64,000 bases of DNA from Bacteroidales bacterium (GTDB taxonomy: Bacteria; Bacteroidota; Bacteroidia; Bacteroidales; UBA932), in the NCBI GenBank assembly GCA_017427385.1, contig JAFRSW010000002.1, positions 39,872-103,871 of the forward strand, read 5' to 3'. The notes beneath the pieces were generated by a model, which did no database searches, had not been told where the DNA came from, and saw nothing but the letters and a program-made list of their open reading frames with translations. Made by a program: the position numbers and the translations under genes. Shown in pieces: positions 1 through 64,000 of the stretch; position 1 is the stretch's first letter, and every line of letters starts with the position of its first letter.

Positions 1-991
1 TGTTTACCTTATTGTCCTTGATATCGAATTCCGAGAAAGCAACGGTTTTGTTGGTATAAGTGGTAACTTCTCCAATATTTGTCTCAATCTCGTAAGTAAT
101 CATAATCTGCTGAGTAGTAAGGGCCTGAGGCATCACAACAAAATTGGTGAAGAAGTCAGAGACTGTACCACTCACAGGGTTCTCAGGGGAAGCAACGGAA
201 GAATCGGAATAGCCATATGCTGCAATGGTAGCAGGCACGGTAACAGCCGTTGAGAATGACTGCACGTCGGTTGTAGCAGACCAGTTGGCTATAGCAACAA
301 CAGGCTTGTTTTCGTCAGCAGCTACAGAGTTATCTTTGTAAGATGCGACACTGTACGTTCCTTTGTAAAGGATATTCTCCAGAGATAAAGCTTTAACCTT
401 AACGGTTGCCTCTTTCAAGGTGTAAGACTTCTTAACCTTAACATCGATAATGGCTCCAACATGCTGGAAGTCAAGGGTAACCACCTTGTTGAAGTCTGTA
501 GGTGCTACAGGAGTCTTCTTTGCTATGAGGACATCCGTCGCTACAGTTCCGTCAAAAACAATCTGATCGGTAGTAAAAGCACCTGTCGTTGCAGCTGTTG
601 TAATTGCATCGCCAGTAACTCCAGTCACCAATCCAGCAGGAGCGATGGCGTAGAACGTATAACCACTGGCATTAGCGTCCCAGAAGCGAGGAGGAGTATA
701 TTCCCATACATCGTCGTTCACAGAAGATGCATCGCTGCCAAGACTTTTCAAGGTAACTACATCGCCATTAAAAACAACGGAAGGAGTGGTTCCAACAACT
801 TTCGATCCGAAGACATTGAAGTTGTCGTTTACCGCAAACATTGCATCGGTAGGACCTGTACGCTTGGTCATGACATCTGCCCAAGTGCCAAAGCCGATTG
901 CCTGAGGATCAGGGGTGTTCACATCGTAGTGCCTGCTGCAGGACACGGTCGCAAGAGCGACTGCTACTACGATCAAAATGTAACGTTTCAT
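1..991 (-). CDS. Fimbrillin-family lipoprotein, 3' end cut off by window edge
   Basis: The reading frame starts at the ATG complement of 989-991 and stays open to base 1, so the C-terminus is missing. It begins MKRYILIVVAVALATVSCS, a lipoprotein signal with a clear lipobox before Cys19. The roughly 330 visible residues are rich in Thr, Val, Ala and Asp, with segments such as GYTFYAIAP and VTLDFQHVGAIIDVKVK that resemble Bacteroidales fimbrillin (Mfa/FimA-like) proteins, where structural or accessory pilins are exported as lipoproteins and assembled at the surface. It lies 54 bp downstream of the DUF5119 gene on the same strand, which fits a fimbrial locus. The family is inferred from layout and composition; a more distant surface lipoprotein is possible. 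Confidence 0.75.
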   Translation of the reverse strand, partial: MKRYILIVVAVALATVSCSRHYDVNTPDPQAIGFGTWADVMTKRTGPTDAMFAVNDNFNVFGSKVVGTTPSVVFNGDVVTLKSLGSDASSVNDDVWEYTPPRFWDANASGYTFYAIAPAGLVTGVTGDAITTAATTGAFTTDQIVFDGTVATDVLIAKKTPVAPTDFNKVVTLDFQHVGAIIDVKVKKSYTLKEATVKVKALSLENILYKGTYSVASYKDNSVAADENKPVVAIANWSATTDVQSFSTAVTVPATIAAYGYSDSSVASPENPVSGTVSDFFTNFVVMPQALTTQQIMITYEIETNIGEVTTYTNKTVAFSEFDIKDNKVN

Positions 992-1045
992 AATAGAAAT
1001 GTTTAAAAAGGTTAATAAATAATAAGTTATATAAAATATTAGTAA

Positions 1046-2182
1046 TCAGTTAATTATCGTCGCGGTTCCTGTTTCTTCGTTCCAGTCACCGATGAGTGGC
1101 TTAAAGCCTCCCCCACCATCATCTATAGGCGGGTCAGTATCCTCCTCCGGGAAATCATTCACGTCTATCTCCAGCGGGATCACGCCGCCGGTGGGCAGGG
1201 CCCGGATCTGGTCGGTGACGTCTATACGTATGTTCTTGTACTTGCCTGTCTTGAAGGTCACGTTCAGCACGAACCAGTGCTTGCCGGCGGGGGCTGCGGC
1301 GACGCTGGCAGCGTCGTAAGGGTTGCATCCCGGGATGCCGAAGGTGAGGCAGCGGGCGCCGAGGATGTCTGGATCGTCGTTGTTCAGATAGACGTCCATA
1401 GGCACGCATACCGGCGTATCCGACGTCACGCCCGTGTTGAGGTTCACCGCATCTGCCACTCCGGAAAGGGCTGCTCCGCCCATGCTGCCGGCCACGCGGT
1501 CCAAATTGTTCAGGAGTTTCACCTGGAACAGGTAGATGAAGGTCGCCGGCTGCAGGTCTCCCTTGATGCGGAGGATGTACTTGCCATCCTCGAAGTCGTA
1601 GTCATCCAGGTTGTCCGTGATGTGATGCTTGGAATCGTAGAGGCGGAAGAGCTCGTCCGGCATGAAGCAAACGTTCTCGTCGATTTCCTCGTCATCCGCC
1701 TTGGTGGCTGCCGCCTTCTGCGCAACGGTCTGCACCAACGTAGAAGACTTGAGGCCGGTAGAGATGACACGGGTGTAGGCATTAATGTCGGCAAGATCGT
1801 TGTCGGCCTTGAAGAGGAGCACCTCGGAATCGTTGTTGTGGAAGAGGAGGTCGTGGATGCCCACGAACACATCTGCCTGGCCCTCGAGCCCGCTGAAATT
1901 ATATACGTTGTGCGACTTGGGTTCGCCCTCATCGTTCAGGGTGTAGATATGCATCCTGATGCCCTTCGGGTAAGAATAGCCCAGCGGCCCGTATGCTGTC
2001 ACGTTCCACACGAAATCCCACTTGGCCTGCCAGTTGATCTGCCAGAGCAACTCCGCCGTGATTGTAGTCTGCATGACGACCTTGGTCGATGCCACCCTGC
2101 GCAGATGCAGCAATGGCTCGATCGTGCAGCCGCCCAGGATGAGCAGTGCAACAATAGCCGTTATGCAGTTTCTATATTTCAT
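1046..2182 (-). CDS. DUF5119-type fimbrial-locus lipoprotein
   Basis: This 378-residue protein has a lipoprotein signal (lipobox LLILGGC, Cys19). Just after it comes LHLRRVAS, followed by Trp-rich segments (ELLWQINWQAKWDFVW) and GYSYPKGIRMHIY, the layout I associate with DUF5119 proteins. These accompany fimbrillins in Bacteroidales and are thought to be surface-anchored pilus accessory or tip components. Its ATG overlaps the stop of the upstream OmpA-like/DUF3575 gene by 4 bp (2179-2182), so the two are translationally coupled. A fimbrillin gene follows 54 bp downstream. The C-terminus is Gly/Asp/Pro rich (DPPIDDGGGGF). The DUF assignment is from memory of the family. Confidence 0.7.
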   Translation of the reverse strand: MKYRNCITAIVALLILGGCTIEPLLHLRRVASTKVVMQTTITAELLWQINWQAKWDFVWNVTAYGPLGYSYPKGIRMHIYTLNDEGEPKSHNVYNFSGLEGQADVFVGIHDLLFHNNDSEVLLFKADNDLADINAYTRVISTGLKSSTLVQTVAQKAAATKADDEEIDENVCFMPDELFRLYDSKHHITDNLDDYDFEDGKYILRIKGDLQPATFIYLFQVKLLNNLDRVAGSMGGAALSGVADAVNLNTGVTSDTPVCVPMDVYLNNDDPDILGARCLTFGIPGCNPYDAASVAAAPAGKHWFVLNVTFKTGKYKNIRIDVTDQIRALPTGGVIPLEIDVNDFPEEDTDPPIDDGGGGFKPLIGDWNEETGTATIIN

Positions 2183-3606
2183 CTTTTCTTTCTCATCAAA
2201 AGGTCGTAACCTATTGAAAAATAAAGTCTTGTAGGGCCGAACCAGAGGAGGCGTTTACCGCGCTCACGGAAATCTTCCGGTTTGCCGGCGTAGTCGTAGT
2301 AGTACCAGCCAGTAGCTTCATTGCCCCACACGTAAGGGTCGTACTGGCTCCAGAAAACTCCTGCAGCCAAACCAGTGTCGAAGTAGAAACGACTGTTGCC
2401 AAAATACTTCTTATAACCAATTCCAAGCGAGCCTCCAAGGCCTTCTCCTTCCCATCCTTTATCGTCCCAGCCGATGCCATATTGCACCGCATTCACGTTG
2501 CCGAAAAGGTAGGCTCCTTTATATAGATGCAAATCCGGGCTAAAATAACGTCTCACCCATAGGGTGATGTTGTTGATTTGCATGAAATCGTGGGTGTCCC
2601 AGTGCCGCCACATGGGCCATTCTACGTCTGCGCCTATGGTCCAGCGGCCGTTGTAGGGATAATACTCGAGGCTGAGGCTGGGTATGGATGTGAATCCATA
2701 GTGGGGTATGTAGGTGGCGTCGTAGAGGAGGTTGGTGGACACGCCGAGGAGCGGCACACGGCTGTGGCGCTTAAATGGCTTATTATCAACCATTTGACCA
2801 CTTTCCTCCTGTAGGGAATCAGGTGGGAGCGTTTGGGTTAAAGTGCTGTCGGTCAGCGGTTTAGGCGCCACGGTGTCGGCGGGTTCCTTCGCTTCGGCGG
2901 ATTCCTTCGCTTCGCTCGGAATGACAGAGGGGGCGCTCGGAATGACAGAGTGAGCGGCAGCATCGGCAGAGGGGGCGGCAGTGTCGGCAGAGGGGGCGGC
3001 AGTGTCGACAGCGGTGGTGTCGCGAACGACCACTATCACAATGGCGCCGCAACGGATGTAGCGGTAGTGATAGCGGAGGAGGTACAGCCAGAGGTCTCCG
3101 ACTTTGGGATCAGTACCCAGAGTCTTGGACAGGCGGTACTTGCGGGTATCGAGCGAGATGGTGTTGTCGTCCAGGATGCGGAGGATCTTCTCGCGAGAGG
3201 CATCAGAAATCTTCTTGTCATTTGCCACCCTCTCCCTGAGCTTGGCCCAGGACTCGCCTGCGGAACGAAGCATGAACATTCCACGAGTTTCCGGGAAGCG
3301 TTTCAGGAGAAGCCATTTCAACTCAGCCGCACGTTGCTTGCACAATTCGTTGTTGTGGTAAATCGCCCCTTCCGGTGAAGCATAAGTCTCTATGATAATC
3401 TGCTCGATCTTCGTAGTTTCGAGCGAGTCAACAAAACCGAACAGTTCCTTCTCGACAGATTCGTTCTCGAGATAGGTTTTATCATAATGGGGATTGTCCC
3501 ACCTGAAGCAAAGCGGGAATTCGCGCGAAACAACTGTCTGGGCTTGCGCCAAACCAACAGTTGAGAATGCGAATAAAAGAGCCATTATGATGTTGCGCAG
3601 TTTCAT
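2179..3606 (-). CDS. OmpA-like/DUF3575 outer-membrane protein
   Basis: The 475-residue protein starts with a cleavable signal (VGLAQAQ). The N-terminal half (about 30-160) resembles an OmpA-like fold, with the segment IETYASPEGAIYHNNELC and the spaced Arg residues of that domain. A Pro/Ala/Ser-rich linker at about 185-260 is followed by a DUF3575-type region (about 283-475: PLLGVSTNLLYDATYIP, then Tyr/Trp-rich beta strands), likely an outer-membrane barrel. DUF3575 proteins usually accompany fimbrillins. The linker contains an in-frame copy of a dispersed repeat (2884-2947), read as VIPSEAKES. It is the first gene of the three-gene fimbrial unit, with a promoter-like element just upstream. 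Confidence 0.8.
   Translation of the reverse strand: MKLRNIIMALLFAFSTVGLAQAQTVVSREFPLCFRWDNPHYDKTYLENESVEKELFGFVDSLETTKIEQIIIETYASPEGAIYHNNELCKQRAAELKWLLLKRFPETRGMFMLRSAGESWAKLRERVANDKKISDASREKILRILDDNTISLDTRKYRLSKTLGTDPKVGDLWLYLLRYHYRYIRCGAIVIVVVRDTTAVDTAAPSADTAAPSADAAAHSVIPSAPSVIPSEAKESAEAKEPADTVAPKPLTDSTLTQTLPPDSLQEESGQMVDNKPFKRHSRVPLLGVSTNLLYDATYIPHYGFTSIPSLSLEYYPYNGRWTIGADVEWPMWRHWDTHDFMQINNITLWVRRYFSPDLHLYKGAYLFGNVNAVQYGIGWDDKGWEGEGLGGSLGIGYKKYFGNSRFYFDTGLAAGVFWSQYDPYVWGNEATGWYYYDYAGKPEDFRERGKRLLWFGPTRLYFSIGYDLLMRKKR
2884..2947 (-). repeat. Dispersed 26-bp repeat inside DUF3575 gene (copy 1)
   Basis: The core reads GTCATTCCGAGCGAAGCGAA on the minus strand and continues GGAATC. A second partial unit lies next to it, and another partial end, CGGAATGACAG, follows. 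Other copies lie at 5811-5856, 7484-7532, 29284-29329 and 41415-41460. Here it is translated as VIPSEAKES. Confidence 0.85.
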
Positions 3607-3615
3607 TGCAATTTA

Positions 3616-3623
3616 CAAAGATA
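3616..3623 (-). promoter_or_regulatory. Promoter -7 element for fimbrial unit
   Basis: The minus strand reads TATCTTTG, the Bacteroidota -7 consensus TAnnTTTG, ending 9 bp upstream of the DUF3575-gene start codon. The untranslated leader would be very short. No clear -33 TTG is visible at the standard distance. Confidence 0.55.
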
Positions 3624-3728
3624 TGTTAATATTCTCTGAATATTACCCCTTTACCCATAAAAAATGGCCCATTTTTTAATAAAAAAATAGGCCAAAAGTA
3701 TCGAAATATAAAGAAATGTATCAGATTC

Positions 3729-4628
3729 TCATCTGAGGTATCTCTGGAAGAACTCCCAAACGGCACTGCAGGTATCCATGTCCGAGAGGCCCCAACTGTG
3801 CTTTCCACCCCGGATTTCGTAGAGGCGGACCTCGCATTCCGGGCCTCCTTTCCAGGCCTGAACACCACCCGTCCATCGGTGAAGAACCACCGTTCTGGAC
3901 CCCTCTTTTAGGGGTGGGAGATACTCATGGATAAGGTACTTGCAAGCATCGATTTTCACCATCTTATCCACCGCATCGGGCACGGCGATATAAGCTCCCC
4001 AGCCACCGGAATTGGAGAGGTCTCCCTCCCACATCGAAGTCTTGTCGGCAGTGCCGTGAACCTCCATGAAAGGCACCGGATCCTTCAAAGGAAAACTCTC
4101 GTCTATCCACTTCATGGTAAGCCCGGCTATGGACGCAATAGCATTGAAAACACCGGGATGGGTGCGTGCTATCATGTAGCACATCTCTCCCCCGTTCGAC
4201 ATTCCCGTAAAAAACTTGTTATCCGCATTCAGCCCATGCCTGCGGCACAGTTCGTCGGCCAGCCAGCAGAGGAATGCGTCGTCATCTTCCCTCATGCCTT
4301 TCTGTTTGGGGTATCCTGCATACCATCCAGTCTTGCCCTGAGGGGCCTTGAGCCCCTGCGGGATGCAAAGCGCAAAACCCTCGCGCTCAGCCACTTCCAG
4401 CATCTCCGGGCGATATCCTTCCGCCTTTCCACCGTAGCCGTGAGTCATCAGAACCAGCGGTTTCTGCGGCAGCAGTTTCGATGGTATATATATATAATGG
4501 TAGCGGGTCTGGCCTGCATACTGCACGCTGTCCAGAACAGCGCGAGCTGCGGCGCCATCAGAAGCGGAAGCAGCCCACGACACGCATGTCAAGGCGATTC
4601 CGACTAGCAAAAGAGACAATCTTTTCAT
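3729..4628 (-). CDS. Secreted PHB-depolymerase-type esterase (alpha/beta hydrolase)
   Basis: This 299-residue protein has a signal peptide (CVSWAASA) and an alpha/beta-hydrolase core of the LpqC/polyhydroxybutyrate depolymerase type, a family that includes feruloyl and acetyl-xylan esterases. Visible elements are the oxyanion-side motif MTHGYGGKAEGY, nucleophile elbow FTGMSNGGEM, an acid-residue region EVHGTADKTS and the catalytic His in GGKHSWG near the C-terminus. It probably removes ester groups from plant polysaccharides in the periplasm or outside the cell, but the substrate is not shown. It is transcribed alone; CAAATATA at 4649-4656 is a minus-strand TATATTTG element upstream. Confidence 0.8.
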   Translation of the reverse strand: MKRLSLLLVGIALTCVSWAASASDGAAARAVLDSVQYAGQTRYHYIYIPSKLLPQKPLVLMTHGYGGKAEGYRPEMLEVAEREGFALCIPQGLKAPQGKTGWYAGYPKQKGMREDDDAFLCWLADELCRRHGLNADNKFFTGMSNGGEMCYMIARTHPGVFNAIASIAGLTMKWIDESFPLKDPVPFMEVHGTADKTSMWEGDLSNSGGWGAYIAVPDAVDKMVKIDACKYLIHEYLPPLKEGSRTVVLHRWTGGVQAWKGGPECEVRLYEIRGGKHSWGLSDMDTCSAVWEFFQRYLR

Positions 4629-4671
4629 ACGAAAAAGTTTTATCTATCCAAATATAGTGTTTATTTGCGAA

Positions 4672-4699
4672 TAGGCGGATTATTTAGTAAATTCGCCTA
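4672..4699. promoter_or_regulatory. Inverted repeat in upp leader
   Basis: TAGGCG at 4672-4677 and CGCCTA at 4694-4699 are perfect inverted arms separated by 16 bp, located 17 bp before the upp start. It could be a 5' UTR hairpin or an operator; no known riboswitch is recognised. Confidence 0.35.
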
Positions 4700-4716
4700 A
4701 TCTTTCTAATACTACT

Positions 4717-5346
4717 ATGAGCCAACTGCACGTTATCGATCATCCCATGATTCAGCACAAGCTGACCATCATGCGCAAAAAGGAAACCGGATCCAAGGAT
4801 TTCCGTGAACTTCTCAAAGAAATCGCCCTCCTGATGGGCTACGAGGTCACCCGGGACCTCCCGTTGGAAGATATTGACATCGAAACTCCCATCTGCAAGA
4901 TGACGGCCAAAGAGATCGCCGGCCGCAAAATGGCTATCGTTCCCATCCTGCGCGCAGGTCTGGGAATGGTCGAGGGCCTGCAGACGCTCGTGCCCGTGGC
5001 AAAGGTCGGCCACATCGGCCTCTACCGCAACGAGGAGACCCACGAGCCTGTGGAGTACTACTGCAAGCTTCCGGAAGATATCGACGACCGCCTGGTCATA
5101 GTCACCGATCCCATGCTCGCCACCGGCGGCAGCGCATCCGACGCCATCACCATGATCAAGAAGCGCGGCTGCCACAACATCCGCCTGATGTGCCTCGTGG
5201 CCGTCCCTGAGGGCATAAAAAAGGTTCAGGAGACGCATCCCGACGTAGATATCTACGTGGCTGCCGTAGACGACCACCTCAACGAGAACGCATACATCGT
5301 TCCCGGTCTGGGCGACGCCGGAGACCGCATTTTCGGCACGAAGTAA
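4717..5346 (+). CDS. upp: Uracil phosphoribosyltransferase
   Basis: Makes UMP from uracil and PRPP in pyrimidine salvage (cytosol). The length (209 residues) is the family norm. The PRPP-binding loop is seen as [15 protein letters not shown] around residues 128-142, followed by the C-terminal uracil-binding segment [17 protein letters not shown]. The N-terminal [19 protein letters not shown] also matches the family. It is a single gene, convergent with pbpC (2-bp gap). Confidence 0.96.
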
Positions 5347-5348
5347 TA

Positions 5349-7532
5349 TTATTCTACCGAGAAACTCACGGATGCCGTGCTGCCGTCCTGATCTACAACG
5401 GTAAGCGTATGCCGTCCCGGAGCGGGCGCGAGCAGCATCTCGTGACGGAAGGTAGTTTCCCCAACATAAGTATTGTCCAGATGCCACCACAGCGTGGCAT
5501 CTGTTTTATGATGCGCTGCGCGGAAGACCACCCCTTCCACCTTGCCTGACAGCTGGCGCGGCAACGACAGCACCGCTCCGCTCTGGGGATAGATAAACTG
5601 CACTGCAGCATCGCCGGGGGCCTTTCTGGCCCCGGTATACTCAGGATGATTCGGCCGGTAGTACCACTCCATCGCCGGCGGCAGCACGAACTCGCCGCTG
5701 TTGTGGTAGTGGCAGGGTTCGCTGTCGATGCCGGCCGCGGGCAGGAGCATGGTTTCCGAGGGGCAGTCCGGGCCGGCCAGGTGGCCGGAGGAGGTGCAGA
5801 CGTCAGCGTAGATTCCATCGCTTCGCTGGATTCCTTCGCTTCGCTCGGAATGACAGGTAAACCATTCGTCGGAGGGGGGCAGGAGATTGAGGATATCGAA
5901 CATCACGGGGCCGGCGGTGCGGGCGCCGACAAGCCCGGGGACACCCTGCCCCTGGGCGTTTCCAGCCCATACGCCAATCGTGTAGGCGGGAGTCATGCCT
6001 ACCGCCCAGGCATCGCGGAAACCATAGCTTGTGCCGGTCTTCCACGCGGCCTTGCGTACAGAACGTATCAGCCTCCAGTCCAGCTGGTCAGGACGGTTCA
6101 CCTCTTTCAAAGCTTCAAACGTATACCAGCGTGCGACCGGGTCCGTAAAGGGCGCCGAGCCCCGCACAAAGGCTGAATACGCAGCCGTTATCTCGTCCAG
6201 GCGGGCCTCCGCACCGCCCAGGATCAGCGAAAGTCCGTAATGCTCAGGCACTTCCGTTATGGTGGAAAGCCCGGCTTCCTGCAGCACTGAATGGAATTTG
6301 GGCACACCGTACTGCCTCAACAGGAACACCGCCGGCACGTTCAGCGAGCGGGCCAGGGCCTCATCTGCCGGCACGGCACCATAGTACTGATGGTCGAAGT
6401 TCTGGGGGGCGAAACCGCTCAGGTTCACAGGGATATCCGGCAGCAGCGTCCGCGGGAGAATTGTCCCCTCCTGCAGGGCCGCTTCGTAGAGGAAAGGCTT
6501 CAGGATACTGCCCGTAGAGCGCGGCGAGGCGGCGATATCCACCTGTCTGCCAGGCCTTTCCCTTTCGGGAGATGAGTTCCCGACGTAGGCCACGACCACA
6601 CCGCTGGCGTTGTCGATGACCACCGCCGCCATGTCCGCAATCCCCTCCTGCGCCAGTTCGTCCGAGCGGCGGTTCACGGCAGCCTCCACAGCCCTCTGCA
6701 GGGGCAGGGAAAGACCGGTGCGGGTGCGGACGCCCTTCGGGCATCTTTCCACGTAGTGCGATGCCAGCGAAGGCAGGGGCAGAGGTGCCTCCGGAAGAGG
6801 CTCTTCGATGGCGGCATTATAAGTTTCAATGGGTATATCCTTATGGTCTAACAGTCTCTTCAGCAGGCGGTTACGCTTTTGCAACAGTTCTTTCCGCCCA
6901 CGGCTAAGATGCAGCGTTGACGGGGAGTTCGGAAGCACGGCGAGCGTGGCGGATTCCCCCCAGGATAGCTCGGATGCAGGCCGGCCAAAGTAGCGCCACG
7001 AAGCGGCTTCCAGCCCCACCACATTGCCACCGAAAGGAGCATGGGAGGCGTACATGGCCAGTATCCTGCGCTTTGAGCAGCGGAGTTCCAGCCTGGTGGC
7101 CAGCACAGCCTCCACCATCTTCTGCCAGACAGTGCGTTCCCTCTGCCGTGAAAGGCGGATCACCTGCATGGTGATGGTGCTGCCGCCGCTTACCACGTGG
7201 CCGCTGCGTATATTGTCCCGCGCGGCACGTACCAGCGAGATGGGATTCACGCCAGGATGATAGCGGAAGTGTCTGTCTTCGAACTGGATAAGGGCGGTGG
7301 CGAAGCGGTCCGGCACGGTATCGCAGGGCGGAAAACGCCACTGTCCGTCAGCAGCGATGCGGGCCCCCAGAAGTTCACCGTCGGCACTTTCCACCACAGT
7401 GGAATAGCTCACATTCTTGAAGAGGTTCCGCGGCAGGCAGAAAAGGTATCCCAGCAACAGTATCGCTACTGCTGCCAGGATCAGATTCCTTCGCTTCGCT
7501 CGGAATGACAAGCGTGGTGTTCGGAATGACAT
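5349..7532 (-). CDS. pbpC: Penicillin-binding protein 1C
   Basis: A bifunctional peptidoglycan synthase. An N-terminal membrane anchor (about 15-33) is followed by a GT51 glycosyltransferase domain (FEDRHFRYHPGVNP, then VSGGSTITMQVIRL). The transpeptidase domain has STGSILKP (SxxK), ARSLNVP (SxN) and WKTGTSYG (KTG). A C-terminal PBP1C-type domain ends in VSFSVE. It abuts the alpha-2-macroglobulin gene with no gap, the same pairing as E. coli pbpC with yfhM. Two copies of the dispersed repeat lie in the frame: one encodes N-terminal residues SFRAKRRN and reaches the start codon, the other encodes CHSERSEGIQRS before the C-terminal domain. Confidence 0.93.
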   Translation of the reverse strand: MSFRTPRLSFRAKRRNLILAAVAILLLGYLFCLPRNLFKNVSYSTVVESADGELLGARIAADGQWRFPPCDTVPDRFATALIQFEDRHFRYHPGVNPISLVRAARDNIRSGHVVSGGSTITMQVIRLSRQRERTVWQKMVEAVLATRLELRCSKRRILAMYASHAPFGGNVVGLEAASWRYFGRPASELSWGESATLAVLPNSPSTLHLSRGRKELLQKRNRLLKRLLDHKDIPIETYNAAIEEPLPEAPLPLPSLASHYVERCPKGVRTRTGLSLPLQRAVEAAVNRRSDELAQEGIADMAAVVIDNASGVVVAYVGNSSPERERPGRQVDIAASPRSTGSILKPFLYEAALQEGTILPRTLLPDIPVNLSGFAPQNFDHQYYGAVPADEALARSLNVPAVFLLRQYGVPKFHSVLQEAGLSTITEVPEHYGLSLILGGAEARLDEITAAYSAFVRGSAPFTDPVARWYTFEALKEVNRPDQLDWRLIRSVRKAAWKTGTSYGFRDAWAVGMTPAYTIGVWAGNAQGQGVPGLVGARTAGPVMFDILNLLPPSDEWFTCHSERSEGIQRSDGIYADVCTSSGHLAGPDCPSETMLLPAAGIDSEPCHYHNSGEFVLPPAMEWYYRPNHPEYTGARKAPGDAAVQFIYPQSGAVLSLPRQLSGKVEGVVFRAAHHKTDATLWWHLDNTYVGETTFRHEMLLAPAPGRHTLTVVDQDGSTASVSFSVE
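5811..5856 (-). repeat. Dispersed repeat inside pbpC (copy 2)
   Basis: A doubled unit of the same repeat as at 2884-2947, here translated as CHSERSEGIQRSDGI between the transpeptidase and C-terminal domains of PBP1C. Confidence 0.85.
7484..7532 (-). repeat. Dispersed repeat forming the pbpC N-terminus (copy 3)
   Basis: The repeat covers the first residues of pbpC in a third reading frame (MSFRTPRLSFRAKRRNL). A partial repeat end, CGGAATGACAT, supplies the start codon at 7530-7532. Confidence 0.8.
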
Positions 7533-10500
7533 TTAACGGGTAACCACTGCCTTGCCGGAGGTGGTGGAGGCGTTCACGGCCGGGTCGTACATGGCTTCGC
7601 AGACCACGGCAGGGAGCACGTAAGAGCCCTCATAGGCGGCACGGAGCTGCACCGAGAAGGTCTTGGAGCGGCCTGCAGGCAGGGCGAAGAACCAGTTCAC
7701 GCGGTCGTCGCGAATGTCTTTATAGTCGTAGCCGTCCTCGGCAACAGAGCCACCCTGCAGACGGTCGTTCACAATCTCCCATCCGGACGGGATGCCGAAA
7801 TTCAGCGCAAGGTTCTCGTGGGCGCGAACCGCATCGCCGGTCACTTTTATAGTTGCAGTGAAGCGGGTTCCCTGCGCAAGGTTGGCAGGATTGACGGACG
7901 AGCCGTTCTCGCCGGTGTAGCGCACCTCAACGCCCAGGCCGTTGGAAACAGCCTTCTTTGTTCCCTCGCGGGAAACCGAAAGCACGGTGCCGTAGAGCTC
8001 GCCGTCGGAAAGATTCTTCACCGTGGCAGGGCCTGAAAGCGGCACAGACACCATAGAAGCGGCGGTAGCCACATCCTTGCCGGCTACATTCGCATGGATT
8101 GCGCTGCTGCCGACCTTCTTGTTCAGATGATCCAGAGCCATCGCCGCGAAGGCGCATTCCTGCGTGGACATGCCTCTCTGAGGAACTTCGGATGCCAGCG
8201 CGAGCGCATCGGCGACACGGTCGTTCAGGGCCAGTGCGTCTATGGCAACCCACTGGTCGCGGAGTGCGGTGCCAAAGGTTATGTTGTAAGGCTCGTATTC
8301 GGGGAAATCACGGCCGAGGCCATCCAGGATGCCTGCGGCGAGGGAAGCCTTCCCGCTCAGAGCATAGGCGGAAGACAGCATCCAGCTGGCCTGGGTGCCT
8401 ATCTTGACGGCCTCCTTCAGCCTGTTCATGCCGGCGAGATTCGGGCTTCCGGCCACCGCCAGTGTGTACAAACGATATGCTTCATCCAGGTTGGAGAAGA
8501 AGTTGTTGCCTGCCACACGGAACACCTGGCTCATCTTCTGCTGATAGCTCTTCCAGTTCTTCAAAACGCCGGAATTCACCTCGAAGCCCTGCTTGGAGGC
8601 CTCGTATAGGAACTGACCGGCCATGGAGGATACCCAGGTGCCGGAAGTGCCACCTGTCCAGTAGGCAAAACCGCCGTCCGCCTGCTGGCGGGCGTAGATC
8701 TGGCTGATGATGTCGGGAATCAGACTGCGAGCCTCGATGGCATCCGACTCAGGCAGGATTGCCAGCAGGTGCAGCATGGTCAGGCCGCGCGCACTCAGCT
8801 GCTCGGTGCAGTTGTAAGGGTAATTCTTCATGTTCAGATACATGCCCTTCGCATCGACTGCAGGGAAGCATGCAAGCTGCAAGGATGTTCCGGAAACCTC
8901 GCGGGAGGCATCCTTCTCGAGCTTGAAGTGCTCTACCGTAGTAATGGCAGGATTCGGATTCCGAACCTCCAGCGCTATGGTTTCAGTGGCATTGTGGCCG
9001 CCTGCAGTGGCGTTTATGGTAATATGTGCCACTCCCTCGGCATCGCCTGCGGTTACAGGGAACTGCAGCAGACGGTCGCCCTTCTCGGTAAACTTCACTG
9101 TCTTGATTCCACCGCCGGAAACGGGGCCGTCGACCTTCACGAACACTGTGGCATCGCCTATACCATCTTCCATGGCGAACACGTTCACGGCTGCGGATGT
9201 CTGTTCACCGCTGCCAAGCACGCGCGGCAGGGTGGTCACCACCATCAGCGGGCTCTGCACAGGAACCGTCTTCTCCGTATTGCCGTAGGCGCCGTCGTGC
9301 CCGGCTATCACCATCACGCGTACGCTGCCCACATACATGGGAAGCTGCAGTTTTAGCACATCCGTGCCCTTAGCGACTGTCTTGGGCCCGCGGAACAGCA
9401 CCACGGGGTTGAAGCGGTTGTCCTTGCGGGCATTGCGCACTGCATCCTCGTCACCGCCGATTGCGGCGAGGGGCGAGAGTTTCCCTCCGAACGCGCCGAT
9501 CACCTGGTCGTAGAGATCCCAGGTAGACACCGTGAGGGCCTCATTCTTATACATCTTGCTCCACGGATCGGGCGTCTTGAACGCCGTGAGATCCAGCAGA
9601 CCTTCATCCACGATGGCCAGGGTATAGGTCATCGGCTTGCCGCTGCGCTCGCTTACCTTCATGGTGAAAGTCTCTTCCGGATGTATCACGTCCGGCATGG
9701 TCACCACCGGTTCCAGATGCGAATCGGGGTTCTCCACCTTGATGCGCTGCACGCCGTAGAGGCGGATGGGAAGGTCGTTCTTCACCGAGCCATAAGGCTG
9801 GAGAAGAGTTACCGACGCGTAGATGTTGGGAGCCATCTCCGGGGTCACCGTGAAGCTCCAGGGAGTATCTTTCGAGGATGTCTGCACCCACTCGCGGCTT
9901 ATCACTCCCCCGGCGTTCTCCAGGGTCACGAGAGCCTGTCCGCCCTCGGCGGCAGGGATGTAGACGGTGGCTTTTTCGCCCACCTGGTACGACGGTTTGT
10001 CAGTGGAGAAGGTAAGCATGGTGAGGGCTTCCGGATCCCTCCGGTCGGCACGGCCGCGGTATTCGGGCCAGTCTACGGTGAAGCGTGCGCCGCTCACGTG
10101 GCCGGATGCCTTGTCGCGGGCCAGCACCAGGTAGTTGCCCCAGGCAGGATAATTAACCTGGAAGGTGAAGGTCGCATCCTGGCTGCCGGAACTCATCGTT
10201 CCGCTCTGCACCTTTTCAACAGAAGAACCATGCACATAGGCATCCAGGCTGCCGCCGGCATTGTCCCACCACCAGTTCCAGCCGGTCTTGAAGACGGCAT
10301 ATTCCACATTGTGCCCGCTCAGACGGTGCCCGGAGGCATCCACCACGGCGATATTGAAGGTGTGGGCCTTATCTGTCTCCAGGAAGTCCCCTGCAGGCAC
10401 TCGCACGCCCACATAAGAGCTGTACGGGGAGTAAGGGATGGTTTCGGTGGTGAAACTCTCGTCGCCGCCGGGTTCCTGAACGGTGGTCACAACGAAGGCC

Positions 10501-12632
10501 TGAAGCATGCCGGGAGCATTCTTCGCAGCGGGAAGCGTCACACGGCTGTTCAGGTTGCCGGATGCATCCAGACGCGCCTTGAACAGTTCCAGTTCGCTGT
10601 TATCATATGAGCTGGAGGGCGCGTAGAAGGAGTACTTTTCGAAGCCCTTGAAGGGAGATCCACCCGCCTTGCGGAGCGTAATCTGAGCCCTCACGGGCAT
10701 GTTGCCGGCCACTCCGCCGGAAAGCCAGGTCGCATTCGCCTGCAGGTTCACGGCCTTGCCGGCCTCCATCACCGAAGGATAGAAGGTATTGATCTTCAGT
10801 CTGTTAGGCTTAACCGTCTCGACGTGCAGCACCTTGTGGAAACTGCTGCCGCCCACCTTGAGGTAGGCATTCCAGTATCCCGTGGGATCATCCGCCTTGG
10901 TAGGAACATCGAAACTGTAGAATCCGTCCGTGCCCTTGCGGGTGAGCTTGCTGTAGAACTGGCCGGCAGGGGTGTAGATTTCCAGCGTAGCGGGATGCCC
11001 TTCGGGGAGGATCTTGCCACGGTCCGCCACCAGGGCGGTCACATGGAGGGTATCTCCCGGGCGCCAGACTCCGCGTTCACCGTAGATGAAGGCCTTGATG
11101 CCCTGCTGGAGCACCTCTCCGCCCACATCGAAACGGCTGGTAGAACGCTCGTTGTATCCGCTGGTTACCTTAATATAGGATGTGCTGCCGCCGGCCTTCG
11201 CAACTACGGCGAAAGGCTTGCGGTCCACATCCAGAGTAAGGGTTGCGAGGCCACTCCCGTCGGTCTTGCCACGCGCTATGCTTTGAAGCTGATAATCAAA
11301 TACTTCCAGCTTCGCTCCGGACACGGGCTTGGCGGAGATAAGATCGGTTGCCACCACCCATATCTGCTTGCCGCCGGCATAATCCGCCATCAGTCCCAGG
11401 TCGCTGGAAAGCAGCTGCACCGCAGGGAAACGGCTGGATTCCATGTAGTACGAAGGCTTGGTGGGATCGCCCGCCTCGCTCCAGTTGTATTCATCCCAAT
11501 CGTAGTAGTTGTCCCAGTAGTAGGGGTCGGGCTTGTCCCAAACGGCCTCATCCTCCTTGCTTGGCTTGCCGACAGGTTTGCTGACCGCCTGCACGGGCTC
11601 TTTGCCCCCATAGAGGCTCTGGTCCAGACGGAAACTCAGGCGTATGCGGTAGATGGCCCCCGGCTCCTGCTTGAAGAGGCCGGAGAGGTCTATGCAGTGA
11701 TCGTTCCACTGGTGCAGGTCCTTGGTGGCATCCAGGGCGATGTCGCCCTTATAGACCAGCCGACCGCAGCGGCGGAGTTCATTGTCCCCGCCCAAGTCGT
11801 TATCCTGCAGATACATAAGGATGTTTTTCTCGTATATCTTCACCACGCGTACCTCGACTGCAGACAGATTCACCGCACTGAAGGGCAGTATCAGATTCTG
11901 CTTATCCGGCAGGATGCTGCCCTTGAAGGGGATACGCACGGCCGGCGCTTCATCGGTTTCCGGGAAGACGCGGATGAAGTTCTCCCCGAGGGCTGTTCCG
12001 CCGACACCCTTCAGACCTCTGTCCAGGGTGAGCCTGAGGTCGCCTTTGCGTCCTTCGAAGTATACCTTGATTATCTGGTCCTGCACCTGAACGTAGCTGC
12101 GTGCGGCGCCGGCAAGCTCTACCATGCCCTTCACTGTGGCATTGGCCGGGGCTTCGCTCATCTTAACCTCCACGAAGTTTTCCTTCACCGAAGCCTGCAC
12201 AACGCGGAAGGCCTTGCCGTTATCGGGCTCTACCTCGCTTTCCTGCACAGACACGAGATTGCCCTTGACAGTGATGCCGAAGAGGAACTCTTCCGGTGCA
12301 CCGGGGATCAATTTGCCGAGGGCCAGGGAGGCCTTATAGGTCTGGCCTACCTTGAGCGCTCCTTCTTCCGGCACGAACACCACCGACTGGGGTCCGTTCC
12401 ACTTCACGCTACCCTTCAGGGCAGGTTTGAAGCTGAAGAGACCATCCGTAGGCTGCGCTGTCGCGTCTTCCGCGAGCTCGATGCGGATGGTGGCATCTTC
12501 TGTGACGATGCCGCCGGTGAATGCCTTGATGTAGGGGGCGAAATCCTGAGCCGAGGGCTCAACTGCTTTCCTGGGTCCGCAGGAGGCAAAAGCCAGCACT
12601 CCTGCCAAAACGATTAGAACGATTCTACGCAT
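7533..12632 (-). CDS. Bacterial alpha-2-macroglobulin, thioester type
   Basis: A 1699-residue lipoprotein (lipobox AFASCG) of the YfhM/MagD-like bacterial alpha-2-macroglobulin family, thought to trap invading proteases in the periplasm and to work with PBP1C. Successive MG-type beta domains cover the N-terminal two thirds, including a bait-region neighbourhood and RGVWRPGDTLHVTALVAD. The thioester motif CTEQ is present at about residue 1272 (YNCTEQLSARG), followed by the alpha-alpha toroid TED domain (QQADGGFAYWTGG). The C-terminal receptor-like domain ends in GKAVVTR. Length is typical of thioester-type homologues. It is directly followed by pbpC and is preceded 11 bp away by a secreted protein gene. 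Confidence 0.93.
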   Translation of the reverse strand: MRRIVLIVLAGVLAFASCGPRKAVEPSAQDFAPYIKAFTGGIVTEDATIRIELAEDATAQPTDGLFSFKPALKGSVKWNGPQSVVFVPEEGALKVGQTYKASLALGKLIPGAPEEFLFGITVKGNLVSVQESEVEPDNGKAFRVVQASVKENFVEVKMSEAPANATVKGMVELAGAARSYVQVQDQIIKVYFEGRKGDLRLTLDRGLKGVGGTALGENFIRVFPETDEAPAVRIPFKGSILPDKQNLILPFSAVNLSAVEVRVVKIYEKNILMYLQDNDLGGDNELRRCGRLVYKGDIALDATKDLHQWNDHCIDLSGLFKQEPGAIYRIRLSFRLDQSLYGGKEPVQAVSKPVGKPSKEDEAVWDKPDPYYWDNYYDWDEYNWSEAGDPTKPSYYMESSRFPAVQLLSSDLGLMADYAGGKQIWVVATDLISAKPVSGAKLEVFDYQLQSIARGKTDGSGLATLTLDVDRKPFAVVAKAGGSTSYIKVTSGYNERSTSRFDVGGEVLQQGIKAFIYGERGVWRPGDTLHVTALVADRGKILPEGHPATLEIYTPAGQFYSKLTRKGTDGFYSFDVPTKADDPTGYWNAYLKVGGSSFHKVLHVETVKPNRLKINTFYPSVMEAGKAVNLQANATWLSGGVAGNMPVRAQITLRKAGGSPFKGFEKYSFYAPSSSYDNSELELFKARLDASGNLNSRVTLPAAKNAPGMLQAFVVTTVQEPGGDESFTTETIPYSPYSSYVGVRVPAGDFLETDKAHTFNIAVVDASGHRLSGHNVEYAVFKTGWNWWWDNAGGSLDAYVHGSSVEKVQSGTMSSGSQDATFTFQVNYPAWGNYLVLARDKASGHVSGARFTVDWPEYRGRADRRDPEALTMLTFSTDKPSYQVGEKATVYIPAAEGGQALVTLENAGGVISREWVQTSSKDTPWSFTVTPEMAPNIYASVTLLQPYGSVKNDLPIRLYGVQRIKVENPDSHLEPVVTMPDVIHPEETFTMKVSERSGKPMTYTLAIVDEGLLDLTAFKTPDPWSKMYKNEALTVSTWDLYDQVIGAFGGKLSPLAAIGGDEDAVRNARKDNRFNPVVLFRGPKTVAKGTDVLKLQLPMYVGSVRVMVIAGHDGAYGNTEKTVPVQSPLMVVTTLPRVLGSGEQTSAAVNVFAMEDGIGDATVFVKVDGPVSGGGIKTVKFTEKGDRLLQFPVTAGDAEGVAHITINATAGGHNATETIALEVRNPNPAITTVEHFKLEKDASREVSGTSLQLACFPAVDAKGMYLNMKNYPYNCTEQLSARGLTMLHLLAILPESDAIEARSLIPDIISQIYARQQADGGFAYWTGGTSGTWVSSMAGQFLYEASKQGFEVNSGVLKNWKSYQQKMSQVFRVAGNNFFSNLDEAYRLYTLAVAGSPNLAGMNRLKEAVKIGTQASWMLSSAYALSGKASLAAGILDGLGRDFPEYEPYNITFGTALRDQWVAIDALALNDRVADALALASEVPQRGMSTQECAFAAMALDHLNKKVGSSAIHANVAGKDVATAASMVSVPLSGPATVKNLSDGELYGTVLSVSREGTKKAVSNGLGVEVRYTGENGSSVNPANLAQGTRFTATIKVTGDAVRAHENLALNFGIPSGWEIVNDRLQGGSVAEDGYDYKDIRDDRVNWFFALPAGRSKTFSVQLRAAYEGSYVLPAVVCEAMYDPAVNASTTSGKAVVTR

Positions 12633-12643
12633 ATTCCAATTAT

Positions 12644-13726
12644 CTATCGGCGCACGGCCTGTGAGGCCATGGATATTCTTACTTTAAAAGTGCTTTTTCC
12701 TTTATAATAGAAGAGGTCCAGCACGTTGCCATCCTTCTCGAAGTAGATGGTATTCAGGAACTTATCCCTGTTACGGTTCCTGCACACAGGTTCACACCAC
12801 ACCAGCGAATATTCCCCTGTGGACCTTGAAGCGGCACAGATTATAGTGTAGCCGCGAAGGTCAAACAAGGCCACGTTGTAGCTCTTTCCTTTCTCCTTCC
12901 GGGCCTTCTTGTATGCGGCCACTATGGATGATTCCGGATCCAGACGGCCGAATGCAAGGCGTGTGGCGGATGTCTCCGCCTTGGGATTGCGCTCCAGCCA
13001 CCACTTGATTGCGTTGTCGGTCAGCAGGTCCGCCTTGGAGATGGGCACGAGGCCCGGGTTCTCCCCAAACCTGGCCAGCAGCCAGCTGACTTCCGCAGGA
13101 GGAGTCAGCCCTTCGATGGCCTCGGGGCTCTGCCCCTCGATCTTGTAGGCCTCCCCAGCCGCCAGCTTGAGCGGATTACCGTAGAAGATGGCCTGGTTAA
13201 GTATATCCTCTTCGGGCAGATAGAGCAGTTCCACGTACTCCGAGGCCCCGTTCAGGTAGGCCATGTGCATGTAGTAGCGGCCTCCCAGCGGGGAGATTAT
13301 CTCCATCGGGATGGCCAGCGCTGCCGGGGCGGCAGCATCCTCCATGGAGTAGACGGGGATGATGCGAGTGGCCTCCTCCTTCCCCTCGGGCGAGAGGATG
13401 CGAAGGGTGAAGTCTTTGTCGAGGGCGAGGATGTGGTCCTTGCCATCCTTCTTCCAGCCGATGGCATCCAGGCACTCCCCTGCCAGGCCCATGGCCTGCT
13501 CGCGGCCGATGAGGCTGGTATTATCTATGCGGATGAGGGAGTCCTTGATATTCAGCACCTTGGGTGCATAGACGGAGGATGGATATTTCTTGAGGAACTT
13601 TTCGACGGCCTTCATGCTGGGATTGGCCGCCAGCTTGCCGTACTGCTTCGTTTCTGCTTTAGACTGCGCCAGCATGCTTGCAGGCACTGCCAGAATCAAG
13701 AGAAGAAGAGAAAGAAGCCTTTTCAT
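12644..13726 (-). CDS. Secreted protein of unknown function
   Basis: I chose the ATG at 13724-13726 (MKRLLSLLLLILAVPASMLAQ) because it gives a proper signal peptide; an upstream start would add 22 residues overlapping the divergent ccsA-like gene and its promoter. The 360-residue product has no recognised domain. A periplasmic location is inferred. It lies 11 bp upstream of the alpha-2-macroglobulin gene in the same direction, and a TATATTTG element reads on the minus strand at 13747-13754, so the three genes to pbpC may form an operon. Confidence 0.7.
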   Translation of the reverse strand: MKRLLSLLLLILAVPASMLAQSKAETKQYGKLAANPSMKAVEKFLKKYPSSVYAPKVLNIKDSLIRIDNTSLIGREQAMGLAGECLDAIGWKKDGKDHILALDKDFTLRILSPEGKEEATRIIPVYSMEDAAAPAALAIPMEIISPLGGRYYMHMAYLNGASEYVELLYLPEEDILNQAIFYGNPLKLAAGEAYKIEGQSPEAIEGLTPPAEVSWLLARFGENPGLVPISKADLLTDNAIKWWLERNPKAETSATRLAFGRLDPESSIVAAYKKARKEKGKSYNVALFDLRGYTIICAASRSTGEYSLVWCEPVCRNRNRDKFLNTIYFEKDGNVLDLFYYKGKSTFKVRISMASQAVRR

Positions 13727-13778
13727 ATCTTCAGTTTTTATATTCACAAATATAAGAAAATAATCGTATCTTGCGGAC

Positions 13779-14537
13779 ATGTCAAAAACCATACCCGGAG
13801 TCTTCAGATGTATTGTGCTTGCGCTGAATCATATCGGTGCGGCAGTTACTGTCGCAGCTTTGATCCTTGAACACTATTTCACCCGCACCCTTCGGCTGGA
13901 CGGTTTTGCCACCGAAGTCGTTCTGGATCCCTGGAACGGATGGGTTGTGGCCGGAATTATCATGATGATGGCGGGGGCTGTGGGCCTGATGTTCATCGCT
14001 CCGAAGCCGGCCGGTGGGAAGCATTGGCTGCGGATTGTCGCAGGCGTCCTCGTGCTCGGGATTGCTTTCATGTGTCTCTCCCTTCGTAAGACAGGCTTCT
14101 TCTGGAACAATCCGAATCCAGCCCTTCAGAGCCCCTGGTTCGCACCGCACGTGACCGTCTATATGGTGGCTTATTCACTGATGGCCATCTCCACGGTGCT
14201 CGCTGTCTGCATGCTTATTAAAGCTGGTCTGGCGGAGAAGCTGCTGGGACTGACCGACAGTCTGGTGCACATCGGAACGGGATTCCTTACCATAGGCATG
14301 CTGCTGGGCGCCCTCTGGGCCAAGGAAGCCTGGGGATCATATTGGAACTGGGATCCGAAAGAAACCTGGGCTCTGATTACCTGGGGGTGTTATCTGGTTT
14401 TCCTACACTTGCGTAAAGCGGCACCCCATCGCTGGCGTGCCGCATGTATAGTGCTATTGGCGGGATTCCTCTGTCTGCAGATGTGCTGGTGGGGCGTCAA
14501 CCTCCTCACGACAGCATCCGTCCACGCCTACAATTAA
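13779..14537 (+). CDS. CcsA/ResC-like cytochrome c maturation protein
   Basis: The 252-residue integral membrane protein has about seven hydrophobic segments and the haem-handling WWD-type motif WGSYWNWDPKETW, the signature of CcsA in system II cytochrome c biogenesis. Conserved His residues occur in FAPHVTVYM and near the N-terminus (LNHIG). System II normally needs a ResB/CcsB partner, which is not adjacent here; flanking genes are unrelated, so the partner is elsewhere or fused to another copy. It ends 4 bp into the convergent DUF2807 pseudogene (14534-14537). Confidence 0.85.
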   Translation: MSKTIPGVFRCIVLALNHIGAAVTVAALILEHYFTRTLRLDGFATEVVLDPWNGWVVAGIIMMMAGAVGLMFIAPKPAGGKHWLRIVAGVLVLGIAFMCLSLRKTGFFWNNPNPALQSPWFAPHVTVYMVAYSLMAISTVLAVCMLIKAGLAEKLLGLTDSLVHIGTGFLTIGMLLGALWAKEAWGSYWNWDPKETWALITWGCYLVFLHLRKAAPHRWRAACIVLLAGFLCLQMCWWGVNLLTTASVHAYN

Positions 14538-15222
14538 TTTCCGAGCTGGAGGCCCCTGGAAGAGATGCTTCCGCTGCCGTTAACCTTCTGAGTCAGACTT
14601 CCGGCCTTTCCGGAAAGGGCGATGTCGCCGCTGCCGTTGATCTTGGCGAAGATGTCTCCGGCATCCTTGCAGTTAATATCGATATCCCCGCTGCCGTTGA
14701 TGGTCAAGGTTGTGGTTTCTGCCGTGAGAGCATCCACGTCAACATCGCCGCTGCCGTTGATTTTTGAAGAGAAGTTCTTGCAGATGATGGCATCGGCGTC
14801 CAGGTCGCCGCTGCCGGCGATGGAGAAAGTGAAGTCGCCCTTGGTGGCCAGGGTCCCTTTGATTTCGCACTCACCCGATCCGGCCAGCTTGACGCCGTTC
14901 AGATCCTCCGCGCAGACTGTTACGAAGGTCTTTGCCTTAGGGAATATGCTGTATCCGGATTTGGTGCTGATTTTCAAGATGTTATCCACTACTTCTATCG
15001 TGTAGATGTCATCAGGTTCTCGTCTGCGGTGAGCGAAACAACCTGAGGGCCCTGCGTGTAGACTACATCCATGGAACCGGCCACAAAAATCGCGTTGAAA
15101 GCAGGCAGATCATAGGTGCAGGTGGTTTCAACCCCGTTGCCGCGGACAATCTTGTTCTTGATGGTAAAACTGCAGGCCACCGCCATGGTGATGGCCAGCA
15201 TGATTAATAGTGCTTTTTTCAT
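14534..15222 (-). pseudogene. DUF2807 (GIN-domain) protein with a frameshift
   Basis: Two reading frames together make one DUF2807 protein. The 5' part (15222-14995) has a lipoprotein signal (TMAVACS) and the family start NGVETTCTYDLPAFNAIFV, ending VSLTADENLMTSTR-stop. The 3' part resumes one frame over as DIYTIEVVDNILKISTKSGY and continues with GSGD repeats to GLQLGN. Restoring one base near 15006-15010 would give ENLMDIYTIEVVDNI, the expected family sequence. GIN-domain proteins form beta-helical envelope proteins of unclear function. It is either a real one-base deletion or a sequencing error. Confidence 0.8.
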
Positions 15223-15253
15223 AATTCAATTGTATTATCGTTTCTCTGGGGGA

Positions 15254-15281
15254 CAAAGATAGGAATTATTCGTTATTTTTG
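15254..15281. promoter_or_regulatory. Divergent promoter pair
   Basis: The minus strand carries TATCTTTG at 15254-15261, serving the DUF2807 gene. The plus strand carries TATTTTTG at 15274-15281, serving the SDR gene with its ATG only 2 bp downstream of the element. The SDR message would be leaderless or start at its second ATG. Confidence 0.6.
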
Positions 15282-15283
15282 TA

Positions 15284-16060
15284 ATGATGGGTTATGCATT
15301 GATAACGGGAGGCAGTTCGGGAATCGGGCTGGAGTATGCCAGGCAGTTGGCGGAGAGGGGCTATGGCCTGGTGCTGGTGAGCAATCAGGAAGAGCAGCTT
15401 CGCGAGGCTGCCACAGAGCTGGGCGGCAGGTTCGGCGTTCCTGTGGAGTGGCTGTATCTGGACCTTTCCGCGCAGGGCTGCGCGCAAAAGATGCTGGAGT
15501 TCTGCGATGGCAAGGGGCTTGAGGTGGACATCCTCATCAATAACGCCGGTATCTTCTTCATAGAGTATCTGGGCAGCCACAATCTGGAAAAAGCCCGCAC
15601 CATGGTCGGACTGCACGTGACAGCGGTTACCGAATGCTGCATACTCTTTGGAGAAAGGATGAAGGCCCGCGGAGCCGGGCGCATCCTGATAATGTCTTCT
15701 ATGACGGCCGACATCCCAGCCCCGGGAATTGCCGTTTATTCTGCCTCCAAGGCCTACCTTAAAAGCTTCGGCCTGGGGCTTTCATATGAGCTTGCGCCTT
15801 ACGAGGTTACGGTGACCACAATCCTCCCCGCTGCGGTGGATACAGGGCTGTACAATCTGAGCCCCCGCATGCGGAAGACAGGCCGCCGTCTCGGCCTCGT
15901 GCTTAGCCCGGAAAAACTCGTCCGGAAGGCCCTGCGAGCCATGTTCCACGGCCGTCGCATCCGCCGCCCCGGCGCCCTCAATCTTACCATTCCCTTCCTG
16001 GTACGCCTCCTCCCCTCCCGCCTCATCGACCGGCTGGGGATGAAATATCTTTGCATTTAG
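15284..16060 (+). CDS. SDR-family oxidoreductase
   Basis: A classical short-chain dehydrogenase of 258 residues: nucleotide-binding GGSSGIG near the N-terminus, NNAG at about residue 86, catalytic Ser in IMSSMTADIP and the YxxxK pair in YSASKAYLKSF. It uses NAD(P)H on an unknown carbonyl or alcohol substrate. The C-terminal extension RLIDRLGMKYLCI is common in DltE/YqjQ-like SDRs. It is a single gene. Start is ATG 15284 or 15287. Confidence 0.9.
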   Translation: MMGYALITGGSSGIGLEYARQLAERGYGLVLVSNQEEQLREAATELGGRFGVPVEWLYLDLSAQGCAQKMLEFCDGKGLEVDILINNAGIFFIEYLGSHNLEKARTMVGLHVTAVTECCILFGERMKARGAGRILIMSSMTADIPAPGIAVYSASKAYLKSFGLGLSYELAPYEVTVTTILPAAVDTGLYNLSPRMRKTGRRLGLVLSPEKLVRKALRAMFHGRRIRRPGALNLTIPFLVRLLPSRLIDRLGMKYLCI

Positions 16061-16084
16061 ACGAGCCTGCCGTCTTCAACAAAA

Positions 16085-16176
16085 TTCCACTGCACGGGCA
16101 GGATTTGGCCCGTTTTCCTGCCCATAGAGCCTGTTTTCCACTGCACGGGCAGGATTTGGCCAGTTTTCCTGCCCAT
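16085..16176. repeat. Two tandem hairpin units, 51-bp period
   Basis: Two near-identical units begin TTCCACTGCACGGG at 16085 and 16136 and differ at very few positions. Each holds inverted arms GGGCAGGA and TCCTGCCC (16096-16123 and 16147-16174). They lie between the SDR gene and the convergent membrane-protein gene. Confidence 0.85.
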
Positions 16177-16205
16177 AGGGAATGTATAGGAAGATTCCGC
16201 AGATG

Positions 16206-16226
16206 TAGAGGAGCGAAGCGACGAAG
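16206..16226. repeat. 21-bp repeat, copy also at 17206-17226
   Basis: TAGAGGAGCGAAGCGACGAA plus a G occurs identically at 17206-17226, exactly 1000 bp away. The rest of the gap before the next gene (16227-16335) contains a GGCGC...GCGCC hairpin and nothing else I recognise. Confidence 0.8.
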
Positions 16227-16335
16227 GCGCCCCTGCAAGGGAGCGCCTAGTCAAGTGCGGACAAGTTGTCTTATATCGAACTTTTCTCGAAGATCTTGAA
16301 AAGGTGTATCTATCTGGCGTTTAGGCAGATACAAA

Positions 16336-16875
16336 TTACTTACGAGGCTGCAAAGCGATTCGGATAATCAATGAAATGATGTAGACGATTAGGCTGCAGG
16401 CAAATGGAATCATACTGCTTTTTATACCTGACCAAATAACGACATCAGAAGCATCACCCAAAGCATTCATTACGTTTGTCATCCGGATCAAGCCAACAGG
16501 AATCCAAAATAAACCAATGGCAAGGGCGATAAGACCAATCTCCTTTATACTCGGCTTCTTGATTATTCGTATGGCTAGTGATACAATATATACGATGAGA
16601 CTGTAGGCAACAGGAATCAACATAGTTTTAACACCTCCCCAAACAACATTACGAGATGAAATACTACCTTCTATCATTTGTTGCACGACACCTCCATGCC
16701 GAATTAAACTGAGGGCCACCAAAAAAAAGCCAAATGAGAGCGCGATTAGGCCTATTTCTTTTACCCAGGCAGGAGCCTTCCAGGCGGCCAGGAGCAAAGC
16801 AATTAGAAAAACGGTTACTATAGACATGGGGACATACCCACCAAGTAGGAATAGATTGTATTCAGGTATCGGCAT
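16336..16875 (-). CDS. Membrane protein with internal duplication
   Basis: This 179-residue protein has about five transmembrane segments and two homologous halves. KEIGLIALSFGFFLVALSLI and VKTMLIPVAYSLIVYIVSL in the first half match KEIGLIALAIGLFWIPVGLI and IKSSMIPFACSLIVYIISL in the second. The repeated loop-plus-helix pattern faintly recalls MotA/TolQ/ExbB proton-channel proteins, but key residues cannot be assigned and I would not name a function. It is AT-richer than its neighbours and sits alone between repeat-rich segments. Confidence 0.6.
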   Translation of the reverse strand: MPIPEYNLFLLGGYVPMSIVTVFLIALLLAAWKAPAWVKEIGLIALSFGFFLVALSLIRHGGVVQQMIEGSISSRNVVWGGVKTMLIPVAYSLIVYIVSLAIRIIKKPSIKEIGLIALAIGLFWIPVGLIRMTNVMNALGDASDVVIWSGIKSSMIPFACSLIVYIISLIIRIALQPRK

Positions 16876-16996
16876 ATAAAGAAGGATATTGGTTGTGACT
16901 ACTAATGTATGCTATTTTTCACTGAATTACAAAATACCTTTAAATCCAAGCGTTCCAAGCAAATAATTAAGACACCAGTATTTAGCCACCCATACG

Positions 16997-17135
16997 ACCT
17001 GTAGAGGTTTTTGGCACTTTTCTCAACAGGTAGGCCGAAAAATGGCCGACCCGTCGAGGTTTTGCCGGGTTTTCTATACGGGTAGGGGGTGAAAAGGGGG
17101 TACCTGTAGAGAAAATGCGGTATTTCTCTACAGGT
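16997..17135. repeat. Three tandem hairpins, 52/53-bp period
   Basis: Palindromic units at 16997-17031, 17049-17083 and 17102-17135 each begin ACCTGTAGAG or ACCCGTCGAG and end in the complementary ACAGGT or ACGGGT. The two spacers (17032-17048, 17084-17101) match those of the array at 34238-34376 in reverse orientation. Confidence 0.9.
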
Positions 17136-17205
17136 CACGCCGAAACATCTGAGTAAAGGTTAATGAGCCGGCAGGCGAACCGCCGGTCCCGGTGGGAGTG
17201 CGGTA

Positions 17206-17374
17206 TAGAGGAGCGAAGCGACGAAGTCGGCAGCAGCCGACCGGCCGGGCCGGGTATTTGCGGCAGCAAATACGGAAAGGCGGAAAGGCCGCAGGGGTTC
17301 TGGGGGCAGAGCCCCCACAGAAGGACATTAGGGGCAGCGCCCCTAATAAGACAGAGGAAGCTTGCAAAGCAAGC
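17206..17374. repeat. Cluster of small perfect hairpins downstream of tRNA-Leu
   Basis: It opens with the 21-bp repeat shared with 16206-16226. Consecutive tight hairpins follow: GTCGGC-agca-GCCGAC (17226-17241), GTATTTGC-ggca-GCAAATAC (17254-17273), TGGGGGC-aga-GCCCCCA (17301-17317), TTAGGGGC-agc-GCCCCTAA (17328-17346) and GCTTGC-aaa-GCAAGC (17360-17374). None is followed by a U-run on the tRNA strand. Confidence 0.75.
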
Positions 17375-17380
17375 CTTTCG

Positions 17381-17461
17381 TGCGGGTGGAGAGACTCGAA
17401 CTCTCACGCCGTGAGGCACCAGATCCTAAGTCTGGCTTGTCTACCATTTCAACACACCCGC
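17381..17461 (-). tRNA. tRNA-Leu (anticodon TAG)
   Basis: On the minus strand the acceptor arm GCGGGTG/CACCCGC pairs fully. The anticodon stem CCAGA/TCTGG encloses loop CTTAGGA with anticodon TAG. The T arm has AGAG-TTCGAGT-CTCT and there is a class II variable arm, as expected for leucine. Discriminator is A; CCA is not encoded. Confidence 0.95.
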
Positions 17462-17508
17462 AGTGGTGTGCGGCGCAGGGGCCGCAGAATGGATTGCAAA
17501 GATAGTAA

Positions 17509-20500
17509 TTATTCCGAAACCTTCGCAGACTCCTTCTCCGCCTTACGCCTTTCGCGCTCGGCACGGCGTTGCTCGGCGCGGGTTTCAGCGGCACCAGCCC
17601 AGGGGTGTTCTTCGAGCCAGGCGGCCTGCTGGGCAGTAAGTGCGGCAAGAGCCTCGTCGGCAGCCGCATTCAAGGCAGCCTCAACTTCCTGATTCTCTTC
17701 ATCCACCTGCATGGCGAACAGCAGCGAATCCACCTGCTGGAACTCCTCCTTGTTCAGGAACTCCTCGGAAGGCGCGCCGGTGTAGCTGTTCAGCATCTTC
17801 GCCTTCTCCAGGCGCTTGTTCTCACGGGCCATCTGGTCCATGGCACTCTGCACGCCGCGGTCGTAGACATTACGGATCACGTCCAGCAGGTTCACCTGCA
17901 TGGTATCCAGATCGGCCGTGAACGAAGGCACGCGACCGCCGCGGTACTTGTTGCGCCCCAGCGAAAAACGCCACTTGTCCAGATTGCCGAATATGTTGAT
18001 TCCGAACCTGAAAGGCAGGAAACTCTCCAGAATGGAGATGTTGTACTTCATACTGCCGTTGAAGCCCTGCGTGCCCGCCAGCGCCACTTTGTATTTGTCC
18101 ACGCCCAGCACGAAAGGATAGACCTCGACCTTGTTGTCCCCTATCACAGCATCCACATAAAGGTCTTCTATGTGCCCGATATTTTTATCTTCGAACATCA
18201 GCAGGCGCGTCACCTTGCGCAGCGAACCGGCGTTGCGGATGAACAGATCCTCGCCTGCAACCCGAACAAGGCCGTTCAGAGTAGGCATCTGCACGTTCAT
18301 GTTCGTATCCAGTTGCGTGGTCACCGACACATCGCAGCCCAGATTGCCCTCGAACGACTTCAGCGCAGGCATCATCGCATCCACACTCGGAAGCATGTGG
18401 ATGATATCATACGCCGGCATTTCGATGAGATGCATGTCGATACCCGCAGAAATGTCGGCCTTGCTCTTGGAGGCGTAGAACGCATCCAGTTTGATCTTGC
18501 CCACATTGCTCTGCACGTCCACATCCTTCACCTGCAGGATGCGGTCCTGGATGTTGATCTCGGCAGTTGCAGGGCGTATCTCCAGCGAAGAATAATCCAC
18601 CCGGTCTGCCTGGAGCTTGATGGAACCGCGCAGGTTCTTCGGCACGACTATGGCTCTCATCTCCCCTTCCGTGGGGTCGAATTTGGCATTTGCCAGGGAG
18701 TCCACGACAAAATCGGCAGACTCCACATCCACGCCCTCGTTGGATTTCCCCTGCTGCATGGCCACCAATATCTCGTTGGCATTCAGCCGGTTGGACTTCA
18801 CCTTAAAATTGAACTTAAGCGGCCCTCGGTTGCGGATGAAGCGGCGAAAACCTCCCAGGGAGCCGGTGACATCGATATCCGAAGTGCCGCAGTCCACATT
18901 GAAGGAAGCCAGCTGGGCGTCATCGTCGTCCAGCGCCAGATCCATCGAATTGACAGTGGTGCGCAGAGGCAGCGAAGGCGAAACGATGGAGGCATTCTCC
19001 AGCGACACCAGTCCGCCCGGATGCCAGCGGTTCAGCAGAGCCACCACCGAGGAATCCAGCGACACTTTCAGGTCCTTGGCGGCGAAGTCGTCCACCGGGC
19101 GCGAAGCGCGGAACTTCACAAACAACGAATCGCGCGGCACGCCGGGATACACCCTCTGGAGCGAATCCAGGAAGCGTTTCATGCGCGGACGAGGCCTGCG
19201 GACGCGCTGCATCGCCTCCAGCGACACCAGCGCATTCTCGGCTTCTATCTTGTTCTCACCGGCGTACAGTTTCAGGTAGTCGTCGGTCGTGGAAAAACTC
19301 AGGTACGGCACCATCTTGCCGGCATTCTCCACCTTCTTCACGTCCACACGGTTCACCATGCCGCGCACCCCGGCGCGGAAGGAATCCGAAAGCCCGAAGG
19401 CGAGGCTGTCCATATCGGCGGCCAGCTTCAGGGAGCTTTCGGAGGATGAAAGCAAGATGTCCGGCCGGCGGAGCATGGCCGTTATATTCTGCGACGGCAT
19501 CTGCACGGAAAGCCGGTCACTCGTGAGCCTGCAGGCAATACGCGTCTTATTGAAAATATAGTCTTCCAGCTCGTTCAGATGGGCGTTCACGTCCGCATCC
19601 AGGTCCAACTTGCCGGAACCCCTGATATCCAAATTCTTAGGCAGATAGCGGGCAATGGAGTCCAGTATTACGAAGCCTCCGAGCCGGGCGGCCACGGCCG
19701 GATCACGGCCTATCAGGTCCCGTCCGTCCCCGTCCAGATCGAGCTTTATGCCGTTGCTGCGCAGATGGCAGCGCTCCACGTCGGCAGTCAGGTTCTTCGA
19801 TTTCGAGAGATGCGCCTTCGCACCCAGGTCTACCAGCGCGCGTATCTGCTTGGGCAGCCAGGAGATGTGCCCGGAAGGTATGTCCACCGCCACATCCACT
19901 TCCGGCAGTTCAGCAGAAGATATGTTGCCGTCCGCCCCCACCGCCAGGTTCAGCAGAGCATCGGAACGGATGTCTTTCGCGGCCGGCACCAGCTTGCGGG
20001 CGTAATTGTCGAGCACGTCCGCCAGGCGGCAGGAATCTATGCCGGCGGAACCCTTCACGTATGAATGGTCGTCGTATTTGCTGAAAAGGCCCTCCGCGCG
20101 AAGCGGCACATATGCCACGCGGCCGCGGAGATGGTCCAGGTTCAGATCGAAGTGCGAGCGGTGATTCTTGAACCCGACCCTGGCATCCAGTTCAGCCGGC
20201 ACCTGCAGGCTTCCGAGCGAAGGAGAGAAGTACAGAGCTTCTCCGTCCAGGCCCAGATCCAGCAGGTTCGTGCGAGGGTTATCCAGCGTGAGGGCATCCA
20301 CCGCCACGGCGAGGGTATCCGCCGGAAGGCGCCCGCTGAGCCGCAGCGAATCCAGATTCAGATGCGCCCCGCGCAGCTTGGACGCGAGCACGTTTTTCTT
20401 CAAACGGAAGTCCCCGCGCAGCGCGAGTTCGTCGAACGCCACCCGGGCATGCACGGTATCCGCCTGCGAGGTATACACCACCTTCGGCTTCTCCCCTATC

Positions 20501-21021
20501 CGCACGTCCGCCATTGAGATCCAAGGCAGGCCGGTGCCTTTCTTCAGCGTATCCTCCTGCTTCTCCTCCCCCTTCTTGAAGATGTCCAGGTTCGAGTGGC
20601 CGGGGGTGTAGGCATGATAATATAGCTGGGGATGGTCCAGATGCAGGCGTTTCACGCGGATGCGGCCGAGCAGCAGCCTCCAGGGATTCACGGCAACGGC
20701 GAACCGGTCGGCCGCGAGGAGGGTGTCCTCCACCGCACCGCGGCCCTCCGCAAGCAGAGGCCCGCGTACCCCGACCCGGTCGAACTCCGAGAAGAGTTCG
20801 TGAGGATAGGTAATCGAAAGCGAATCCGCCTCGGCCACAATGTTGGGGAAGGTCTTGAAATGCAGGCGCGAGTAGCGCAACTGGCCGTTCTCCAGGGCGT
20901 TAGCGGCGATGGAATCCACCTTCTTGCGCATCCAGGCGCTGTTCAGCGTGAGCTGTAGCGCAAGGATGATCACGGCGAAGACCGCCACGATTATTCCCAG
21001 TATCCTGGCCAGACGTTTCAT
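17509..21021 (-). CDS. AsmA-like envelope protein
   Basis: A 1170-residue protein with one N-terminal transmembrane anchor (about 7-27), an AsmA N-terminal segment (FKTFPNIVAEADSLSITYP) and a long beta-rich body. The AsmA C-terminal domain (about 900-1070) includes VSTQLDTNM-like and GFNGSMKYNISILESF sequences. AsmA-family proteins are repeating-groove proteins implicated in lipid transport or outer-membrane homeostasis. A charged Glu/Ala/Arg-rich tail ends the protein. It starts 3 bp after the fumarase gene, so prfB, fumarase and this gene probably form one transcription unit. Confidence 0.85.
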   Translation of the reverse strand: MKRLARILGIIVAVFAVIILALQLTLNSAWMRKKVDSIAANALENGQLRYSRLHFKTFPNIVAEADSLSITYPHELFSEFDRVGVRGPLLAEGRGAVEDTLLAADRFAVAVNPWRLLLGRIRVKRLHLDHPQLYYHAYTPGHSNLDIFKKGEEKQEDTLKKGTGLPWISMADVRIGEKPKVVYTSQADTVHARVAFDELALRGDFRLKKNVLASKLRGAHLNLDSLRLSGRLPADTLAVAVDALTLDNPRTNLLDLGLDGEALYFSPSLGSLQVPAELDARVGFKNHRSHFDLNLDHLRGRVAYVPLRAEGLFSKYDDHSYVKGSAGIDSCRLADVLDNYARKLVPAAKDIRSDALLNLAVGADGNISSAELPEVDVAVDIPSGHISWLPKQIRALVDLGAKAHLSKSKNLTADVERCHLRSNGIKLDLDGDGRDLIGRDPAVAARLGGFVILDSIARYLPKNLDIRGSGKLDLDADVNAHLNELEDYIFNKTRIACRLTSDRLSVQMPSQNITAMLRRPDILLSSSESSLKLAADMDSLAFGLSDSFRAGVRGMVNRVDVKKVENAGKMVPYLSFSTTDDYLKLYAGENKIEAENALVSLEAMQRVRRPRPRMKRFLDSLQRVYPGVPRDSLFVKFRASRPVDDFAAKDLKVSLDSSVVALLNRWHPGGLVSLENASIVSPSLPLRTTVNSMDLALDDDDAQLASFNVDCGTSDIDVTGSLGGFRRFIRNRGPLKFNFKVKSNRLNANEILVAMQQGKSNEGVDVESADFVVDSLANAKFDPTEGEMRAIVVPKNLRGSIKLQADRVDYSSLEIRPATAEINIQDRILQVKDVDVQSNVGKIKLDAFYASKSKADISAGIDMHLIEMPAYDIIHMLPSVDAMMPALKSFEGNLGCDVSVTTQLDTNMNVQMPTLNGLVRVAGEDLFIRNAGSLRKVTRLLMFEDKNIGHIEDLYVDAVIGDNKVEVYPFVLGVDKYKVALAGTQGFNGSMKYNISILESFLPFRFGINIFGNLDKWRFSLGRNKYRGGRVPSFTADLDTMQVNLLDVIRNVYDRGVQSAMDQMARENKRLEKAKMLNSYTGAPSEEFLNKEEFQQVDSLLFAMQVDEENQEVEAALNAAADEALAALTAQQAAWLEEHPWAGAAETRAEQRRAERERRKAEKESAKVSE

Positions 21022-21024
21022 TTC

Positions 21025-22665
21025 CTAGAACTTCTTGAAGAAATCGTTACCCTTGTCATCCACGAGGATGAATGCGGGGAAATCCTCCACGGTAATCTTC
21101 CAGATGGCTTCCATTCCGAGTTCGGGATATTCCACGCACTCGATGCTGCGTATGCTGCTCTGCGAGAGCACTGCCGCCACGCCGCCTATGGTGCCGAGAT
21201 AGAAGCCGCCATGCTTCTTGCACGCGTCGGTCACAACCTGGGTACGGTTGCCCTTGGCTATCATCACAAGCGATGCGCCATTGGCCTGGAACTCATCAAC
21301 ATACGGATCCATGCGGTTGGCCGTGGTGGGGCCCATCGACCCGCAGGGGTATCCTTCCGGAGTCTTGGCAGGGCCGGCGTAGAGGATAGGATGGTCCTTG
21401 AAGTAGGCAGGCATGCCTTCGCCTGCATCCAGGCGGGCCTTCAGCTTTGCGTGGGCTATGTCGCGGGCCACGATGATGGTGCCCTTCAGGTTCACGCGGG
21501 TGCCTACCGCATACTTGCTGAGTTCGGCGCGAACGAAGTCGATTCCCTTGTCGAGGTCGATCTCTATGCCCTTCGGGCCCTCGCCCGGCTTGCGGTATTC
21601 TTCGGGGATGAGTTCGGAAGGATTGGTATCCATCTTCTCAATCCACACGCCGTCGGCGTTGATCTTGCTCTTGATATTGCGGTCTGCGGAGCAACTGACG
21701 CCCATGCCAATGGGGCAGCTGGCGCCGTGCCTGGGCAGGCGCACAACTCGGATATCGTGGGCGAGATACTTGCCTCCGAACTGGGCTCCGAGGCCTATCT
21801 TCTGGGCTTCCTTCAGGAGTTTCTGCTCCAGGTCGATGTCGCGGAATGCGCGGCCGGTCTCGTCGCCGGTGGTGGGCAGGTTGTCGTAGTATTTGATGCT
21901 CGCCAGCTTCACCGTGAGCAGGTTCTTTTCCGCGGAGGTGCCGCCGATCACAAATGCGATGTGATACGGAGGGCATGCTGCGGTGCCGAGGGTCTTCATC
22001 TTCTCCACCAGGAACGGCAGCAGGGTGCCTTCGTTCTGGATGGTGGCCTTGGTCATGGGATAGAAGTAGGTCTTGTTGGCGCTGCCGCCGCCCTTTGCGA
22101 CCATCACGAAGCGGTATTCGTCACCCTGGGTAGCCTCGATGTCGATCTGGGCAGGGAGGTTGCACTTTGTGTTGACCTCGTCGTACATGTTCAGCGGTGC
22201 GTTCTGGCTGTAGCGCAGGTTCTCCTGGGTGTAGGTGTTGAACACGCCTTTCGAGAGAGCCTCCTCGTCCTCGAAATCCGTCCAAACGCGCTGTCCTTTC
22301 TCTCCGTGGATGATGGCGGTGCCGGTGTCCTGGCAGAAGGGAAGCACGCCCTTCACAGCGCACTCTGCGTTACGCAGGAACTGCAGGGCAACATATTTGT
22401 CGTTCTCGCTGGCTTCCGGATCGTGGAGGATCGCAGCCACCTGCTCGTTATGGGCGCGACGCAGCATGAACTGGCAGTCGTGGAAGCTCTGCTGGGCCAC
22501 CAGCGTGAGGGCCTCGGGAGAGACCTCCAGGATGGTTTTGCCGCCGCAGCTGCAGTGGCCACCGAACTTGGATGTCTTCACAAGTTTCTCCGACCCCGGA
22601 ATCTTGTAATACTCAGTTGTATCCGCGCCTAGCTGGAACATCGGCGCATACTTGAATTCTGCCAT
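21025..22665 (-). CDS. Class I fumarate hydratase (Fe-S)
   Basis: A 546-residue single-chain class I fumarase interconverting fumarate and malate with a 4Fe-4S cluster. The N-terminal alpha domain shows [19 protein letters not shown] and [14 protein letters not shown]; the C-terminal beta domain shows [20 protein letters not shown] with the cluster-binding region and the end [11 protein letters not shown]. Cluster cysteines are plausible at [16 protein letters not shown] and the central region. It lies 3 bp downstream of prfB and 3 bp upstream of the AsmA-like gene. Confidence 0.93.
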
Positions 22666-22668
22666 ATC

Positions 22669-23739
22669 TTAATTGTTCATTAAATATTTCTTCATGAATT
22701 CATTGAGGTCCCCGTCCAGCACACCCTGCGTGTCGGCGGTTTCATAGCCGGTGCGGAGGTCCTTAACCATGCGGTAGGGATGCAGCACGTAGGAGCGTAT
22801 CTGCGAGCCCCATTCTATCTTCTTTTTCTGCCCCTCCAGCTCCGCCTGCTTCTCCTGGCGCTTCTTGAGCTCGATGTCGTAAAGGCGACTCTTGAGGATG
22901 CGGAGGGCGTTCTGGCGGTTGTCCTGCTGGGAGCGGGTTTCGGTGTTCTCCACCATTATGCCCGTGGGGATGTGGCGCACGCGCACGCCGGTCTCCACTT
23001 TATTCACGTTCTGCCCGCCGTGGCCGCCGGAGCGGAAGGTATCCCACTCGATGTCCGAGGGGTTGATCTCTATGTTGATGCTGTCGTCTACGAGGGGATA
23101 GATGAAGACGGAGGAGAAGGTGGTCTGGCGCTTGCCCTGGGCGTTGAACGGGGAGATGCGCACGAGCCTGTGCACGCCGCTCTCGGCCTTAAGGTAGCCG
23201 TAGGCATAGTCGCCTTCGAACTGGATGGTGCAGGACTTGATGCCTGCCTCGTCACCCTCGATGAGTTCCGTGACGGTCATCTTGTAGCCATTGCGCTCGC
23301 CCCAGCGCATGTACATGCGCATCAGCATGGAACTCCAGTCGTTGGATTCGGTGCCACCGGCCCCGGAATTGATGGTGAGCACGGCACCGAGGTTGTCCCC
23401 TTCCTCGCCCAGCATGTTCTTGAATTCCAGGTCTTCCAGTTTCTTCAGGGCATCCGCGTAAGCCGCATCGGTATCCGGCCCCTCAGGATCGAGTTCCATG
23501 AGGACTTCCAGGTCGTCGGTGGCGGAAACAAGGGCGTCGAAGGCCGTCAGCCATGCCTTGACGGAGCTGACTCCTTTTAGGAAGGCTTCCGCCGACTTGG
23601 GGTCGTCCCAGAAACCGGGAGCCTGGCTCTGGGCGTCCTTTTCGGCCACTTCCTGCCTCTTGTCCGATATGCTCAAGGCCTTCTCCAGCACGGATATGCG
23701 CTGGCGAAGGTCTTTCATCTGTTCCTGTGTAATCATCAT
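22669..23739 (-). CDS. prfB: Peptide chain release factor 2
   Basis: Recognises UGA and UAA stop codons and triggers peptidyl-tRNA hydrolysis. The RF2 anticodon-mimic tripeptide SPF is seen in RISPFNAQGKRQ, and the catalytic GGQ in RSGGHGGQNVNK. The 356-residue frame is continuous from MMITQEQMKDLRQRIS, so no programmed +1 frameshift is needed, unlike many prfB genes. A TAAATTTG promoter element reads on the minus strand at 23741-23748, just before the first ATG, so translation may begin on a leaderless message or at the second ATG (23736). Confidence 0.95.
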   Translation of the reverse strand: MMITQEQMKDLRQRISVLEKALSISDKRQEVAEKDAQSQAPGFWDDPKSAEAFLKGVSSVKAWLTAFDALVSATDDLEVLMELDPEGPDTDAAYADALKKLEDLEFKNMLGEEGDNLGAVLTINSGAGGTESNDWSSMLMRMYMRWGERNGYKMTVTELIEGDEAGIKSCTIQFEGDYAYGYLKAESGVHRLVRISPFNAQGKRQTTFSSVFIYPLVDDSINIEINPSDIEWDTFRSGGHGGQNVNKVETGVRVRHIPTGIMVENTETRSQQDNRQNALRILKSRLYDIELKKRQEKQAELEGQKKKIEWGSQIRSYVLHPYRMVKDLRTGYETADTQGVLDGDLNEFMKKYLMNN

Positions 23740-23787
23740 ACAAATTTAATGATTATTCCCGATTTTTTCCGATATTTACACCACGAA

Positions 23788-24714
23788 ATGAAACTTTCCG
23801 TCATCATTCCTGCATATAATGCAGAGCAAACGCTCGCCGCCTGCGTGGAGAGTGTGTTTTCTGCGCTCGGCAACATTGAACTCGAAATAATAGTAATTGA
23901 TGACGGATCCTCCGATGGGACTCTCAAGCTTTTGGCCTCCCTCGCGGCCGGGCATCCTGGGATTCGGGTGCTGAACCGTGCCAACGGCGGCGTGTCCGCC
24001 GCCCGCAACCTGGGCCTCCTCCAGGCTAGTGGAGAATGGGTGACTTTCGTGGATGCCGACGACACCCTGGACGCCTCCTGCGGTCCGGTACTTGCACGTG
24101 CCTTAAAAACCACCTGCGACATCCTGATCCTGCGCAGTTTCGCGGGCAACAAGGAGCGCTACCCCTGGGCCGGCCTGTTTGAGGACGGCAGCGTTTCCAA
24201 CCGCTCGGACCTTATGCAGAAAGGGTATCTCCGCGGCAGCATTTGCGGATGCATCTTCCATCGCAATTTCCTTATAGACAACGGTTTACGCTTCCCCAAA
24301 GGCGTGAGGCTTTCGGAGGATACGGTATTCTTCTCCGCCTGCCTCAGCATGGCCAGCAGCATCCGCTTCTGCAACATACCCTTCTACCGTATTGGTGTAA
24401 GCGAGAGCAGCGCCTCCCGCACTTTCCGGCCCGACGACCCCGAGCAACTCGCCCTCGCAATGGACGCAGTGGCCGCTTCCGTTCAGGACGGACCCGTGCG
24501 TAACTACACCCTCTATAAACTGATGATAGTGCTGGCCTCCAGGTCGGCCGCCGCCGGCATCCCCGCAGGGGAAATCTACCGCAGGTGCGGCCTTTCCGGG
24601 CGCCTTCCCCTGAAGCTGGAGGGCATATATGCAGAAAGGTTCAAGATACGCATCCTGAACCTCTCTTTCAATCTTTTCCGCCGGCTGATCGCGCTGCGGG
24701 ATTCTTTCCGCTAG
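23788..24714 (+). CDS. Family 2 glycosyltransferase
   Basis: A 308-residue GT-A glycosyltransferase. I start it at ATG 23788, which places the classic family start KLSVIIPAYNAEQTL at the N-terminus. Further motifs are VIDDGSSDGT, NGGVSAARNLG and the metal-binding VDADDTLD (DxD-like). It most likely adds a sugar in capsule, LPS-like or exopolysaccharide synthesis. It is convergent with the next glycosyltransferase gene (4-bp overlap at the stops), so the pair sits tail to tail. Confidence 0.88.
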   Translation: MKLSVIIPAYNAEQTLAACVESVFSALGNIELEIIVIDDGSSDGTLKLLASLAAGHPGIRVLNRANGGVSAARNLGLLQASGEWVTFVDADDTLDASCGPVLARALKTTCDILILRSFAGNKERYPWAGLFEDGSVSNRSDLMQKGYLRGSICGCIFHRNFLIDNGLRFPKGVRLSEDTVFFSACLSMASSIRFCNIPFYRIGVSESSASRTFRPDDPEQLALAMDAVAASVQDGPVRNYTLYKLMIVLASRSAAAGIPAGEIYRRCGLSGRLPLKLEGIYAERFKIRILNLSFNLFRRLIALRDSFR

Positions 24715-25553
24715 CGGCCCAGAAGGCTTTTCAGCCAAAGAGTGAAGCGCCCCAGGGATATCTCCCATGAGGGAGTTTGTTCGTAGCTGCGGTAGTAGTA
24801 GGATTCGCTTTCGAACTTCATGCTGCGGATGCGACGGCGGTCGTAGTAGCGGCGCGTGGTCGCCCCATGCTCGTGGAGGACCTCCACCACCGGGTAGTAA
24901 TACGCTCCCAGGCCCACCCCGGCCATCCGTGCAGACAGGATCATCTCCTCTCCATAGAGGAAGGTCTCCGGATCGAGCATCCCCACCTCGGAGAAGGCGC
25001 TGGCCTTCACCATGAAGCAGCAGCCCGAAACGGTGCTGCAGGGGCCTTCGATGGCCGTTTCGGCGAAGTCCAGCTGCATCTTTTCCCGCAGTTTGCGAGG
25101 ACCGTAGATGAGTTTGCCCCAGTACGGGAGGAGGTTCCGCTGCGCGAAACTCTGTTTGGGCGATGGGCTCTGCAGCCGGCCGTCCAGCCCTACGACCTTG
25201 GGACCTATGATGCCCGTGGAGGGCAGCTCCGCCAGCTTTGCGGCCATGCGGTCCACCACATCGGCATCGGTGAAGACTATGTCGTTGTTCACGAAGAGGA
25301 GCAGGTCTGCTCCCTGCTTGATAGCGTATTCCGCGCCCTGGTTGTTGGCCTTCGCGAAGCCCAGGTTTTTGTTTGCGGGGAGGATGGTCACGATTCCTTC
25401 AAGCTCCTTTTTCAAAATCTCCACCGCATCTGCGCCGGAGCCATTATCCACAATCACCACCTGGTGCGGCACCCCAATCTTGCCACACTCCTCCCGCACG
25501 AAGCGTATAGTCCGCTCCGGATTCCCAAAGTTGATGATGACGACTCCTATCAT
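24711..25553 (-). CDS. Family 2 glycosyltransferase (rhamnosyltransferase type)
   Basis: A 280-residue GT2 enzyme starting MIGVVIINFGNPERTI at ATG 25553, chosen because an upstream start would run into murI. Seen are VDNGSGADA, LGFAKANNQGAEYA and the acceptor-site FVNNDIVFTDADV, then GCCFMVKASAFSEVGMLD, which is typical of rhamnosyl- and related polysaccharide transferases. It is 16 bp downstream of murI on the same strand and probably co-transcribed. Confidence 0.87.
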   Translation of the reverse strand: MIGVVIINFGNPERTIRFVREECGKIGVPHQVVIVDNGSGADAVEILKKELEGIVTILPANKNLGFAKANNQGAEYAIKQGADLLLFVNNDIVFTDADVVDRMAAKLAELPSTGIIGPKVVGLDGRLQSPSPKQSFAQRNLLPYWGKLIYGPRKLREKMQLDFAETAIEGPCSTVSGCCFMVKASAFSEVGMLDPETFLYGEEMILSARMAGVGLGAYYYPVVEVLHEHGATTRRYYDRRRIRSMKFESESYYYRSYEQTPSWEISLGRFTLWLKSLLGR

Positions 25554-25569
25554 ATAGTGATGCCCCCCC

Positions 25570-26391
25570 TCACAGGGACGCATAGAATTCTTTCAGTTTC
25601 CCATCCTCCCCCGACGCAAACAGTTCCACACCTCTCGGCCTGGGCACAGTTTCCTCCACGGGCGCGGCTGCTTTCGCACCCCCCTGCACAGCGCCACCTT
25701 CCAAAGGCTCTCCCTGCACTGCGCCACTTTCCAACACCTGAACCAGCCTTTTTGCCACCGCGGGCGCCGGATCGATAAACTCCACATCACCATGCCCGAG
25801 CTCCGCAGCCACCTTCCGGAGGGTTTCCAGCAAGAAGGGATAATGCGTGCATCCAAGCACGATGCGGTCGGCCCCCTCCGCGAGGAGTGGCTCCAGCGCT
25901 GCCTTCACGACGCTTTCCGCCTTAGGGCCAGTCAGTTTGCCCGCCTCTACCAACTCCACGAAGCCCTTGCCAACTCTTTCGACTATCTTCACATGGTCCT
26001 CGAAGCGGCCTTTTGTGTTCAGATATTTACTGCCCTTGAGTGTGCCTGCTGTGGCCAGGACGCCAATCACGCCGGTTTTTGTGCCCAGCGCCGCCGGCTT
26101 CACTGCAGGTTCCATTCCCACAAAAGGAATATCATAACTGTTGCGGAGATCCTCTATGGCTGCGGCAGTGGCGGTATTGCAGGCCAGCACAACGGCCTCA
26201 GCGCCCCTTAAAATAAAGAAATCCGTTATTGAATGGAGGCGCTCCCGGATGTATTCGGGAGTTTTTTCGCCATAGGGGCAGTGGGCATTGTCGGCATAAT
26301 AGATATAGTGTTCATCCGGCAGGAGTTTGCGGATCTCCCGGAAGACCGAGAGGCCGCCTACGCCTGAATCCATTATCCCGATTACTGCCAT
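25570..26391 (-). CDS. murI: Glutamate racemase
   Basis: Makes D-glutamate for peptidoglycan. GIMDSGVGGLSVFREI at the N-terminus, the catalytic Cys regions VVLACNTATAA and IVLGCTHYPFLLE and the substrate segment YYADNAHCPYGEK all match the family. The C-terminal region is extended by a 30-bp DNA repeat in frame (SGAVQGEPLEGGAVQGG at about residues 222-238), followed by PVEETVPRPRGVELFASGED. The insertion lies after the catalytic core, so activity is probably kept. Confidence 0.92.
   Translation of the reverse strand: MAVIGIMDSGVGGLSVFREIRKLLPDEHYIYYADNAHCPYGEKTPEYIRERLHSITDFFILRGAEAVVLACNTATAAAIEDLRNSYDIPFVGMEPAVKPAALGTKTGVIGVLATAGTLKGSKYLNTKGRFEDHVKIVERVGKGFVELVEAGKLTGPKAESVVKAALEPLLAEGADRIVLGCTHYPFLLETLRKVAAELGHGDVEFIDPAPAVAKRLVQVLESGAVQGEPLEGGAVQGGAKAAAPVEETVPRPRGVELFASGEDGKLKEFYASL
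25682..25734. repeat. 30-bp direct repeat within murI
   Basis: CCCTGCACAGCGCCACCTTC and a close copy recur at 25682 and 25712 (30-bp period, divisible by 3). They encode the repeated peptide GGAVQG / SGAVQG in the C-terminal part of MurI. Confidence 0.75.
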
Positions 26392-26460
26392 AATGCAAAT
26401 CTACAAAAATTCCAGCAAATTCTTCAGGTCCTGGCCTTGACTTGGGGCGAATATGACCTC

Positions 26461-26630
26461 TGGCGCACCAGGTAGGGCCAAGAACAGGGGGACCTGGGGC
26501 GGAGAAGGCCTCTGGCGCACCAGGTAGGGCTCGAAACAAGGGGACCTGGGGCGGAGAAGGCCTCTGGCGCACCAGGTAGGGCTCGAAACAAGGGGACCTG
26601 GGGCGCTGAGGGCCCTTTCCGCACCGGGTG
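26461..26630. repeat. Tandem hairpin array, exact 52-bp period
   Basis: Units beginning TGGCGCACCAGGTAGGG start at 26461, 26513 and 26565, and a decayed fourth (GCACCGGGT) falls at the next 52-bp step. Each has inverted arms CCAGGT and ACCTGG. Units 2 and 3 are nearly identical. It lies upstream of murI in intergenic DNA. Confidence 0.9.
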
Positions 26631-26647
26631 ATGGTTGGTGGGGGGCC

Positions 26648-26734
26648 ACCCGTAGAGGAAAAGGCGGAAAACCTCTATAGGTCGGTGGTTTTAGGGCTTA
26701 CCCGTCGAGGAAAACCCATGAAACCTCTACGGGT
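26648..26734. repeat. Two tandem hairpins, 52-bp period
   Basis: Palindromic units at 26648-26682 and 26700-26734 start ACCCGTAGAGG and ACCCGTCGAGG and end CCTCTATAGGT and CCTCTACGGGT, with a 17-bp spacer. Sequence and spacing relate them to the arrays at 16997-17135 and 34238-34376. Confidence 0.88.
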
Positions 26735-26814
26735 CATGGGGTTCGCGAGTGGCTGGCCGCCGGCTGTGGGGAGCTCGCCGGAAGGGCTCTCCTCGCCGGC
26801 GACCATGCCAGCAG

Positions 26815-27012
26815 GGGTGCGATGGCGGCGGGCAGGGGCGGCGTGGTGAGGTGGGGGGTGGCGCGGCGCAGCGGGGCGCGGTGGAGGTGGGGGCGGGGGC
26901 CACGGGAGGCGGAGAGATGGGGCGGAGAGGGGGCAAAGAGGGGGGCGGAGAGGGGGGCGGGTAGGGAGTGCAAGCGTGGTGGAGCAAGGGCGGAGTGGCG
27001 GAGAGGGCGGTA
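26815..27012. other. G-rich tract with canonical G-quadruplex motif
   Basis: The plus strand is almost only G, C and A with long G runs. At 26919-26961 four runs of 4 to 6 G are separated by three 6-base loops (CGGAGA, CAAAGA, CGGAGA), a textbook intramolecular G-quadruplex pattern, and a further GGG follows. Open frames on either strand here are low-complexity and not credible as genes. Confidence 0.75.
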
Positions 27013-27017
27013 AGCGG

Positions 27018-27054
27018 CAACCTGGTGCGAAACGCGGGGTTTCGCACCAGGTTG
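27018..27054. repeat. 16-bp perfect hairpin
   Basis: CAACCTGGTGCGAAAC pairs perfectly with GTTTCGCACCAGGTTG around a 5-nt loop. The arm shares GCACCAGGT with the array at 26461-26630. No T-run follows on either side, so it is not an ordinary terminator. Confidence 0.85.
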
Positions 27055-27067
27055 GAATAGCTTCAAT

Positions 27068-27152
27068 GGACCGGCTAACAAGGACCGGAAAACGTGGACC
27101 GGAAAACAAGGTCCCGGAAAACGTGAACCGGCCAACTAAGGGCCGGTAAACG
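27068..27152. repeat. Short tandem repeat, 14-15 bp period, six units
   Basis: GGACCGGCTAACAA, GGACCGGAAAACGT, GGACCGGAAAACAA and three more diverged units start at 27068, 27082, 27096, 27111, 27125 and 27140. The alternation of endings suggests a 29-bp higher-order unit. It ends just before the stop of the DUF6515 gene. Confidence 0.8.
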
Positions 27153-27161
27153 CTAGAAGGA

Positions 27162-28577
27162 TTAAGACTTCTGGATCTGTCCGAGGACCTCGAAGTAAGG
27201 AACTCCGTCAGAAACCGTCATCCTGTAGATGGTGTCGTCCACCTGGTAGTACTCCTTGCCGTCGGCGAGGGTGACCACCTCGTAGTCTTCAGGCAGAGCC
27301 TTGATGAGGGCGCCTGCAGGAGGCACGATCACCTTGTACTGGCCCTTGGGATCCGCGGTGAAGAACACACCGTCGTCGTAGTAGTAGTCCGTTCCGTTGG
27401 CAGCGAAGCTCTGCACGAGGCCGAGCTGGGTGGCCAGCTGGTAGGAAGCATACGACCTGAGGGTATTGACGTCCATCGTGGTGCTGGCAGGGGCGCCTGC
27501 GACGGCAGCCTGCTGCTGGGCGGCGATGGTGGCGTTGTTCTGTGCGATAGTTGCATTCTGGGCAGCTATGGTGGCATTGTTCTGCGCAATGATCTGGTTC
27601 TGCTCGTTGATGGTCGAGTAGTTGTTGTTCACCACGTTGTAGGTCCGATACACATTATTGTAGTATGAGAACCTCAGCACATCGAGCTCGAGCTCATAAA
27701 GGGCGCGGTCGAAGAAGATGCCGTAAGGAGGACGGCAGACGTGGTAGACGTGATCCCAGTAGCGGTAGTAGATACCATTATAGTAGTAGTAGGTACGTCC
27801 CCAGTAGCGATACCTGTTGTAGTGGGGCAGATGATGCACCCTGTATCCGTAGTAGTGGGGATGATGCCCATAGAAGTAGCCGGGACGGTCGAAAGGAATC
27901 GGGTCGCGGTGGATAGGAGCTATCCTCTTTCCATGAGGATCGAAACGAACCTCGTTGGGAGCGCCTGCGGTCTGACGATCGTAGCTGTTGGTAGGATTGA
28001 CATTGCGGTTGGTGTTGGCATTGCCCACTCCACCCACGCTGCTGCGGCTTCCGCCTCTGGCAGTGGTTGTGGTGGTGTTAGCAGGAATGGCCGAACTGCG
28101 GCTGGCAGTGCTGGAGGAGCGGGATGCGCTCGTGCCGGAACTGCTGGAGCGGCTGGCAGTGCTGGTGCCGGTGCTGCTGGAGCGGGAAGTGCTGACGCCG
28201 GAGCGCGAAGAACTCGAGCTTGTGGTAGAGCGGCTGGCGGAGATGCCGGAACGGCTGCTGGAGCTGGTGCTGCTACTGGAGCGGGTAATGCTTGCGCTGG
28301 AGCGCGAAGAGCTCGAACTGGTGCTCGAGCTTGAGCGGCTGATGGTGCCGCCCATTGCTCTGGAGCTGCTCGATGAGGAACTCATCGAACTGCGGGAAGA
28401 GCTGGAAGAAGAGGAACTCCTGGACGCGCTGGAACCGGAAGAAGAACGGCTGCTGGAGCTGCTGCTCGAAGTCGAACGGCTGCTGCCGGAGCCGCCTCTG
28501 GATTGGGCATTAACAGGAGCTATTGCGAGCGCCATAGCTGCTATGGCTGCGAGCGCTATTTTCAATGTAGTTTTCAT
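27162..28577 (-). CDS. DUF6515-type secreted protein with Ser/Arg-rich region
   Basis: I start it at ATG 28577 (MKTTLKIALAAIAAMALAIA), which gives a signal peptide. Residues about 28-165 are almost only Ser, with regularly placed Arg, Gly and Ala (SRSSS-like). After that comes NEVRFDPHGKRI and a Tyr/His-rich segment (YYYYNGIYYRYWDHVYHVC). An Asn/Ala/Gln repeat (about 320-345, NNATIAAQNATIAQ) looks coiled-coil-like. The C-terminus YKVIVPPAGALIKALPEDYE matches the DUF6515 type. An envelope location is inferred; the function is unknown. It may be transcribed alone. Confidence 0.78.
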   Translation of the reverse strand: MKTTLKIALAAIAAMALAIAPVNAQSRGGSGSSRSTSSSSSSSRSSSGSSASRSSSSSSSSRSSMSSSSSSSRAMGGTISRSSSSTSSSSSRSSASITRSSSSTSSSSRSGISASRSTTSSSSSRSGVSTSRSSSTGTSTASRSSSSGTSASRSSSTASRSSAIPANTTTTTARGGSRSSVGGVGNANTNRNVNPTNSYDRQTAGAPNEVRFDPHGKRIAPIHRDPIPFDRPGYFYGHHPHYYGYRVHHLPHYNRYRYWGRTYYYYNGIYYRYWDHVYHVCRPPYGIFFDRALYELELDVLRFSYYNNVYRTYNVVNNNYSTINEQNQIIAQNNATIAAQNATIAQNNATIAAQQQAAVAGAPASTTMDVNTLRSYASYQLATQLGLVQSFAANGTDYYYDDGVFFTADPKGQYKVIVPPAGALIKALPEDYEVVTLADGKEYYQVDDTIYRMTVSDGVPYFEVLGQIQKS

Positions 28578-28644
28578 AATGCTCAATTTTAAGTGTCCGT
28601 AAAGTTAAGTATTCAATTTGATATTTGCATAATTCGTACCACAA

Positions 28645-29940
28645 TTATTTACGGCCAAACTGCGGATCGATCCGCGAAGGCAGAATCGCGGTCACTGCGA
28701 CCGTCGCCAGGCAGCACACCATCACCAGCACGAAGAAGCCTGCATAGCCGAGCGATTCCTGCAGCATTCCGGCGAAAAATCCCGGAATCATCATGCTCAG
28801 GGCCATAAATGCCGTGCAGACGGCATAGTGCGAAGTGCGGTATTCTCCCTGCGAGAAATATATCATGTAAAGCATGTACGCCGTGAATCCGAAGCCATAG
28901 CCAAACTGGTCCAGCGCCACGCAAAAATAAATCGTAAGGATGTTCGAAGGTTGCGCCAGTGCCATGTAAAGATATACCGAGCAGGGCAGCGCGAGGGCGA
29001 GAGCCATCGGCCAGAGGGCCTTCCTTAGGCCCACCCGGGCGCTCCAGATTCCTCCCAGTATGCCACCGATGGTCAGCGCGATCACGCCCACGGTGCCGTA
29101 CACCAGGCCGGATTGTGCGGTGGTAAGCCCCAGGCCGCCAGCATCGGTGGCGTCCAGCATGAAGGGCGTCAGCATCTTCACGGAAAGGGCCTCCGGGAGC
29201 CTGTAGAGCAGCATGAACACTATCGCCAGCCACACCCCGGGTTTGAGGAAGAAGGTGGCGAAGGCGGAGAGGAAGGAACGGGGGGATTCCTTCGCTTCGC
29301 CGGATTCCTTCGCTTCGCTCGGAATGACATTTCTCTCCTGAGGCAGCACGAACTGATGCCACACCGTCACGGCCAGGAAGATGGCGGAACTCAGCAGCAG
29401 CGTCACCGTCCAGGCCTTGGGAATGTCGGCGTAGCGGGTCTCCAGCAGGCCGGCCACTACCACTATCACCCCCTGTCCGAAGACGGACGCGATGCGGTAG
29501 AAGGTGCTGCGTATGCCCACGAAGAGGCTCTGCTGGTGCTCATCCAGCGCCAGCATGTAGTATCCGTCCGCCGCGATGTCGTGCGTGGCGGACAGCATGG
29601 CGCAGATGTAGAAGATGATGAGGCAGAGAGTGAAGGCGCCCACCGGTTCGCCTGTGCGGGACGGCAGGCTCAGCGCCAGGCCGGCGAAGCAGGTTGTCAT
29701 CAGCAATTGCATCACCAGGATCCACCAGCGTTTGGTGCGCACTACGTCCACCAGGGGGCTCCAGAGGGGTTTTATCACCCACGGGAGATAAAGGAGGCTG
29801 GTGTACATGGCCAGGTCGGCGTTACCCATGCCCATCCTCTTGAACATGGTAACGGACACCACATTCACTATAAAATATGGTATGCCTTCCGCGAAGTACA
29901 GGGTCGGCACCCAGAGCCATGGAGTCCTGCCTTTACTCAT
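28645..29940 (-). CDS. AmpG-like MFS permease
   Basis: A 431-residue transporter with about 12 transmembrane segments, starting PWLWVPTLYFAEGIPYFIV, close to AmpG/PAT permeases that import muropeptides or anhydro-MurNAc sugars. SPLVDVVRTKRWWILVMQ is an MFS motif A-like cytoplasmic loop. It overlaps the DUF4922-SpoIID gene by 8 bp, which suggests coupled translation and a role in cell-wall recycling. The central cytoplasmic loop (about 200-215) contains an in-frame copy of the dispersed repeat, read as NVIPSEAKESGEAKES, between the two six-helix halves. Confidence 0.88.
   Translation of the reverse strand: MSKGRTPWLWVPTLYFAEGIPYFIVNVVSVTMFKRMGMGNADLAMYTSLLYLPWVIKPLWSPLVDVVRTKRWWILVMQLLMTTCFAGLALSLPSRTGEPVGAFTLCLIIFYICAMLSATHDIAADGYYMLALDEHQQSLFVGIRSTFYRIASVFGQGVIVVVAGLLETRYADIPKAWTVTLLLSSAIFLAVTVWHQFVLPQERNVIPSEAKESGEAKESPRSFLSAFATFFLKPGVWLAIVFMLLYRLPEALSVKMLTPFMLDATDAGGLGLTTAQSGLVYGTVGVIALTIGGILGGIWSARVGLRKALWPMALALALPCSVYLYMALAQPSNILTIYFCVALDQFGYGFGFTAYMLYMIYFSQGEYRTSHYAVCTAFMALSMMIPGFFAGMLQESLGYAGFFVLVMVCCLATVAVTAILPSRIDPQFGRK
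29284..29329 (-). repeat. Dispersed repeat inside AmpG-like gene (copy 4)
   Basis: A doubled unit with the same core as the copies at 2884, 5811, 7484 and 41415. It encodes part of the predicted central cytoplasmic loop, where an insertion is likely tolerated. Confidence 0.85.
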
Positions 29941-31987
29941 CCTTCATGGGGGTTATGTCGGTTCCGGGATAATAGTGGGAGAGGATCTGCGCGCAGTCGT
30001 ATCCCTTCGATGCCATCACGGCCGCACCTATCTGGCACAGGCCTACACCGTGGCCCCATCCGCGCCCGTGGAGTATGCATTCGCCGTCCTTCCATTCGAT
30101 CTCGAAGGCGGAACTCTTTAGGCAGCTGGCACTTAGGGCCTTGCGGATGGCAAGTTCCTTGCCGATGACCCTGCGGCCCTTTTCATCCTCTATCTCCAGC
30201 TCATAGATCCTGCCGGACGGGCCGCGCTTGAGGGGCTTGAGGTACTTGATGCCGGCAGGGCGCTCGGTCCAGCGGAAGAAGTCGCGGGTTTTCAGGTCGT
30301 AATCGTTCAGCACTTTGCGGAGGATATCCTCGTCGTCGGTGTCGCAGAAGGGCCTCTCGCCGGGGGCGGGGGCATCCTCCACGGCCTGCAGGTAGGGATA
30401 ATCCTTATCTTCCCAGCAGGTGCTGAAGAGTTCGGTGGTGCCGCCGCAGCACTTGGAGTAGCGGGCGTCGCAAAGCTCGCCCTGATATGTTAGGACGCTG
30501 CCCCAGGTGCGGTCCACCGCGTCCCGGACGTTCTGCCCTATGGCACCGTCCAGGCCCTGGTAGCGCTGGCAGTGGTCATCCGCACACACGTCGAAACGCT
30601 CGTGGCTGCGGAGGTTGCTCATCACCCAGGAACGGGAGATGATGGCGTGGGCCTTCAGGAATTCCAGCGGGGCGTCCGCATGCATCTCCGAAGAGATTAC
30701 GCTGAGCAGGTAGTCCTCCAGCCCTATTCGGTTGATGGCGCGTATCGTGTTGCCTTCCACTATGAATTTGAGGCGGCCGGCGAAGCGGCGGGTGATCTTC
30801 TGCTCCCAGTGGAATCCAATGCCTATGGGCATGTCGTGGAGGATGAAACTGGGCTCGCTGAACAGCGTGGAACGGGTGCGGGCGTCAAATGTCAGCTCGT
30901 CGTAGAGGCTGCCGTTGTAGTTTATCTTGCCGTCGCACCAGCAGACACGCTGGGGGCCGGCACCATCGGAGATTATCTCGAATGTGATTTCGGGCGCGGC
31001 CATGATCCCAACGTCTATCTTGGGCTGGGTGCGGGTGAGGCGCCAGACCACCAGGGCGTCATCCTCCTCGCTCACGGAAACCTCCTCCACCATCCTGCAG
31101 AGCTGCTCGCGGGTGATTTTCTGGAAGTCTTCGGGACGGGGCACGATGAAGAATCCGGCCATGTCGGCGGCCCCGGGGCTCATGGTCAGGTGGTCCTGAC
31201 CCTCGGCGAAGTAATGGTGCGAGCGAAGGTTGGAGCGCAGCACCACGGCCGTACGGAACTCGCCGTTCTTGTACCAGGAATAGAGGTTGAAGCGGGGCTC
31301 GCTCTCCCCTTCCCTGCGCGGAGAGCACTCCAGCAGGCGGTAGAAGAGCTTGGCCATGGATTTCTGGGTAGTCGCCTTGAGGATGTAAACCCCACGGGTA
31401 AAGCCATCGAACTTGTAGAGAGTGGCATCCTGCACGCGCTCCAGCTCGCCGGTGGCGCTGTCCAGCGCCTTGTCGGCCGCCAGCTCCAGCGGGAGTATCT
31501 CCCTCGGGCAGGCCTGGAAATGCAGATGATCCGGGGCGGACGCGCCGCTCATTGGGCCGTTGTAGAACACGGTGAAGTCCTGATGCATCTTCGTGAAGAG
31601 CAGCATGTCCGGGAAATGGTGCCAGATGGTCTGGGGAAGATGCTGGTCGCGCACCACCACGAGGTGGTTCCGGAAGATAGGATAGGGGTTCACCTGCACG
31701 TTGTAGCTGCGGTGCTTCTTGCCCTCGTACTTCACGTGGAACTGCTCTTTGGGGCGGTTTTTAGGGCAGAGGAAACATGGCCTCGCGGCGATGGACTTTT
31801 CGTCCACCTCAGCGGTGGAGGAGATGATGCGGCAGGGGTTCATCTGCAGGGTCACCTTCAGCCCTCCTACGTCCATATAACGATATTCCGCGTCCTTCAG
31901 GGAGCGGAAGTTCGCTGCGGCCAACGGCCACACCGAAAGCTGGTCCTTTACGAATTTCTGGATATCCGCCATGTCATAATAAGGCAA
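29933..31987 (-). CDS. DUF4922 / SpoIID-LytB fusion protein
   Basis: A 684-residue fusion. The N-terminal half (about 1-320) is DUF4922-like, related to GalT/HIT nucleotidyltransferases: zinc-ligand-like CFLCPKNRP and the HIT-type motif APDHLHFQACP. The C-terminal half (about 410-684) is a SpoIID/LytB amidase-activator domain: GLEDYLLSVISSEMHADAP, ARYSKCCGGTTELF and the closing GRGWGHGVGLCQIGAAVMA. SpoIID proteins cut or remodel denuded glycan strands. No signal peptide is visible, which is odd for a cell-wall enzyme and suggests action on imported muropeptides in the cytosol. It sits between a Nudix gene and an AmpG-like permease, with overlaps of 14 and 8 bp. Confidence 0.88.
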   Translation of the reverse strand: MPYYDMADIQKFVKDQLSVWPLAAANFRSLKDAEYRYMDVGGLKVTLQMNPCRIISSTAEVDEKSIAARPCFLCPKNRPKEQFHVKYEGKKHRSYNVQVNPYPIFRNHLVVVRDQHLPQTIWHHFPDMLLFTKMHQDFTVFYNGPMSGASAPDHLHFQACPREILPLELAADKALDSATGELERVQDATLYKFDGFTRGVYILKATTQKSMAKLFYRLLECSPRREGESEPRFNLYSWYKNGEFRTAVVLRSNLRSHHYFAEGQDHLTMSPGAADMAGFFIVPRPEDFQKITREQLCRMVEEVSVSEEDDALVVWRLTRTQPKIDVGIMAAPEITFEIISDGAGPQRVCWCDGKINYNGSLYDELTFDARTRSTLFSEPSFILHDMPIGIGFHWEQKITRRFAGRLKFIVEGNTIRAINRIGLEDYLLSVISSEMHADAPLEFLKAHAIISRSWVMSNLRSHERFDVCADDHCQRYQGLDGAIGQNVRDAVDRTWGSVLTYQGELCDARYSKCCGGTTELFSTCWEDKDYPYLQAVEDAPAPGERPFCDTDDEDILRKVLNDYDLKTRDFFRWTERPAGIKYLKPLKRGPSGRIYELEIEDEKGRRVIGKELAIRKALSASCLKSSAFEIEWKDGECILHGRGWGHGVGLCQIGAAVMASKGYDCAQILSHYYPGTDITPMKDE

Positions 31988-32543
31988 AGAGCCTGTCCTG
32001 GATCCTGGTGAATTCCTGCTCGAACTGCGGCGTCAGCACGCCCTTGCCCATGGCATCCATTACCTCGCGCCTTGTCCACCAGCGGCCTTCATCAACTTCG
32101 TCGTTGTCGGGATTGATTTCCCTGTCGGTGACGGTTGCGAAAACGTTCACAAGTTCCGATTCGTTGGGGCTGTTCCAGACGTAGCTCTCGATAAAGGCCG
32201 GGTTGAAATCCACGAATGCCAGTTCTTCGCCGGCTTCGCGGATGAGGGATTCGATGAGGCTTTCGCCATAGGTCACATGCCCCCCGACCGCGGTGTCCCA
32301 ACGGCCGGGATAGAGGTCCTTCGTGGCCGAGCGTTTCTGGAGGTAGATGTTGTCGTAGGGGTCTATTATATGCAGGTGCACCACGGGGTGCAGGAGTTCG
32401 GGATGGGTGTGGCAGGCCTTGCGGGTGCTGCGGCCAATCACCAGGCCGCTCGGTTCCACTATAGGGAGGATTTCGGTGTTTCCCCGTGCGGATTTCACGG
32501 CAAGCAGCGGGGCCGGTTCAAGTGGATAGAGAAGGTCGGACAT
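31974..32543 (-). CDS. Nudix hydrolase
   Basis: A 189-residue protein with a Nudix box GGHVTYGESLIESLIREAGE-ELAF; the usual Gly near its end is Ala here. The N-terminal region (YDNIYLQKRSATKDLYPGRWD) resembles Idi/NudI-like isoprenoid or nucleotide-processing Nudix proteins, but the substrate cannot be read from the sequence. It overlaps the downstream DUF4922-SpoIID gene by 14 bp. Confidence 0.87.
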   Translation of the reverse strand: MSDLLYPLEPAPLLAVKSARGNTEILPIVEPSGLVIGRSTRKACHTHPELLHPVVHLHIIDPYDNIYLQKRSATKDLYPGRWDTAVGGHVTYGESLIESLIREAGEELAFVDFNPAFIESYVWNSPNESELVNVFATVTDREINPDNDEVDEGRWWTRREVMDAMGKGVLTPQFEQEFTRIQDRLFALL

Positions 32544-32547
32544 CGGG

Positions 32548-33426
32548 CTACTGGTAATTGATTATCCGGAGTTCCTCTGGAGTGTAGAGTATGGAATCGA
32601 TGAAGTCCGGCGCGGCCTGTGCCAGGATGACGAACGTCGCCAGCGCCACCGCCGCCAGCGCCACCAGTATCAAGATGATGATCAGGGTGGTTTTGAGCCA
32701 GCCGGGCATCCGGCGCCCGGAAGGCGCTGCCTCTGAAACTGTCTCGCTGCGCTCGACCCCACCGTTCGCTTCGCTCACGGTCCCCCCTCTTACAGTGCCG
32801 AGGGTGGCATGAGTTTCAGAGGCAGTGCCTTCCGAGGCGGCGGGTTCAGCAAGTTCCAGGAGGGGAGATTCTTCCGGCGCGGGCGCGGGTTCCTCCGCAG
32901 GAAGCGGCGCTTCGGCGGGAATGGCCGCAGCCACTTCGGCCACCGGCGCCTCCACGAGCGTCACCAGTTCTTCCACCTTTTCCTGAACCTCCTCCTTCGT
33001 CTCCACGTGGTTCTTCAGGCTGACCGGAGGGAGGCCGAAACCATCCGGGAAGATATCCAGATCCTCGTCGGTGATGAAGAAGAAATTGTTCTGACGGGTG
33101 GAGCGCAGGCGGCCCAGGCCCGGGAAAACGACCATCTTCTTCTCCAGAAGCTCCTTCTTTGTCTCCTCCAGGAAATGCTGGATTATGGCCTTGGCCTGGT
33201 CGTAATCTATGCCGTTGCTCTGGCTGTAGAGAGTCACCAGGGAATCGTCTTCGGAACGGCTCGGAATGAACGTCACGCGCCTGTAAGGGGGATTTATGGT
33301 ATATCCCTTGTCCGAAAAACTGGCAGGCACCATCTCGGCCAGGAAGGCGCCGAGCCCCGGAAGGCCCACCTCCTCGTGGTCGAGCAGCAGCTCGCCTATC
33401 ATCTTCGAGAGTAAAGAAATATCCAT
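32548..33426 (-). CDS. HU-CCDC81-type bacterial protein with TM anchor
   Basis: A 292-residue protein. The N-terminal 140 residues carry two HU-CCDC81-like domains (LLLDHEEVGLPGLGAFLAEM and KMVVFPGLGRLRSTRQ), which in Bacteroidota usually come before a membrane helix and a SPOR domain. Here an acidic Ala/Glu/Pro linker and one transmembrane helix (about 250-272, TTLIIILILVALAAVALA) follow, but the SPOR domain is absent. The linker holds a small inverted-repeat element (32723-32829). It is the first gene of the operon leading to the AmpG-like permease, with TATATTTG on the minus strand at 33442-33449. Confidence 0.8.
   Translation of the reverse strand: MDISLLSKMIGELLLDHEEVGLPGLGAFLAEMVPASFSDKGYTINPPYRRVTFIPSRSEDDSLVTLYSQSNGIDYDQAKAIIQHFLEETKKELLEKKMVVFPGLGRLRSTRQNNFFFITDEDLDIFPDGFGLPPVSLKNHVETKEEVQEKVEELVTLVEAPVAEVAAAIPAEAPLPAEEPAPAPEESPLLELAEPAASEGTASETHATLGTVRGGTVSEANGGVERSETVSEAAPSGRRMPGWLKTTLIIILILVALAAVALATFVILAQAAPDFIDSILYTPEELRIINYQ
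32723..32829. mobile_element. MITE-like element inserted in frame
   Basis: About 107 bp bounded by 18-bp inverted ends (32723-32740 and 32812-32829) with one mismatch. The interior encodes THATLGTVRGGTVSEANG followed by GVERSETVSE in the linker of the HU-type protein and contains a further ACCGT/ACGGT inverted pair. No transposase is present, and target duplication is not evident. Confidence 0.65.
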
Positions 33427-33486
33427 AATACTAGTGGATTACAAATATAGTCAAAAAATCCCTGCGAAAAAAGTTCAAAAAAATTT

Positions 33487-33516
33487 TTGCACTCTAAACT
33501 TTTTGTACTACCTTTG
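33487..33516 (+). promoter_or_regulatory. Promoter of tRNA-Asn
   Basis: TTG at 33487-33489, 19 bp spacing and TACCTTTG at 33509-33516 exactly fit the Bacteroides consensus, 13 bp before the tRNA. Confidence 0.85.
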
Positions 33517-33528
33517 CAGTCCACAAAT

Positions 33529-33602
33529 TCCTCCTTAGCTCAGTTGGTTAGAGCACCTGACTGTTAATCAGGGGGTCCTGGGTTCAAGTCCCCGAGGGGG
33601 AG
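33529..33602 (+). tRNA. tRNA-Asn (anticodon GTT)
   Basis: Acceptor TCCTCCT pairs with AGGGGGA (two G-T pairs allowed). Anticodon stem CCTGA/TCAGG encloses loop CTGTTAA with anticodon GTT. T loop is TTCAAGT; the T stem has one mismatch. Discriminator G; CCA is not encoded. Confidence 0.93.
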
Positions 33603-33605
33603 CAG

Positions 33606-33635
33606 AAAGGCCGAGACGCAAGTCCCGGCCTTTTG
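33606..33635 (+). terminator. Terminator of tRNA-Asn
   Basis: AAAGGCCG and CGGCCTTT form an 8-bp stem followed by TT, 3 bp after the tRNA. Confidence 0.75.
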
Positions 33636-33648
33636 TGTCCACTAAGGT

Positions 33649-33678
33649 TTGCATAAAAGAAAAAAATAATTACCTTTG
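33649..33678 (+). promoter_or_regulatory. Promoter of small RNA unit
   Basis: TTG at 33649-33651 and TACCTTTG at 33671-33678 with exactly 19 bp between them. Confidence 0.8.
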
Positions 33679-33682
33679 CATT

Positions 33683-33751
33683 GTCATGTAGATGACATTA
33701 TTATTGGGCAACAGAACAGACATCTATCCTCTAAATGGATGTCTGTTTTAT
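33683..33751 (+). ncRNA. Candidate ~70-nt small RNA
   Basis: Downstream of an ideal promoter, the predicted RNA opens with a hairpin TGTCAT-gtag-ATGACA (33682-33697). An 18-nt unpaired region follows (containing ATTGGGCAACAG), then a 10-bp perfect terminator stem AACAGACATC/GATGTCTGTT (33716-33747) with a T-run. No reading frame of useful length lies inside. It is not a class I can name; the promoter-hairpin-terminator unit is the evidence. Confidence 0.65.
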
Positions 33752-33765
33752 TTACTCAGAACCGT

Positions 33766-34034
33766 AACCGAGGGGGAGGTACTGAAACAAGGGGTGCGTT
33801 GTTCTTACAAGTCCAATAATAATCTGCATGAATAAAAGGAGAACATACAACAAACTTGTTCAAATCTCCATTGGGGTGGAGGTTGAACGGATTGTCAAAG
33901 TGAAGGCGCACACGCGAATTTGCAATGGCAAAAACGTCAAGGTTCGAAGCCACTACCGAAAGTATTAGAGGTGCTTGATGTAGATTGTGCATAAACCTTG
34001 TGCCGAATGGCACTCTACTCTATCCCCCTCGGTT
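33766..34034. other. Segment bounded by 12-bp perfect inverted repeats
   Basis: AACCGAGGGGGA at 33766-33777 faces TCCCCCTCGGTT at 34023-34034. The left end also contains an 11-bp copy of the 3' end of tRNA-Asn (33592-33602). An 85-codon minus-strand frame fills much of the interval (34013-33756) but has no recognisable domain or start signal, so I do not call it a gene. It may be a remnant of an integrated element. Confidence 0.4.
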
Positions 34035-34185
34035 TTTATTGCTTTAATAAAGGCAACAGCCATTCTCGGTTGCCTTGGATATACTCTGCCACCCGGCGGA
34101 AATCCCGCCACAGGTTCAACAATTCGACTTCGGCGGGAGCCAAAGCGGACAAATCGTCGGAAACGAAGGTTTGTCCGTTTTCTTA
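34000..34185 (+). ncRNA. Hairpin-rich segment ending in terminator-like structure
   Basis: Successive hairpins GTGCC-gaat-GGCAC, AAGGCAAC/GTTGCCTT (34050-34076), a short GGCGG/CCGCC stem near 34090 and finally CGGACAAA/TTTGTCCG (34146-34177) followed by TTTTCTTATT. This could be a structured RNA or a decayed gene. No promoter is clear. Confidence 0.3.
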
Positions 34186-34237
34186 TTGTCACAGTATTTC
34201 AAGAATCAATTCAAACGCTGGATGGTTATCGCCCGGC

Positions 34238-34376
34238 ACCTGTCGAGAAAAAACGCATTTTCTATACAGGTACCCCCTTTTTACCCCCTACCTGTCAAGA
34301 AAAATGGCCAAAAGCTCTACAGGTCAGCCATTTTTCGGCCTACCTGTAAAGAAAATGGCAAAAAAACTCTACAGGT
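34238..34376. repeat. Three tandem hairpins, exact 52-bp period
   Basis: Palindromic units at 34238-34271, 34290-34324 and 34342-34376 begin ACCTGTCGAG, ACCTGTCAAG and ACCTGTAAAG and all end ACAGGT. Read in reverse, units and spacers correspond one to one with the array at 16997-17135. Confidence 0.92.
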
Positions 34377-34420
34377 CTTCTGCATACAACGAAAATGAAG
34401 ATGAATGGACTTTCTTTTCG

Positions 34421-35644
34421 TTATCGGACCAGCCGCCTGAAGTCCTTCACGCGGTGGAAGGTGACGATGTTGCCGTCGTGGGCGGTGCGGGCATGCTCGT
34501 CGCCGGAGCGGCTGACGATGCAGAGGTCGTCGCCGTCGATGATCATCGTGGCGTAGTGACGGGCGGAGTGGTCGGTGGGCCCGACGGCAACGAGGCCGGC
34601 GAAGGTCCAGCGCAGCAGGTCGGGCGAATACGAAAGTGCCAGCCGGCGCCGCTCGTTCGACAATCCGTCACTCTGCGAATGTAGCAGCCAGAACAGCCGG
34701 CTCTCCGAATCATACACTATATGGAATTTCAGATGCCCTCCGGGGATGTGCGCGAACAGCACTTCCCCGTTCTTGCGCGGCCAGCGGTCGATGACCAGCG
34801 AGCCATCCTCCAGTTCCCTTCCCCGCAGCATCACGCCTATGTCCGGCATACCCGCGTTGGCACGCGAAAGCAGCACCACGGAGCGCCCCAGGGAGTCATA
34901 GAACGGGCGCGCAGGGTCAACCACCCGCACAACGTTGGTTTCCAGAAGCCCAGGGCGGCCGGGCTCATCCAGCGGCAGACCCGCAGGGCGCGCAGCCTCC
35001 ATGGCGGGATCGGGGTCATACAGCGGAGAGAACTTCCAGCTCGATGGCAAGGTCAGGTCGGCATCCACCGGAGCCTGCATCAGCACGGGGCCTACCCCGG
35101 GCCAGGGATGGCCGTCGGAAATCCATCTCTCGTAGGCCAGCGTCACCTTGCCGTCATATACGTCCACGGAGGTGCAGCTCTGATGCCAGCGGCCTTCCGC
35201 ACAAAGCACGGCAGGAGCGCTCCAGGTCTCCCCGTTATCGTCGCTGCGCGTGATGAGGAGCCTCCGCGAGTGCCCCACCATGTAGAGGGACTCCCCTGCC
35301 TTGAAGAGGATCTCGTGCATCATGGGGATGCGGGCAGATGTCTCCCGCCAGTGGGCGCCGCGGTCGTCGGAGAGGAGGACGCGGATCTGATTGCCGGCCT
35401 TGTAGTCCCCGAAATCGGACCTGGGGCCATCCAGGGCGCCGGTGCCCGGCCCGCCATAATCCACCGCCACAACATAGCGCCCGTCAAAACCCTCCACGAT
35501 CGCGGGGGTATAGAGATAGATGCTGTCCGGGCAGGGCGAGACGGCGATCACCGACTCATCGGCCACCAGATGCGACTGTCCGCCGCAGCAGGCCTGCAAG
35601 GCAAGCACCGCAGCGGCAGACAGTAAGATCACTAACCTTCTCAT
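34421..35644 (-). CDS. Sialidase-like beta-propeller lipoprotein
   Basis: A 407-residue lipoprotein (lipobox ALQACC) with sialidase/neuraminidase-type Asp-box repeats LLSDDRGAHWRET and TRSDDNGETWSAPAVL and a beta-propeller pattern. The arginine triad and nucleophile Tyr of true sialidases cannot be assigned with confidence, so the substrate is open. Its start overlaps the stop of the DUF4886 gene by 4 bp. It is the last gene of a five-gene operon beginning with the phosphomannomutase. Confidence 0.72.
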   Translation of the reverse strand: MRRLVILLSAAAVLALQACCGGQSHLVADESVIAVSPCPDSIYLYTPAIVEGFDGRYVVAVDYGGPGTGALDGPRSDFGDYKAGNQIRVLLSDDRGAHWRETSARIPMMHEILFKAGESLYMVGHSRRLLITRSDDNGETWSAPAVLCAEGRWHQSCTSVDVYDGKVTLAYERWISDGHPWPGVGPVLMQAPVDADLTLPSSWKFSPLYDPDPAMEAARPAGLPLDEPGRPGLLETNVVRVVDPARPFYDSLGRSVVLLSRANAGMPDIGVMLRGRELEDGSLVIDRWPRKNGEVLFAHIPGGHLKFHIVYDSESRLFWLLHSQSDGLSNERRRLALSYSPDLLRWTFAGLVAVGPTDHSARHYATMIIDGDDLCIVSRSGDEHARTAHDGNIVTFHRVKDFRRLVR

Positions 35645-37764
35645 TGCTTAGGCTTGAAGATGGCAAAGCAAGTCTCCAGAGTCTCCTGCTCAGCATCGGT
35701 CAAGTTCGGGTTTTTGAACTTTGCCAGGTTGAAAGCGCGATAGTTCCAGCTCCCCCACCAACTGTCGTTCACCACCACTATTGAATTGCTGCCGGAGGCC
35801 TCCACATTAGTCGGACGGGTAGCGGAAGTATTTTTGGTTGTCAGGGTCACCCATCCCTCCGGCCTGTACTGATAGCCGCTCTTGAGCACTATCACCGAGC
35901 CGTTGGGAATCTCGCTCTTCTGGAAGATCTGGGTGGCTGCAAACTGTGTGATATTGTTACCAGTAGTAACCTGGTTAGATAGGTTATCCGAATTCGAATA
36001 GTAGAAGGCCTTATGCGTAATAATCAGTGGCACTGCCTCATAACTGTCCAGGGAATATCCCTCCCCGGTGAAAATCGCCTTCAACTCATCCGAAGGATAA
36101 ATATAGGTAGGCGGCACCGGAGGAATCACGGATTCCGTAACCTCGTAAGGCTTGGTGTATGCCTTCTCTACCGCATCCTTGATAACGGTGATCTGATCGT
36201 CAGTATAGGTATAGGAAGAAGGCTCGTAGGTGATGCCTTCGATGCTCTTGCCGGTGATCTGGCGGGCCCACATCAGGCCGGTGAGGAGGCGTCCATTGTT
36301 GTAGGACATGTGATAGCCGTCACGGGTGATGTTATCTCCCAGATAGCTGGTGCGCAGGTTTTGCACCGCGGTGCCGCAAGGGATGACGATATTGAAATCT
36401 CCACGGGCCACGACCTTGGTCTTCACGCAGTTCACGATGGCTTCGTACATGGTCATCTGGTCCTTGCCATACTTGGAGAACTCGCCGTGTGTGGAGTTGC
36501 CCTGATATGCCCAGGTCATGTGCCACATGCGCTTCGCGTTGGGGCAGTTCTTCTTGACGGCCTCGACGATCGTGGACAGATAGGGCTCATAGGTGTCCGC
36601 CATGCCGGAAGAACCGCTGGCCTGCTGCATGCTCACGAAGTCCCAGTCGCGCTCCTTCATCGCCGTGTTGGCGCTGAAGCCATTGGTGGAAGTCCAGGTT
36701 CCGGTGGAGTTGGTGCGATATTCATACGCGCCGGAGTTTTTGGTGATATTGTTGGCATGCGTTTCCAGCGTGCATCCGCCTATATAAAGGTTACCCAGGA
36801 AGATATCCTTATAGCCAAGCTCCTGCAGGATCTGGTAGAGATACTCCATCGCATCCCACGAGAAGCTGTTGCCTATAGCAAGGATATACAGGGACTTGGG
36901 AGATTTCTGGCTGACTTTGAAACTGGCACTCTTGCTGAATTCCGTGTTGGAGATGGTTACGCTACCTGTGCGGAGGTCATCTCCCGTATTCGCGGAAACG
37001 GTGAAGGTGAAGCCCTCGGCCGTGCGGGTTGAGGTAATCCAGGAAGGTGTGCTGGCGGTCACTTCCAGATTGGTGGTTACGGGCACGGAGAAAGATGTTC
37101 CGGCCGCAGGGCTCTGAACATCCTTTGCGGTGACGGTGAACACGGGGGCCTGGCCGCTCTGGGAGATGCTTATCTCCGCCGAAAGGCCGGAAGATGCAAA
37201 CTCTATCTTGGCCTCCCTGCTGTGTACATCATCGTTCTTTGCAACTGTTATCATCAGCGTTCTCTCACCGCGGGAGTCCGCCTGGCCGAGGTCGGTACTG
37301 ATCCAGTTCGATGCTGAAGAGGGATTCAGCTGCATAGTAATATCTACGTTCGCGCTGACTTTCGAAGGATATACTCCTCCGGCGTTGCCGACAGAGAAAA
37401 CTCCCGGATCTACAGTAATGAAACTCTTGGCTGTCTGAGATACGGTAACGGTATCCTTAGCGGTGCCACACTGGATGATCGCATAACCTTTCCTGGCCGA
37501 AGAACCGGTATTCTCGGATACGGAAAGCACAGGCATGGCAGCCCCCTCCTTGCCGGAGGCGGGAGACAGGGTTATCCAACTGGCAGAGGTGCTGGAAGTC
37601 CAGTCGCCGGAAGTGGTGAAGGAGATAGACTTGTCCCCTCCCTTATTGTCGAAAGTGAGAGCCTTGGCCGATTTGAACTCGATGGAATCTACCGGTTCGG
37701 GCTTCTTTTCTTCTTCGCAGGCTATTGCCAGCAGGGCCAGCAGTATAAATGACAGCTTTTTCAT
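35641..37764 (-). CDS. BACON-domain / DUF4886 (SGNH-like) lipoprotein
   Basis: A 707-residue lipoprotein (LLALLAIACEE). The N-terminal third has three BACON-like beta-sandwich repeats (TTSGDWTSSTSASWITLSPA and similar), which often bind carbohydrate or mucin. The central DUF4886 domain is SGNH-esterase-like: LYILAIGNSFSWDAMEYLY, VSMQQASGSSG and DGYHMSYNNGRLLTGLMWA with the likely catalytic Asp/His. About 170 residues of unknown beta-rich sequence follow. It may remove acyl groups from glycans at the cell surface. Coupled to the sialidase-like gene (4-bp overlap) and 11 bp downstream of galM. Confidence 0.85.
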   Translation of the reverse strand: MKKLSFILLALLAIACEEEKKPEPVDSIEFKSAKALTFDNKGGDKSISFTTSGDWTSSTSASWITLSPASGKEGAAMPVLSVSENTGSSARKGYAIIQCGTAKDTVTVSQTAKSFITVDPGVFSVGNAGGVYPSKVSANVDITMQLNPSSASNWISTDLGQADSRGERTLMITVAKNDDVHSREAKIEFASSGLSAEISISQSGQAPVFTVTAKDVQSPAAGTSFSVPVTTNLEVTASTPSWITSTRTAEGFTFTVSANTGDDLRTGSVTISNTEFSKSASFKVSQKSPKSLYILAIGNSFSWDAMEYLYQILQELGYKDIFLGNLYIGGCTLETHANNITKNSGAYEYRTNSTGTWTSTNGFSANTAMKERDWDFVSMQQASGSSGMADTYEPYLSTIVEAVKKNCPNAKRMWHMTWAYQGNSTHGEFSKYGKDQMTMYEAIVNCVKTKVVARGDFNIVIPCGTAVQNLRTSYLGDNITRDGYHMSYNNGRLLTGLMWARQITGKSIEGITYEPSSYTYTDDQITVIKDAVEKAYTKPYEVTESVIPPVPPTYIYPSDELKAIFTGEGYSLDSYEAVPLIITHKAFYYSNSDNLSNQVTTGNNITQFAATQIFQKSEIPNGSVIVLKSGYQYRPEGWVTLTTKNTSATRPTNVEASGSNSIVVVNDSWWGSWNYRAFNLAKFKNPNLTDAEQETLETCFAIFKPKQ

Positions 37765-37775
37765 ATCGTGTCGGT

Positions 37776-38846
37776 TTATTTTGTTACAAATTCAAATACA
37801 CAGTGGCTGGTATAGGTCTCGCCGGGCCTCAACAATGCGGAAGGCCATTCCGGCTTGTTGGGAGAGTCGGGAAACTTCTGGGTCTCAAGGCAGACTGCGG
37901 CACGGTGTCCATACACTACGCCGCCCTTGCCGGTCACCGTACCATCGAGGAAGTTTCCGGCATAAACCTGGATTCCGGGCTCATCGGTATACACCCGTAT
38001 CTCTATCCCGCTGGTAGGACAATACAGTGAAGCAGCGATCACCGTATCATCCCCGTTGGTATCCAGCACCCAGTTATGGTCGTAACCATGGCCATTGCGA
38101 AGTTGTTCATAATCGGCATCGATATCCAACCCGATGGGCTTGGGCGTACGGAAATCCATGGGAGTTCCCTCTACGGGCCAGATTTCTCCGGTAGTCATGA
38201 AAGTGTCGTCCACCGGTGTAAACCGGGATGCATTGATGTAGAGCTCATCCGCGCATATCGAAAAATGATTCGGTTCCCCGGAAGGATTGAAGTAAGAATG
38301 ATTGGTCATGTTGATCACGGTAGGGGCATCCGTGGTGGCCTCGTAGCGGATATCCAGTTTGTTGTCTTCCTGAACGGTGAAGGTCACATATGCCTTCACG
38401 TTGCCGGGAAAACCCTGGTCGCCGTCCGGCGAGATGCGCTCGAGTTTCAGGCTGTTCTCCGATACTTCGACGGCATTGTAGAACTGATACTGCCAGCCCC
38501 TGGTGCCACCATGGAGACAGTGCCCGAAATTATTCCTGGGGAGCTGATACTCCTTGCCGTCGATGGTGATGCGGCCGTCCTTGATGCGATTGGCGTAACG
38601 CCCGATGGTTGCACCGAAATCGGTCTCGTTATTCTCGGGATAGTAGTCTTCCAGGTTGTCGAAACCCAGCACGACATCACGCAGTTCACCGTTTCTGTCC
38701 GGCACCAGCAGCGAAACGATGCGCCCACCGTAGTTGGTGATGCTCACTTCCATCCCGGAAGCGTTCCTGATGGTGTAGAGCTGAGGCGTCTGTTTGCAGC
38801 ACGCAGCCATCATGAGAACCATGGCAGCGAAAAGGATTTTCTTCAT
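37776..38846 (-). CDS. galM: Aldose 1-epimerase (mutarotase)
   Basis: A 356-residue protein with a lipoprotein-type signal (LMMAACC), so it is exported, unlike cytosolic GalM. Family motifs: GATIGRYANRI, HGGTRGWQYQFY, the catalytic-His region NMTNHSYFNPSG and the catalytic-Glu segment AAVCLETQKFPDSPN. It interconverts alpha and beta anomers of hexoses in the periplasm, in step with glycan breakdown by neighbouring enzymes. It is 2 bp downstream of the M23/LysM gene. Confidence 0.92.
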   Translation of the reverse strand: MKKILFAAMVLMMAACCKQTPQLYTIRNASGMEVSITNYGGRIVSLLVPDRNGELRDVVLGFDNLEDYYPENNETDFGATIGRYANRIKDGRITIDGKEYQLPRNNFGHCLHGGTRGWQYQFYNAVEVSENSLKLERISPDGDQGFPGNVKAYVTFTVQEDNKLDIRYEATTDAPTVINMTNHSYFNPSGEPNHFSICADELYINASRFTPVDDTFMTTGEIWPVEGTPMDFRTPKPIGLDIDADYEQLRNGHGYDHNWVLDTNGDDTVIAASLYCPTSGIEIRVYTDEPGIQVYAGNFLDGTVTGKGGVVYGHRAAVCLETQKFPDSPNKPEWPSALLRPGETYTSHCVFEFVTK

Positions 38847-38848
38847 AT

Positions 38849-39883
38849 TTATTTGACTCTTAATTTTTTACCTATTTTCAACGGGGTGGACGCACTGATG
38901 CCGTTAAGTTTGCATATTGCACCCACCGTAGTATGATACTTGGCCGCAAGGCCATAAAGCGTATCCCCCGACTTGACGGTATGATACTGAGCCGCCGCCA
39001 TCTCCTTTGCTATGCGGTCCGCCTCGGCGCGCTCCTCCTCCTCGGTCTTGTAAATCTCCTCCTCTTCCTCCTCGGATTCGGGATAATACCTGGAGGTATT
39101 GGAAAGATACTTGCGTTTGAGCACGAACCAGCCATGGCGCAGAGTGCCCGTCTCGAAATCTATCAGCCACTGCGGATCGAAGGCAAAGCCCTCGTAGCGC
39201 GTCTCGAAGTGGAGATGCGGGCCGGTGGAGCGCCCGGTGGAGCCCCCGAGGCCGATCACATCCCCCGCGGAAACATAGTCCCCCGGCTCCACCTTGCGGG
39301 CGGAAAGATGCGCGTAGGTGGTCTCCAGGCCGGATGCATGGCGTATCACCACCACATTGCCGTAGCCGCGGTTATACATGGAGCAGCGCACGCGGCCGTC
39401 GAACGCGGCATACACCGGCGTGCCGGTTGGCAGGGGCAGATCCACCCCGGTATGATTGCGGCGCCTGCGCCATCCGAAGGGCGAGAATACCTTGATCTGC
39501 CGGGGGCAGCAGAAGCGGCTCGCGGAGTCGGCCAGGCAGAGGGTCACGCGGTACGGCAGATCCTCCAGCTTCGTGCGGTAGGGATTCATATCGTTCGACA
39601 CCCAGGCCTTGCGGAAAACGGCGCTGTCGGCAAGGGCGCGCAGGTCCCGCTCATAATGCCAGGTGCCGTCGCTGCAAAGGATGATCTTGACGGCAGGGTC
39701 CGACGTGTCCAGAGTGTCGTGCACGTCCTTGGCCTTCCCGGGGATGAGGGATTTCACCGGCTTCTTTACCTCGCGCGGCACCAGTTTCTCGGCCTCCTTG
39801 AGGCTGAGACGATGCTCCTGCGCTCCCGCCAGAGACGGCAGAAGCACCAGGGCTGCAATAAGTATCTTCCTGACTCTCAGCAT
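38849..39883 (-). CDS. M23 peptidase with LysM domain
   Basis: I place the start at ATG 39883 (MLRVRKILIAALVLLPSLAG) to give a signal peptide and a 1-bp gap to the phosphomannomutase. The M23 zinc-peptidase domain (about 165-265) has NHTGVDLPLPTGTP (H..D ligands) and GPHLHFETRY (HxH). A Glu-rich linker and a C-terminal LysM domain (YHTVKSGDTLYGLAAKYHTT) bind peptidoglycan. It probably trims cell-wall cross-links, or activates other enzymes if the site is degenerate; the zinc ligands look intact. Confidence 0.9.
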   Translation of the reverse strand: MLRVRKILIAALVLLPSLAGAQEHRLSLKEAEKLVPREVKKPVKSLIPGKAKDVHDTLDTSDPAVKIILCSDGTWHYERDLRALADSAVFRKAWVSNDMNPYRTKLEDLPYRVTLCLADSASRFCCPRQIKVFSPFGWRRRRNHTGVDLPLPTGTPVYAAFDGRVRCSMYNRGYGNVVVIRHASGLETTYAHLSARKVEPGDYVSAGDVIGLGGSTGRSTGPHLHFETRYEGFAFDPQWLIDFETGTLRHGWFVLKRKYLSNTSRYYPESEEEEEEIYKTEEEERAEADRIAKEMAAAQYHTVKSGDTLYGLAAKYHTTVGAICKLNGISASTPLKIGKKLRVK

Positions 39884-39884
39884 C

Positions 39885-41252
39885 CTACGCCCTCTTCCCT
39901 CCAAACTGCCCTTCGATAATGGCTGCCGCGTCGGCAATCTTCTGCGCGAGCAGCTCGTCGGTAGTGGCTTCGCAGATGAAACGCAGGTACGGTTCGGTGT
40001 TCGAAGGGCGGATGTTGAACCACCACTGCGGGAACTCCAGGCGGTATCCGTCGAAGTCCATCACCGCGGTCGGCTTCTCGCTCTTCTCGAAGAAGCTCTT
40101 CACTGCCTCCATGGCACCGGCCTTGTCTTCCACTCGGAAGTTGACCTCGCCGGAGTTCTTGTACTTGGTGAGCTCGTCGATCTGCTGGCTGAAGGTCTTG
40201 CCTTTGCGCTTGAGGGCAGCCACGATGCGCAGCACGATGATGCTGGCGAGCATGCCGCTATCGGAATAGAAGAAATCCTTGAAATAATAGTGCCCGGCGA
40301 GTTCACCGCCCCAGAGGCCGTCGATCTCGCGGAGCTTGGGAGCTGCGAATGCGCGGCCCACACGCCAAGTGTGGAGCTCTGCACCGTACTTCTGCAGATA
40401 CTCCCCTACTGCCTTGGAAGAACGGATTTCCTGGAGCACGCGGGGGTTCTTTTCTCCGCGCTCGTCGCAGAAGTACTGAGCCATCATGGCGATGATGAGG
40501 TCGGGCGCCACAAAACGGGCCTTGTCATCCACGAACATCACGCGGTCGGCATCGCCATCGTAGATGACTCCCAGGTCGGCCCCGCACTTTGCCACAAGCT
40601 CGCGCAGAGGCTGCACATTCTTGGGAATCAGCGGGTTAGGCTCGTGGTTGGGGAAGCGCCCGTCGATGGTGTCGAAGAGCCATTCGGCGTTTTCGTCCTT
40701 GTATATCTCCTTGGCAAAGAGATTGGCCATGCCGTTGGAGAGGTCGAATGCGATCTTGAGGTTGGAGTAGTCGCCCTTGTACTTCTTGAGGAAGGCGATA
40801 TAGTCCGGCTTGATGTCGATTTCCCTCACCTTTCCGGGCTTGGCTGCCTTGGGCGTGGGGCGCCCCTCCTCTATCCATGCCTTGATCTGGCCGAGGCCGG
40901 TGTCCAGGCCCACGGGAAGGGCGTTCTCGCGGGAGACCTTCATGCCGTTGTACTCGGCAGGATTGTGCGATGCCGTGATCTGCACCGAGGCCTTGTAGCC
41001 GTAATTTGCCGTGCCGAAATACACCAGCGGAGTGCTGCTGAGGCCGATGTCGTCTACATCTGCCCCGGCATCGGTGATGCCCTTGATGAGATAGTCGTGG
41101 ATCTCCTGGCCGGAGACGCGGCAATCGCGGCCCACCAGCACTTTGTCTGCCTTCAGCAGCTCTGGCAGGAATGCCCCGATCTTGTATGCTGTTTCCTTAT
41201 CGAAATCTACGTTATAGATTCCCCTGATGTCGTATGCGTGAAATGCTCCCAT
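39885..41252 (-). CDS. Phosphomannomutase/phosphoglucomutase
   Basis: A 455-residue alpha-D-phosphohexomutase of the ManB/AlgC type. Markers: N-terminal FHAYDIRGIYNVDF, the phosphoserine loop ITASHNPAEYNG (Ser about 97), the metal loop YDGDADRVMFVDD, and C-terminal phosphate-binding RPSNTEPYLRFICEA. It supplies mannose-1-P or glucose-1-P for polysaccharide synthesis. It is first in the operon with a minus-strand TATATTTG at 41284-41291. Confidence 0.92.
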   Translation of the reverse strand: MGAFHAYDIRGIYNVDFDKETAYKIGAFLPELLKADKVLVGRDCRVSGQEIHDYLIKGITDAGADVDDIGLSSTPLVYFGTANYGYKASVQITASHNPAEYNGMKVSRENALPVGLDTGLGQIKAWIEEGRPTPKAAKPGKVREIDIKPDYIAFLKKYKGDYSNLKIAFDLSNGMANLFAKEIYKDENAEWLFDTIDGRFPNHEPNPLIPKNVQPLRELVAKCGADLGVIYDGDADRVMFVDDKARFVAPDLIIAMMAQYFCDERGEKNPRVLQEIRSSKAVGEYLQKYGAELHTWRVGRAFAAPKLREIDGLWGGELAGHYYFKDFFYSDSGMLASIIVLRIVAALKRKGKTFSQQIDELTKYKNSGEVNFRVEDKAGAMEAVKSFFEKSEKPTAVMDFDGYRLEFPQWWFNIRPSNTEPYLRFICEATTDELLAQKIADAAAIIEGQFGGKRA

Positions 41253-41283
41253 ATTAAATTGTTTTTAGTGTCGTGTTAACCTA

Positions 41284-41291
41284 CAAATATA
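41284..41291 (-). promoter_or_regulatory. Promoter -7 element of phosphomannomutase operon
   Basis: CAAATATA on the plus strand reads TATATTTG on the minus strand, 31 bp before the start codon. Confidence 0.6.
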
Positions 41292-41310
41292 ATAAAAAAT
41301 ACTTTTTTTT

Positions 41311-41406
41311 CATGCCGCCCAGTTCATGCCCTTCGCCGCCCTGTCCGGTATGATGGAGATGTTTGAGGCAACGCGGATTGAGACCGAAAAGAAGTTGGAG
41401 AAATGA
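41311..41406 (+). pseudogene. C-terminal gene remnant (AAQFMPFAAL-type)
   Basis: The frame encodes HAAQFMPFAALSGMMEM and then FEATRIETEKKLEK-stop but has no start. AQFMPFAAL is reminiscent of YolD-like small DNA-repair-associated proteins, though this is only a short match. A second, more decayed copy lies at 41685-41750. Confidence 0.5.
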
Positions 41407-41414
41407 AAGGATTA

Positions 41415-41460
41415 TGTCATTCCGAGCCTTCCTTGTCATTCCGAGCGAAGCGAAGGAATC
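41415..41460 (+). repeat. Dispersed repeat, intergenic copy (copy 5)
   Basis: A full core preceded by a partial unit (GTCATTCCGAG), in the opposite orientation to the other four copies and the only one outside a gene. Confidence 0.85.
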
Positions 41461-41462
41461 TA

Positions 41463-41492
41463 TTGCATTTCCCGAGAAAAGCCCTACCTTTG
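41463..41492 (+). promoter_or_regulatory. Promoter of duplicated small RNA, copy 1
   Basis: TTG at 41463-41465, 19 bp, then TACCTTTG at 41485-41492. Confidence 0.8.
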
Positions 41493-41496
41493 CACT

Positions 41497-41595
41497 AGGA
41501 TTCGTCGAAGAGGAACTTCGTTTGAAGGGATGACAACCCTCTCAAGGCAACTTGATTCGAGCCCTAAAGTCAGCGTCCCAGGCTGGCTTTTTATA
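41497..41595 (+). ncRNA. Duplicated small RNA, copy 1 (~100 nt)
   Basis: The predicted RNA starts near GGATTCGTCGAAGAGGAA and carries three hairpins: CGAAG/CTTCG, AGGG/CCCT and TCAAG-gca-aCTTGA. It ends in a 9-bp terminator stem AAAGTCAGC/GCTGGCTTT (41566-41590) and T-run. The body is almost identical to 42150-42252, whereas the sequence outside is unrelated. No coding capacity is shared by the two copies. Class unknown to me. Confidence 0.75.
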
Positions 41596-41684
41596 TTTGA
41601 ACCACCTCGTTAACGGTGCATTAAGCGACAAGTTCTTTCTGAAAGAAATGCAGAAGAGCCCCCCTTATACTTTTCCCAAGCCCC

Positions 41685-41750
41685 CTGTCCGGGATGGCAG
41701 AGGCTATCGAGGCTGGAAGAATCGAGACCGAAAAGAGGTTGGAGAAATGA
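41685..41750 (+). pseudogene. Second decayed copy of C-terminal remnant
   Basis: The frame LSGMAEAIEAGRIETEKRLEK-stop resembles the end of the remnant at 41311-41406 at DNA and protein level. Only about 21 codons align. The stretch between copy 1 of the small RNA and this remnant shows nothing else. Confidence 0.45.
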
Positions 41751-41755
41751 AAGAA

Positions 41756-42076
41756 TTACGCCAGCTTGACGGCGGTGCCGGAGGCAGTGACCATGAGCAT
41801 GCCGTTATTCTCGCCTAGGACCTCGTAATCGACATCGATGCCGACCACCGCATCTGCGCCCATGGCCTGTGCCCGCAGCGACATCTCCTCCATAGCCTTG
41901 GAGCGCGCGTCGATGAGTTCCTGCTCGTAGGAGCCGCTGCGGCCGCCTACTATGTTTCGGATGCTGGCCGCGAAATCCCTGAGAAAGTTCACCCCGGAGA
42001 TCACCTCTCCGAAGACCACTCCCTTATATTCTGCTATTGTGCGTCCCTCTACGGACGGAGTCGTGGTAAGAATCAT
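41756..42076 (-). CDS. YbjQ-family protein
   Basis: A complete 106-residue YbjQ/UPF0145 protein, a pentamer-forming small fold often listed as heavy-metal-binding. Typical sequences are the N-terminal [16 protein letters not shown], the central [17 protein letters not shown] and [17 protein letters not shown]. The function is not established. Its minus-strand promoter TATATTTG is at 42097-42104. Confidence 0.9.
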
Positions 42077-42137
42077 ATGCAGTGTGTTTTGTGAAGCAAA
42101 TATAGCAAATTCCGCTTTCTAATTTCAGAAAAAGTAT

Positions 42138-42145
42138 TACCTTTG
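42138..42145 (+). promoter_or_regulatory. Promoter -7 element of small RNA, copy 2
   Basis: TACCTTTG, in the same position relative to the RNA as in copy 1. The -33 TTG of copy 1 is not conserved here. Confidence 0.65.
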
Positions 42146-42149
42146 CACT

Positions 42150-42252
42150 AGGATTCGTCGAAGAGGAATTCGTGTAAGGGATGACAACCCTTTCAAGGCA
42201 ACTTGATCCGAGCCTCATTGAAAAGTCGCTACCTGGCGGCTTTATTTTTTAC
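42150..42252 (+). ncRNA. Duplicated small RNA, copy 2 (~100 nt)
   Basis: Same body as copy 1 (TAGGATTCGTCGAAGAGG, AAGGG/CCCTT, TCAAG/CTTGA). The terminator stem is AAAGTCGC/GCGGCTTT (42222-42243) with T6. The stem differs from copy 1 on both arms yet stays paired, which supports a functional RNA. Confidence 0.75.
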
Positions 42253-42291
42253 CCCCTCGAATCCGAAGGGATTGATTGAGAATAGGCGATG

Positions 42292-42828
42292 TTATATGTG
42301 CCGGAGCTCTGCTTTCAAGGCAGTTTCACGTTCCTTTCTATTTTTTATTGCCAGTCGGTAAGCCTCACGAGCTTTACGCCTGTATTCCTTTTCTTGCTGA
42401 AGAAGCTCTCCATTGCGTAGGATTTCTGTCTCTACACAGGCGATGGTTTCCTCAGAGGTGGCTTTCTTCAGCTGACATTCCCATACGATTATGACGAACC
42501 ATCCTTTTGCCTCCAACTGACGCCATTCTTCTTGGTCGCGCTCTTGATTATGGGCCACTTTTGCCATCCAGAAGTCTGTGTTGGTCTTGGGAACCGTATA
42601 GTATTTGCAGTTTTTGTGGCCGTGCCAGAAGCAGCCGTGAAGGAAAATGACAGTACGGTATTTGGGGAGGACGATGTCCGGTTTGCCCGGCAGACGCTTG
42701 TCATTCACTCTGTAGCGGAATCCAAGGCTCCAGAGCGCATGACGCAGCTTCAACTCCGGCTTCGTGGAAGCGGAGTGAATGGCGGCCATGTTCTGGTGGC
42801 GTTGTTCAGGTGTTCTTGTATCTGCCAC
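42292..42828 (-). CDS. vsr: Very-short-patch mismatch endonuclease
   Basis: A 178-residue Vsr-type nuclease that nicks T:G mismatches created when 5-methylcytosine deaminates. Catalytic and zinc-site sequences: GFRYRVNDKRLPGKPDIVLP and IFLHGCFWHGHKNC, with PKTNTDFWMAKVAHNQERD. The C-terminal 40 residues are a charged helical extension (EKEYRRKAREAYRLAIKNRK). It is divergent from the cytosine methyltransferase, as expected for a partner that repairs its by-products. Confidence 0.93.
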   Translation of the reverse strand: MADTRTPEQRHQNMAAIHSASTKPELKLRHALWSLGFRYRVNDKRLPGKPDIVLPKYRTVIFLHGCFWHGHKNCKYYTVPKTNTDFWMAKVAHNQERDQEEWRQLEAKGWFVIIVWECQLKKATSEETIACVETEILRNGELLQQEKEYRRKAREAYRLAIKNRKERETALKAELRHI

Positions 42829-42997
42829 TTTAATTACATTATTCTTGCTGGCACAAAGTTACACCATACTTTTTTATGCGCCAAATTAGCACTATGAAAT
42901 ACGAATGAAAAGAAACACAGATAGAAGTTGATCGGGCTATTTTCCATAATGTCAGTAAAAATTCTTAACTTTGACATCTATTTATCCAGAAAGCATA

Positions 42998-43963
42998 ATG
43001 GCAAATAAAATAATACGAGTCTTTGAAGGATTTGCTGGCTATGGCGGTGCTTCCTTTGGCTTGAAGCGCTCTGGCCTTAAATATAAAGTTGTCGGAATGT
43101 CAGAATATGATAGCTTCGCAAGCCAGCTGCTCAGCCAGAATTTCCCAGGTATAAAGAATTGGGGAGATATAACGAAAATAAACGCAGAAGATCTTCCGGA
43201 TTTTGATTTATTTACGGGCGGTTTTCCATGCCAGCCATTCTCTTCTGCCGGTTTACAACTCGGTGTTGACGACAAGTATGGACGTGGGACTCTCTTCTTT
43301 GATATTGCCAGAATATGTGATGTTAAGAAGCCTCAGTATATACTTCTGGAGAATGTTAAAGGCCTGACTCAGAAGAAATTTGCTTCTACCTTTGAAGGCA
43401 TCAAAGAGCGTCTGAAAAGGATTGGGTACGGAGATATTGCTTATGCCGTCCTCAATTCAAAGGATTATGGCATCCCACAGAATAGAGAAAGGCTTTGGAT
43501 GTTCGGCCGTCTTGGAGGACTTCCTGAAGGATTTGACATCGTGCCTCCAAAGATAGAGTTGACAAAGCGTTTCGGCGATTTCCTGGACGCAAATCCGCCG
43601 AAGGAATTGTACCTCTCTGAAAAACAGATTGAACACTTGAAAGAAAAGCATCACATCGACAGCTTTGTCGTAGATGAACCGCTTTGCTTTGACGTTTATA
43701 ACAAGAAAATCAGAAAGGATGCTCTCTGCATAACTATTACACAGCCTGAGCACAACAGCCTTCGTGTAATCGAAGTTCCCAGAAAAGGCAAAGAGATTGT
43801 CCGTAAGATGTCCATTGATGAGCAATTCCGTTTCATGGGTTTCGAAGATGGTGAGCTTGACTATTCCGGGCAGTCCTACTCTCAGATGTCTAAACGTGCC
43901 GGTAATGGTTGGGACGTCAATCTTGTTGGAATACTAATTAAACACATATTCAGCCAGTTATGA
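42998..43963 (+). CDS. DNA (cytosine-5) methyltransferase
   Basis: I start it at ATG 42998, giving IIRVFEGFAGYGGASFGLK (motif I, AdoMet binding) at the N-terminus; TAACTTTG at 42966-42973 is the promoter element. The catalytic Cys is in GGFPCQPFSSAG (about residue 79). Motif VI appears as LLENVKGL and motif VIII as NRERLWMFG. The variable target-recognition region is short (about 190-270). Length is 321 residues. It overlaps the McrB-like gene by 4 bp, so modification and restriction genes are coupled. Confidence 0.95.
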   Translation: MANKIIRVFEGFAGYGGASFGLKRSGLKYKVVGMSEYDSFASQLLSQNFPGIKNWGDITKINAEDLPDFDLFTGGFPCQPFSSAGLQLGVDDKYGRGTLFFDIARICDVKKPQYILLENVKGLTQKKFASTFEGIKERLKRIGYGDIAYAVLNSKDYGIPQNRERLWMFGRLGGLPEGFDIVPPKIELTKRFGDFLDANPPKELYLSEKQIEHLKEKHHIDSFVVDEPLCFDVYNKKIRKDALCITITQPEHNSLRVIEVPRKGKEIVRKMSIDEQFRFMGFEDGELDYSGQSYSQMSKRAGNGWDVNLVGILIKHIFSQL

Positions 43964-45432
43964 TTATAGATTTAGGTTCATTCGCTTTTGGCTCAAGCCT
44001 TCAGAATGGCACGGGTACTCCTTCTTGGGGCACCGCTGTGGGCCAATCCAGACCCGAGTACAAGATTACTAGAGAGGGCGCAGATCGTCTCATTATGGGT
44101 ATGGTATATTGTTCGGTTCCTACCAAGTACGTGAAGATGCCTGTGGGGAAAGGGGGCAAGGTGCTCAGCGGAACGGAGACAGATGCATTCAAATTGGCAG
44201 CAGTATTTCACAAGGTCTATGTGAACAATGTCAAAATTGATTATCCATTCGTCCTCATTCTGGACAAAGAGGAATCTGAATCTCATCCCGGACGCCTGAG
44301 TATCCGGTATTCTGACAAGATCATTTACCAAGATGGCGAGGGATTCTACGGAAATGCCACCTTCATCAAAAAGGTGCACGAGGCTTTTGGAATGAATGAA
44401 GAGGCTTGTTGGTTTGCTTATGACATCGATGTGAAGAAGCAGGACACGCTGCTTATCAGCATTGCTGTCGTTAATCCTAATGAAAAGGAGACATATCTAA
44501 ATTCAGAAGTCAGGAAGAAGAAATGGCAGCAGATTATTCCAGATCTGGATATTGAGCAATTAGGTGTTCAAACGGGAACTGGCGCCGTTTATAACCTCGA
44601 TTGTTCAGAATACATCAATCTGCTCAAAAACAAGCATAACCTTGTTCTGACCGGCGCTCCGGGAACAGGTAAAACTTGGCTATCAAAGGCCATTGCAAGC
44701 AAAATGGGCGCGGTCACCCAGTTCGTACAGTTCCACCCTTCTTACGACTACACCGATTTTGTTGAGGGACTGAGGCCGACACCTCCAGATGAAGATGGCT
44801 CAAATGCATCTACAGGTGTCTCGTTTGAACGCCTCGATGGTATCTTCAAAAAATTCTGTAAGGAAGCTTTGCTGTCCTTGCGCGATGAGGAAACGAAGAA
44901 TACTCCGTATGTATTCATCATCGACGAGATTAACCGCGGCGAGCTGTCCAAGATTTTCGGCGAGCTGTTTTTTGCAATCGATCCCGGCTATCGCGGCACC
45001 ATTGGACGTATCAGTACTCAGTACCAGACTCTGATTACAGATCCTGGCGACGTTTTCAAGAACGGGTTCTACGTCCCTAGCAACGTTTATATCCTCGGAA
45101 CCATGAATGACATTGACCGCAGTGTTGAATCCATGGATTTCGCCATCAGGAGACGTTTTGCATGGCGGGAAGTTACGGCAGAGCAGAGCGCAGACAATAT
45201 GAAGCTGAGTCCCGAACTGAAGGCAAAGATGAAAAAGGTCAACGATGCTATTCTTGATTGCGAGCTTACTTCTGCATACCATATTGGCGCGGCCTATTTC
45301 AAAGGATTTGAGGGCCCCGATTATGAGCCCCTCTGGGAGAACCATATCAAGGGTCTCGTAGAAGAGTACTTCCGTGGTAATCCTGATGGCCCCAACTACG
45401 TTGAGAAGATCCATAAGGCGCTTGTGGAATAG
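43960..45432 (+). CDS. McrB-like AAA+ GTPase restriction subunit
   Basis: A 490-residue protein. Residues 1-200 form an unknown, probably DNA-recognition, region. The AAA+ core has Walker A LTGAPGTGKTWLSKAI (about 232), Walker B VFIIDEINRGELSKIFGE (about 317) and the sensor-like GTMNDIDRSVESMDFAIRRR. The NRGELSKIFGEL segment and MNDIDRS are characteristic of McrB. It presumably powers DNA cleavage by the adjacent McrC-like nuclease subunit. The start overlaps the methyltransferase stop. In LlaJI-type systems, homologous subunits cut unmodified DNA rather than methylated DNA. Confidence 0.93.
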   Translation: MIIDLGSFAFGSSLQNGTGTPSWGTAVGQSRPEYKITREGADRLIMGMVYCSVPTKYVKMPVGKGGKVLSGTETDAFKLAAVFHKVYVNNVKIDYPFVLILDKEESESHPGRLSIRYSDKIIYQDGEGFYGNATFIKKVHEAFGMNEEACWFAYDIDVKKQDTLLISIAVVNPNEKETYLNSEVRKKKWQQIIPDLDIEQLGVQTGTGAVYNLDCSEYINLLKNKHNLVLTGAPGTGKTWLSKAIASKMGAVTQFVQFHPSYDYTDFVEGLRPTPPDEDGSNASTGVSFERLDGIFKKFCKEALLSLRDEETKNTPYVFIIDEINRGELSKIFGELFFAIDPGYRGTIGRISTQYQTLITDPGDVFKNGFYVPSNVYILGTMNDIDRSVESMDFAIRRRFAWREVTAEQSADNMKLSPELKAKMKKVNDAILDCELTSAYHIGAAYFKGFEGPDYEPLWENHIKGLVEEYFRGNPDGPNYVEKIHKALVE

Positions 45433-45437
45433 TAGCG

Positions 45438-46844
45438 ATGATTTATACCTCGGATAACAATACCGGCAGCTGCATCGTCGGAAGCGAAGACCTCGGGAAT
45501 CTCCAACGGATTGCCGGGCACCGGATATCAGACCTTATGTCAGAAGCCGGTAATGAGCTTTGGCTGTTTCCGAGGGAAAAAGACCGCTATGGTGATAAGA
45601 TTGAAAAGGGAACAATATTCACTCTTGATGATAACAGGCTGACCACCGGCAATATCATGGGTTTCATCGGTTGCGGCGGAACAGAAATAACTATTCACTC
45701 CAGGTTCTCCGCAAGTTACGAAGATGACTATTTCATGCAGTACTTACTGCAGAAGGTTTTTGCCATCAACATCTTCGATCTCAATCACAGACGTTCCAAT
45801 GAGAGTGCTCTGGATATGGCCGTATTGATGTTTCCGTACTTTCTTCAAAAAGCCTTATTGCAGGGATTGTATCGAGAGTATCGCCACATCGAATATAACG
45901 ATGACCGAGTGCGGGGAGCCATTGATTTCAACCGCCACATTAAGATGAATTACCCTTTCCGCAATGGAAAGGTCGCTTACACGACTAAAGAGTACCGCTA
46001 CGACAATTCTATCACCCAGCTGGTCCGCCATACAATAGAATATATCAAGACACTCAAGTCTGCATCGTACATCCTCTTTGCCAATGAAGATATCAAAGCT
46101 TATGTTCAAACTATCATTGATGCAACGCCTTCATACAGGAAAGGTGATTTGGCTAAAGTGATGGCTCAGAACGTCCGCCCTAAAATTCATCCATATTATT
46201 CTGAATACCGCTCGCTGCAACGGCTTTGCTTACAGATTCTCCGGCACGAGCGTATTAGTATGGGACGAGAATCCGAAAAAGTCCATGGCGTTCTGTTTGA
46301 TGGGGCCTGGCTTTGGGAAGAGTATATTGGCATCACTATGAAAAAAGCCCGCTTTGATCATTCGAAGAATAAAGAAAGGCAGGGCGGATTGCCAGTCTAC
46401 ATCAATCGCACAAGGGGGAAAATTTACCCGGACTATATTCATCCTCTCGTTGTTGCTGATGCGAAATACAAGCGTTACTACCGGCAGGTAGAAGATGCTG
46501 CTGAATTAGGAATTCCTCGTGAGGATCTGTATCAGATGATATCATATCTTCACCTCACAGATAGGAACATAGGCATCCTCATTTGCCCCAGAGATGATTT
46601 TGAAGTTGTAATTCCACTTGGTGAAATCAAACCCGTCACCAGTTGGAATCTGATGTATCACAGATTTGGCTCTCTCGAGGGTCGTGGTGGAGAGATACAT
46701 GTCATCAGCGTTAATATCCCGCAAGCTTGCCCGGATTACAAGTCTTTCTATGCCCGGATGGAGAGTATTGAATCCTCGCTGGAATGGAAGCTTAATAGAG
46801 TGATATCTGGAGAGGACGAAGTAAAGGAATTTTCGTATGCTTAG
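45438..46844 (+). CDS. McrC-like (LlaJI-type) nuclease subunit
   Basis: A 468-residue McrC-family protein. The N-terminal region contains FIGCGGTEITIHSRFS, expected for McrC. The C-terminal PD-(D/E)xK nuclease core shows KIYPDYIHPLVVADAKYK, with likely catalytic residues Asp331, Asp338 and Lys340 (approximate), followed by DLYQMISYLHLTD. It requires the McrB-like motor for cleavage. It starts 5 bp after the McrB-like gene. Its stop overlaps the next lipoprotein gene by 8 bp. Confidence 0.9.
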   Translation: MIYTSDNNTGSCIVGSEDLGNLQRIAGHRISDLMSEAGNELWLFPREKDRYGDKIEKGTIFTLDDNRLTTGNIMGFIGCGGTEITIHSRFSASYEDDYFMQYLLQKVFAINIFDLNHRRSNESALDMAVLMFPYFLQKALLQGLYREYRHIEYNDDRVRGAIDFNRHIKMNYPFRNGKVAYTTKEYRYDNSITQLVRHTIEYIKTLKSASYILFANEDIKAYVQTIIDATPSYRKGDLAKVMAQNVRPKIHPYYSEYRSLQRLCLQILRHERISMGRESEKVHGVLFDGAWLWEEYIGITMKKARFDHSKNKERQGGLPVYINRTRGKIYPDYIHPLVVADAKYKRYYRQVEDAAELGIPREDLYQMISYLHLTDRNIGILICPRDDFEVVIPLGEIKPVTSWNLMYHRFGSLEGRGGEIHVISVNIPQACPDYKSFYARMESIESSLEWKLNRVISGEDEVKEFSYA

Positions 46845-47475
46845 GGCGGCTCTTTATAGACGTATATGTTCTTTTGGGGCGCTTCTACTATCCCTCATGT
46901 GTTTTGTCTCATGTCGATGTAACCAGGTGTCTAAGAGAATCGAAAGCGACATCTTGGCCCCCAATGATGCGAACATAGAAGTTTCGGGGCTTGACACTCT
47001 TCCTAACAGCTTTGCCGACCGCTACGGGCAGGAAATTCATGGAAGAGTTGATAGTATTCCTACTCGGGGGAAAAAAGATGGAGTAGAGAGCTCTGACCAG
47101 AATAACCGGGTTACACTATCTGCCAATAATACGATAGAAAATGAGGTTTCTAAATCGTCTGAGAGTTTATCAGCAGAACCTCCCGCTCAAAAAGTACAGA
47201 CGCGAGTGACAGTGAGTGATTGGGAGCTGAAAGACAGGAAAGCGGTATCATTAGCCACCCCAGCTGCAGTTCCTGGTTCAAAAGGCATAGTTAAGATCCT
47301 GATAAAAGTTGACATTAAAGGAAAGGTTGTTTTTGCGGAAGTTGACCCTGCAAGTTCGTCGGTAAATGTGAAACTCAAAGAAAAAGCCAGAGAGGCTGCT
47401 AAGAAGAGTGTTTTCAACCAGTCCTCAAACGCAGCCCCCATACAAGATGGAACGATACTATACGAGTTCCTATAG
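46837..47475 (+). CDS. Lipoprotein with TonB-C-like domain
   Basis: The 212-residue protein has a lipoprotein signal (LMCFVSCRC). A disordered Ser/Asn-rich region runs to about residue 125. The C-terminal domain KGIVKILIKVDIKGKVVFAE...DGTILYEFL matches the end of Bacteroidota TonB-like proteins. There is no N-terminal transmembrane TonB anchor or Pro-rich stretch, so it is not a standard energy transducer. The start codon overlaps the McrC-like gene by 8 bp, which suggests co-translation with the restriction genes. Confidence 0.7.
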   Translation: MLRAALYRRICSFGALLLSLMCFVSCRCNQVSKRIESDILAPNDANIEVSGLDTLPNSFADRYGQEIHGRVDSIPTRGKKDGVESSDQNNRVTLSANNTIENEVSKSSESLSAEPPAQKVQTRVTVSDWELKDRKAVSLATPAAVPGSKGIVKILIKVDIKGKVVFAEVDPASSSVNVKLKEKAREAAKKSVFNQSSNAAPIQDGTILYEFL

Positions 47476-47517
47476 AATTTTGGGTTTCTGATGGAATAGC
47501 CTCAGTCCGACCTCCGA

Positions 47518-48204
47518 TTATTGAAACAAATCGCTGCGCTCTTGTTCCGCGGCCTGCAGCTCTGCAATTCTCCTCATGGTTTGTTCATATACTGTTCGAA
47601 CATATTCGGGCTGTATAATGTATATGAGATGAGCGATCTTGTCGGCCGAATAAAAATCGTAATCACTATAATGGCCAAAGCTACCTCTTTCATCAAAACC
47701 TATTGAGATGGAAGCCTTGCCTTTCCCATTTACAATGAAATCTGCCCACATCAAGCGTGGCTGAGGTTTAGGGTACGGTACACTGTACTTATAGATGGTG
47801 AAGTTGTTGTCAAAGGGTATCGGTTTTTTGAAATCAGTGATCTTATTCTTCTTTGCTACTTCGCTCCATTCCACAAATTTGTCATGAATCATTTTCATGG
47901 CATCAAGGAATCCGGCTTGACTATCTGGGTGAACGAAGAAAAACTCATTAGTTTCAAACTCGTATTTGACCTTTAGCATCAAAATTAGAGAGTCTGAAGA
48001 AGCTTCTTTTCTTGCGCGCAAATCTATTCCCGTATATGGACCATTATCTCCATCACATTCAAAAACATCAATCAAAATATCGCCTTTAAGAGAGCGTTCA
48101 TCAACATCTGCTTTGGCTGTCTGAACCTTTTTATTGATTGCTCCTTGAGCAAACATCGAAAATGAAACAAAGATTAATAAGAAAATGGATAAGAACTTTT
48201 TCAT
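47518..48204 (-). CDS. Secreted protein of unknown function
   Basis: A 228-residue protein with signal peptide (FVSFSMFAQG). I do not recognise a domain. It is AT-rich compared with the core genes, suggesting acquisition by transfer. A paired region FVEWSEVAKKNKITDF and Tyr-rich end VRTVYEQTMRRIAELQAAEQE are the only notable features. Convergent with the lipoprotein gene before it. Confidence 0.65.
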   Translation of the reverse strand: MKKFLSIFLLIFVSFSMFAQGAINKKVQTAKADVDERSLKGDILIDVFECDGDNGPYTGIDLRARKEASSDSLILMLKVKYEFETNEFFFVHPDSQAGFLDAMKMIHDKFVEWSEVAKKNKITDFKKPIPFDNNFTIYKYSVPYPKPQPRLMWADFIVNGKGKASISIGFDERGSFGHYSDYDFYSADKIAHLIYIIQPEYVRTVYEQTMRRIAELQAAEQERSDLFQ

Positions 48205-48264
48205 CTTGAGAAATGCAATTAATTAATGTAATAAAGTCTTTTAATTGTCCCTTCAAATTCTATA

Positions 48265-48696
48265 CTATAATTCTTCGAGCGAAGCAATTAATTGCTCAAT
48301 CGAGCCGACTACACATTCAAATAGTTTATACATAAGTTCAGGCTCCACCATCTCCGGAATATAGGCGATAACCCGTTTCCCGGCACCGGCCATCCAACCG
48401 GCCTCCGTGTGGGCGCTCCTTCCACAAGGCAGAACCAAAACGCACGTATCCGCCCACTCCATGGCCTCCAAATCAGCCGAAAACTGCATTTCCGCTTTCG
48501 GATGGTGCAATCCTTCGGAATACTCCTCGAAGCTCCAATTCGGGGCATTTTCATCAATGTCCGTCCAGCGGAATCCATTGCCGCCGTGAGGCGGATTCCG
48601 GAAGTCATAAACCTGATGTCCTTCTGCCCGGAGCCGTTTCACGACCTCGGGGTAATAGGGATTCCTCCAGCTGGAGGCTACATAAACTTTTGCCAC
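48265..48696 (-). CDS. Nucleoside 2-deoxyribosyltransferase-like protein
   Basis: A 143-residue Rossmann-like protein: KVYVASSWRNPYYPEVVKRL at the N-terminus, then HQVYDFRNPP, EWADTCVLVLPCGRSAHTEA and GWMAGAGKRVIAYIP. This is the fold and motif pattern of the nucleoside 2-deoxyribosyltransferase family, which exchanges bases between deoxynucleosides. The family also resembles some nucleotide-hydrolysing immune effectors (TIR-like), but that link is speculative here. It lies 32 bp downstream of the Mrr-like nuclease gene. Confidence 0.75.
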   Translation of the reverse strand: MAKVYVASSWRNPYYPEVVKRLRAEGHQVYDFRNPPHGGNGFRWTDIDENAPNWSFEEYSEGLHHPKAEMQFSADLEAMEWADTCVLVLPCGRSAHTEAGWMAGAGKRVIAYIPEMVEPELMYKLFECVVGSIEQLIASLEEL

Positions 48697-48728
48697 TTTT
48701 TTAATGCTTCAACAGAGAATCTAATAAC

Positions 48729-49565
48729 CTAGTACTTAGGCACATAACTTGTCTCGCCTTCTAAAGCATCCTGCAAAATAGCATCCACGAAGGCATCTGC
48801 CGCAAGGTTTATGGTTGTTTCCTGGACCTTGCTTTCGTATTCAAACTTCACTTCACGGATTCTAACCGGACCCCAGTAGCGGGATTCTACCCAGCCATCC
48901 TCAAAAGGAAAGATAATCTCTGTGCCCGGTTCAGGATTGTCCGGGAGCTGTTTCTCAAGTTCTTCAAGGGAGGATATGATCTTTCCCTTAGCGTTTCTGA
49001 TGAAACAATCCTTCGTCTCAATGGGGAGGTGAGTTGCCGCTTTCCAGTAATCCGCCTTGTCTAACTGGAAGCCCGCATAAAAACTACGTATCTTGTCCAG
49101 ATCGAAGTTATGCTCTTTAACCCATTCGTCATCAAAGAGGTAAAGAGTGTGACGGATATCGGCATGTACAATGGTTGTGATTGAGCCAATAACCTCATTC
49201 CATCCCGGTCGGCGCAACTCTTTTAGGGAAATGCCGTACTCGGCTGCATATTTCTTTGCACCTTCCTGAAAGCCCTTGCGAGAAACCACGATACCATTGA
49301 CATTGTTAAGGTCAGAGAGAACGCTGTGAAAATCCCGGACTTTACCGACCGGAACCAGTGAATCGTAGTTTTTGCACTCGATAGCTACGCGGTGCATATT
49401 GCCGGCAATCTCATATTCCCAGTACACATCTATCTGATGCTCGCACCCGGACTTGCCCTTTAGCTTCACATTGTGCTGAACAGTCGTTGGCTTGAGAACA
49501 TCATTATTCACAAGCTTTTGGTAAATCCGCTGGGTAAAGCGCTCATATTCTGTATTTGGGTTCAT
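48729..49565 (-). CDS. Mrr-like restriction endonuclease
   Basis: A 278-residue protein whose N-terminal half is a PD-(D/E)xK nuclease of the Mrr_cat type: HQIDVYWEYEIAGNMHRVAIECKNYDSLVPVGKVRDF with catalytic Asp, Glu and Lys (DVYW, ECK), then NGIVVSRKGFQEGAKKYAAEYGI, typical of this family. The C-terminal half (about 110-278) is unrecognised. It probably cuts modified or foreign DNA. Confidence 0.82.
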   Translation of the reverse strand: MNPNTEYERFTQRIYQKLVNNDVLKPTTVQHNVKLKGKSGCEHQIDVYWEYEIAGNMHRVAIECKNYDSLVPVGKVRDFHSVLSDLNNVNGIVVSRKGFQEGAKKYAAEYGISLKELRRPGWNEVIGSITTIVHADIRHTLYLFDDEWVKEHNFDLDKIRSFYAGFQLDKADYWKAATHLPIETKDCFIRNAKGKIISSLEELEKQLPDNPEPGTEIIFPFEDGWVESRYWGPVRIREVKFEYESKVQETTINLAADAFVDAILQDALEGETSYVPKY

Positions 49566-49587
49566 ACCGTGCCTTTTATACCTCGTA

Positions 49588-49617
49588 AAGTTACGCAGAA
49601 TTCTTTAAATTTGCATA
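49588..49617. repeat. 30-bp perfect direct repeat, left copy
   Basis: Contains the TAAATTTG promoter element and is identical to 55362-55391. It lies between the Mrr-like gene and a decayed HTH gene. Confidence 0.88.
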
Positions 49618-49621
49618 ATTT

Positions 49622-49654
49622 AAAACTCGTAGAAGCCATAGTATAATCATCTAG
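49622..49654 (+). pseudogene. Deletion scar of HARE-HTH gene
   Basis: AAACTCGTAGAAGCCATAGT matches the start of the intact gene at 51565 (one substitution), then joins directly to the end ATAATCATCTAG of that gene. About 170 bp between them are missing. The basic-protein gene follows 1 bp later, as after the intact copy. Confidence 0.8.
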
Positions 49655-49655
49655 C

Positions 49656-49853
49656 ATGCCCCCCAAACCCCACCCCAAAAAACTCCGCATAACGGAAAAG
49701 GATTTCCTTCTCGCCAATCGCCGGGCAGCGCGGGAGGAGGACATCGCGCTTCACGGGCGGCCGACTTCGTTCCGGAAGGCCCTGCATAAATCCAAGAAGA
49801 TCTACGACCGTAAGAGGCTCAAGAAGCAGCTCCTCGCTTCTATAAAGGAATAA
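49656..49853 (+). CDS. Small basic protein of unknown function
   Basis: A 65-residue, strongly basic protein (starts PPKPHPKKLRITEKDFLLAN, ends KKIYDRKRLKKQLLASIKE). No domain is recognised, but a truncated second copy preserving its first 24 codons occurs at 51773. A DNA- or RNA-binding role is plausible from charge only. Confidence 0.7.
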   Translation: MPPKPHPKKLRITEKDFLLANRRAAREEDIALHGRPTSFRKALHKSKKIYDRKRLKKQLLASIKE

Positions 49854-49875
49854 CTGTTTGTTTTAAAAATAATCC

Positions 49876-49905
49876 TTGCAATTCAAATAATTCTCCATAT
49901 ATTTG
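49876..49905 (+). promoter_or_regulatory. Strong promoter of small-peptide unit
   Basis: TTG at 49876-49878, exactly 19 bp, TATATTTG at 49898-49905. Confidence 0.85.
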
Positions 49906-49910
49906 CAAAA

Positions 49911-50057
49911 GCAACGGAAAAAAATGGTCGTCGAATTCGGCCAGCGTGTTTTAGAGCATATTAATTGGGTGCACCTTTTGATATGCTCTTATTTTATACA
50001 TTGGATTGCTAGGGTTGCTTCTCAAGAGAGCCTCGACAAACAATTTTTTTTCCGTCT
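49911..50057 (+). promoter_or_regulatory. Structured leader able to sequester downstream start codon
   Basis: Leader of about 147 nt between the promoter and the small ORF. Bases 49940-49953 can form 14 contiguous pairs (two G-U) with 50059-50072, covering part of the AUG. The competing hairpin 49953-49989 begins exactly where this pairing ends. Confidence 0.65.
49953..49996 (+). terminator. Terminator or attenuator hairpin in the leader
   Basis: AGAGCATAT (49953-49961) pairs perfectly with ATATGCTCT (49981-49989) and is followed by TATTTTAT. It could stop transcription early and leave a ~80-nt RNA. Confidence 0.7.
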
Positions 50058-50192
50058 ATGAAACACGTTGGCTTTGTCTTCATTGGCATCCTCATGCAAG
50101 GCGTGAGCGCCAAGGCCATTCGGGTTCGCTCCTACTGGAGACGCCGCAATGGCAGAAAAGAATTTGTCAGGGCACATTACCGGAAACGGTAA
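50058..50192 (+). CDS. 44-residue small basic peptide
   Basis: Starts MKHVGFVFIGILMQGVSAKA, a hydrophobic stretch, then continues IRVRSYWRRRNGRKEFVRA and HYRKR-stop, a highly cationic tail with the spaced pattern V-R-x-Y...G...V-x-x-H-x-R seen in some small exported proteins. A T-run and short gap precede the ATG; a plain Shine-Dalgarno is not visible. With its pairing leader it resembles type I toxin mRNAs, but no antisense RNA promoter is seen. It may also be a small exported peptide. Confidence 0.6.
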   Translation: MKHVGFVFIGILMQGVSAKAIRVRSYWRRRNGRKEFVRAHYRKR

Positions 50193-50258
50193 CTGATGTC
50201 TGGCTGGTTCAATTCTGAACTGGCACTATACCGCATCCGATGTTTGGAGCTTTGCTCC

Positions 50259-50294
50259 CGAAAGCCGTCTATTAAGGGCGGCTTTCGTTATTTT
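50259..50294 (+). terminator. Terminator after small-peptide unit
   Basis: CGAAAGCCG/CGGCTTTCG form a 9-bp stem (50259-50287) followed by TTATTTT. Bases 50193-50258 between the peptide gene and this stem show no gene. Confidence 0.8.
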
Positions 50295-50299
50295 CTTTA

Positions 50300-50307
50300 T
50301 ATCTTTG
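50300..50307 (+). promoter_or_regulatory. Promoter -7 element for lipocalin-like/outer-membrane gene pair
   Basis: TATCTTTG about 100 bp before the lipocalin-like lipoprotein gene. A very short frame MAQQTYP-stop lies just downstream, with nothing else recognised. Confidence 0.5.
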
Positions 50308-50409
50308 TAAAACTATGGCACAACAAACTTACCCTTGAGAGAACTGCAGGTTCCGCGCGCAATACGACAAGAAACACATCCAGAAAATTGGCTAGCCGCA
50401 TATACACTT

Positions 50410-50841
50410 ATGAAATCATTTATGAAGAATCTCTTAATTATAGCAGCACTGGTATTCTCGCTGGTGCCTATCTCGTCCTGTACAAAGGAGGATAACCCAG
50501 GTAAGTTCACCATTATTGGACCGTGGGGAATGGTCTCCGGAACCATCACAAGCAGTAACGGCACTACTAACCGATATGAACCCATGGGAGCAGGAACGTA
50601 CTATGAGTATATGGAGTTTAAAGTAGATGGTACCGTGATTCGCACATCTTTGCCCAGCAGAGAAATGAAATATGGCGTCTATACCTACAACGATGCCAGC
50701 AAATCTCTGTCATACAAGTTTGATGGCGATAAGTACTATCAGCCTGCTACCATCAATGTCATATCAGCCACAGAAATGAACATGACCACAGATTGGGGCT
50801 CTGTGGGAAGGATGACCCAGTACTTTGTGAAAGTCAAATAA
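50410..50841 (+). CDS. Lipocalin-like lipoprotein
   Basis: A 143-residue lipoprotein starting at ATG 50410 (lipobox VPISSCT). The beta-rich remainder (GPWGMVSGTITSSNGTT, YYEYMEFKVDGTVIRTSLP) is the general pattern of lipocalin-like/DUF5004-type Bacteroidota lipoproteins. Its function is unknown. An upstream frame start would add an unrelated segment and is not used. It is followed 17 bp later by an outer-membrane protein gene. Confidence 0.7.
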   Translation: MKSFMKNLLIIAALVFSLVPISSCTKEDNPGKFTIIGPWGMVSGTITSSNGTTNRYEPMGAGTYYEYMEFKVDGTVIRTSLPSREMKYGVYTYNDASKSLSYKFDGDKYYQPATINVISATEMNMTTDWGSVGRMTQYFVKVK

Positions 50842-50858
50842 CTGAACCTTACTACACC

Positions 50859-51500
50859 ATGAAAAGAATTATTATCACACTTGCAGCGCTTTTCGCTTGC
50901 GTCGCACTGTCAGCTCAGAGCAAGGGAGAGATGTACATAGCCGCTTCTCTTGGCGCTTCATTCGGCACCGAGAATGTCGAGTCTTACGACGGGTCATACA
51001 CAACCAACACTTCCAATCCACTCTCCACCTCCTTTAGTTTCATGGGCGAATTCGGATACTTCATCGCCGACAATTTCCGCCTAGCTCTGGCCATAGGTGT
51101 GCCTTATAGTTCTTCACCGACCACCAAGAGCGGCAGCACCTGGCTACATCGTAACGCTATCGGTGTCCAGATCAATCCCAACATCGCATACTATGTGAGA
51201 CTGGCCGACAACTTTTATTACACTCCGGAGATTGGCTTCTCGTATGAGCTGGGTTCTCTGAAGGAAGACCTGACTGCTAGTACCTCCATGAACCTCAACT
51301 ACAATGGCTGGGATATCTACGCCAACATTTTAGCACTAGAATTCCGTGTAAGCTCGAAAATTGCCATTGGCGCCGGAATCGGATCGGTATCTTACTCAAA
51401 TGTGAAATACACGGAGAAGGGAGCTGTTGAATACATCAAGGACGGCCAGTTCCGTTTCAACCTCAACGACGCCTCAGTTCACGTCCGCTTTTACCTATAA
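50859..51500 (+). CDS. Outer-membrane beta-barrel protein
   Basis: A 213-residue protein with signal peptide (CVALSAQS), alternating beta strands (MYIAASLGASFGTENVES, FMGEFGYFIADNFRLALAIG) and the C-terminal SVHVRFYL ending in an aromatic residue, typical of small porin-like barrels. I start it at ATG 50859, which opens with KRIIITLAALFACVALSAQ. Likely co-transcribed with the lipocalin-like gene. Confidence 0.8.
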   Translation: MKRIIITLAALFACVALSAQSKGEMYIAASLGASFGTENVESYDGSYTTNTSNPLSTSFSFMGEFGYFIADNFRLALAIGVPYSSSPTTKSGSTWLHRNAIGVQINPNIAYYVRLADNFYYTPEIGFSYELGSLKEDLTASTSMNLNYNGWDIYANILALEFRVSSKIAIGAGIGSVSYSNVKYTEKGAVEYIKDGQFRFNLNDASVHVRFYL

Positions 51501-51564
51501 TCAGCATGATGGGCTGATAAACCGCCCCATCAAAGCTCAGAAGAATCCATCATATAGCCCGCCG

Positions 51565-51771
51565 ATGAAACTCGAAGAAGCCATAGTCTACCTCCTGGCC
51601 AACTCTGGCCACGGGATGAGGACCGAGCAGATTGCCCGGGAAATCAACGAGCGTAAGCTGTACGAGCGCTGGGACAAGGCGCCGGTGACGGACAAGCAGG
51701 TCTATGCCGTAATCATGTCCCATCCGGACACCTTCGTCAAATCAGAGGGTAGAATTTGCTTAATCATCTAG
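51565..51771 (+). CDS. HARE-HTH-type small protein (intact copy)
   Basis: A 68-residue protein: KLEEAIVYLLANSGHGMRTE, QIAREINERKLYERWDKAPV, and VYAVIMSHPDTFVKSEGRIC. This matches the HB1/ASXL/restriction-endonuclease winged-helix (HARE-HTH) domain, which occurs alone or fused to restriction enzymes and RNA polymerase delta. It probably binds DNA. The copy at 49622 has lost its middle. Confidence 0.8.
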   Translation: MKLEEAIVYLLANSGHGMRTEQIAREINERKLYERWDKAPVTDKQVYAVIMSHPDTFVKSEGRICLII

Positions 51772-51772
51772 T

Positions 51773-51853
51773 ATGCCCTCCAAACTCCACCCCAAAAAAC
51801 TCCGCATAACGGAAAAGGATTTCCTTCTCGCCAATCGCCGGGCGGTGTGGTAG
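51773..51853 (+). pseudogene. Truncated copy of small basic protein
   Basis: Starts 1 bp after the intact HARE-HTH gene and encodes PSKLHPKKLRITEKDFLLAN-RRAVW-stop. It matches residues 1-24 of the 65-residue protein at 49656, then an in-frame TAG ends it. DNA similarity runs a few bases past the stop. Confidence 0.85.
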
Positions 51854-51887
51854 GAGGACATTGATATGACAAAAAAGAACTCGGAAT

Positions 51888-51948
51888 CTTTGCAAAATTC
51901 TAGGAAAGGTGTATATTTGCCTTTGCAAAAATCGCGGAAAGGTGTATA
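51888..51948 (+). promoter_or_regulatory. Two 28-bp direct repeats before ATPase gene
   Basis: Units at 51888-51915 and 51921-51948 (33-bp period) share CTTTGCAAAA and GGAAAGGTGTATA with 25 of 28 identities. They lie 34 bp before the DUF4143-type ATPase gene and may be operator sites. Confidence 0.65.
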
Positions 51949-51981
51949 AATAGCCACTCCAAAACTTTAGGATTCGTGATT

Positions 51982-53331
51982 ATGAGAAGAAAGATTTACG
52001 ATAAGCTGCTTCAGTGGAAGCAAGAGAAAAACGGCTCTACAGCCCTTATGATTGAGGGTGCACGCCGCGTTGGAAAGAGTTACATCGCGCAGGAATTCGC
52101 CCGCAATGAATATGACTCATTCATCCTCATCGATTTCAGCAAAGCTCCGCAACTGGTAAGAGGTTGGTTCGACGAGTACCTGGAAGATGTCGATACGCTC
52201 CTCCAGAATATACAACTCCACTATAAGAAACAGCTTGTGCCTCGCAAATCCCTGATTATTTTCGACGAGGTCCAGAAATGTCCCAAAGCCCGCGAAGCAA
52301 TCAAGACACTGGTGGAAGATGGTCGCTTCGACTATCTGGAGACAGGGTCCCTGATATCTATCAAAAAAAATGTGGAAAACATTGTCATTCCATCCGAGGA
52401 GGACGGTATTGATATGTATCCTATGGACTTTGAGGAATTCCTTTGGGCTATGGGCAATGAAGTCTTGATGCCTTTTATTCGGCAGCAGTTTGAAAAATGC
52501 AAACCGATGGGCGATTTTCATCGGGAAGCATTGCATTATTTTCGCCAGTATCTCATCGTTGGAGGTATGCCACAAGCCGTCGCCGAATACGCATCTTCTC
52601 GTGATTTTACCAAAGTTGACGCCGTCAAGCGCCAGATTCTGCGCCTCTACAAGAACGACATAAAAAAATACGCAGGAGGCCTGACGACCCGCGTCAGCGC
52701 TATTTATGACGCCATCCCCGGACAACTCCAGAAGAAAGAGAAGCAGTTCACTCTCTCTGCCCTCAAGGATGAGGCCCGTATGCGCGAATATGATAGCGCC
52801 TTCTTCTGGTTAGATGACGCCAAATTGGTGAATATCAGTTACAACACCACGGCTCCCAACATCGGTCTCCAACTCAATGAAGACCGCACTACCCTCAAAT
52901 GCTTCTTCTGTGACACCGGACTGCTCATATCCCTGGCATTTAGTGCCCGTGGCATCGTCACCAATGAGATCTACCAGAAACTTATGTTTGACAAGTTGGA
53001 ACTCGACGAAGGAATGTTGGTAGAAAATATCGTTGCTCAGATGCTCAAAACCGCAGGCAGCAAACTATTCTTCTATAACAGCTACGATAAGGAAGAGGCA
53101 AATAACCGTATGCAGATAGATTTCCTTATCCAAAAGGAAATTGTCACTTCCCGGCACAACATTTCCCCTATTGAGGTAAAAAGCAGCACAAACTATACGC
53201 TCAAATCCATCAAGAAGTGTGTTAAAAAGTTTGGCCAGTATCTTTCTACGCCTTATGTCTTGCATACTAATGACGTAGAGCAAAAAGACGGGCTGACTTA
53301 TCTTCCGCTATATATGACACCACTTCTATAA
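51982..53331 (+). CDS. AAA_14/DUF4143 ATPase
   Basis: A 449-residue ATPase of the AAA_14 plus DUF4143 family. It has LMIEGARRVGKSYIAQEFA (Walker A) and LIIFDEVQKCPKAREAIK (Walker B), then YPMDFEEFLWAMGNE and LLISLAFSARGIVTNEI. The C-terminal DUF4143 domain is nuclease-like (NRMQIDFLIQKE, PIEVKSST). I start at ATG 51982 rather than GTG 51976. These ATPases are common in Bacteroidota accessory regions and of unclear function. Confidence 0.9.
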   Translation: MRRKIYDKLLQWKQEKNGSTALMIEGARRVGKSYIAQEFARNEYDSFILIDFSKAPQLVRGWFDEYLEDVDTLLQNIQLHYKKQLVPRKSLIIFDEVQKCPKAREAIKTLVEDGRFDYLETGSLISIKKNVENIVIPSEEDGIDMYPMDFEEFLWAMGNEVLMPFIRQQFEKCKPMGDFHREALHYFRQYLIVGGMPQAVAEYASSRDFTKVDAVKRQILRLYKNDIKKYAGGLTTRVSAIYDAIPGQLQKKEKQFTLSALKDEARMREYDSAFFWLDDAKLVNISYNTTAPNIGLQLNEDRTTLKCFFCDTGLLISLAFSARGIVTNEIYQKLMFDKLELDEGMLVENIVAQMLKTAGSKLFFYNSYDKEEANNRMQIDFLIQKEIVTSRHNISPIEVKSSTNYTLKSIKKCVKKFGQYLSTPYVLHTNDVEQKDGLTYLPLYMTPLL

Positions 53332-53332
53332 T

Positions 53333-53572
53333 ATGACAAAAAAGCAAAAAGAACTCATCTCCCGCATCGAAGCGATGGAGGCGCGCTATCAGGAAGTGAA
53401 GCGTGTCCTGGGAGAGTTGGAGAATAAGGAGTCCGGCCAGTGGCAGAAGGATTTCGAAGCGGATGAGGCGGGGCTGATCCCTCAGGACCTTCCGAGAGAA
53501 GTCCTTTCGGAGGATGCGCTGTATAATCTTCTGGCCGAGGCCGGTGAGATACTCGCCTCTGAAAAGGAATAG
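53333..53572 (+). CDS. DUF4298 protein
   Basis: A 79-residue protein with an N-terminal coiled coil (ISRIEAMEARYQEVKRVLGE) and the DUF4298 C-terminal motif DFEADEAGLIPQDLPREVLSEDALYNLLAE. Starts 1 bp after the ATPase stop, so the two are probably co-expressed. Its role is unknown. A terminator hairpin overlaps its stop. Confidence 0.85.
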   Translation: MTKKQKELISRIEAMEARYQEVKRVLGELENKESGQWQKDFEADEAGLIPQDLPREVLSEDALYNLLAEAGEILASEKE

Positions 53573-53593
53573 CTGCTTCGGCAGCTTTTTTTT
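53571..53593 (+). terminator. UUCG-loop terminator
   Basis: AGCTGC-ttcg-GCAGCT followed by T-rich sequence; the stem begins within the DUF4298 stop codon. Confidence 0.88.
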
Positions 53594-53595
53594 AT

Positions 53596-53603
53596 TATCT
53601 TTG
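53596..53603 (+). promoter_or_regulatory. Promoter element of Fic gene
   Basis: TATCTTTG ends 7 bp before the ATG at 53611, predicting a leaderless mRNA. Confidence 0.65.
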
Positions 53604-53610
53604 TAAAGCT

Positions 53611-54486
53611 ATGGCGCACAAGAAGTCCATAAGGTTTTTTAACGACCGCGAGGTCCGTGCCATTTGGGATGATGAGCATTCCAAGTGGTGGTTTTCGGCT
53701 ATCGATATTGTGCGTGCCATAAATGAGGAGGACGATTATGTAAGGGCCGGTAACTACTGGCGATGGCTCAAACGGAAATTGAGCGGTGATGGAATTCAAC
53801 TCGTGAGTGTCACTCACGACTTCAAGTTCGAGGCTCCTGATGGGAAGCTGCGGGCTTCTGATGCGCTGGACACAGCGTGTGTCCAGACTCTGGCGAAACA
53901 CTATCCCGCCAACCGGGCAAATGCCTTCCTGGACTGGTTTACCTACAGCGACAATACTATTGACGGGCAAAGCAAGAAGAAAGCTTATGACCTGTTTGAA
54001 AGCGGTCTTCTTGAGTCTCTTGAACCGGGGACAGTCAAGTGCCTGCAGCAAATCCACGCCTACATTTTTGGCGGTCTCTACGACTTCGCGGGGCAGATTC
54101 GCACCAAGAGTATCAGCAAAGGTGGATTCACCTTTGCCAATGCGCTACATTTCCCGACGATTCTTCCGACTATCGAAAAAATGCCGGAAACCACTTTCGA
54201 CGAAATTGCGGACAAATATGTTGAGATGAATGTAGCTCATCCTTTTATGGAAGGCAACGGCCGCAGCACCCGTATCTGGCTGGACCTGATGCTTAAACAT
54301 TCTTTAAAGAAATGCGTAGATTGGAGCCAGATAGACAAGAATAGTTATTTGGATGCTATGCGTCGCAGCGTTGTAGATTCCGTTCCCATAAAAGCTCTTC
54401 TTGGTGGCGCTTTAACAGAGAAAATCGACGACCGCGAAACCTTTATGAAAGGTATTGATTATTCTTATTATTACGAAGAATCATAG
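53611..54486 (+). CDS. Bro-N / Fic fusion protein
   Basis: A 291-residue fusion. The N-terminal 110 residues resemble a Bro-N/RhuM-type domain found in phage and defence-island regulators: VRAIWDDEHSKWWFSAIDIV and NYWRWLKRKL. The C-terminal Fic domain (about 130-260) has GQIRTKSISKGGFTFA as the substrate flap and the active-site motif HPFMEGNGRSTR (His about residue 210). Fic enzymes transfer AMP or other nucleotide moieties to protein hydroxyls. No clear inhibitory helix motif is visible, so regulation may come from the Bro-N part or another gene. Confidence 0.88.
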   Translation: MAHKKSIRFFNDREVRAIWDDEHSKWWFSAIDIVRAINEEDDYVRAGNYWRWLKRKLSGDGIQLVSVTHDFKFEAPDGKLRASDALDTACVQTLAKHYPANRANAFLDWFTYSDNTIDGQSKKKAYDLFESGLLESLEPGTVKCLQQIHAYIFGGLYDFAGQIRTKSISKGGFTFANALHFPTILPTIEKMPETTFDEIADKYVEMNVAHPFMEGNGRSTRIWLDLMLKHSLKKCVDWSQIDKNSYLDAMRRSVVDSVPIKALLGGALTEKIDDRETFMKGIDYSYYYEES

Positions 54487-54499
54487 AGCAAGAAGCTCT

Positions 54500-55351
54500 T
54501 CAAGTAGCATCTGCTAACATCAGCATCAGTTTGGGGAAGGCTTCATCCGGGAGGGGCCGGTGGTAGGCCATATCGTACACGTAGGGCACTTTGACTGCAT
54601 AATATGGCAGAATGCGCTTTGTGACGGCGGCTATGCGTTCGGCATCTTCCGTGCCCAGATAGGCGGAGATGAAGATATTCCAGTGGGCTTTGAGTGTCTC
54701 CGGCTTAACGTGGAAAAGGTTTTCGGCGCGGGCCGGATCCATATTGTTGCACATCGTCCAAAGCACGCCAAGGTCCCATTCGGGCACCCCGTAGCCGAAC
54801 TCCCCTACATCTATCCAAAGGGTTTTGTCTCCGTCGGTGATGATGTTGCCTATGTGGAGATCGCCGTGCACGCATGTGGGAGTGTCCGGCACCTTCTCCA
54901 GAAAGGCCAGGGCGCGGCGTTTGTACTCCTCGGGCACAAGGTTCTTTTCTTGATAGAAGCGAATGAGCGCTTGTTTGTAGGACCGCACCCGGGAGGTATC
55001 TGCAGGTGTCGTGTGGATCTTGCGGGCTTCCCTTGCAAATGCGATTGAGATTTCCTTCAGGCGTTCAGGCTCCTGGGAGATGATTCTGGTGAAAGATCGT
55101 TTGCCCGGAACAAGTTCATACTCAGCGCCATAGCGCTCTCCGTCCGTGACCAGGCGATAGGGCTCCGGCGTAGGAATGCCCAGGTCGAAGACGGTGCGGG
55201 CGGTCAGGAATTCCTCCCGCGCCCTGTCGGCCTCGAATCCGGGATTGTATAGTTTTACCATAGTAAGGCGCGTCTTGTGCGTATAAGATACCGCAGTTCC
55301 TCCTTCCCCCGTGCGGGTATAATCGTTCAGATTGATATGCTCGTATTCCAT
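54500..55351 (-). CDS. Aminoglycoside-phosphotransferase-like kinase
   Basis: A 283-residue kinase-fold protein (TIGR02172/APH-like). The catalytic loop CVHGDLHIGNIITDGDK and the metal-binding WIDVGEFGYG are present, and the N-lobe shows TRLTMVKLYNPGFEADRA. The Asp-Val-Gly replaces the typical DFG-like D-x-D arrangement. It may phosphorylate a sugar or small molecule; resistance is not implied. The right 30-bp repeat lies immediately upstream. Confidence 0.8.
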   Translation of the reverse strand: MEYEHINLNDYTRTGEGGTAVSYTHKTRLTMVKLYNPGFEADRAREEFLTARTVFDLGIPTPEPYRLVTDGERYGAEYELVPGKRSFTRIISQEPERLKEISIAFAREARKIHTTPADTSRVRSYKQALIRFYQEKNLVPEEYKRRALAFLEKVPDTPTCVHGDLHIGNIITDGDKTLWIDVGEFGYGVPEWDLGVLWTMCNNMDPARAENLFHVKPETLKAHWNIFISAYLGTEDAERIAAVTKRILPYYAVKVPYVYDMAYHRPLPDEAFPKLMLMLADAT

Positions 55352-55361
55352 ATGTTTGGCT

Positions 55362-55391
55362 AAGTTACGCAGAATTCTTTAAATTTGCATA
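55362..55391. repeat. 30-bp perfect direct repeat, right copy
   Basis: Identical to 49588-49617. It includes TAAATTTG at 55380-55387, which serves the GH39 gene 6 bp downstream. Confidence 0.88.
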
Positions 55392-55393
55392 TT

Positions 55394-56740
55394 ATGAAAG
55401 CCCTTATCCTTGCAGCACTCCTGCTCCCGTTAAGCCTTGGAGCCCAGGTTACCGTTCATCCTGGCCAGCCCATCGGTGCCGTAAAGGCAATGAATGGAGT
55501 CAACAACGGGCCCGGGCGGGCCCAGAAGACCCAGGTACGCAGCAATTTCGACACCTATTCTGCCGCCGGATTTGCCTTTGCCAGAACCCACGATTCAGCA
55601 TTCAGCGAGGCTTATGGGAGTGAGCATACCGTGGATATCACCGCCATCTTCCCGGACTTCTCCCGCGATCCTGCCGACCCTTCGGCCTACGATTTCGCCA
55701 TCACCGACTGGTATCTTGGCAACATCCGGGACTCCGGAGTAGAGATCTTCTTCCGCCTTGGGCAGAAAATCCAGCACCACGTGCGCAAGTACGGGGTGGA
55801 TGCACCGGCCGACAATCAGAAATGGGCTTCCATCGCCGAGCACATCATCCGGCACTATAACGATGGCTGGGCCGATGGTTTCCGCTGGAACATCCGCTGG
55901 TGGGAAATCTGGAATGAGCCCGACCTCGGCCCGCAGACCTGGAACGGCACACCGGAGCAGTTCCACGCCTTTTACAGAGTGGTGGCAAAGCACCTGAAGG
56001 GTTGCTTCCCGGACCTTATGATAGGAGGGCCGGCGGTTGCCGGCAACGCGGCATGGACGGAAAACTTCCTTCGGCAGATGGCAGCAGATGGGGTTCCGCT
56101 GGACTTCTTCTCCTGGCACATCTACCGCTCACTAGTAGAGCCGTTCGCGGAGCGGGCCGCTCAGATGCGCCGCCTTCTGGACCGCTACGGCTACGGATCG
56201 GCCCTTTCCATCCTGAATGAGTGGAACTACATCCGGAACTGGACTTCGGAGTTCCCCTACAGCATCGACGTGCTCCGGGGCATGAAGGGCGCCGCCTTCA
56301 ACGCCGCCGTCATGTGCCGCTGCCAGACGGCTCCCGTGGACATCCTCATGTATTATGATGCCCGCCCCGAGACCATATTCAATGGCCTGTTCGACTTCTA
56401 TACCTACGCTCCGCTCAAGGGATATTATGCCTTCTATGCCTGGTCTCGCCTGCGTGCGGAAGGCACTGCGGTGCAGGTTGACGTGGACGAGAAGGATCTC
56501 TTCTGCGCGGCCGCTGTCGACGGAAGCGGCCGTCACGGGGCCGCCCTTGTCGTCCGTTATACCGACGACGACAATGTGCATGCGGGCAAGACCGTCACCG
56601 TTTCCATCCCCGGCATCAGCGCCGTGCGCATGCATCTGACCGACCGCGACCGGACCTATACTGAAATCCCCGCCGCCGTGGCCAACGGCACCGTCACCCT
56701 GACTCTCGCGCCCTCCGCCTTCGCCGTGCTTGAGTGGTAG
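55394..56740 (+). CDS. GH39-type glycoside hydrolase
   Basis: A 448-residue secreted protein (LLPLSLGAQV). The (beta/alpha)8 fold of family GH39 (beta-xylosidase/alpha-L-iduronidase type) shows acid/base Glu in WWEIWNEPDLGPQTW and likely nucleophile Glu in SILNEWNYIRN, plus FRLGQKIQHHV and FSWHIYRSL. A C-terminal beta domain (VRYTDDDNVHAGKTVTVS) follows. I use ATG 55394, directly downstream of the -7 element, so the message should be leaderless. Likely a hemicellulose or glycan side-chain hydrolase. Confidence 0.88.
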   Translation: MKALILAALLLPLSLGAQVTVHPGQPIGAVKAMNGVNNGPGRAQKTQVRSNFDTYSAAGFAFARTHDSAFSEAYGSEHTVDITAIFPDFSRDPADPSAYDFAITDWYLGNIRDSGVEIFFRLGQKIQHHVRKYGVDAPADNQKWASIAEHIIRHYNDGWADGFRWNIRWWEIWNEPDLGPQTWNGTPEQFHAFYRVVAKHLKGCFPDLMIGGPAVAGNAAWTENFLRQMAADGVPLDFFSWHIYRSLVEPFAERAAQMRRLLDRYGYGSALSILNEWNYIRNWTSEFPYSIDVLRGMKGAAFNAAVMCRCQTAPVDILMYYDARPETIFNGLFDFYTYAPLKGYYAFYAWSRLRAEGTAVQVDVDEKDLFCAAAVDGSGRHGAALVVRYTDDDNVHAGKTVTVSIPGISAVRMHLTDRDRTYTEIPAAVANGTVTLTLAPSAFAVLEW

Positions 56741-56784
56741 GGAGTATGCGAAGTATGAGTTTTTTTTAGTAATTTTGGCATCAA

Positions 56785-57435
56785 ATGGATATCAACTCTA
56801 AATTCGTCATCACAATCAGCCGCGAAGTCGGGTCCGGCGGCCGCACCATAGGCCGCAAGCTCGCCGAAAGGCTCGGAGTGCGTTTCTGCGACAAGAACCT
56901 CATCAACGCGCTGGTAGAAAAGTTCAATCTTTCCTCCGGAGACATCGAGACGGTTAAGGGGCAGAAGAAAAACTGGCTTGCAGACCTTCTGGAGAAATAT
57001 ACCCCCATCCCCCATGCAGGAGCGATAGGTTCCACCGGCCAGGAGTTCTCGCCGGCCGTCACCAACGAAGACCTGTTCAAGGCCGAATCAGAGATTCTGC
57101 GCGAACTCGCATCGGAGTCTTCCTGCGTAATCGCCGGGCGCTCCGGATTCTTCATCCTGAAAGATCATCCCAACAAACTGGACATCTTCATCCAGTCTTC
57201 GTTCTCAAACAGGGTGAGCCGCATCATGGAAAAGCAGGGCAAAACCGCCGAAGAGGCGGAGGCAATCATCAAGAGGGTAGATGAAATGCGCGAGAACTAC
57301 GTGCAGCGCTACACCTCCACCAGCCGCTACGATGCCCGCAACTACGACCTGGTGCTGAACATGGACGGCCTGTCCTCCGACGAAGCCGTGGACATCATTC
57401 TCGCGTATATTAAAGCCCAGGGGAAGGCTATTTGA
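56785..57435 (+). CDS. Cytidylate-kinase-like protein
   Basis: A 216-residue P-loop protein of the Cytidylate_kin2 type: FVITISREVGSGGRTIGRKL (GSGG-type P-loop), RFCDKNLINALV and CVIAGRSGFFILKDHPN with RISRIMEK-like sequence. It is not the housekeeping cmk but a relative of unknown substrate. The promoter TAATTTTG (56770-56777) is 7 bp before the ATG. It ends 8 bp within the convergent def gene. Confidence 0.85.
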   Translation: MDINSKFVITISREVGSGGRTIGRKLAERLGVRFCDKNLINALVEKFNLSSGDIETVKGQKKNWLADLLEKYTPIPHAGAIGSTGQEFSPAVTNEDLFKAESEILRELASESSCVIAGRSGFFILKDHPNKLDIFIQSSFSNRVSRIMEKQGKTAEEAEAIIKRVDEMRENYVQRYTSTSRYDARNYDLVLNMDGLSSDEAVDIILAYIKAQGKAI

Positions 57436-57982
57436 TCCGGGTGTTGTAGCGTGTGGGCACCTTGCCCGTTGAAATCCGCTGCAATTTCTTCATTACCAGC
57501 TTCTTGCGTATAGGAGCCACAAGATCCGTGAACAGCACTCCTTCGAGGTGGCTGAACTCGTGCTCTATCATGCGGGCTGCAAAATTGTCGAACTCCTCCA
57601 CCTTCTTCTCGAGGTTCTCGTCGTAGTATTCCACCTTTATCTTCTTGGGGCGTACCACGTCGCAGTAGATGCCGGGCACGCTCAGGCAGCCCTCGTTATA
57701 GGTGACCTTCTCTTCACTCTCCTCCAGCACCACCGGGTTGATGAATGTGCGCTTGAAGCCCTTCAGATAATCGTATATATCAGCCATTACGTCGCCGTCC
57801 ACGACCACCACACGCTTGCTCACCCCTATCTGGGGGGCCGCCAGGCCGCATCCTTCGCTGGCCGCCAGGGTGTCCCAGAGGTCGGTCACGAGCTGTTTCA
57901 ACTCTTCTTTCGCGCCAAGGTCTGCAGGCTCGGCTTTCTCGCGGAGCACGGCGGATCCGTATAAATAAATAGGTTTTATCAT
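57428..57982 (-). CDS. def: Peptide deformylase
   Basis: Removes formyl groups from nascent protein N-termini. 184 residues with GCGLAAPQIGVSKRV (motif 1), EGCLSVPGIYCDV (motif 2) and the metal-binding HEFSHLEGVLF (HExxH, motif 3; Ser replaces the more common Asp). It overlaps ruvX by 4 bp and both are in the minus direction. Confidence 0.95.
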   Translation of the reverse strand: MIKPIYLYGSAVLREKAEPADLGAKEELKQLVTDLWDTLAASEGCGLAAPQIGVSKRVVVVDGDVMADIYDYLKGFKRTFINPVVLEESEEKVTYNEGCLSVPGIYCDVVRPKKIKVEYYDENLEKKVEEFDNFAARMIEHEFSHLEGVLFTDLVAPIRKKLVMKKLQRISTGKVPTRYNTRIK

Positions 57983-58398
57983 TGTGCTTTGTTTCTATCC
58001 AAATAACTCTGCAGGATGATGGCCGCGCTGATCTTGTCTACCGACTCCTTCTTGCGGCGTTCGCTCTTCTTCATCCCCCCGTCTATCATGGCCCTGTGGG
58101 CCAGCACGGAAGTGAATCGCTCGTCTTCCAAGCTCACCGGGATGGCCGGAAAATGCTTTGCGAGACGCTTCAGGAAGGCATCCACGTCGGCCGCGGCTTC
58201 TGCCGGACGGCCGTCGAGATTCATGGGATACCCTACCACGAAACGAACTACCTTCTCGGAAGTAGTCAATTTTTGAAGATATTCTATTATCTTTGCAGAT
58301 GCCACGGTTTCGAGCGGAGATGCAAAGATTCCGAGCGGATCGCTCATGGCGACACCCACTCTCGCACGTCCGTAATCGATGCCTATCATCCTGTCCAT
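57979..58398 (-). CDS. ruvX: Holliday junction resolvase RuvX (YqgF)
   Basis: A 139-residue RNase H-like protein with IGIDYGRARVGVAMSD at the N-terminus, FVVGYPMNLDGRPAEA in the middle and SLEDERFTSVLAHRAM, then the C-terminal DKISAAIILQSYLD with catalytic Asp. It acts in pre-16S rRNA maturation and possibly recombination. A minus-strand TAAATTTG is at 58406-58413. Coupled to def. Confidence 0.95.
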   Translation of the reverse strand: MDRMIGIDYGRARVGVAMSDPLGIFASPLETVASAKIIEYLQKLTTSEKVVRFVVGYPMNLDGRPAEAAADVDAFLKRLAKHFPAIPVSLEDERFTSVLAHRAMIDGGMKKSERRKKESVDKISAAIILQSYLDRNKAQ

Positions 58399-58422
58399 CA
58401 GGGTGCAAATTTACGAATTATT

Positions 58423-59271
58423 ATGGGAAAAATAAATCGTACGGACTGGAATAAAGTCTATCGGCTCACGCTGATAGAAGACCGCACGCACCAGCATATC
58501 AAGTTCTGGAGATTCTCCGCCCTGGGCTTCCTCCTCGTGGGAATCACGGCCCTGGTGGTAATCTCGCTGCTGTCCTGGTCCATCATATCTTTCACTCCCC
58601 TGCGTACCACGATTCCCGGGTATCCGGACGCACATTTCAAGCGCGGAGCCATCGCCAACGCCCTGAAGATTGATTCCCTCGAAAACGAGATGACGCGCTG
58701 GGCGCTCTACGCCGGCAACCTCAGCCGCATCCTCGCCGGAGATGAAACCCTGGGCGCGGACAGCCTGCTCACCGGCAACACGAAGGAGTATCTGCGCAAG
58801 CTGAGCGAGGCAGAGATCGCACGCGGGGACTCGCTACTCCGCATCAGCGTCAGCAATGCCGAACAGTTCGGGCTCTCGGACCGCAAGCGGGAACTGCCCC
58901 TGGAAGGTCAGCACTTCTTCTCGCCCCTCAAGGGCACGGTTTCCCAGCCATTCGATGCCGTGCTGCATCCTGCGGTAGATATCACCGCACCGGCCGGCGC
59001 AGTTGTGAGCGCGGTGCTTGACGGCACCATCATATTCGCCGACTGGGCGGATGCCACCGGCTATTCCCTTGCAATTCAGCACGAAAGCGGCATAGTCTCT
59101 TTCTACAAGCATAACCAGAAACTGCTCCGCAAAGTCGGAGACAAGGTGAGCGCTGGCACCCCTATCGCCCTCGTGGGCAGCACCGGAGGCCTTACCGCCG
59201 GCGACCATCTGCGCTTCGAGCTCTGGCACAACGGCGAGCCAATAGATCCCGCGAAATACTGCAAATTCTGA
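58423..59271 (+). CDS. M23-family metallopeptidase
   Basis: I start it at ATG 58423 (GKINRTDWNKVYRLTL), because longer in-frame sequence upstream is antisense to ruvX. The 282-residue protein has one transmembrane helix (about 30-54) and a periplasmic coiled-coil region (IDSLENEMTRWALYAGNLS). The M23 domain shows LHPAVDITAPAGAVVSAV and GDHLRFELWHNGEPIDP. One zinc-ligand position (usual HxH) reads HLR, so the second ligand is missing; it may be a scaffold or amidase activator like EnvC rather than an active peptidase. It overlaps dxr by 1 bp. Confidence 0.85.
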   Translation: MGKINRTDWNKVYRLTLIEDRTHQHIKFWRFSALGFLLVGITALVVISLLSWSIISFTPLRTTIPGYPDAHFKRGAIANALKIDSLENEMTRWALYAGNLSRILAGDETLGADSLLTGNTKEYLRKLSEAEIARGDSLLRISVSNAEQFGLSDRKRELPLEGQHFFSPLKGTVSQPFDAVLHPAVDITAPAGAVVSAVLDGTIIFADWADATGYSLAIQHESGIVSFYKHNQKLLRKVGDKVSAGTPIALVGSTGGLTAGDHLRFELWHNGEPIDPAKYCKF

Positions 59272-60422
59272 TGAAAAGAAGGCTCGCCATACTCGGCTCA
59301 ACCGGCTCCATAGGCACCCAGACGCTGGATATAGTGCGCCAGCACAGGGACATGTTCGAGGTGGAACTCATCTCCGCCAACAGCAGCACCGAACTGCTTG
59401 CATCCCAGGCCCGGGAGTTCGATGTGAACAACGTGGTCATCTGCGACGAGGCCAAATACAAGGAAGTCTCCGACGGACTGGCAGGCACCGACTGCAAGGT
59501 GTTCGCCGGCATCGACAGCCTGTGTTCCCTCGCGGCCGCGGAAGACGTAGACATCGTAGTGGGTGCGATGGTCGGATTCAGCGGCCTGCGTCCCACGCTG
59601 GCAGCCCTCGAGGCCGGCAAGATAGTGGCCCTTGCGAACAAGGAGACGCTCGTTGCCGCCGGCAGCATCGTAACGCGAACCATGCGTGAGCACCACGCGG
59701 TCATCCTCCCTGTGGATTCCGAGCACTCGGCTATCTTCCAGTGCCTGCTGGCAGCCCAGGGTAATGCGGTGGAAAAGATTCACCTGACGGCCTCCGGAGG
59801 CCCTTTCCGCACCTGGAGCAAGGAGCAAATAGCCACCGCCACCGCCGCCCAGGCGCTCAAGCATCCCAACTGGAGCATGGGGGCCAAGGTGACCATCGAT
59901 TCCTCCACGATGATGAACAAAGGTTTCGAGGTGATAGAGGCGCGCTGGCTCTTCGACATCCCCGCCGAACGCATCAACGTTGTGGTGCACCCGGAGTCGA
60001 TAATACACTCGATGGTGGAGTTCGAAGACGGGGCGGTGATAGCCCAGCTGGCCACGCCGGACATGCGCGAGCCCATTGGCTTCGCGCTGAGTTTCCCCAC
60101 CCGCATCCCGGTGGGCAACCGCAAGCTGGATTTCGGCGAACTCGGAAAGCTTTCTTTCGCGAATGCAGACCTGGACCGTTTCCCCTGCCTCGGCCTTGCC
60201 TACGAGGCCATAAAACGCGGAGGGAACGCCCCCTGTGCCCTTAATTCCGCCAACGAAGTTGCGGTTGCAGCCTTCCTCAAAGACAGGATTGGATTCTACG
60301 ACATCGCGCATTTGTGCGAGCAGGCGCTTAATGGCGTGAATTTTGTTGCAGATCCTTCGCCCGACGACATCTTCGCCACTCACGCCGAAATTGCCGAGAA
60401 GACACGGGCGGCCATCCGCTAA
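59271..60422 (+). CDS. dxr: 1-deoxy-D-xylulose 5-phosphate reductoisomerase
   Basis: Second enzyme of the MEP isoprenoid pathway: NADPH-dependent conversion of DXP to MEP. 383 residues; the NADPH site KRRLAILGSTGSIGTQTL, substrate-site ILPVDSEHSAIFQCLL and ASGGPFR, and NKGFEVIEARWLF are present. It is coupled by 1-bp overlaps to the upstream M23-type gene and downstream rseP. Confidence 0.97.
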   Translation: MKRRLAILGSTGSIGTQTLDIVRQHRDMFEVELISANSSTELLASQAREFDVNNVVICDEAKYKEVSDGLAGTDCKVFAGIDSLCSLAAAEDVDIVVGAMVGFSGLRPTLAALEAGKIVALANKETLVAAGSIVTRTMREHHAVILPVDSEHSAIFQCLLAAQGNAVEKIHLTASGGPFRTWSKEQIATATAAQALKHPNWSMGAKVTIDSSTMMNKGFEVIEARWLFDIPAERINVVVHPESIIHSMVEFEDGAVIAQLATPDMREPIGFALSFPTRIPVGNRKLDFGELGKLSFANADLDRFPCLGLAYEAIKRGGNAPCALNSANEVAVAAFLKDRIGFYDIAHLCEQALNGVNFVADPSPDDIFATHAEIAEKTRAAIR

Positions 60423-61762
60423 TGGTATTTTTGATGAAATTCCTGCAAGTAGTACTTGCGCTTTCCATACTCATCGTGGTGCACGAATTCGGGCACTTCA
60501 CGTTCGCAAAGCTTTTCCGCATCCGCGTGGAAAAATTTTTCCTGTTCTTCGATGCCGGCGGCACCTTCCTTTTCAGCACCAAGCGCAGCAAGTGGTTCAC
60601 CCGCCTCTGCCCCCGTGCTCTGGACTGGGAGACCGAATACGGCATAGGCTGGCTGCCTCTGGGAGGCTACTGCAAGATTGCCGGCATGATAGACGAGAGC
60701 ATGGACCTTGCGCAGATGAAGCGCGCCCCCCAGCCCTGGGAGTTCCGCACGCACAATCCCTGGCAGCGCCTCTGCGTGATGGCCGGCGGAGTGCTCTACA
60801 ACTTCATCTTCGCCATCATCGCGTTCAGCCTCATCATGGCAATCTGGGGGCAGAGCTACATTCCCAACAAGGGCACAAAGATCTACCCCAACGCCCTGGC
60901 TCAGGAGATGGGATTCCGTGCGGGCGATGAGATTCTGGCTTTCGACGGATACGCTCCCGAGAACTTCGGCATGCTGCAGGCGGACCTCGCCAGGCGGAAA
61001 GTGCGGCAGGTGCACATCCTCCGCGGAGCCGACACCGTCACCCTCTATACCGATGCGTCGATGCTGGGAGAGGTGCTGAATTCGCAGTACATGTTCGACA
61101 TCGCCCTCCCCTTCTGCATAGATTCCGTGCTGGCAGGCGGGGTGAACGACGGGGCCAATCTACGGCGGGGAGATGTAATAGTTTCTATTGCCGGACATCC
61201 GGTCTCATTCCTTCAGGACGGACGGAAGATACTTTCCACGATGCCCGGACAGGAGGTGGAAGCCACTGTTTCCCGCGATGGTTCCTCCTTTGCTGAAACC
61301 CTTCAGGTAGACAGCCTCGGGCGTATCGGCATCACGGTTAAGAATCCTCAGGTCTGCACCATGAAATACAGGGGCCTCCAGGCCATCCCGGCCGGGCTCA
61401 AGTTCACCGGAAGCACCATACGCGGATATCTGCAGGACCTCCGCCTACTGGCCACACCGTCCTCCGGAGCCTACAAGTCTGTGGGCAGTTTCATCGCCAT
61501 CGGGCAGGTGTTCCCCTCCGTCTGGGATTGGTATCAGTTCGTGTTCCTGCTCGGGCTGTTCTCCATCATGCTGGGGGTGATGAACCTGCTGCCCATTCCG
61601 GGGCTGGACGGCGGGCACATAGTGTTCACGCTGTTCGAGATAATCACGGGGCGCAAGCCCTCGGACCGCTTCATGATAGGGGCGCAGATGATTGGAATGA
61701 TACTTCTGCTGGGGCTGATGATGCTGGCCTTCGGCAACGATATTGGAAGATTAATACACTGA
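60422..61762 (+). CDS. rseP: RIP site-2 metalloprotease RseP
   Basis: A 446-residue membrane zinc protease. HEFGHFTFAKLF at about residue 21 provides the zinc site and NLLPIPGLDGGH near 395 the third ligand. Two PDZ-like regions in between (about 150-310) include AGDEILAFDGYAPENF and GDVIVSIAGHPVSF. It cleaves anti-sigma factors and signal-peptide remnants inside the membrane. The 1-bp overlap with dxr mirrors the dxr-rseP pair found in many bacteria. ATG 60422 or 60434 could both start. Confidence 0.94.
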   Translation: MVFLMKFLQVVLALSILIVVHEFGHFTFAKLFRIRVEKFFLFFDAGGTFLFSTKRSKWFTRLCPRALDWETEYGIGWLPLGGYCKIAGMIDESMDLAQMKRAPQPWEFRTHNPWQRLCVMAGGVLYNFIFAIIAFSLIMAIWGQSYIPNKGTKIYPNALAQEMGFRAGDEILAFDGYAPENFGMLQADLARRKVRQVHILRGADTVTLYTDASMLGEVLNSQYMFDIALPFCIDSVLAGGVNDGANLRRGDVIVSIAGHPVSFLQDGRKILSTMPGQEVEATVSRDGSSFAETLQVDSLGRIGITVKNPQVCTMKYRGLQAIPAGLKFTGSTIRGYLQDLRLLATPSSGAYKSVGSFIAIGQVFPSVWDWYQFVFLLGLFSIMLGVMNLLPIPGLDGGHIVFTLFEIITGRKPSDRFMIGAQMIGMILLLGLMMLAFGNDIGRLIH

Positions 61763-61766
61763 TAAT

Positions 61767-62765
61767 ATGAAAAGGTTTTTAGGTTTGGTTTTTGCCGTCC
61801 TGGCACTCGTTTCATGCAAGAACAGCCAGAAGGCCCTGCTTCCCAACGTAAGCGGGAAGGCCGGCGAGATTTTGGTGGTCATCGAGAAGACTGACTGGGA
61901 AGGCGCTGTGGGCAATGCCACCCGCGAACTTCTTGCCTGCGACTGCCCCTGGTTCCTCATGCGGGAGCCCCTGTATTCTTTGAGCAACGTGACCCACGGC
62001 GGCTTCGCAGACATCTTTAAGGTGCACAGGAATATCGTGTTTTTCGATATCGATCCCCAGGTGGCTGCATCTGGAGTCAAGTATCTGCAGAATGTCTGGG
62101 CACAGCCTCAGGCGGTGGTTAACGTGGCCGCGCCGGATACACAGACGGCGGTGGAATTGCTGGAAAAGGAAGGTGCGAAGATCGTTTCCTTCATCGAGCA
62201 GGCCGAGCGGGACCGAGTGATACGCAACACCATACGATACGAGGAGAAGAGTCTTGCGCCGATGGTGGCGGACATTTTCGGCGGATGCCTGCACTTCCCT
62301 ACCGGATATCAGTTCAAGAAGAAGACCGCGGATTTCATCTGGATCGCGGATGAGAAACAGTATACGATACAGGGAGTTTTCGTGTACCGCTATCCGGCCC
62401 TGGGCCTGAAGGCAGACTTCAGCCGGGCGAACATAATCGCGCACCGCAACGAGGTTCTGCGGAACAACGTGCCCGGCATGTTCGACAACACCTACATGAC
62501 CACCGGCACCATTCCGGAACCCACCGTGGAGTTCATCAAGTACAAGGGTCGCGAATTCGCGCAAACCCGTGGTTATTGGGAAGTTGCGAACGATTACATG
62601 GGAGGGCCTTTCGTGTCTCATTCGTTCTACAGCCCGGACGGTTTGTATGTGGTTGTGTGCGATGCATTTGTGTATGCACCCAAGTACGATAAGCGCCAAT
62701 ACCTGCGCCAGGTGGAGTCCCTGCTGTATTCTTGGGAGTGGAAAGAAGAAAAGGCGCAAAATTAA
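61767..62765 (+). CDS. DUF4837 lipoprotein
   Basis: A 332-residue lipoprotein (LVSCKNS) of the DUF4837 family, conserved in Bacteroidota, often near rseP. Seen: GKAGEILVVIEKTDWEG, CDCPWFLMREPLYSL and the C-terminal GYWEVANDYMGGPFVSHS. Its function is unknown. It starts 4 bp after rseP and likely belongs to the same operon. Confidence 0.9.
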   Translation: MKRFLGLVFAVLALVSCKNSQKALLPNVSGKAGEILVVIEKTDWEGAVGNATRELLACDCPWFLMREPLYSLSNVTHGGFADIFKVHRNIVFFDIDPQVAASGVKYLQNVWAQPQAVVNVAAPDTQTAVELLEKEGAKIVSFIEQAERDRVIRNTIRYEEKSLAPMVADIFGGCLHFPTGYQFKKKTADFIWIADEKQYTIQGVFVYRYPALGLKADFSRANIIAHRNEVLRNNVPGMFDNTYMTTGTIPEPTVEFIKYKGREFAQTRGYWEVANDYMGGPFVSHSFYSPDGLYVVVCDAFVYAPKYDKRQYLRQVESLLYSWEWKEEKAQN

Positions 62766-62795
62766 TTGCTTAATAAAAAAATATTCGTACCTTTG
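62766..62795 (+). promoter_or_regulatory. Promoter of tRNA-Glu/rpsT unit
   Basis: TTG at 62766-62768, exactly 19 bp, TACCTTTG at 62788-62795. The TTG lies just after the DUF4837 stop. Confidence 0.85.
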
Positions 62796-62813
62796 CACTC
62801 CTTTTGAAATGAT

Positions 62814-62885
62814 GGTGGGTTCGTATAACGGTTAGTACTCAGGATTTTCATTCCTGCAATAGGAGTTCGATTCTCCTACCCACTA
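62814..62885 (+). tRNA. tRNA-Glu (anticodon TTC)
   Basis: Acceptor GGTGGGT/ACCCACT (first pair G-T). Anticodon stem CAGGA/TCCTG with loop TTTTCAT gives anticodon TTC. T arm AGGAG-TTCGATT-CTCCT. Discriminator A; CCA is not encoded. Confidence 0.95.
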
Positions 62886-62911
62886 CGAAAAAATATAAAA
62901 AAGTATAAGTA

Positions 62912-63166
62912 ATGGCAAACAACGCATCAGCAGAAAAAGCCAATCGCCAAGGCGAAAGGCGCAGATTGCATAACAAGTATTATGCAAAGACTACCAGGAA
63001 CGCAATCCGTGCGATCCGTACAACAACCGATAAGAAAGCAGCCGAAGCAGAGGCTCCCAAGGTCTACGCAATGATCGACAAGCTTGCAAAGCAGGGTGTC
63101 ATCCACAAGAACAAGGCTTCGAACCTCAAGAGCGGTATCGCGCTGTATATCGGCAAGCTTTCTTAA
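62912..63166 (+). CDS. rpsT: 30S ribosomal protein S20
   Basis: An 84-residue basic helical protein that binds 16S rRNA. The N-terminal ANNASAEKANRQGERRRLHN and the C-terminal NKASNLKSGIALYIGKL match S20. It lies 26 bp after tRNA-Glu and is followed by a strong terminator, 9 bp after the stop. Confidence 0.95.
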   Translation: MANNASAEKANRQGERRRLHNKYYAKTTRNAIRAIRTTTDKKAAEAEAPKVYAMIDKLAKQGVIHKNKASNLKSGIALYIGKLS

Positions 63167-63175
63167 TTGACTCTG

Positions 63176-63203
63176 AGCGCGGTGAGATTCCGCGCTTTTT
63201 TTT
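63176..63203 (+). terminator. rpsT terminator abutting tRNA-Pro
   Basis: AGCGCGG/CCGCGCT with an 8-T run ending at 63203, directly before the first base of tRNA-Pro. Confidence 0.88.
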
Positions 63204-63276
63204 CGAGAAGTAGCGCAGTTGGTAGCGCACTACGTTCGGGACGTAGGGGTCGGGCGTTCGAGTCGCCTCTTCTCGA
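63204..63276 (+). tRNA. tRNA-Pro (anticodon CGG)
   Basis: Acceptor CGAGAAG/CTTCTCG, anticodon stem CTACG/CGTAG, loop TTCGGGA, anticodon CGG. T arm GGGCG-TTCGAGT-CGCCT. Discriminator A; CCA is not encoded. No promoter of its own is visible in the 40 bp upstream. Confidence 0.95.
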
Positions 63277-63311
63277 CGAAAAAAGGTTCGGAAATTCCGA
63301 ACCTTTTTTCG
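63277..63311. terminator. Terminator after tRNA-Pro
   Basis: A near-perfect palindrome CGAAAAAAGGTTCGGA / TCCGAACCTTTTTTCG with an A-run and a T-run, able to work in both directions. The following 63312-63393 holds a GAGGGGG-cgga-CCCCCTC hairpin (63341-63358) and no gene. Confidence 0.9.
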
Positions 63312-63393
63312 TTCTCGAAGAGGCTCCGCCTACAACGAATGAGGGGGCGGACCCCCTCAAACTCCCCTGCCTTATTAATCCTTCTTCTATATT

Positions 63394-63681
63394 CTACAGT
63401 TGACGGAGAGCGCGGGCGAGCTGGTCGGGGCAGGAGGTGCCGCGAGCCTTGCAATCGATTCCGGAGAGGCGGTCGATGACATCGCCGACCTTCATCCCTG
63501 CGCAGAGGCGGCCGAGGCCCTGGGTGTTGCCGTGGCAACCCTTCGTATATTTGACGCTGCGGATGATCTCGCCCTCGGTTTCGATATCTATCTGTTCGGA
63601 GCATACTGCCTCGCAAGTTTTGAAGGAAGTCTTGCGGATCGAGCCCTCGCGAATATCGCTAATTAAAGTTACATCGTACAT
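63394..63681 (-). CDS. TSCPD-domain protein
   Basis: A 95-residue TSCPD protein (TIGR03905-like), related to the C-terminal zinc-binding domain of ribonucleotide reductases. The signature GTSCPDQLARAL is at the C-terminus, with CHGNTQGLGRLCAGMKV before it. Cys residues in SFKTCEAVCSEQ may bind zinc or iron. Role unknown. Confidence 0.88.
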   Translation of the reverse strand: MYDVTLISDIREGSIRKTSFKTCEAVCSEQIDIETEGEIIRSVKYTKGCHGNTQGLGRLCAGMKVGDVIDRLSGIDCKARGTSCPDQLARALRQL

Positions 63682-63720
63682 AGTAGCGCAAAAGTAAGAA
63701 ATATAACTTATATTTGGACT

Positions 63721-64000
63721 ATGAAGTTTTGCGTACTACTCCTAACCCTAAGACTTCTCGTCGGAACCTATACCGAAGGGAACTCCGCCGAAGGCGTATA
63801 TCTGTATGACTTCGATCCCCAGACAGCCTCTACTGACCTTAAATCCGTAGCCCCCTCGGGCAACCCTTCTTTTGTTGTTGCATCGGGCAATAAAGTCTAC
63901 AGCGTAAACGAGTATAACGACGGACGCGAAGGAGTCAGCGCATATATTATAGATGGTAATTCTATCTGTAAGACAGACAGTCTGATTATCCCCCGCGATA
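63721..64000 (+). CDS. Lactonase-family (6-phosphogluconolactonase-like) protein, 3' end cut off
   Basis: The frame begins KFCVLLLTLRLLVGTYTEGN and continues VYLYDFDPQTASTDL, SGNPSFVVASGNKVYSVNEY to the window end. LVGTYTEG is the hallmark start of the seven-bladed propeller lactonase family (Pgl/YbhE). The family hydrolyses sugar lactones. TATATTTG at 63709-63716 is only 4 bp before the ATG, so the message is probably leaderless. Confidence 0.85.
   Translation, partial: MKFCVLLLTLRLLVGTYTEGNSAEGVYLYDFDPQTASTDLKSVAPSGNPSFVVASGNKVYSVNEYNDGREGVSAYIIDGNSICKTDSLIIPRD

Follow-up and report, generated by a model that had tools for sequence, protein, structure and literature searches.

Why should hairpins of differing sequence recur at a nearly constant step of about 52 bp between the genes of a Bacteroidales genome? 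The question is raised by a stretch of 64,000 nucleotides (the window, meaning the whole stretch analysed) from a 1.93-Mb MAG of 22 contigs that is 78% complete (G000). The initial annotation had reported such hairpins in five places, and the palindrome centres computed here give steps of 51–53 bp in all of them: 16109 and 16160 (step 51); 17013, 17065 and 17118 (52, 53); 26456, 26508, 26560, 26612, 26664 and 26716 (five steps of 52); and 34254, 34306 and 34358 (52, 52). The steps reported at 26461 and 26648 hold, but the two places are not separate, as together they form a single six-palindrome array in which the arm family switches midway, with the 52-bp register unbroken (26612 to 26664) as ACCTGGGGCG/CGCACCAGGT arms give way to those of the ACCCGTAGAG family. 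The register is also kept across an arm-family junction at another locus (L144, 3243 to 3296). The features of the window are as follows.

16094..16125, no strand: hairpin unit 1 of the GGGCAGGA array, arms ACGGGCAGGA / TCCTGCCCAT, loop 12
16145..16176, no strand: hairpin unit 2 of the GGGCAGGA array, step 51
16997..17135, no strand: ACC(T/C)GTAGAG array of three units (16997–17031, 17049–17083, 17102–17135; steps 52, 53)
26440..26629, no strand: ACCTGGGGCG / CGCACCAGGT family, four units at 52 bp, the first and last imperfect
26648..26734, no strand: ACCCGTAGAG family, two units in the 52-bp register of the preceding array
27020..27052, no strand: single hairpin ACCTGGTGCG-13-CGCACCAGGT
34238..34376, no strand: ACCTGT(C/A)(G/A)AG array of three units (34238–34271, 34290–34324, 34342–34376; steps 52, 52)

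Each unit in the window consists of a 10-bp arm, a loop of 12–15 bp, a second 10-bp arm and a spacer of 17–19 bp, so that arm orientation alternates every ~26 bp. Spacers in the ACC(T/C)GT family measure 17 bp (26 cases) or 18 bp (5 cases) after a 35-bp hairpin and 18 bp after a 34-bp hairpin (8 of 8). After two of the arrays, at 16200–16245 and 17190–17290, the window holds a second shared sequence (TAGAGGAGCGAAGCGACGAAG...), and short matches near sequence of this type recur on many contigs of the genomes G109 and G192. The search for a known RNA family returned only four tRNAs as Rfam hits at gathering score, and CRISPR and attC were put aside on layout alone.

Across G000, at least eight arm families have this common layout (that is, ACC(T/C)GTAGAG, ACCTGG(G/T)GCG, GGGCAGGA at 51 bp, ACCTTCCCC, GTTGGGAGCG, TTCATCCACA/GCAGGCACA, TCGTGGTCA and TGTTCCCGGT), which bears out the earlier remark that sequences differ between families while the step stays near constant. 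The suggestion that spacing rather than sequence is kept also agrees with a step that is constant over many arm families and across family junctions. A palindrome scan (arm 10, at most one mismatch, loop 10–18) of the window and 20 further stretches of G000 (414 kb in total, five of the added stretches, L008, L009 and L022–L024, having been selected for containing hits) found 206 palindromes, and a single order-2 Markov control contained 76. Pairs fell at steps of 26 (20 pairs), 52 (18) and 78 (7); the control gave just one pair, at step 6. In a second sample of 400 kb, taken by coordinate alone, there were two pairs at 25, one at 51 and none at 52, and three arrays, including one at L097 18738. 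The genome-wide peak expected near 52 bp is therefore seen in the first sample (with others at 26 and 78) but not in the second, and the two samples, together with that of the relatives (see below), indicate that the arrays are real, yet sparse and unevenly distributed. Over the whole MAG, hairpins numbered 13 forward and 13 reverse for ACCTTCCC and 9 and 4 for GGGCAGGA (reversed control, 0), and each family has tens of copies (36 ACC(T/C)G-type units in ~0.8 Mb, and 13 and 9 units in the 78% complete MAG). Relative to naive ORF calls, 28 array clusters were convergent (9), codirectional (10), divergent (3), within an ORF of at least 150 aa (3) or at a contig edge (3).

Three further features of these arrays were observed. 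In one mixed array (L007 3936–4130, contig C2), the 5′ arms of the TTCATCCACA family face the 3′ arms of the TGTGCCTGGA family, as if units recombined between families with the 52-bp step kept. In another (L009 10575 to 10648, contig C4), ACCTGTAGAG and ACCTTCCCC arrays lie in tandem, with the facing palindromes 73 bp, or about seven turns, apart. Finally, the contig ends G000:C15:23600–23762 (end of L322) and G000:C1:1–170 (start of L006) share one GGGCAGGA array sequence, so that these two contigs may be adjacent, with a break of the assembly inside the array.

Of 121 genomes of the genus searched with PF01797, 89 contain divergent Y1 genes, and arrays adjoin those genes that have an SNHVHF or DNHxH motif. 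G000 encodes four full-length RAYT-like HUH genes of this clade (288–304 aa). In a 12-row alignment of the clade, N55, H56 and H58 as well as Y113 and N117 (YxxxN) are invariant, and a regular-expression check found the HUH motif in 40 and the Tyr motif in 41 of 42 clade RAYTs, the misses coming from a protein cut by a contig end (L332) and an ORF call that is apparently wrong (L301). The best NCBIfam model, top in 4 of 4 tested, is the REP-associated tyrosine transposase NF047646, at 27.6–41.7 bits (cut-off 80). Against Pfam Y1_Tnp (cut-off 23), three of the G000 proteins score 13.7–20.4 bits and the C15 protein has no match, and in a wider set six of seven score 12.8–20.5 bits and one has no match; these proteins lie below the curated family cut-offs, and other clade members (for example, L078 and L281) pass that of Pfam. 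With the 12-sequence alignment, clade RAYTs were found in 23 of 25 array-bearing genomes, whereas G151 and G205 (90% and 89% complete MAGs) lacked a hit to the clade at E 1e-8 despite their arrays. Across the order, with at most five candidates scored per genome, 3 of 393 genomes held the clade at E 1e-25, and these three are the only genomes of the host genus drawn, among the matches listed. The two best-scoring Y1 genes of G000 are of a non-clade class with single hairpins; two Y1 genes from outside the clade, on C4 (L074 2430–3610) and C18 (L075 5975–7140), have a single hairpin of like type on each side (GCCTCTACAGAGC.. and AAACCGTCTGGTG..), with a likeness to IS200-type or TIR-type elements.

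Each of the four full-length clade RAYTs in G000 adjoins one family at 51–52 bp, two of these being families of the window (GGGCAGGA and ACCTGTAGAG). The RAYTs on C15, C20 and C2 have their own family on both sides and that on C3 on one side; the C3 gene adjoins ACCTGTAGAG arrays and the C2 gene lies between GTTGGGAGCG arrays. Before the flanks of the C20 and C15 genes were inspected, we predicted that they would hold array families already seen elsewhere in G000, and this was borne out for C20 (ACCTTCCCC arrays on both sides, also found at C4:38631 and C20:61383) and for C15 (GGGCAGGA arrays on both sides of the RAYT at G000:C15:22632–23459, also found in the window and at C3:16861). Arms of three of the four RAYT-linked families occur elsewhere in G000; with a strict expression, the GTTGGGAGCG family was not found away from its RAYT in 0.85 Mb. 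For the ACCTGGGGCG family, a RAYT lies between two such arrays in G192 and none was found in the G000 assembly, and for four of the eight arm families no RAYT was found in G000, a genome that is 78% complete. As the window thus holds three arm families, each adjoining a RAYT elsewhere, a single copied sequence, which would have accounted for all five places, is excluded as their origin.

We quantified this adjacency with a flank test (500-bp flank, at least 62% identity, lag of 50–54 or its double), in which the best repeat lag was 50–54 or its double in a flank of 41 of 54 clade RAYT loci, and on both flanks of 20. Of the 54, ten were chosen with the adjacency already known (10 positive), and another 12 were those from which the pattern was first recognized and the cut-offs were fixed (9 positive). 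The remaining 32 gave 22 positives, compared with 0 of 29 other Y1-transposase (Y1_Tnp) loci, six of which had some different repeat lag, and with 1 of 150 ORFs drawn at random. A later set of 60 RAYT loci was positive less often, with a lag at 66% identity or above in 32, of which 19 were at 50–54. Six RAYTs in two further species gave 52 on both flanks in one, a lag of 102 in one and lags of 72–84 in four. When a palindrome was required, arrays were found at 68 of 120 clade loci (48 with a period of 50–53), and control windows yielded 43 arrays in 2764, eight of them at 50–53. Among the matches listed, 11 of the 25 array-bearing genomes (G000, G016, G069, G078, G094, G098, G109, G162, G165, G185 and G192) have an array of the searched class no more than 300 bp from a clade RAYT, and the other 14 have none so placed. 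Long sequence is common to arrays only where their RAYTs are >70% identical, and coevolution of RAYT and arm is weak (Mantel test on the longest common substring, r = 0.09 below 70% RAYT identity, 31 of 2000 permutations).

On the basis of this adjacency, we consider it very likely that the arrays are REP-like, BIME-like palindromes of a divergent RAYT (TnpA_REP) clade of HUH proteins, found so far only in the host genus. The initial annotation had proposed a free-standing binding platform for a nucleoid or regulatory protein, or plain repeats amplified by slipped replication; neither is supported as the primary identity of the arrays, because neither predicts a tie to RAYTs in which each gene has its own arm family.

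The array at 26.5 kb adjoins murI. Most of the named relatives recovered through that gene are Bacteroidales MAGs from rumen and gut, and two bear the name Candidatus Cryptobacteroides, so that the host genus is probably Cryptobacteroides. In 71 loci of Bacteroidales relatives (1.1 Mb), there were 10 pairs at 26, 5 at 52 and 3 at 78 (control, one each at 26, 51 and 77), and without the eight closest loci only step 26 (four pairs) still reached three or more. No 52 peak appeared in samples of five relatives (80 kb each for four, 64 kb for one) or in 273 kb drawn from the order's other families; one of these five relatives, G016, does carry arrays. The exact ACCTGTAGAG pattern occurred in 0 of 60 relatives, and the idea of a species oddity was dropped once a degenerate ACCTG pattern matched other genomes of the genus: half-hairpins of this type in two neighbouring units gave at least one match in 62 of 200 genus genomes, and 12 of 200 had at least four forward and three reverse matches. 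The reversed-pattern control was equally high in 6 of 200 (G064, G078, G080, G094, G162 and G165) and is not a clean null, because its matches in the high-control genomes examined (G162 excluded) come from another arm class, GTCCA/TGGAC, whose steps are ~50–52 bp. Arms are common to the close relatives G000, G109 and G195, and in part to G115 and G098, and other species have different inner arm bases in an identical layout. The array at 16997 is conserved in G109 (67 bp from 17046 are identical), with adjoining sequence that is unalignable until a tRNA-Leu gene on one side, and beside murI, G109 retains the ACCTGTAGAG pair with fewer ACCTGGGGCG units than in G000; unit number therefore varies and arrays can outlast their surroundings. 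Comparison with G109 gave no clean empty site and hence no insertion boundary, as the 34238 locus is non-homologous outside the gene and the other two loci hold arrays. The literature matches listed contain no report of such arrays in the host genus.

Among 71 ACC(T/C)GT units from four genomes, in which positions 1–3, 5 and 6 are invariant by construction of the search expression, position 4 covaries between the arms (53 equal versus 38.6 expected, a count attained by 0.05% of permutations). At position 7, 42 units have a change in a single arm and 0 have one in both. These counts are indications, because the units are related by descent and not independent. The A/T runs at the loop edges are alike (A..A or T..T) in 47 of these units, complementary (A..T or T..A) in 20 and otherwise in 4. 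These features are in keeping with an imperfect hairpin whose loop is open and whose mid-stem mismatch is retained. A GTAG/GGAG foot is absent from most of the arm families, the ACCTTCCCC, GGGCAGGA, ACCTGGGGCG and GTCCAC arms being without GTAG. In the ACC(T/C)GT family, 60 of 67 distinct units have GTAG in one arm or both, compared with a pooled null of 53.7 and a maximum of 61 in 5000.

In 43 RAYT-flanking arrays, A/T power averaged 0.163 at the fifth harmonic of the unit, which corresponds to 10.4 bp, compared with 0.072 at the second-strongest harmonic and a maximum of 0.085 in 500 shuffles, and the fifth harmonic was the top one in 15 of the 43. Given a step kept through sequence change and A/T tracts phased at 10.4 bp, it is sensible to read 52 bp as five helical turns, which, as had been proposed, would put all palindromes on one face of B-DNA. 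By approximate number of turns, 48 of 68 arrays have periods of 50–53 (five), and others lie at 62 and 63 (six), 72, 73 (three arrays) and 74 (seven), and 83, 84 (two arrays) and 85 (eight). Among the 19 periods of at least 40 bp outside 49–55, the Rayleigh R was 0.63 (p ~0.0005) and 11 fell within 1.6 bp of a whole turn, four being doubles of 51–53, and 48, 60 (twice) and 92 not fitting; ordinary palindromic repeats in control windows, which are not a clean null, gave R = 0.36, with 15 of 29 near whole turns and 23 of 29 multiples of three. We tentatively raise the idea, without holding it to be probable, that RAYT-borne arrays in the host genus are quantised in whole helical turns regardless of sequence. 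Under this reading, a transposase system known from single-stranded DNA would also be read, or built, on the double helix, which is suggestive only. Eight individual loci (L310, L341, L346, L347, L353, L363, L377 and L381) have clade RAYT arrays with periods of 62–63, 73–74 and 84 bp, about six, seven and eight helical turns.

The same phasing could be explained by a host nucleoid or regulatory protein that binds the arrays as phased double-stranded sites and sets the spacing, RAYT proximity being secondary. The 10.4-bp A/T phasing, the loop-edge runs that may be A or T on either side, the register maintained across family junctions and the location of most arrays between ORFs are all consistent with such a protein. 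It would not, however, account for each RAYT in G000 having its own adjoining arm sequence, nor would a single host protein predict arms that turn over with a step that does not, and the position-4 covariation and one-arm mismatch point instead to a folded hairpin. We therefore regard this explanation as rather unlikely, although a double-stranded DNA-binding role in addition to the RAYT link is possible.

Neutral slippage, in which a palindromic unit was tandemly duplicated and 52 bp is simply the length of the founder, is a much poorer candidate and in our view very improbable. Near-identical copies do exist at 26439–26605 (92% match), in L006 and at L091, and G000 and G109 carry different numbers of units beside murI, as slippage would produce. 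Yet the step is common to families of different species, the loops have diverged and the arms have not, and the contrast between RAYT loci (22 of 32) and other transposase loci (0 of 29) sets RAYT loci apart, so that slippage, already disfavoured, would need a family-independent cause for both the 50–53 bp and the RAYT adjacency. Least likely of all is that the arrays are transcribed 3′-end hairpins (that is, bidirectional terminators or mRNA stabilizers), for, although 9 of the 28 clusters are convergent and 10 codirectional, and such positions are known for REPs in the available text of PMC3733652, the constant step, phasing and RAYT link would be left unexplained and the position-7 mismatches in the arms are uncompensated (a terminator scan of three window regions found 0 sites, its loops of 3–8 placing hairpins with 12–15-bp loops outside its range).

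Returning to the arrays as repeats of a RAYT clade, they share the core of REP/BIME–RAYT systems: short repeated palindromes that are mostly extragenic, regular units in alternating orientation (steps 26/52/78), a cognate RAYT flanked by its own repeats (a REPtron), one family per RAYT in G000, and HUH and Tyr motifs. As in the REP/BIME and TnpA_REP (RAYT) REPtrons of E. coli and Pseudomonas, to the extent that these are described in the available parts of PMC6006769, PMC8266576 and PMC2817692, intergenic imperfect palindromes alternate in orientation, repeats are both dispersed and beside the RAYT, there is one arm family per RAYT and several RAYTs per genome, and an HUH and Tyr protein is accompanied by a retained mid-stem mismatch. 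In E. coli, by the partial account in PMC8266576, REPs have a conserved mismatch bulge that is needed for cleavage by their TnpA_REP. Relative to the same descriptions, the repeats here differ in having loops of 12–15 bp, no common GTAG foot and copies in the tens and not the hundreds (the high copy number of REPs is usually >100 per genome, according to the portion of PMC2817692 available); the arrays differ in their step of about five turns and phased A/T tracts, and the proteins in being mostly 280–315 aa, with a long C-terminal part, and found here only in the host genus. We set the system apart from the canonical REP family because of the GTAG foot, the copy number and the curated cut-offs, in all of which it departs from that family.

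Two other groups described in PMC6006769, as far as its available text goes, are closer in some respects. TnpAY1 subclass 2.6 (RAYT group 5) resembles the present system in occurring in Bacteroidetes with GTAG-less flanking secondary structures that have copies elsewhere in the genome; that group has atypical flanking structures, a length of 179 aa and the Y motif YIH[QN]NP, whereas the proteins here are mostly 280–315 aa with Y(V/I)xxN, a comparison made by description. Subclass 2.1 (RAYT group 1; 238 aa) shares the NHVH motif and a C-terminal domain, but is reported in that text without associated REP sequences, whereas arrays are present here. Within the same genomes, IS200/IS605-type Y1 genes also have a Y1_Tnp domain, and some of them have one hairpin on each side (for example, on C4 and C18 of G000), but none of the 29 such loci has arrays at 50–54 bp.

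Given the conserved HUH and Tyr motifs and the mid-stem mismatch that is kept, both read from sequence, we suggest that each RAYT would recognize its own hairpin as folded single-stranded DNA. Most likely, the protein would nick and rejoin this hairpin in single strands, an activity predicted from its motifs, so that arrays spread or extend, and the spread arrays would settle mostly between genes. With less assurance, the five-turn step and in-phase A/T tracts may reflect a constraint on the double-stranded form, the candidate sources being multimers of the RAYT bound to the duplex, a distinct protein that bends DNA, or unit addition that counts turns.

In summary, we have identified a palindromic array family in uncultured gut and rumen bacteria that is linked to transposase-like genes missed or barely reached by standard models. 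A spacing of about five turns despite differing sequences is unusual for a system thought to act on single-stranded DNA, and this spacing rule persists while the sequences turn over. Dozens of arm families with nearly one step offer a natural series for asking if RAYTs respond to helical phase in addition to folded single strands.
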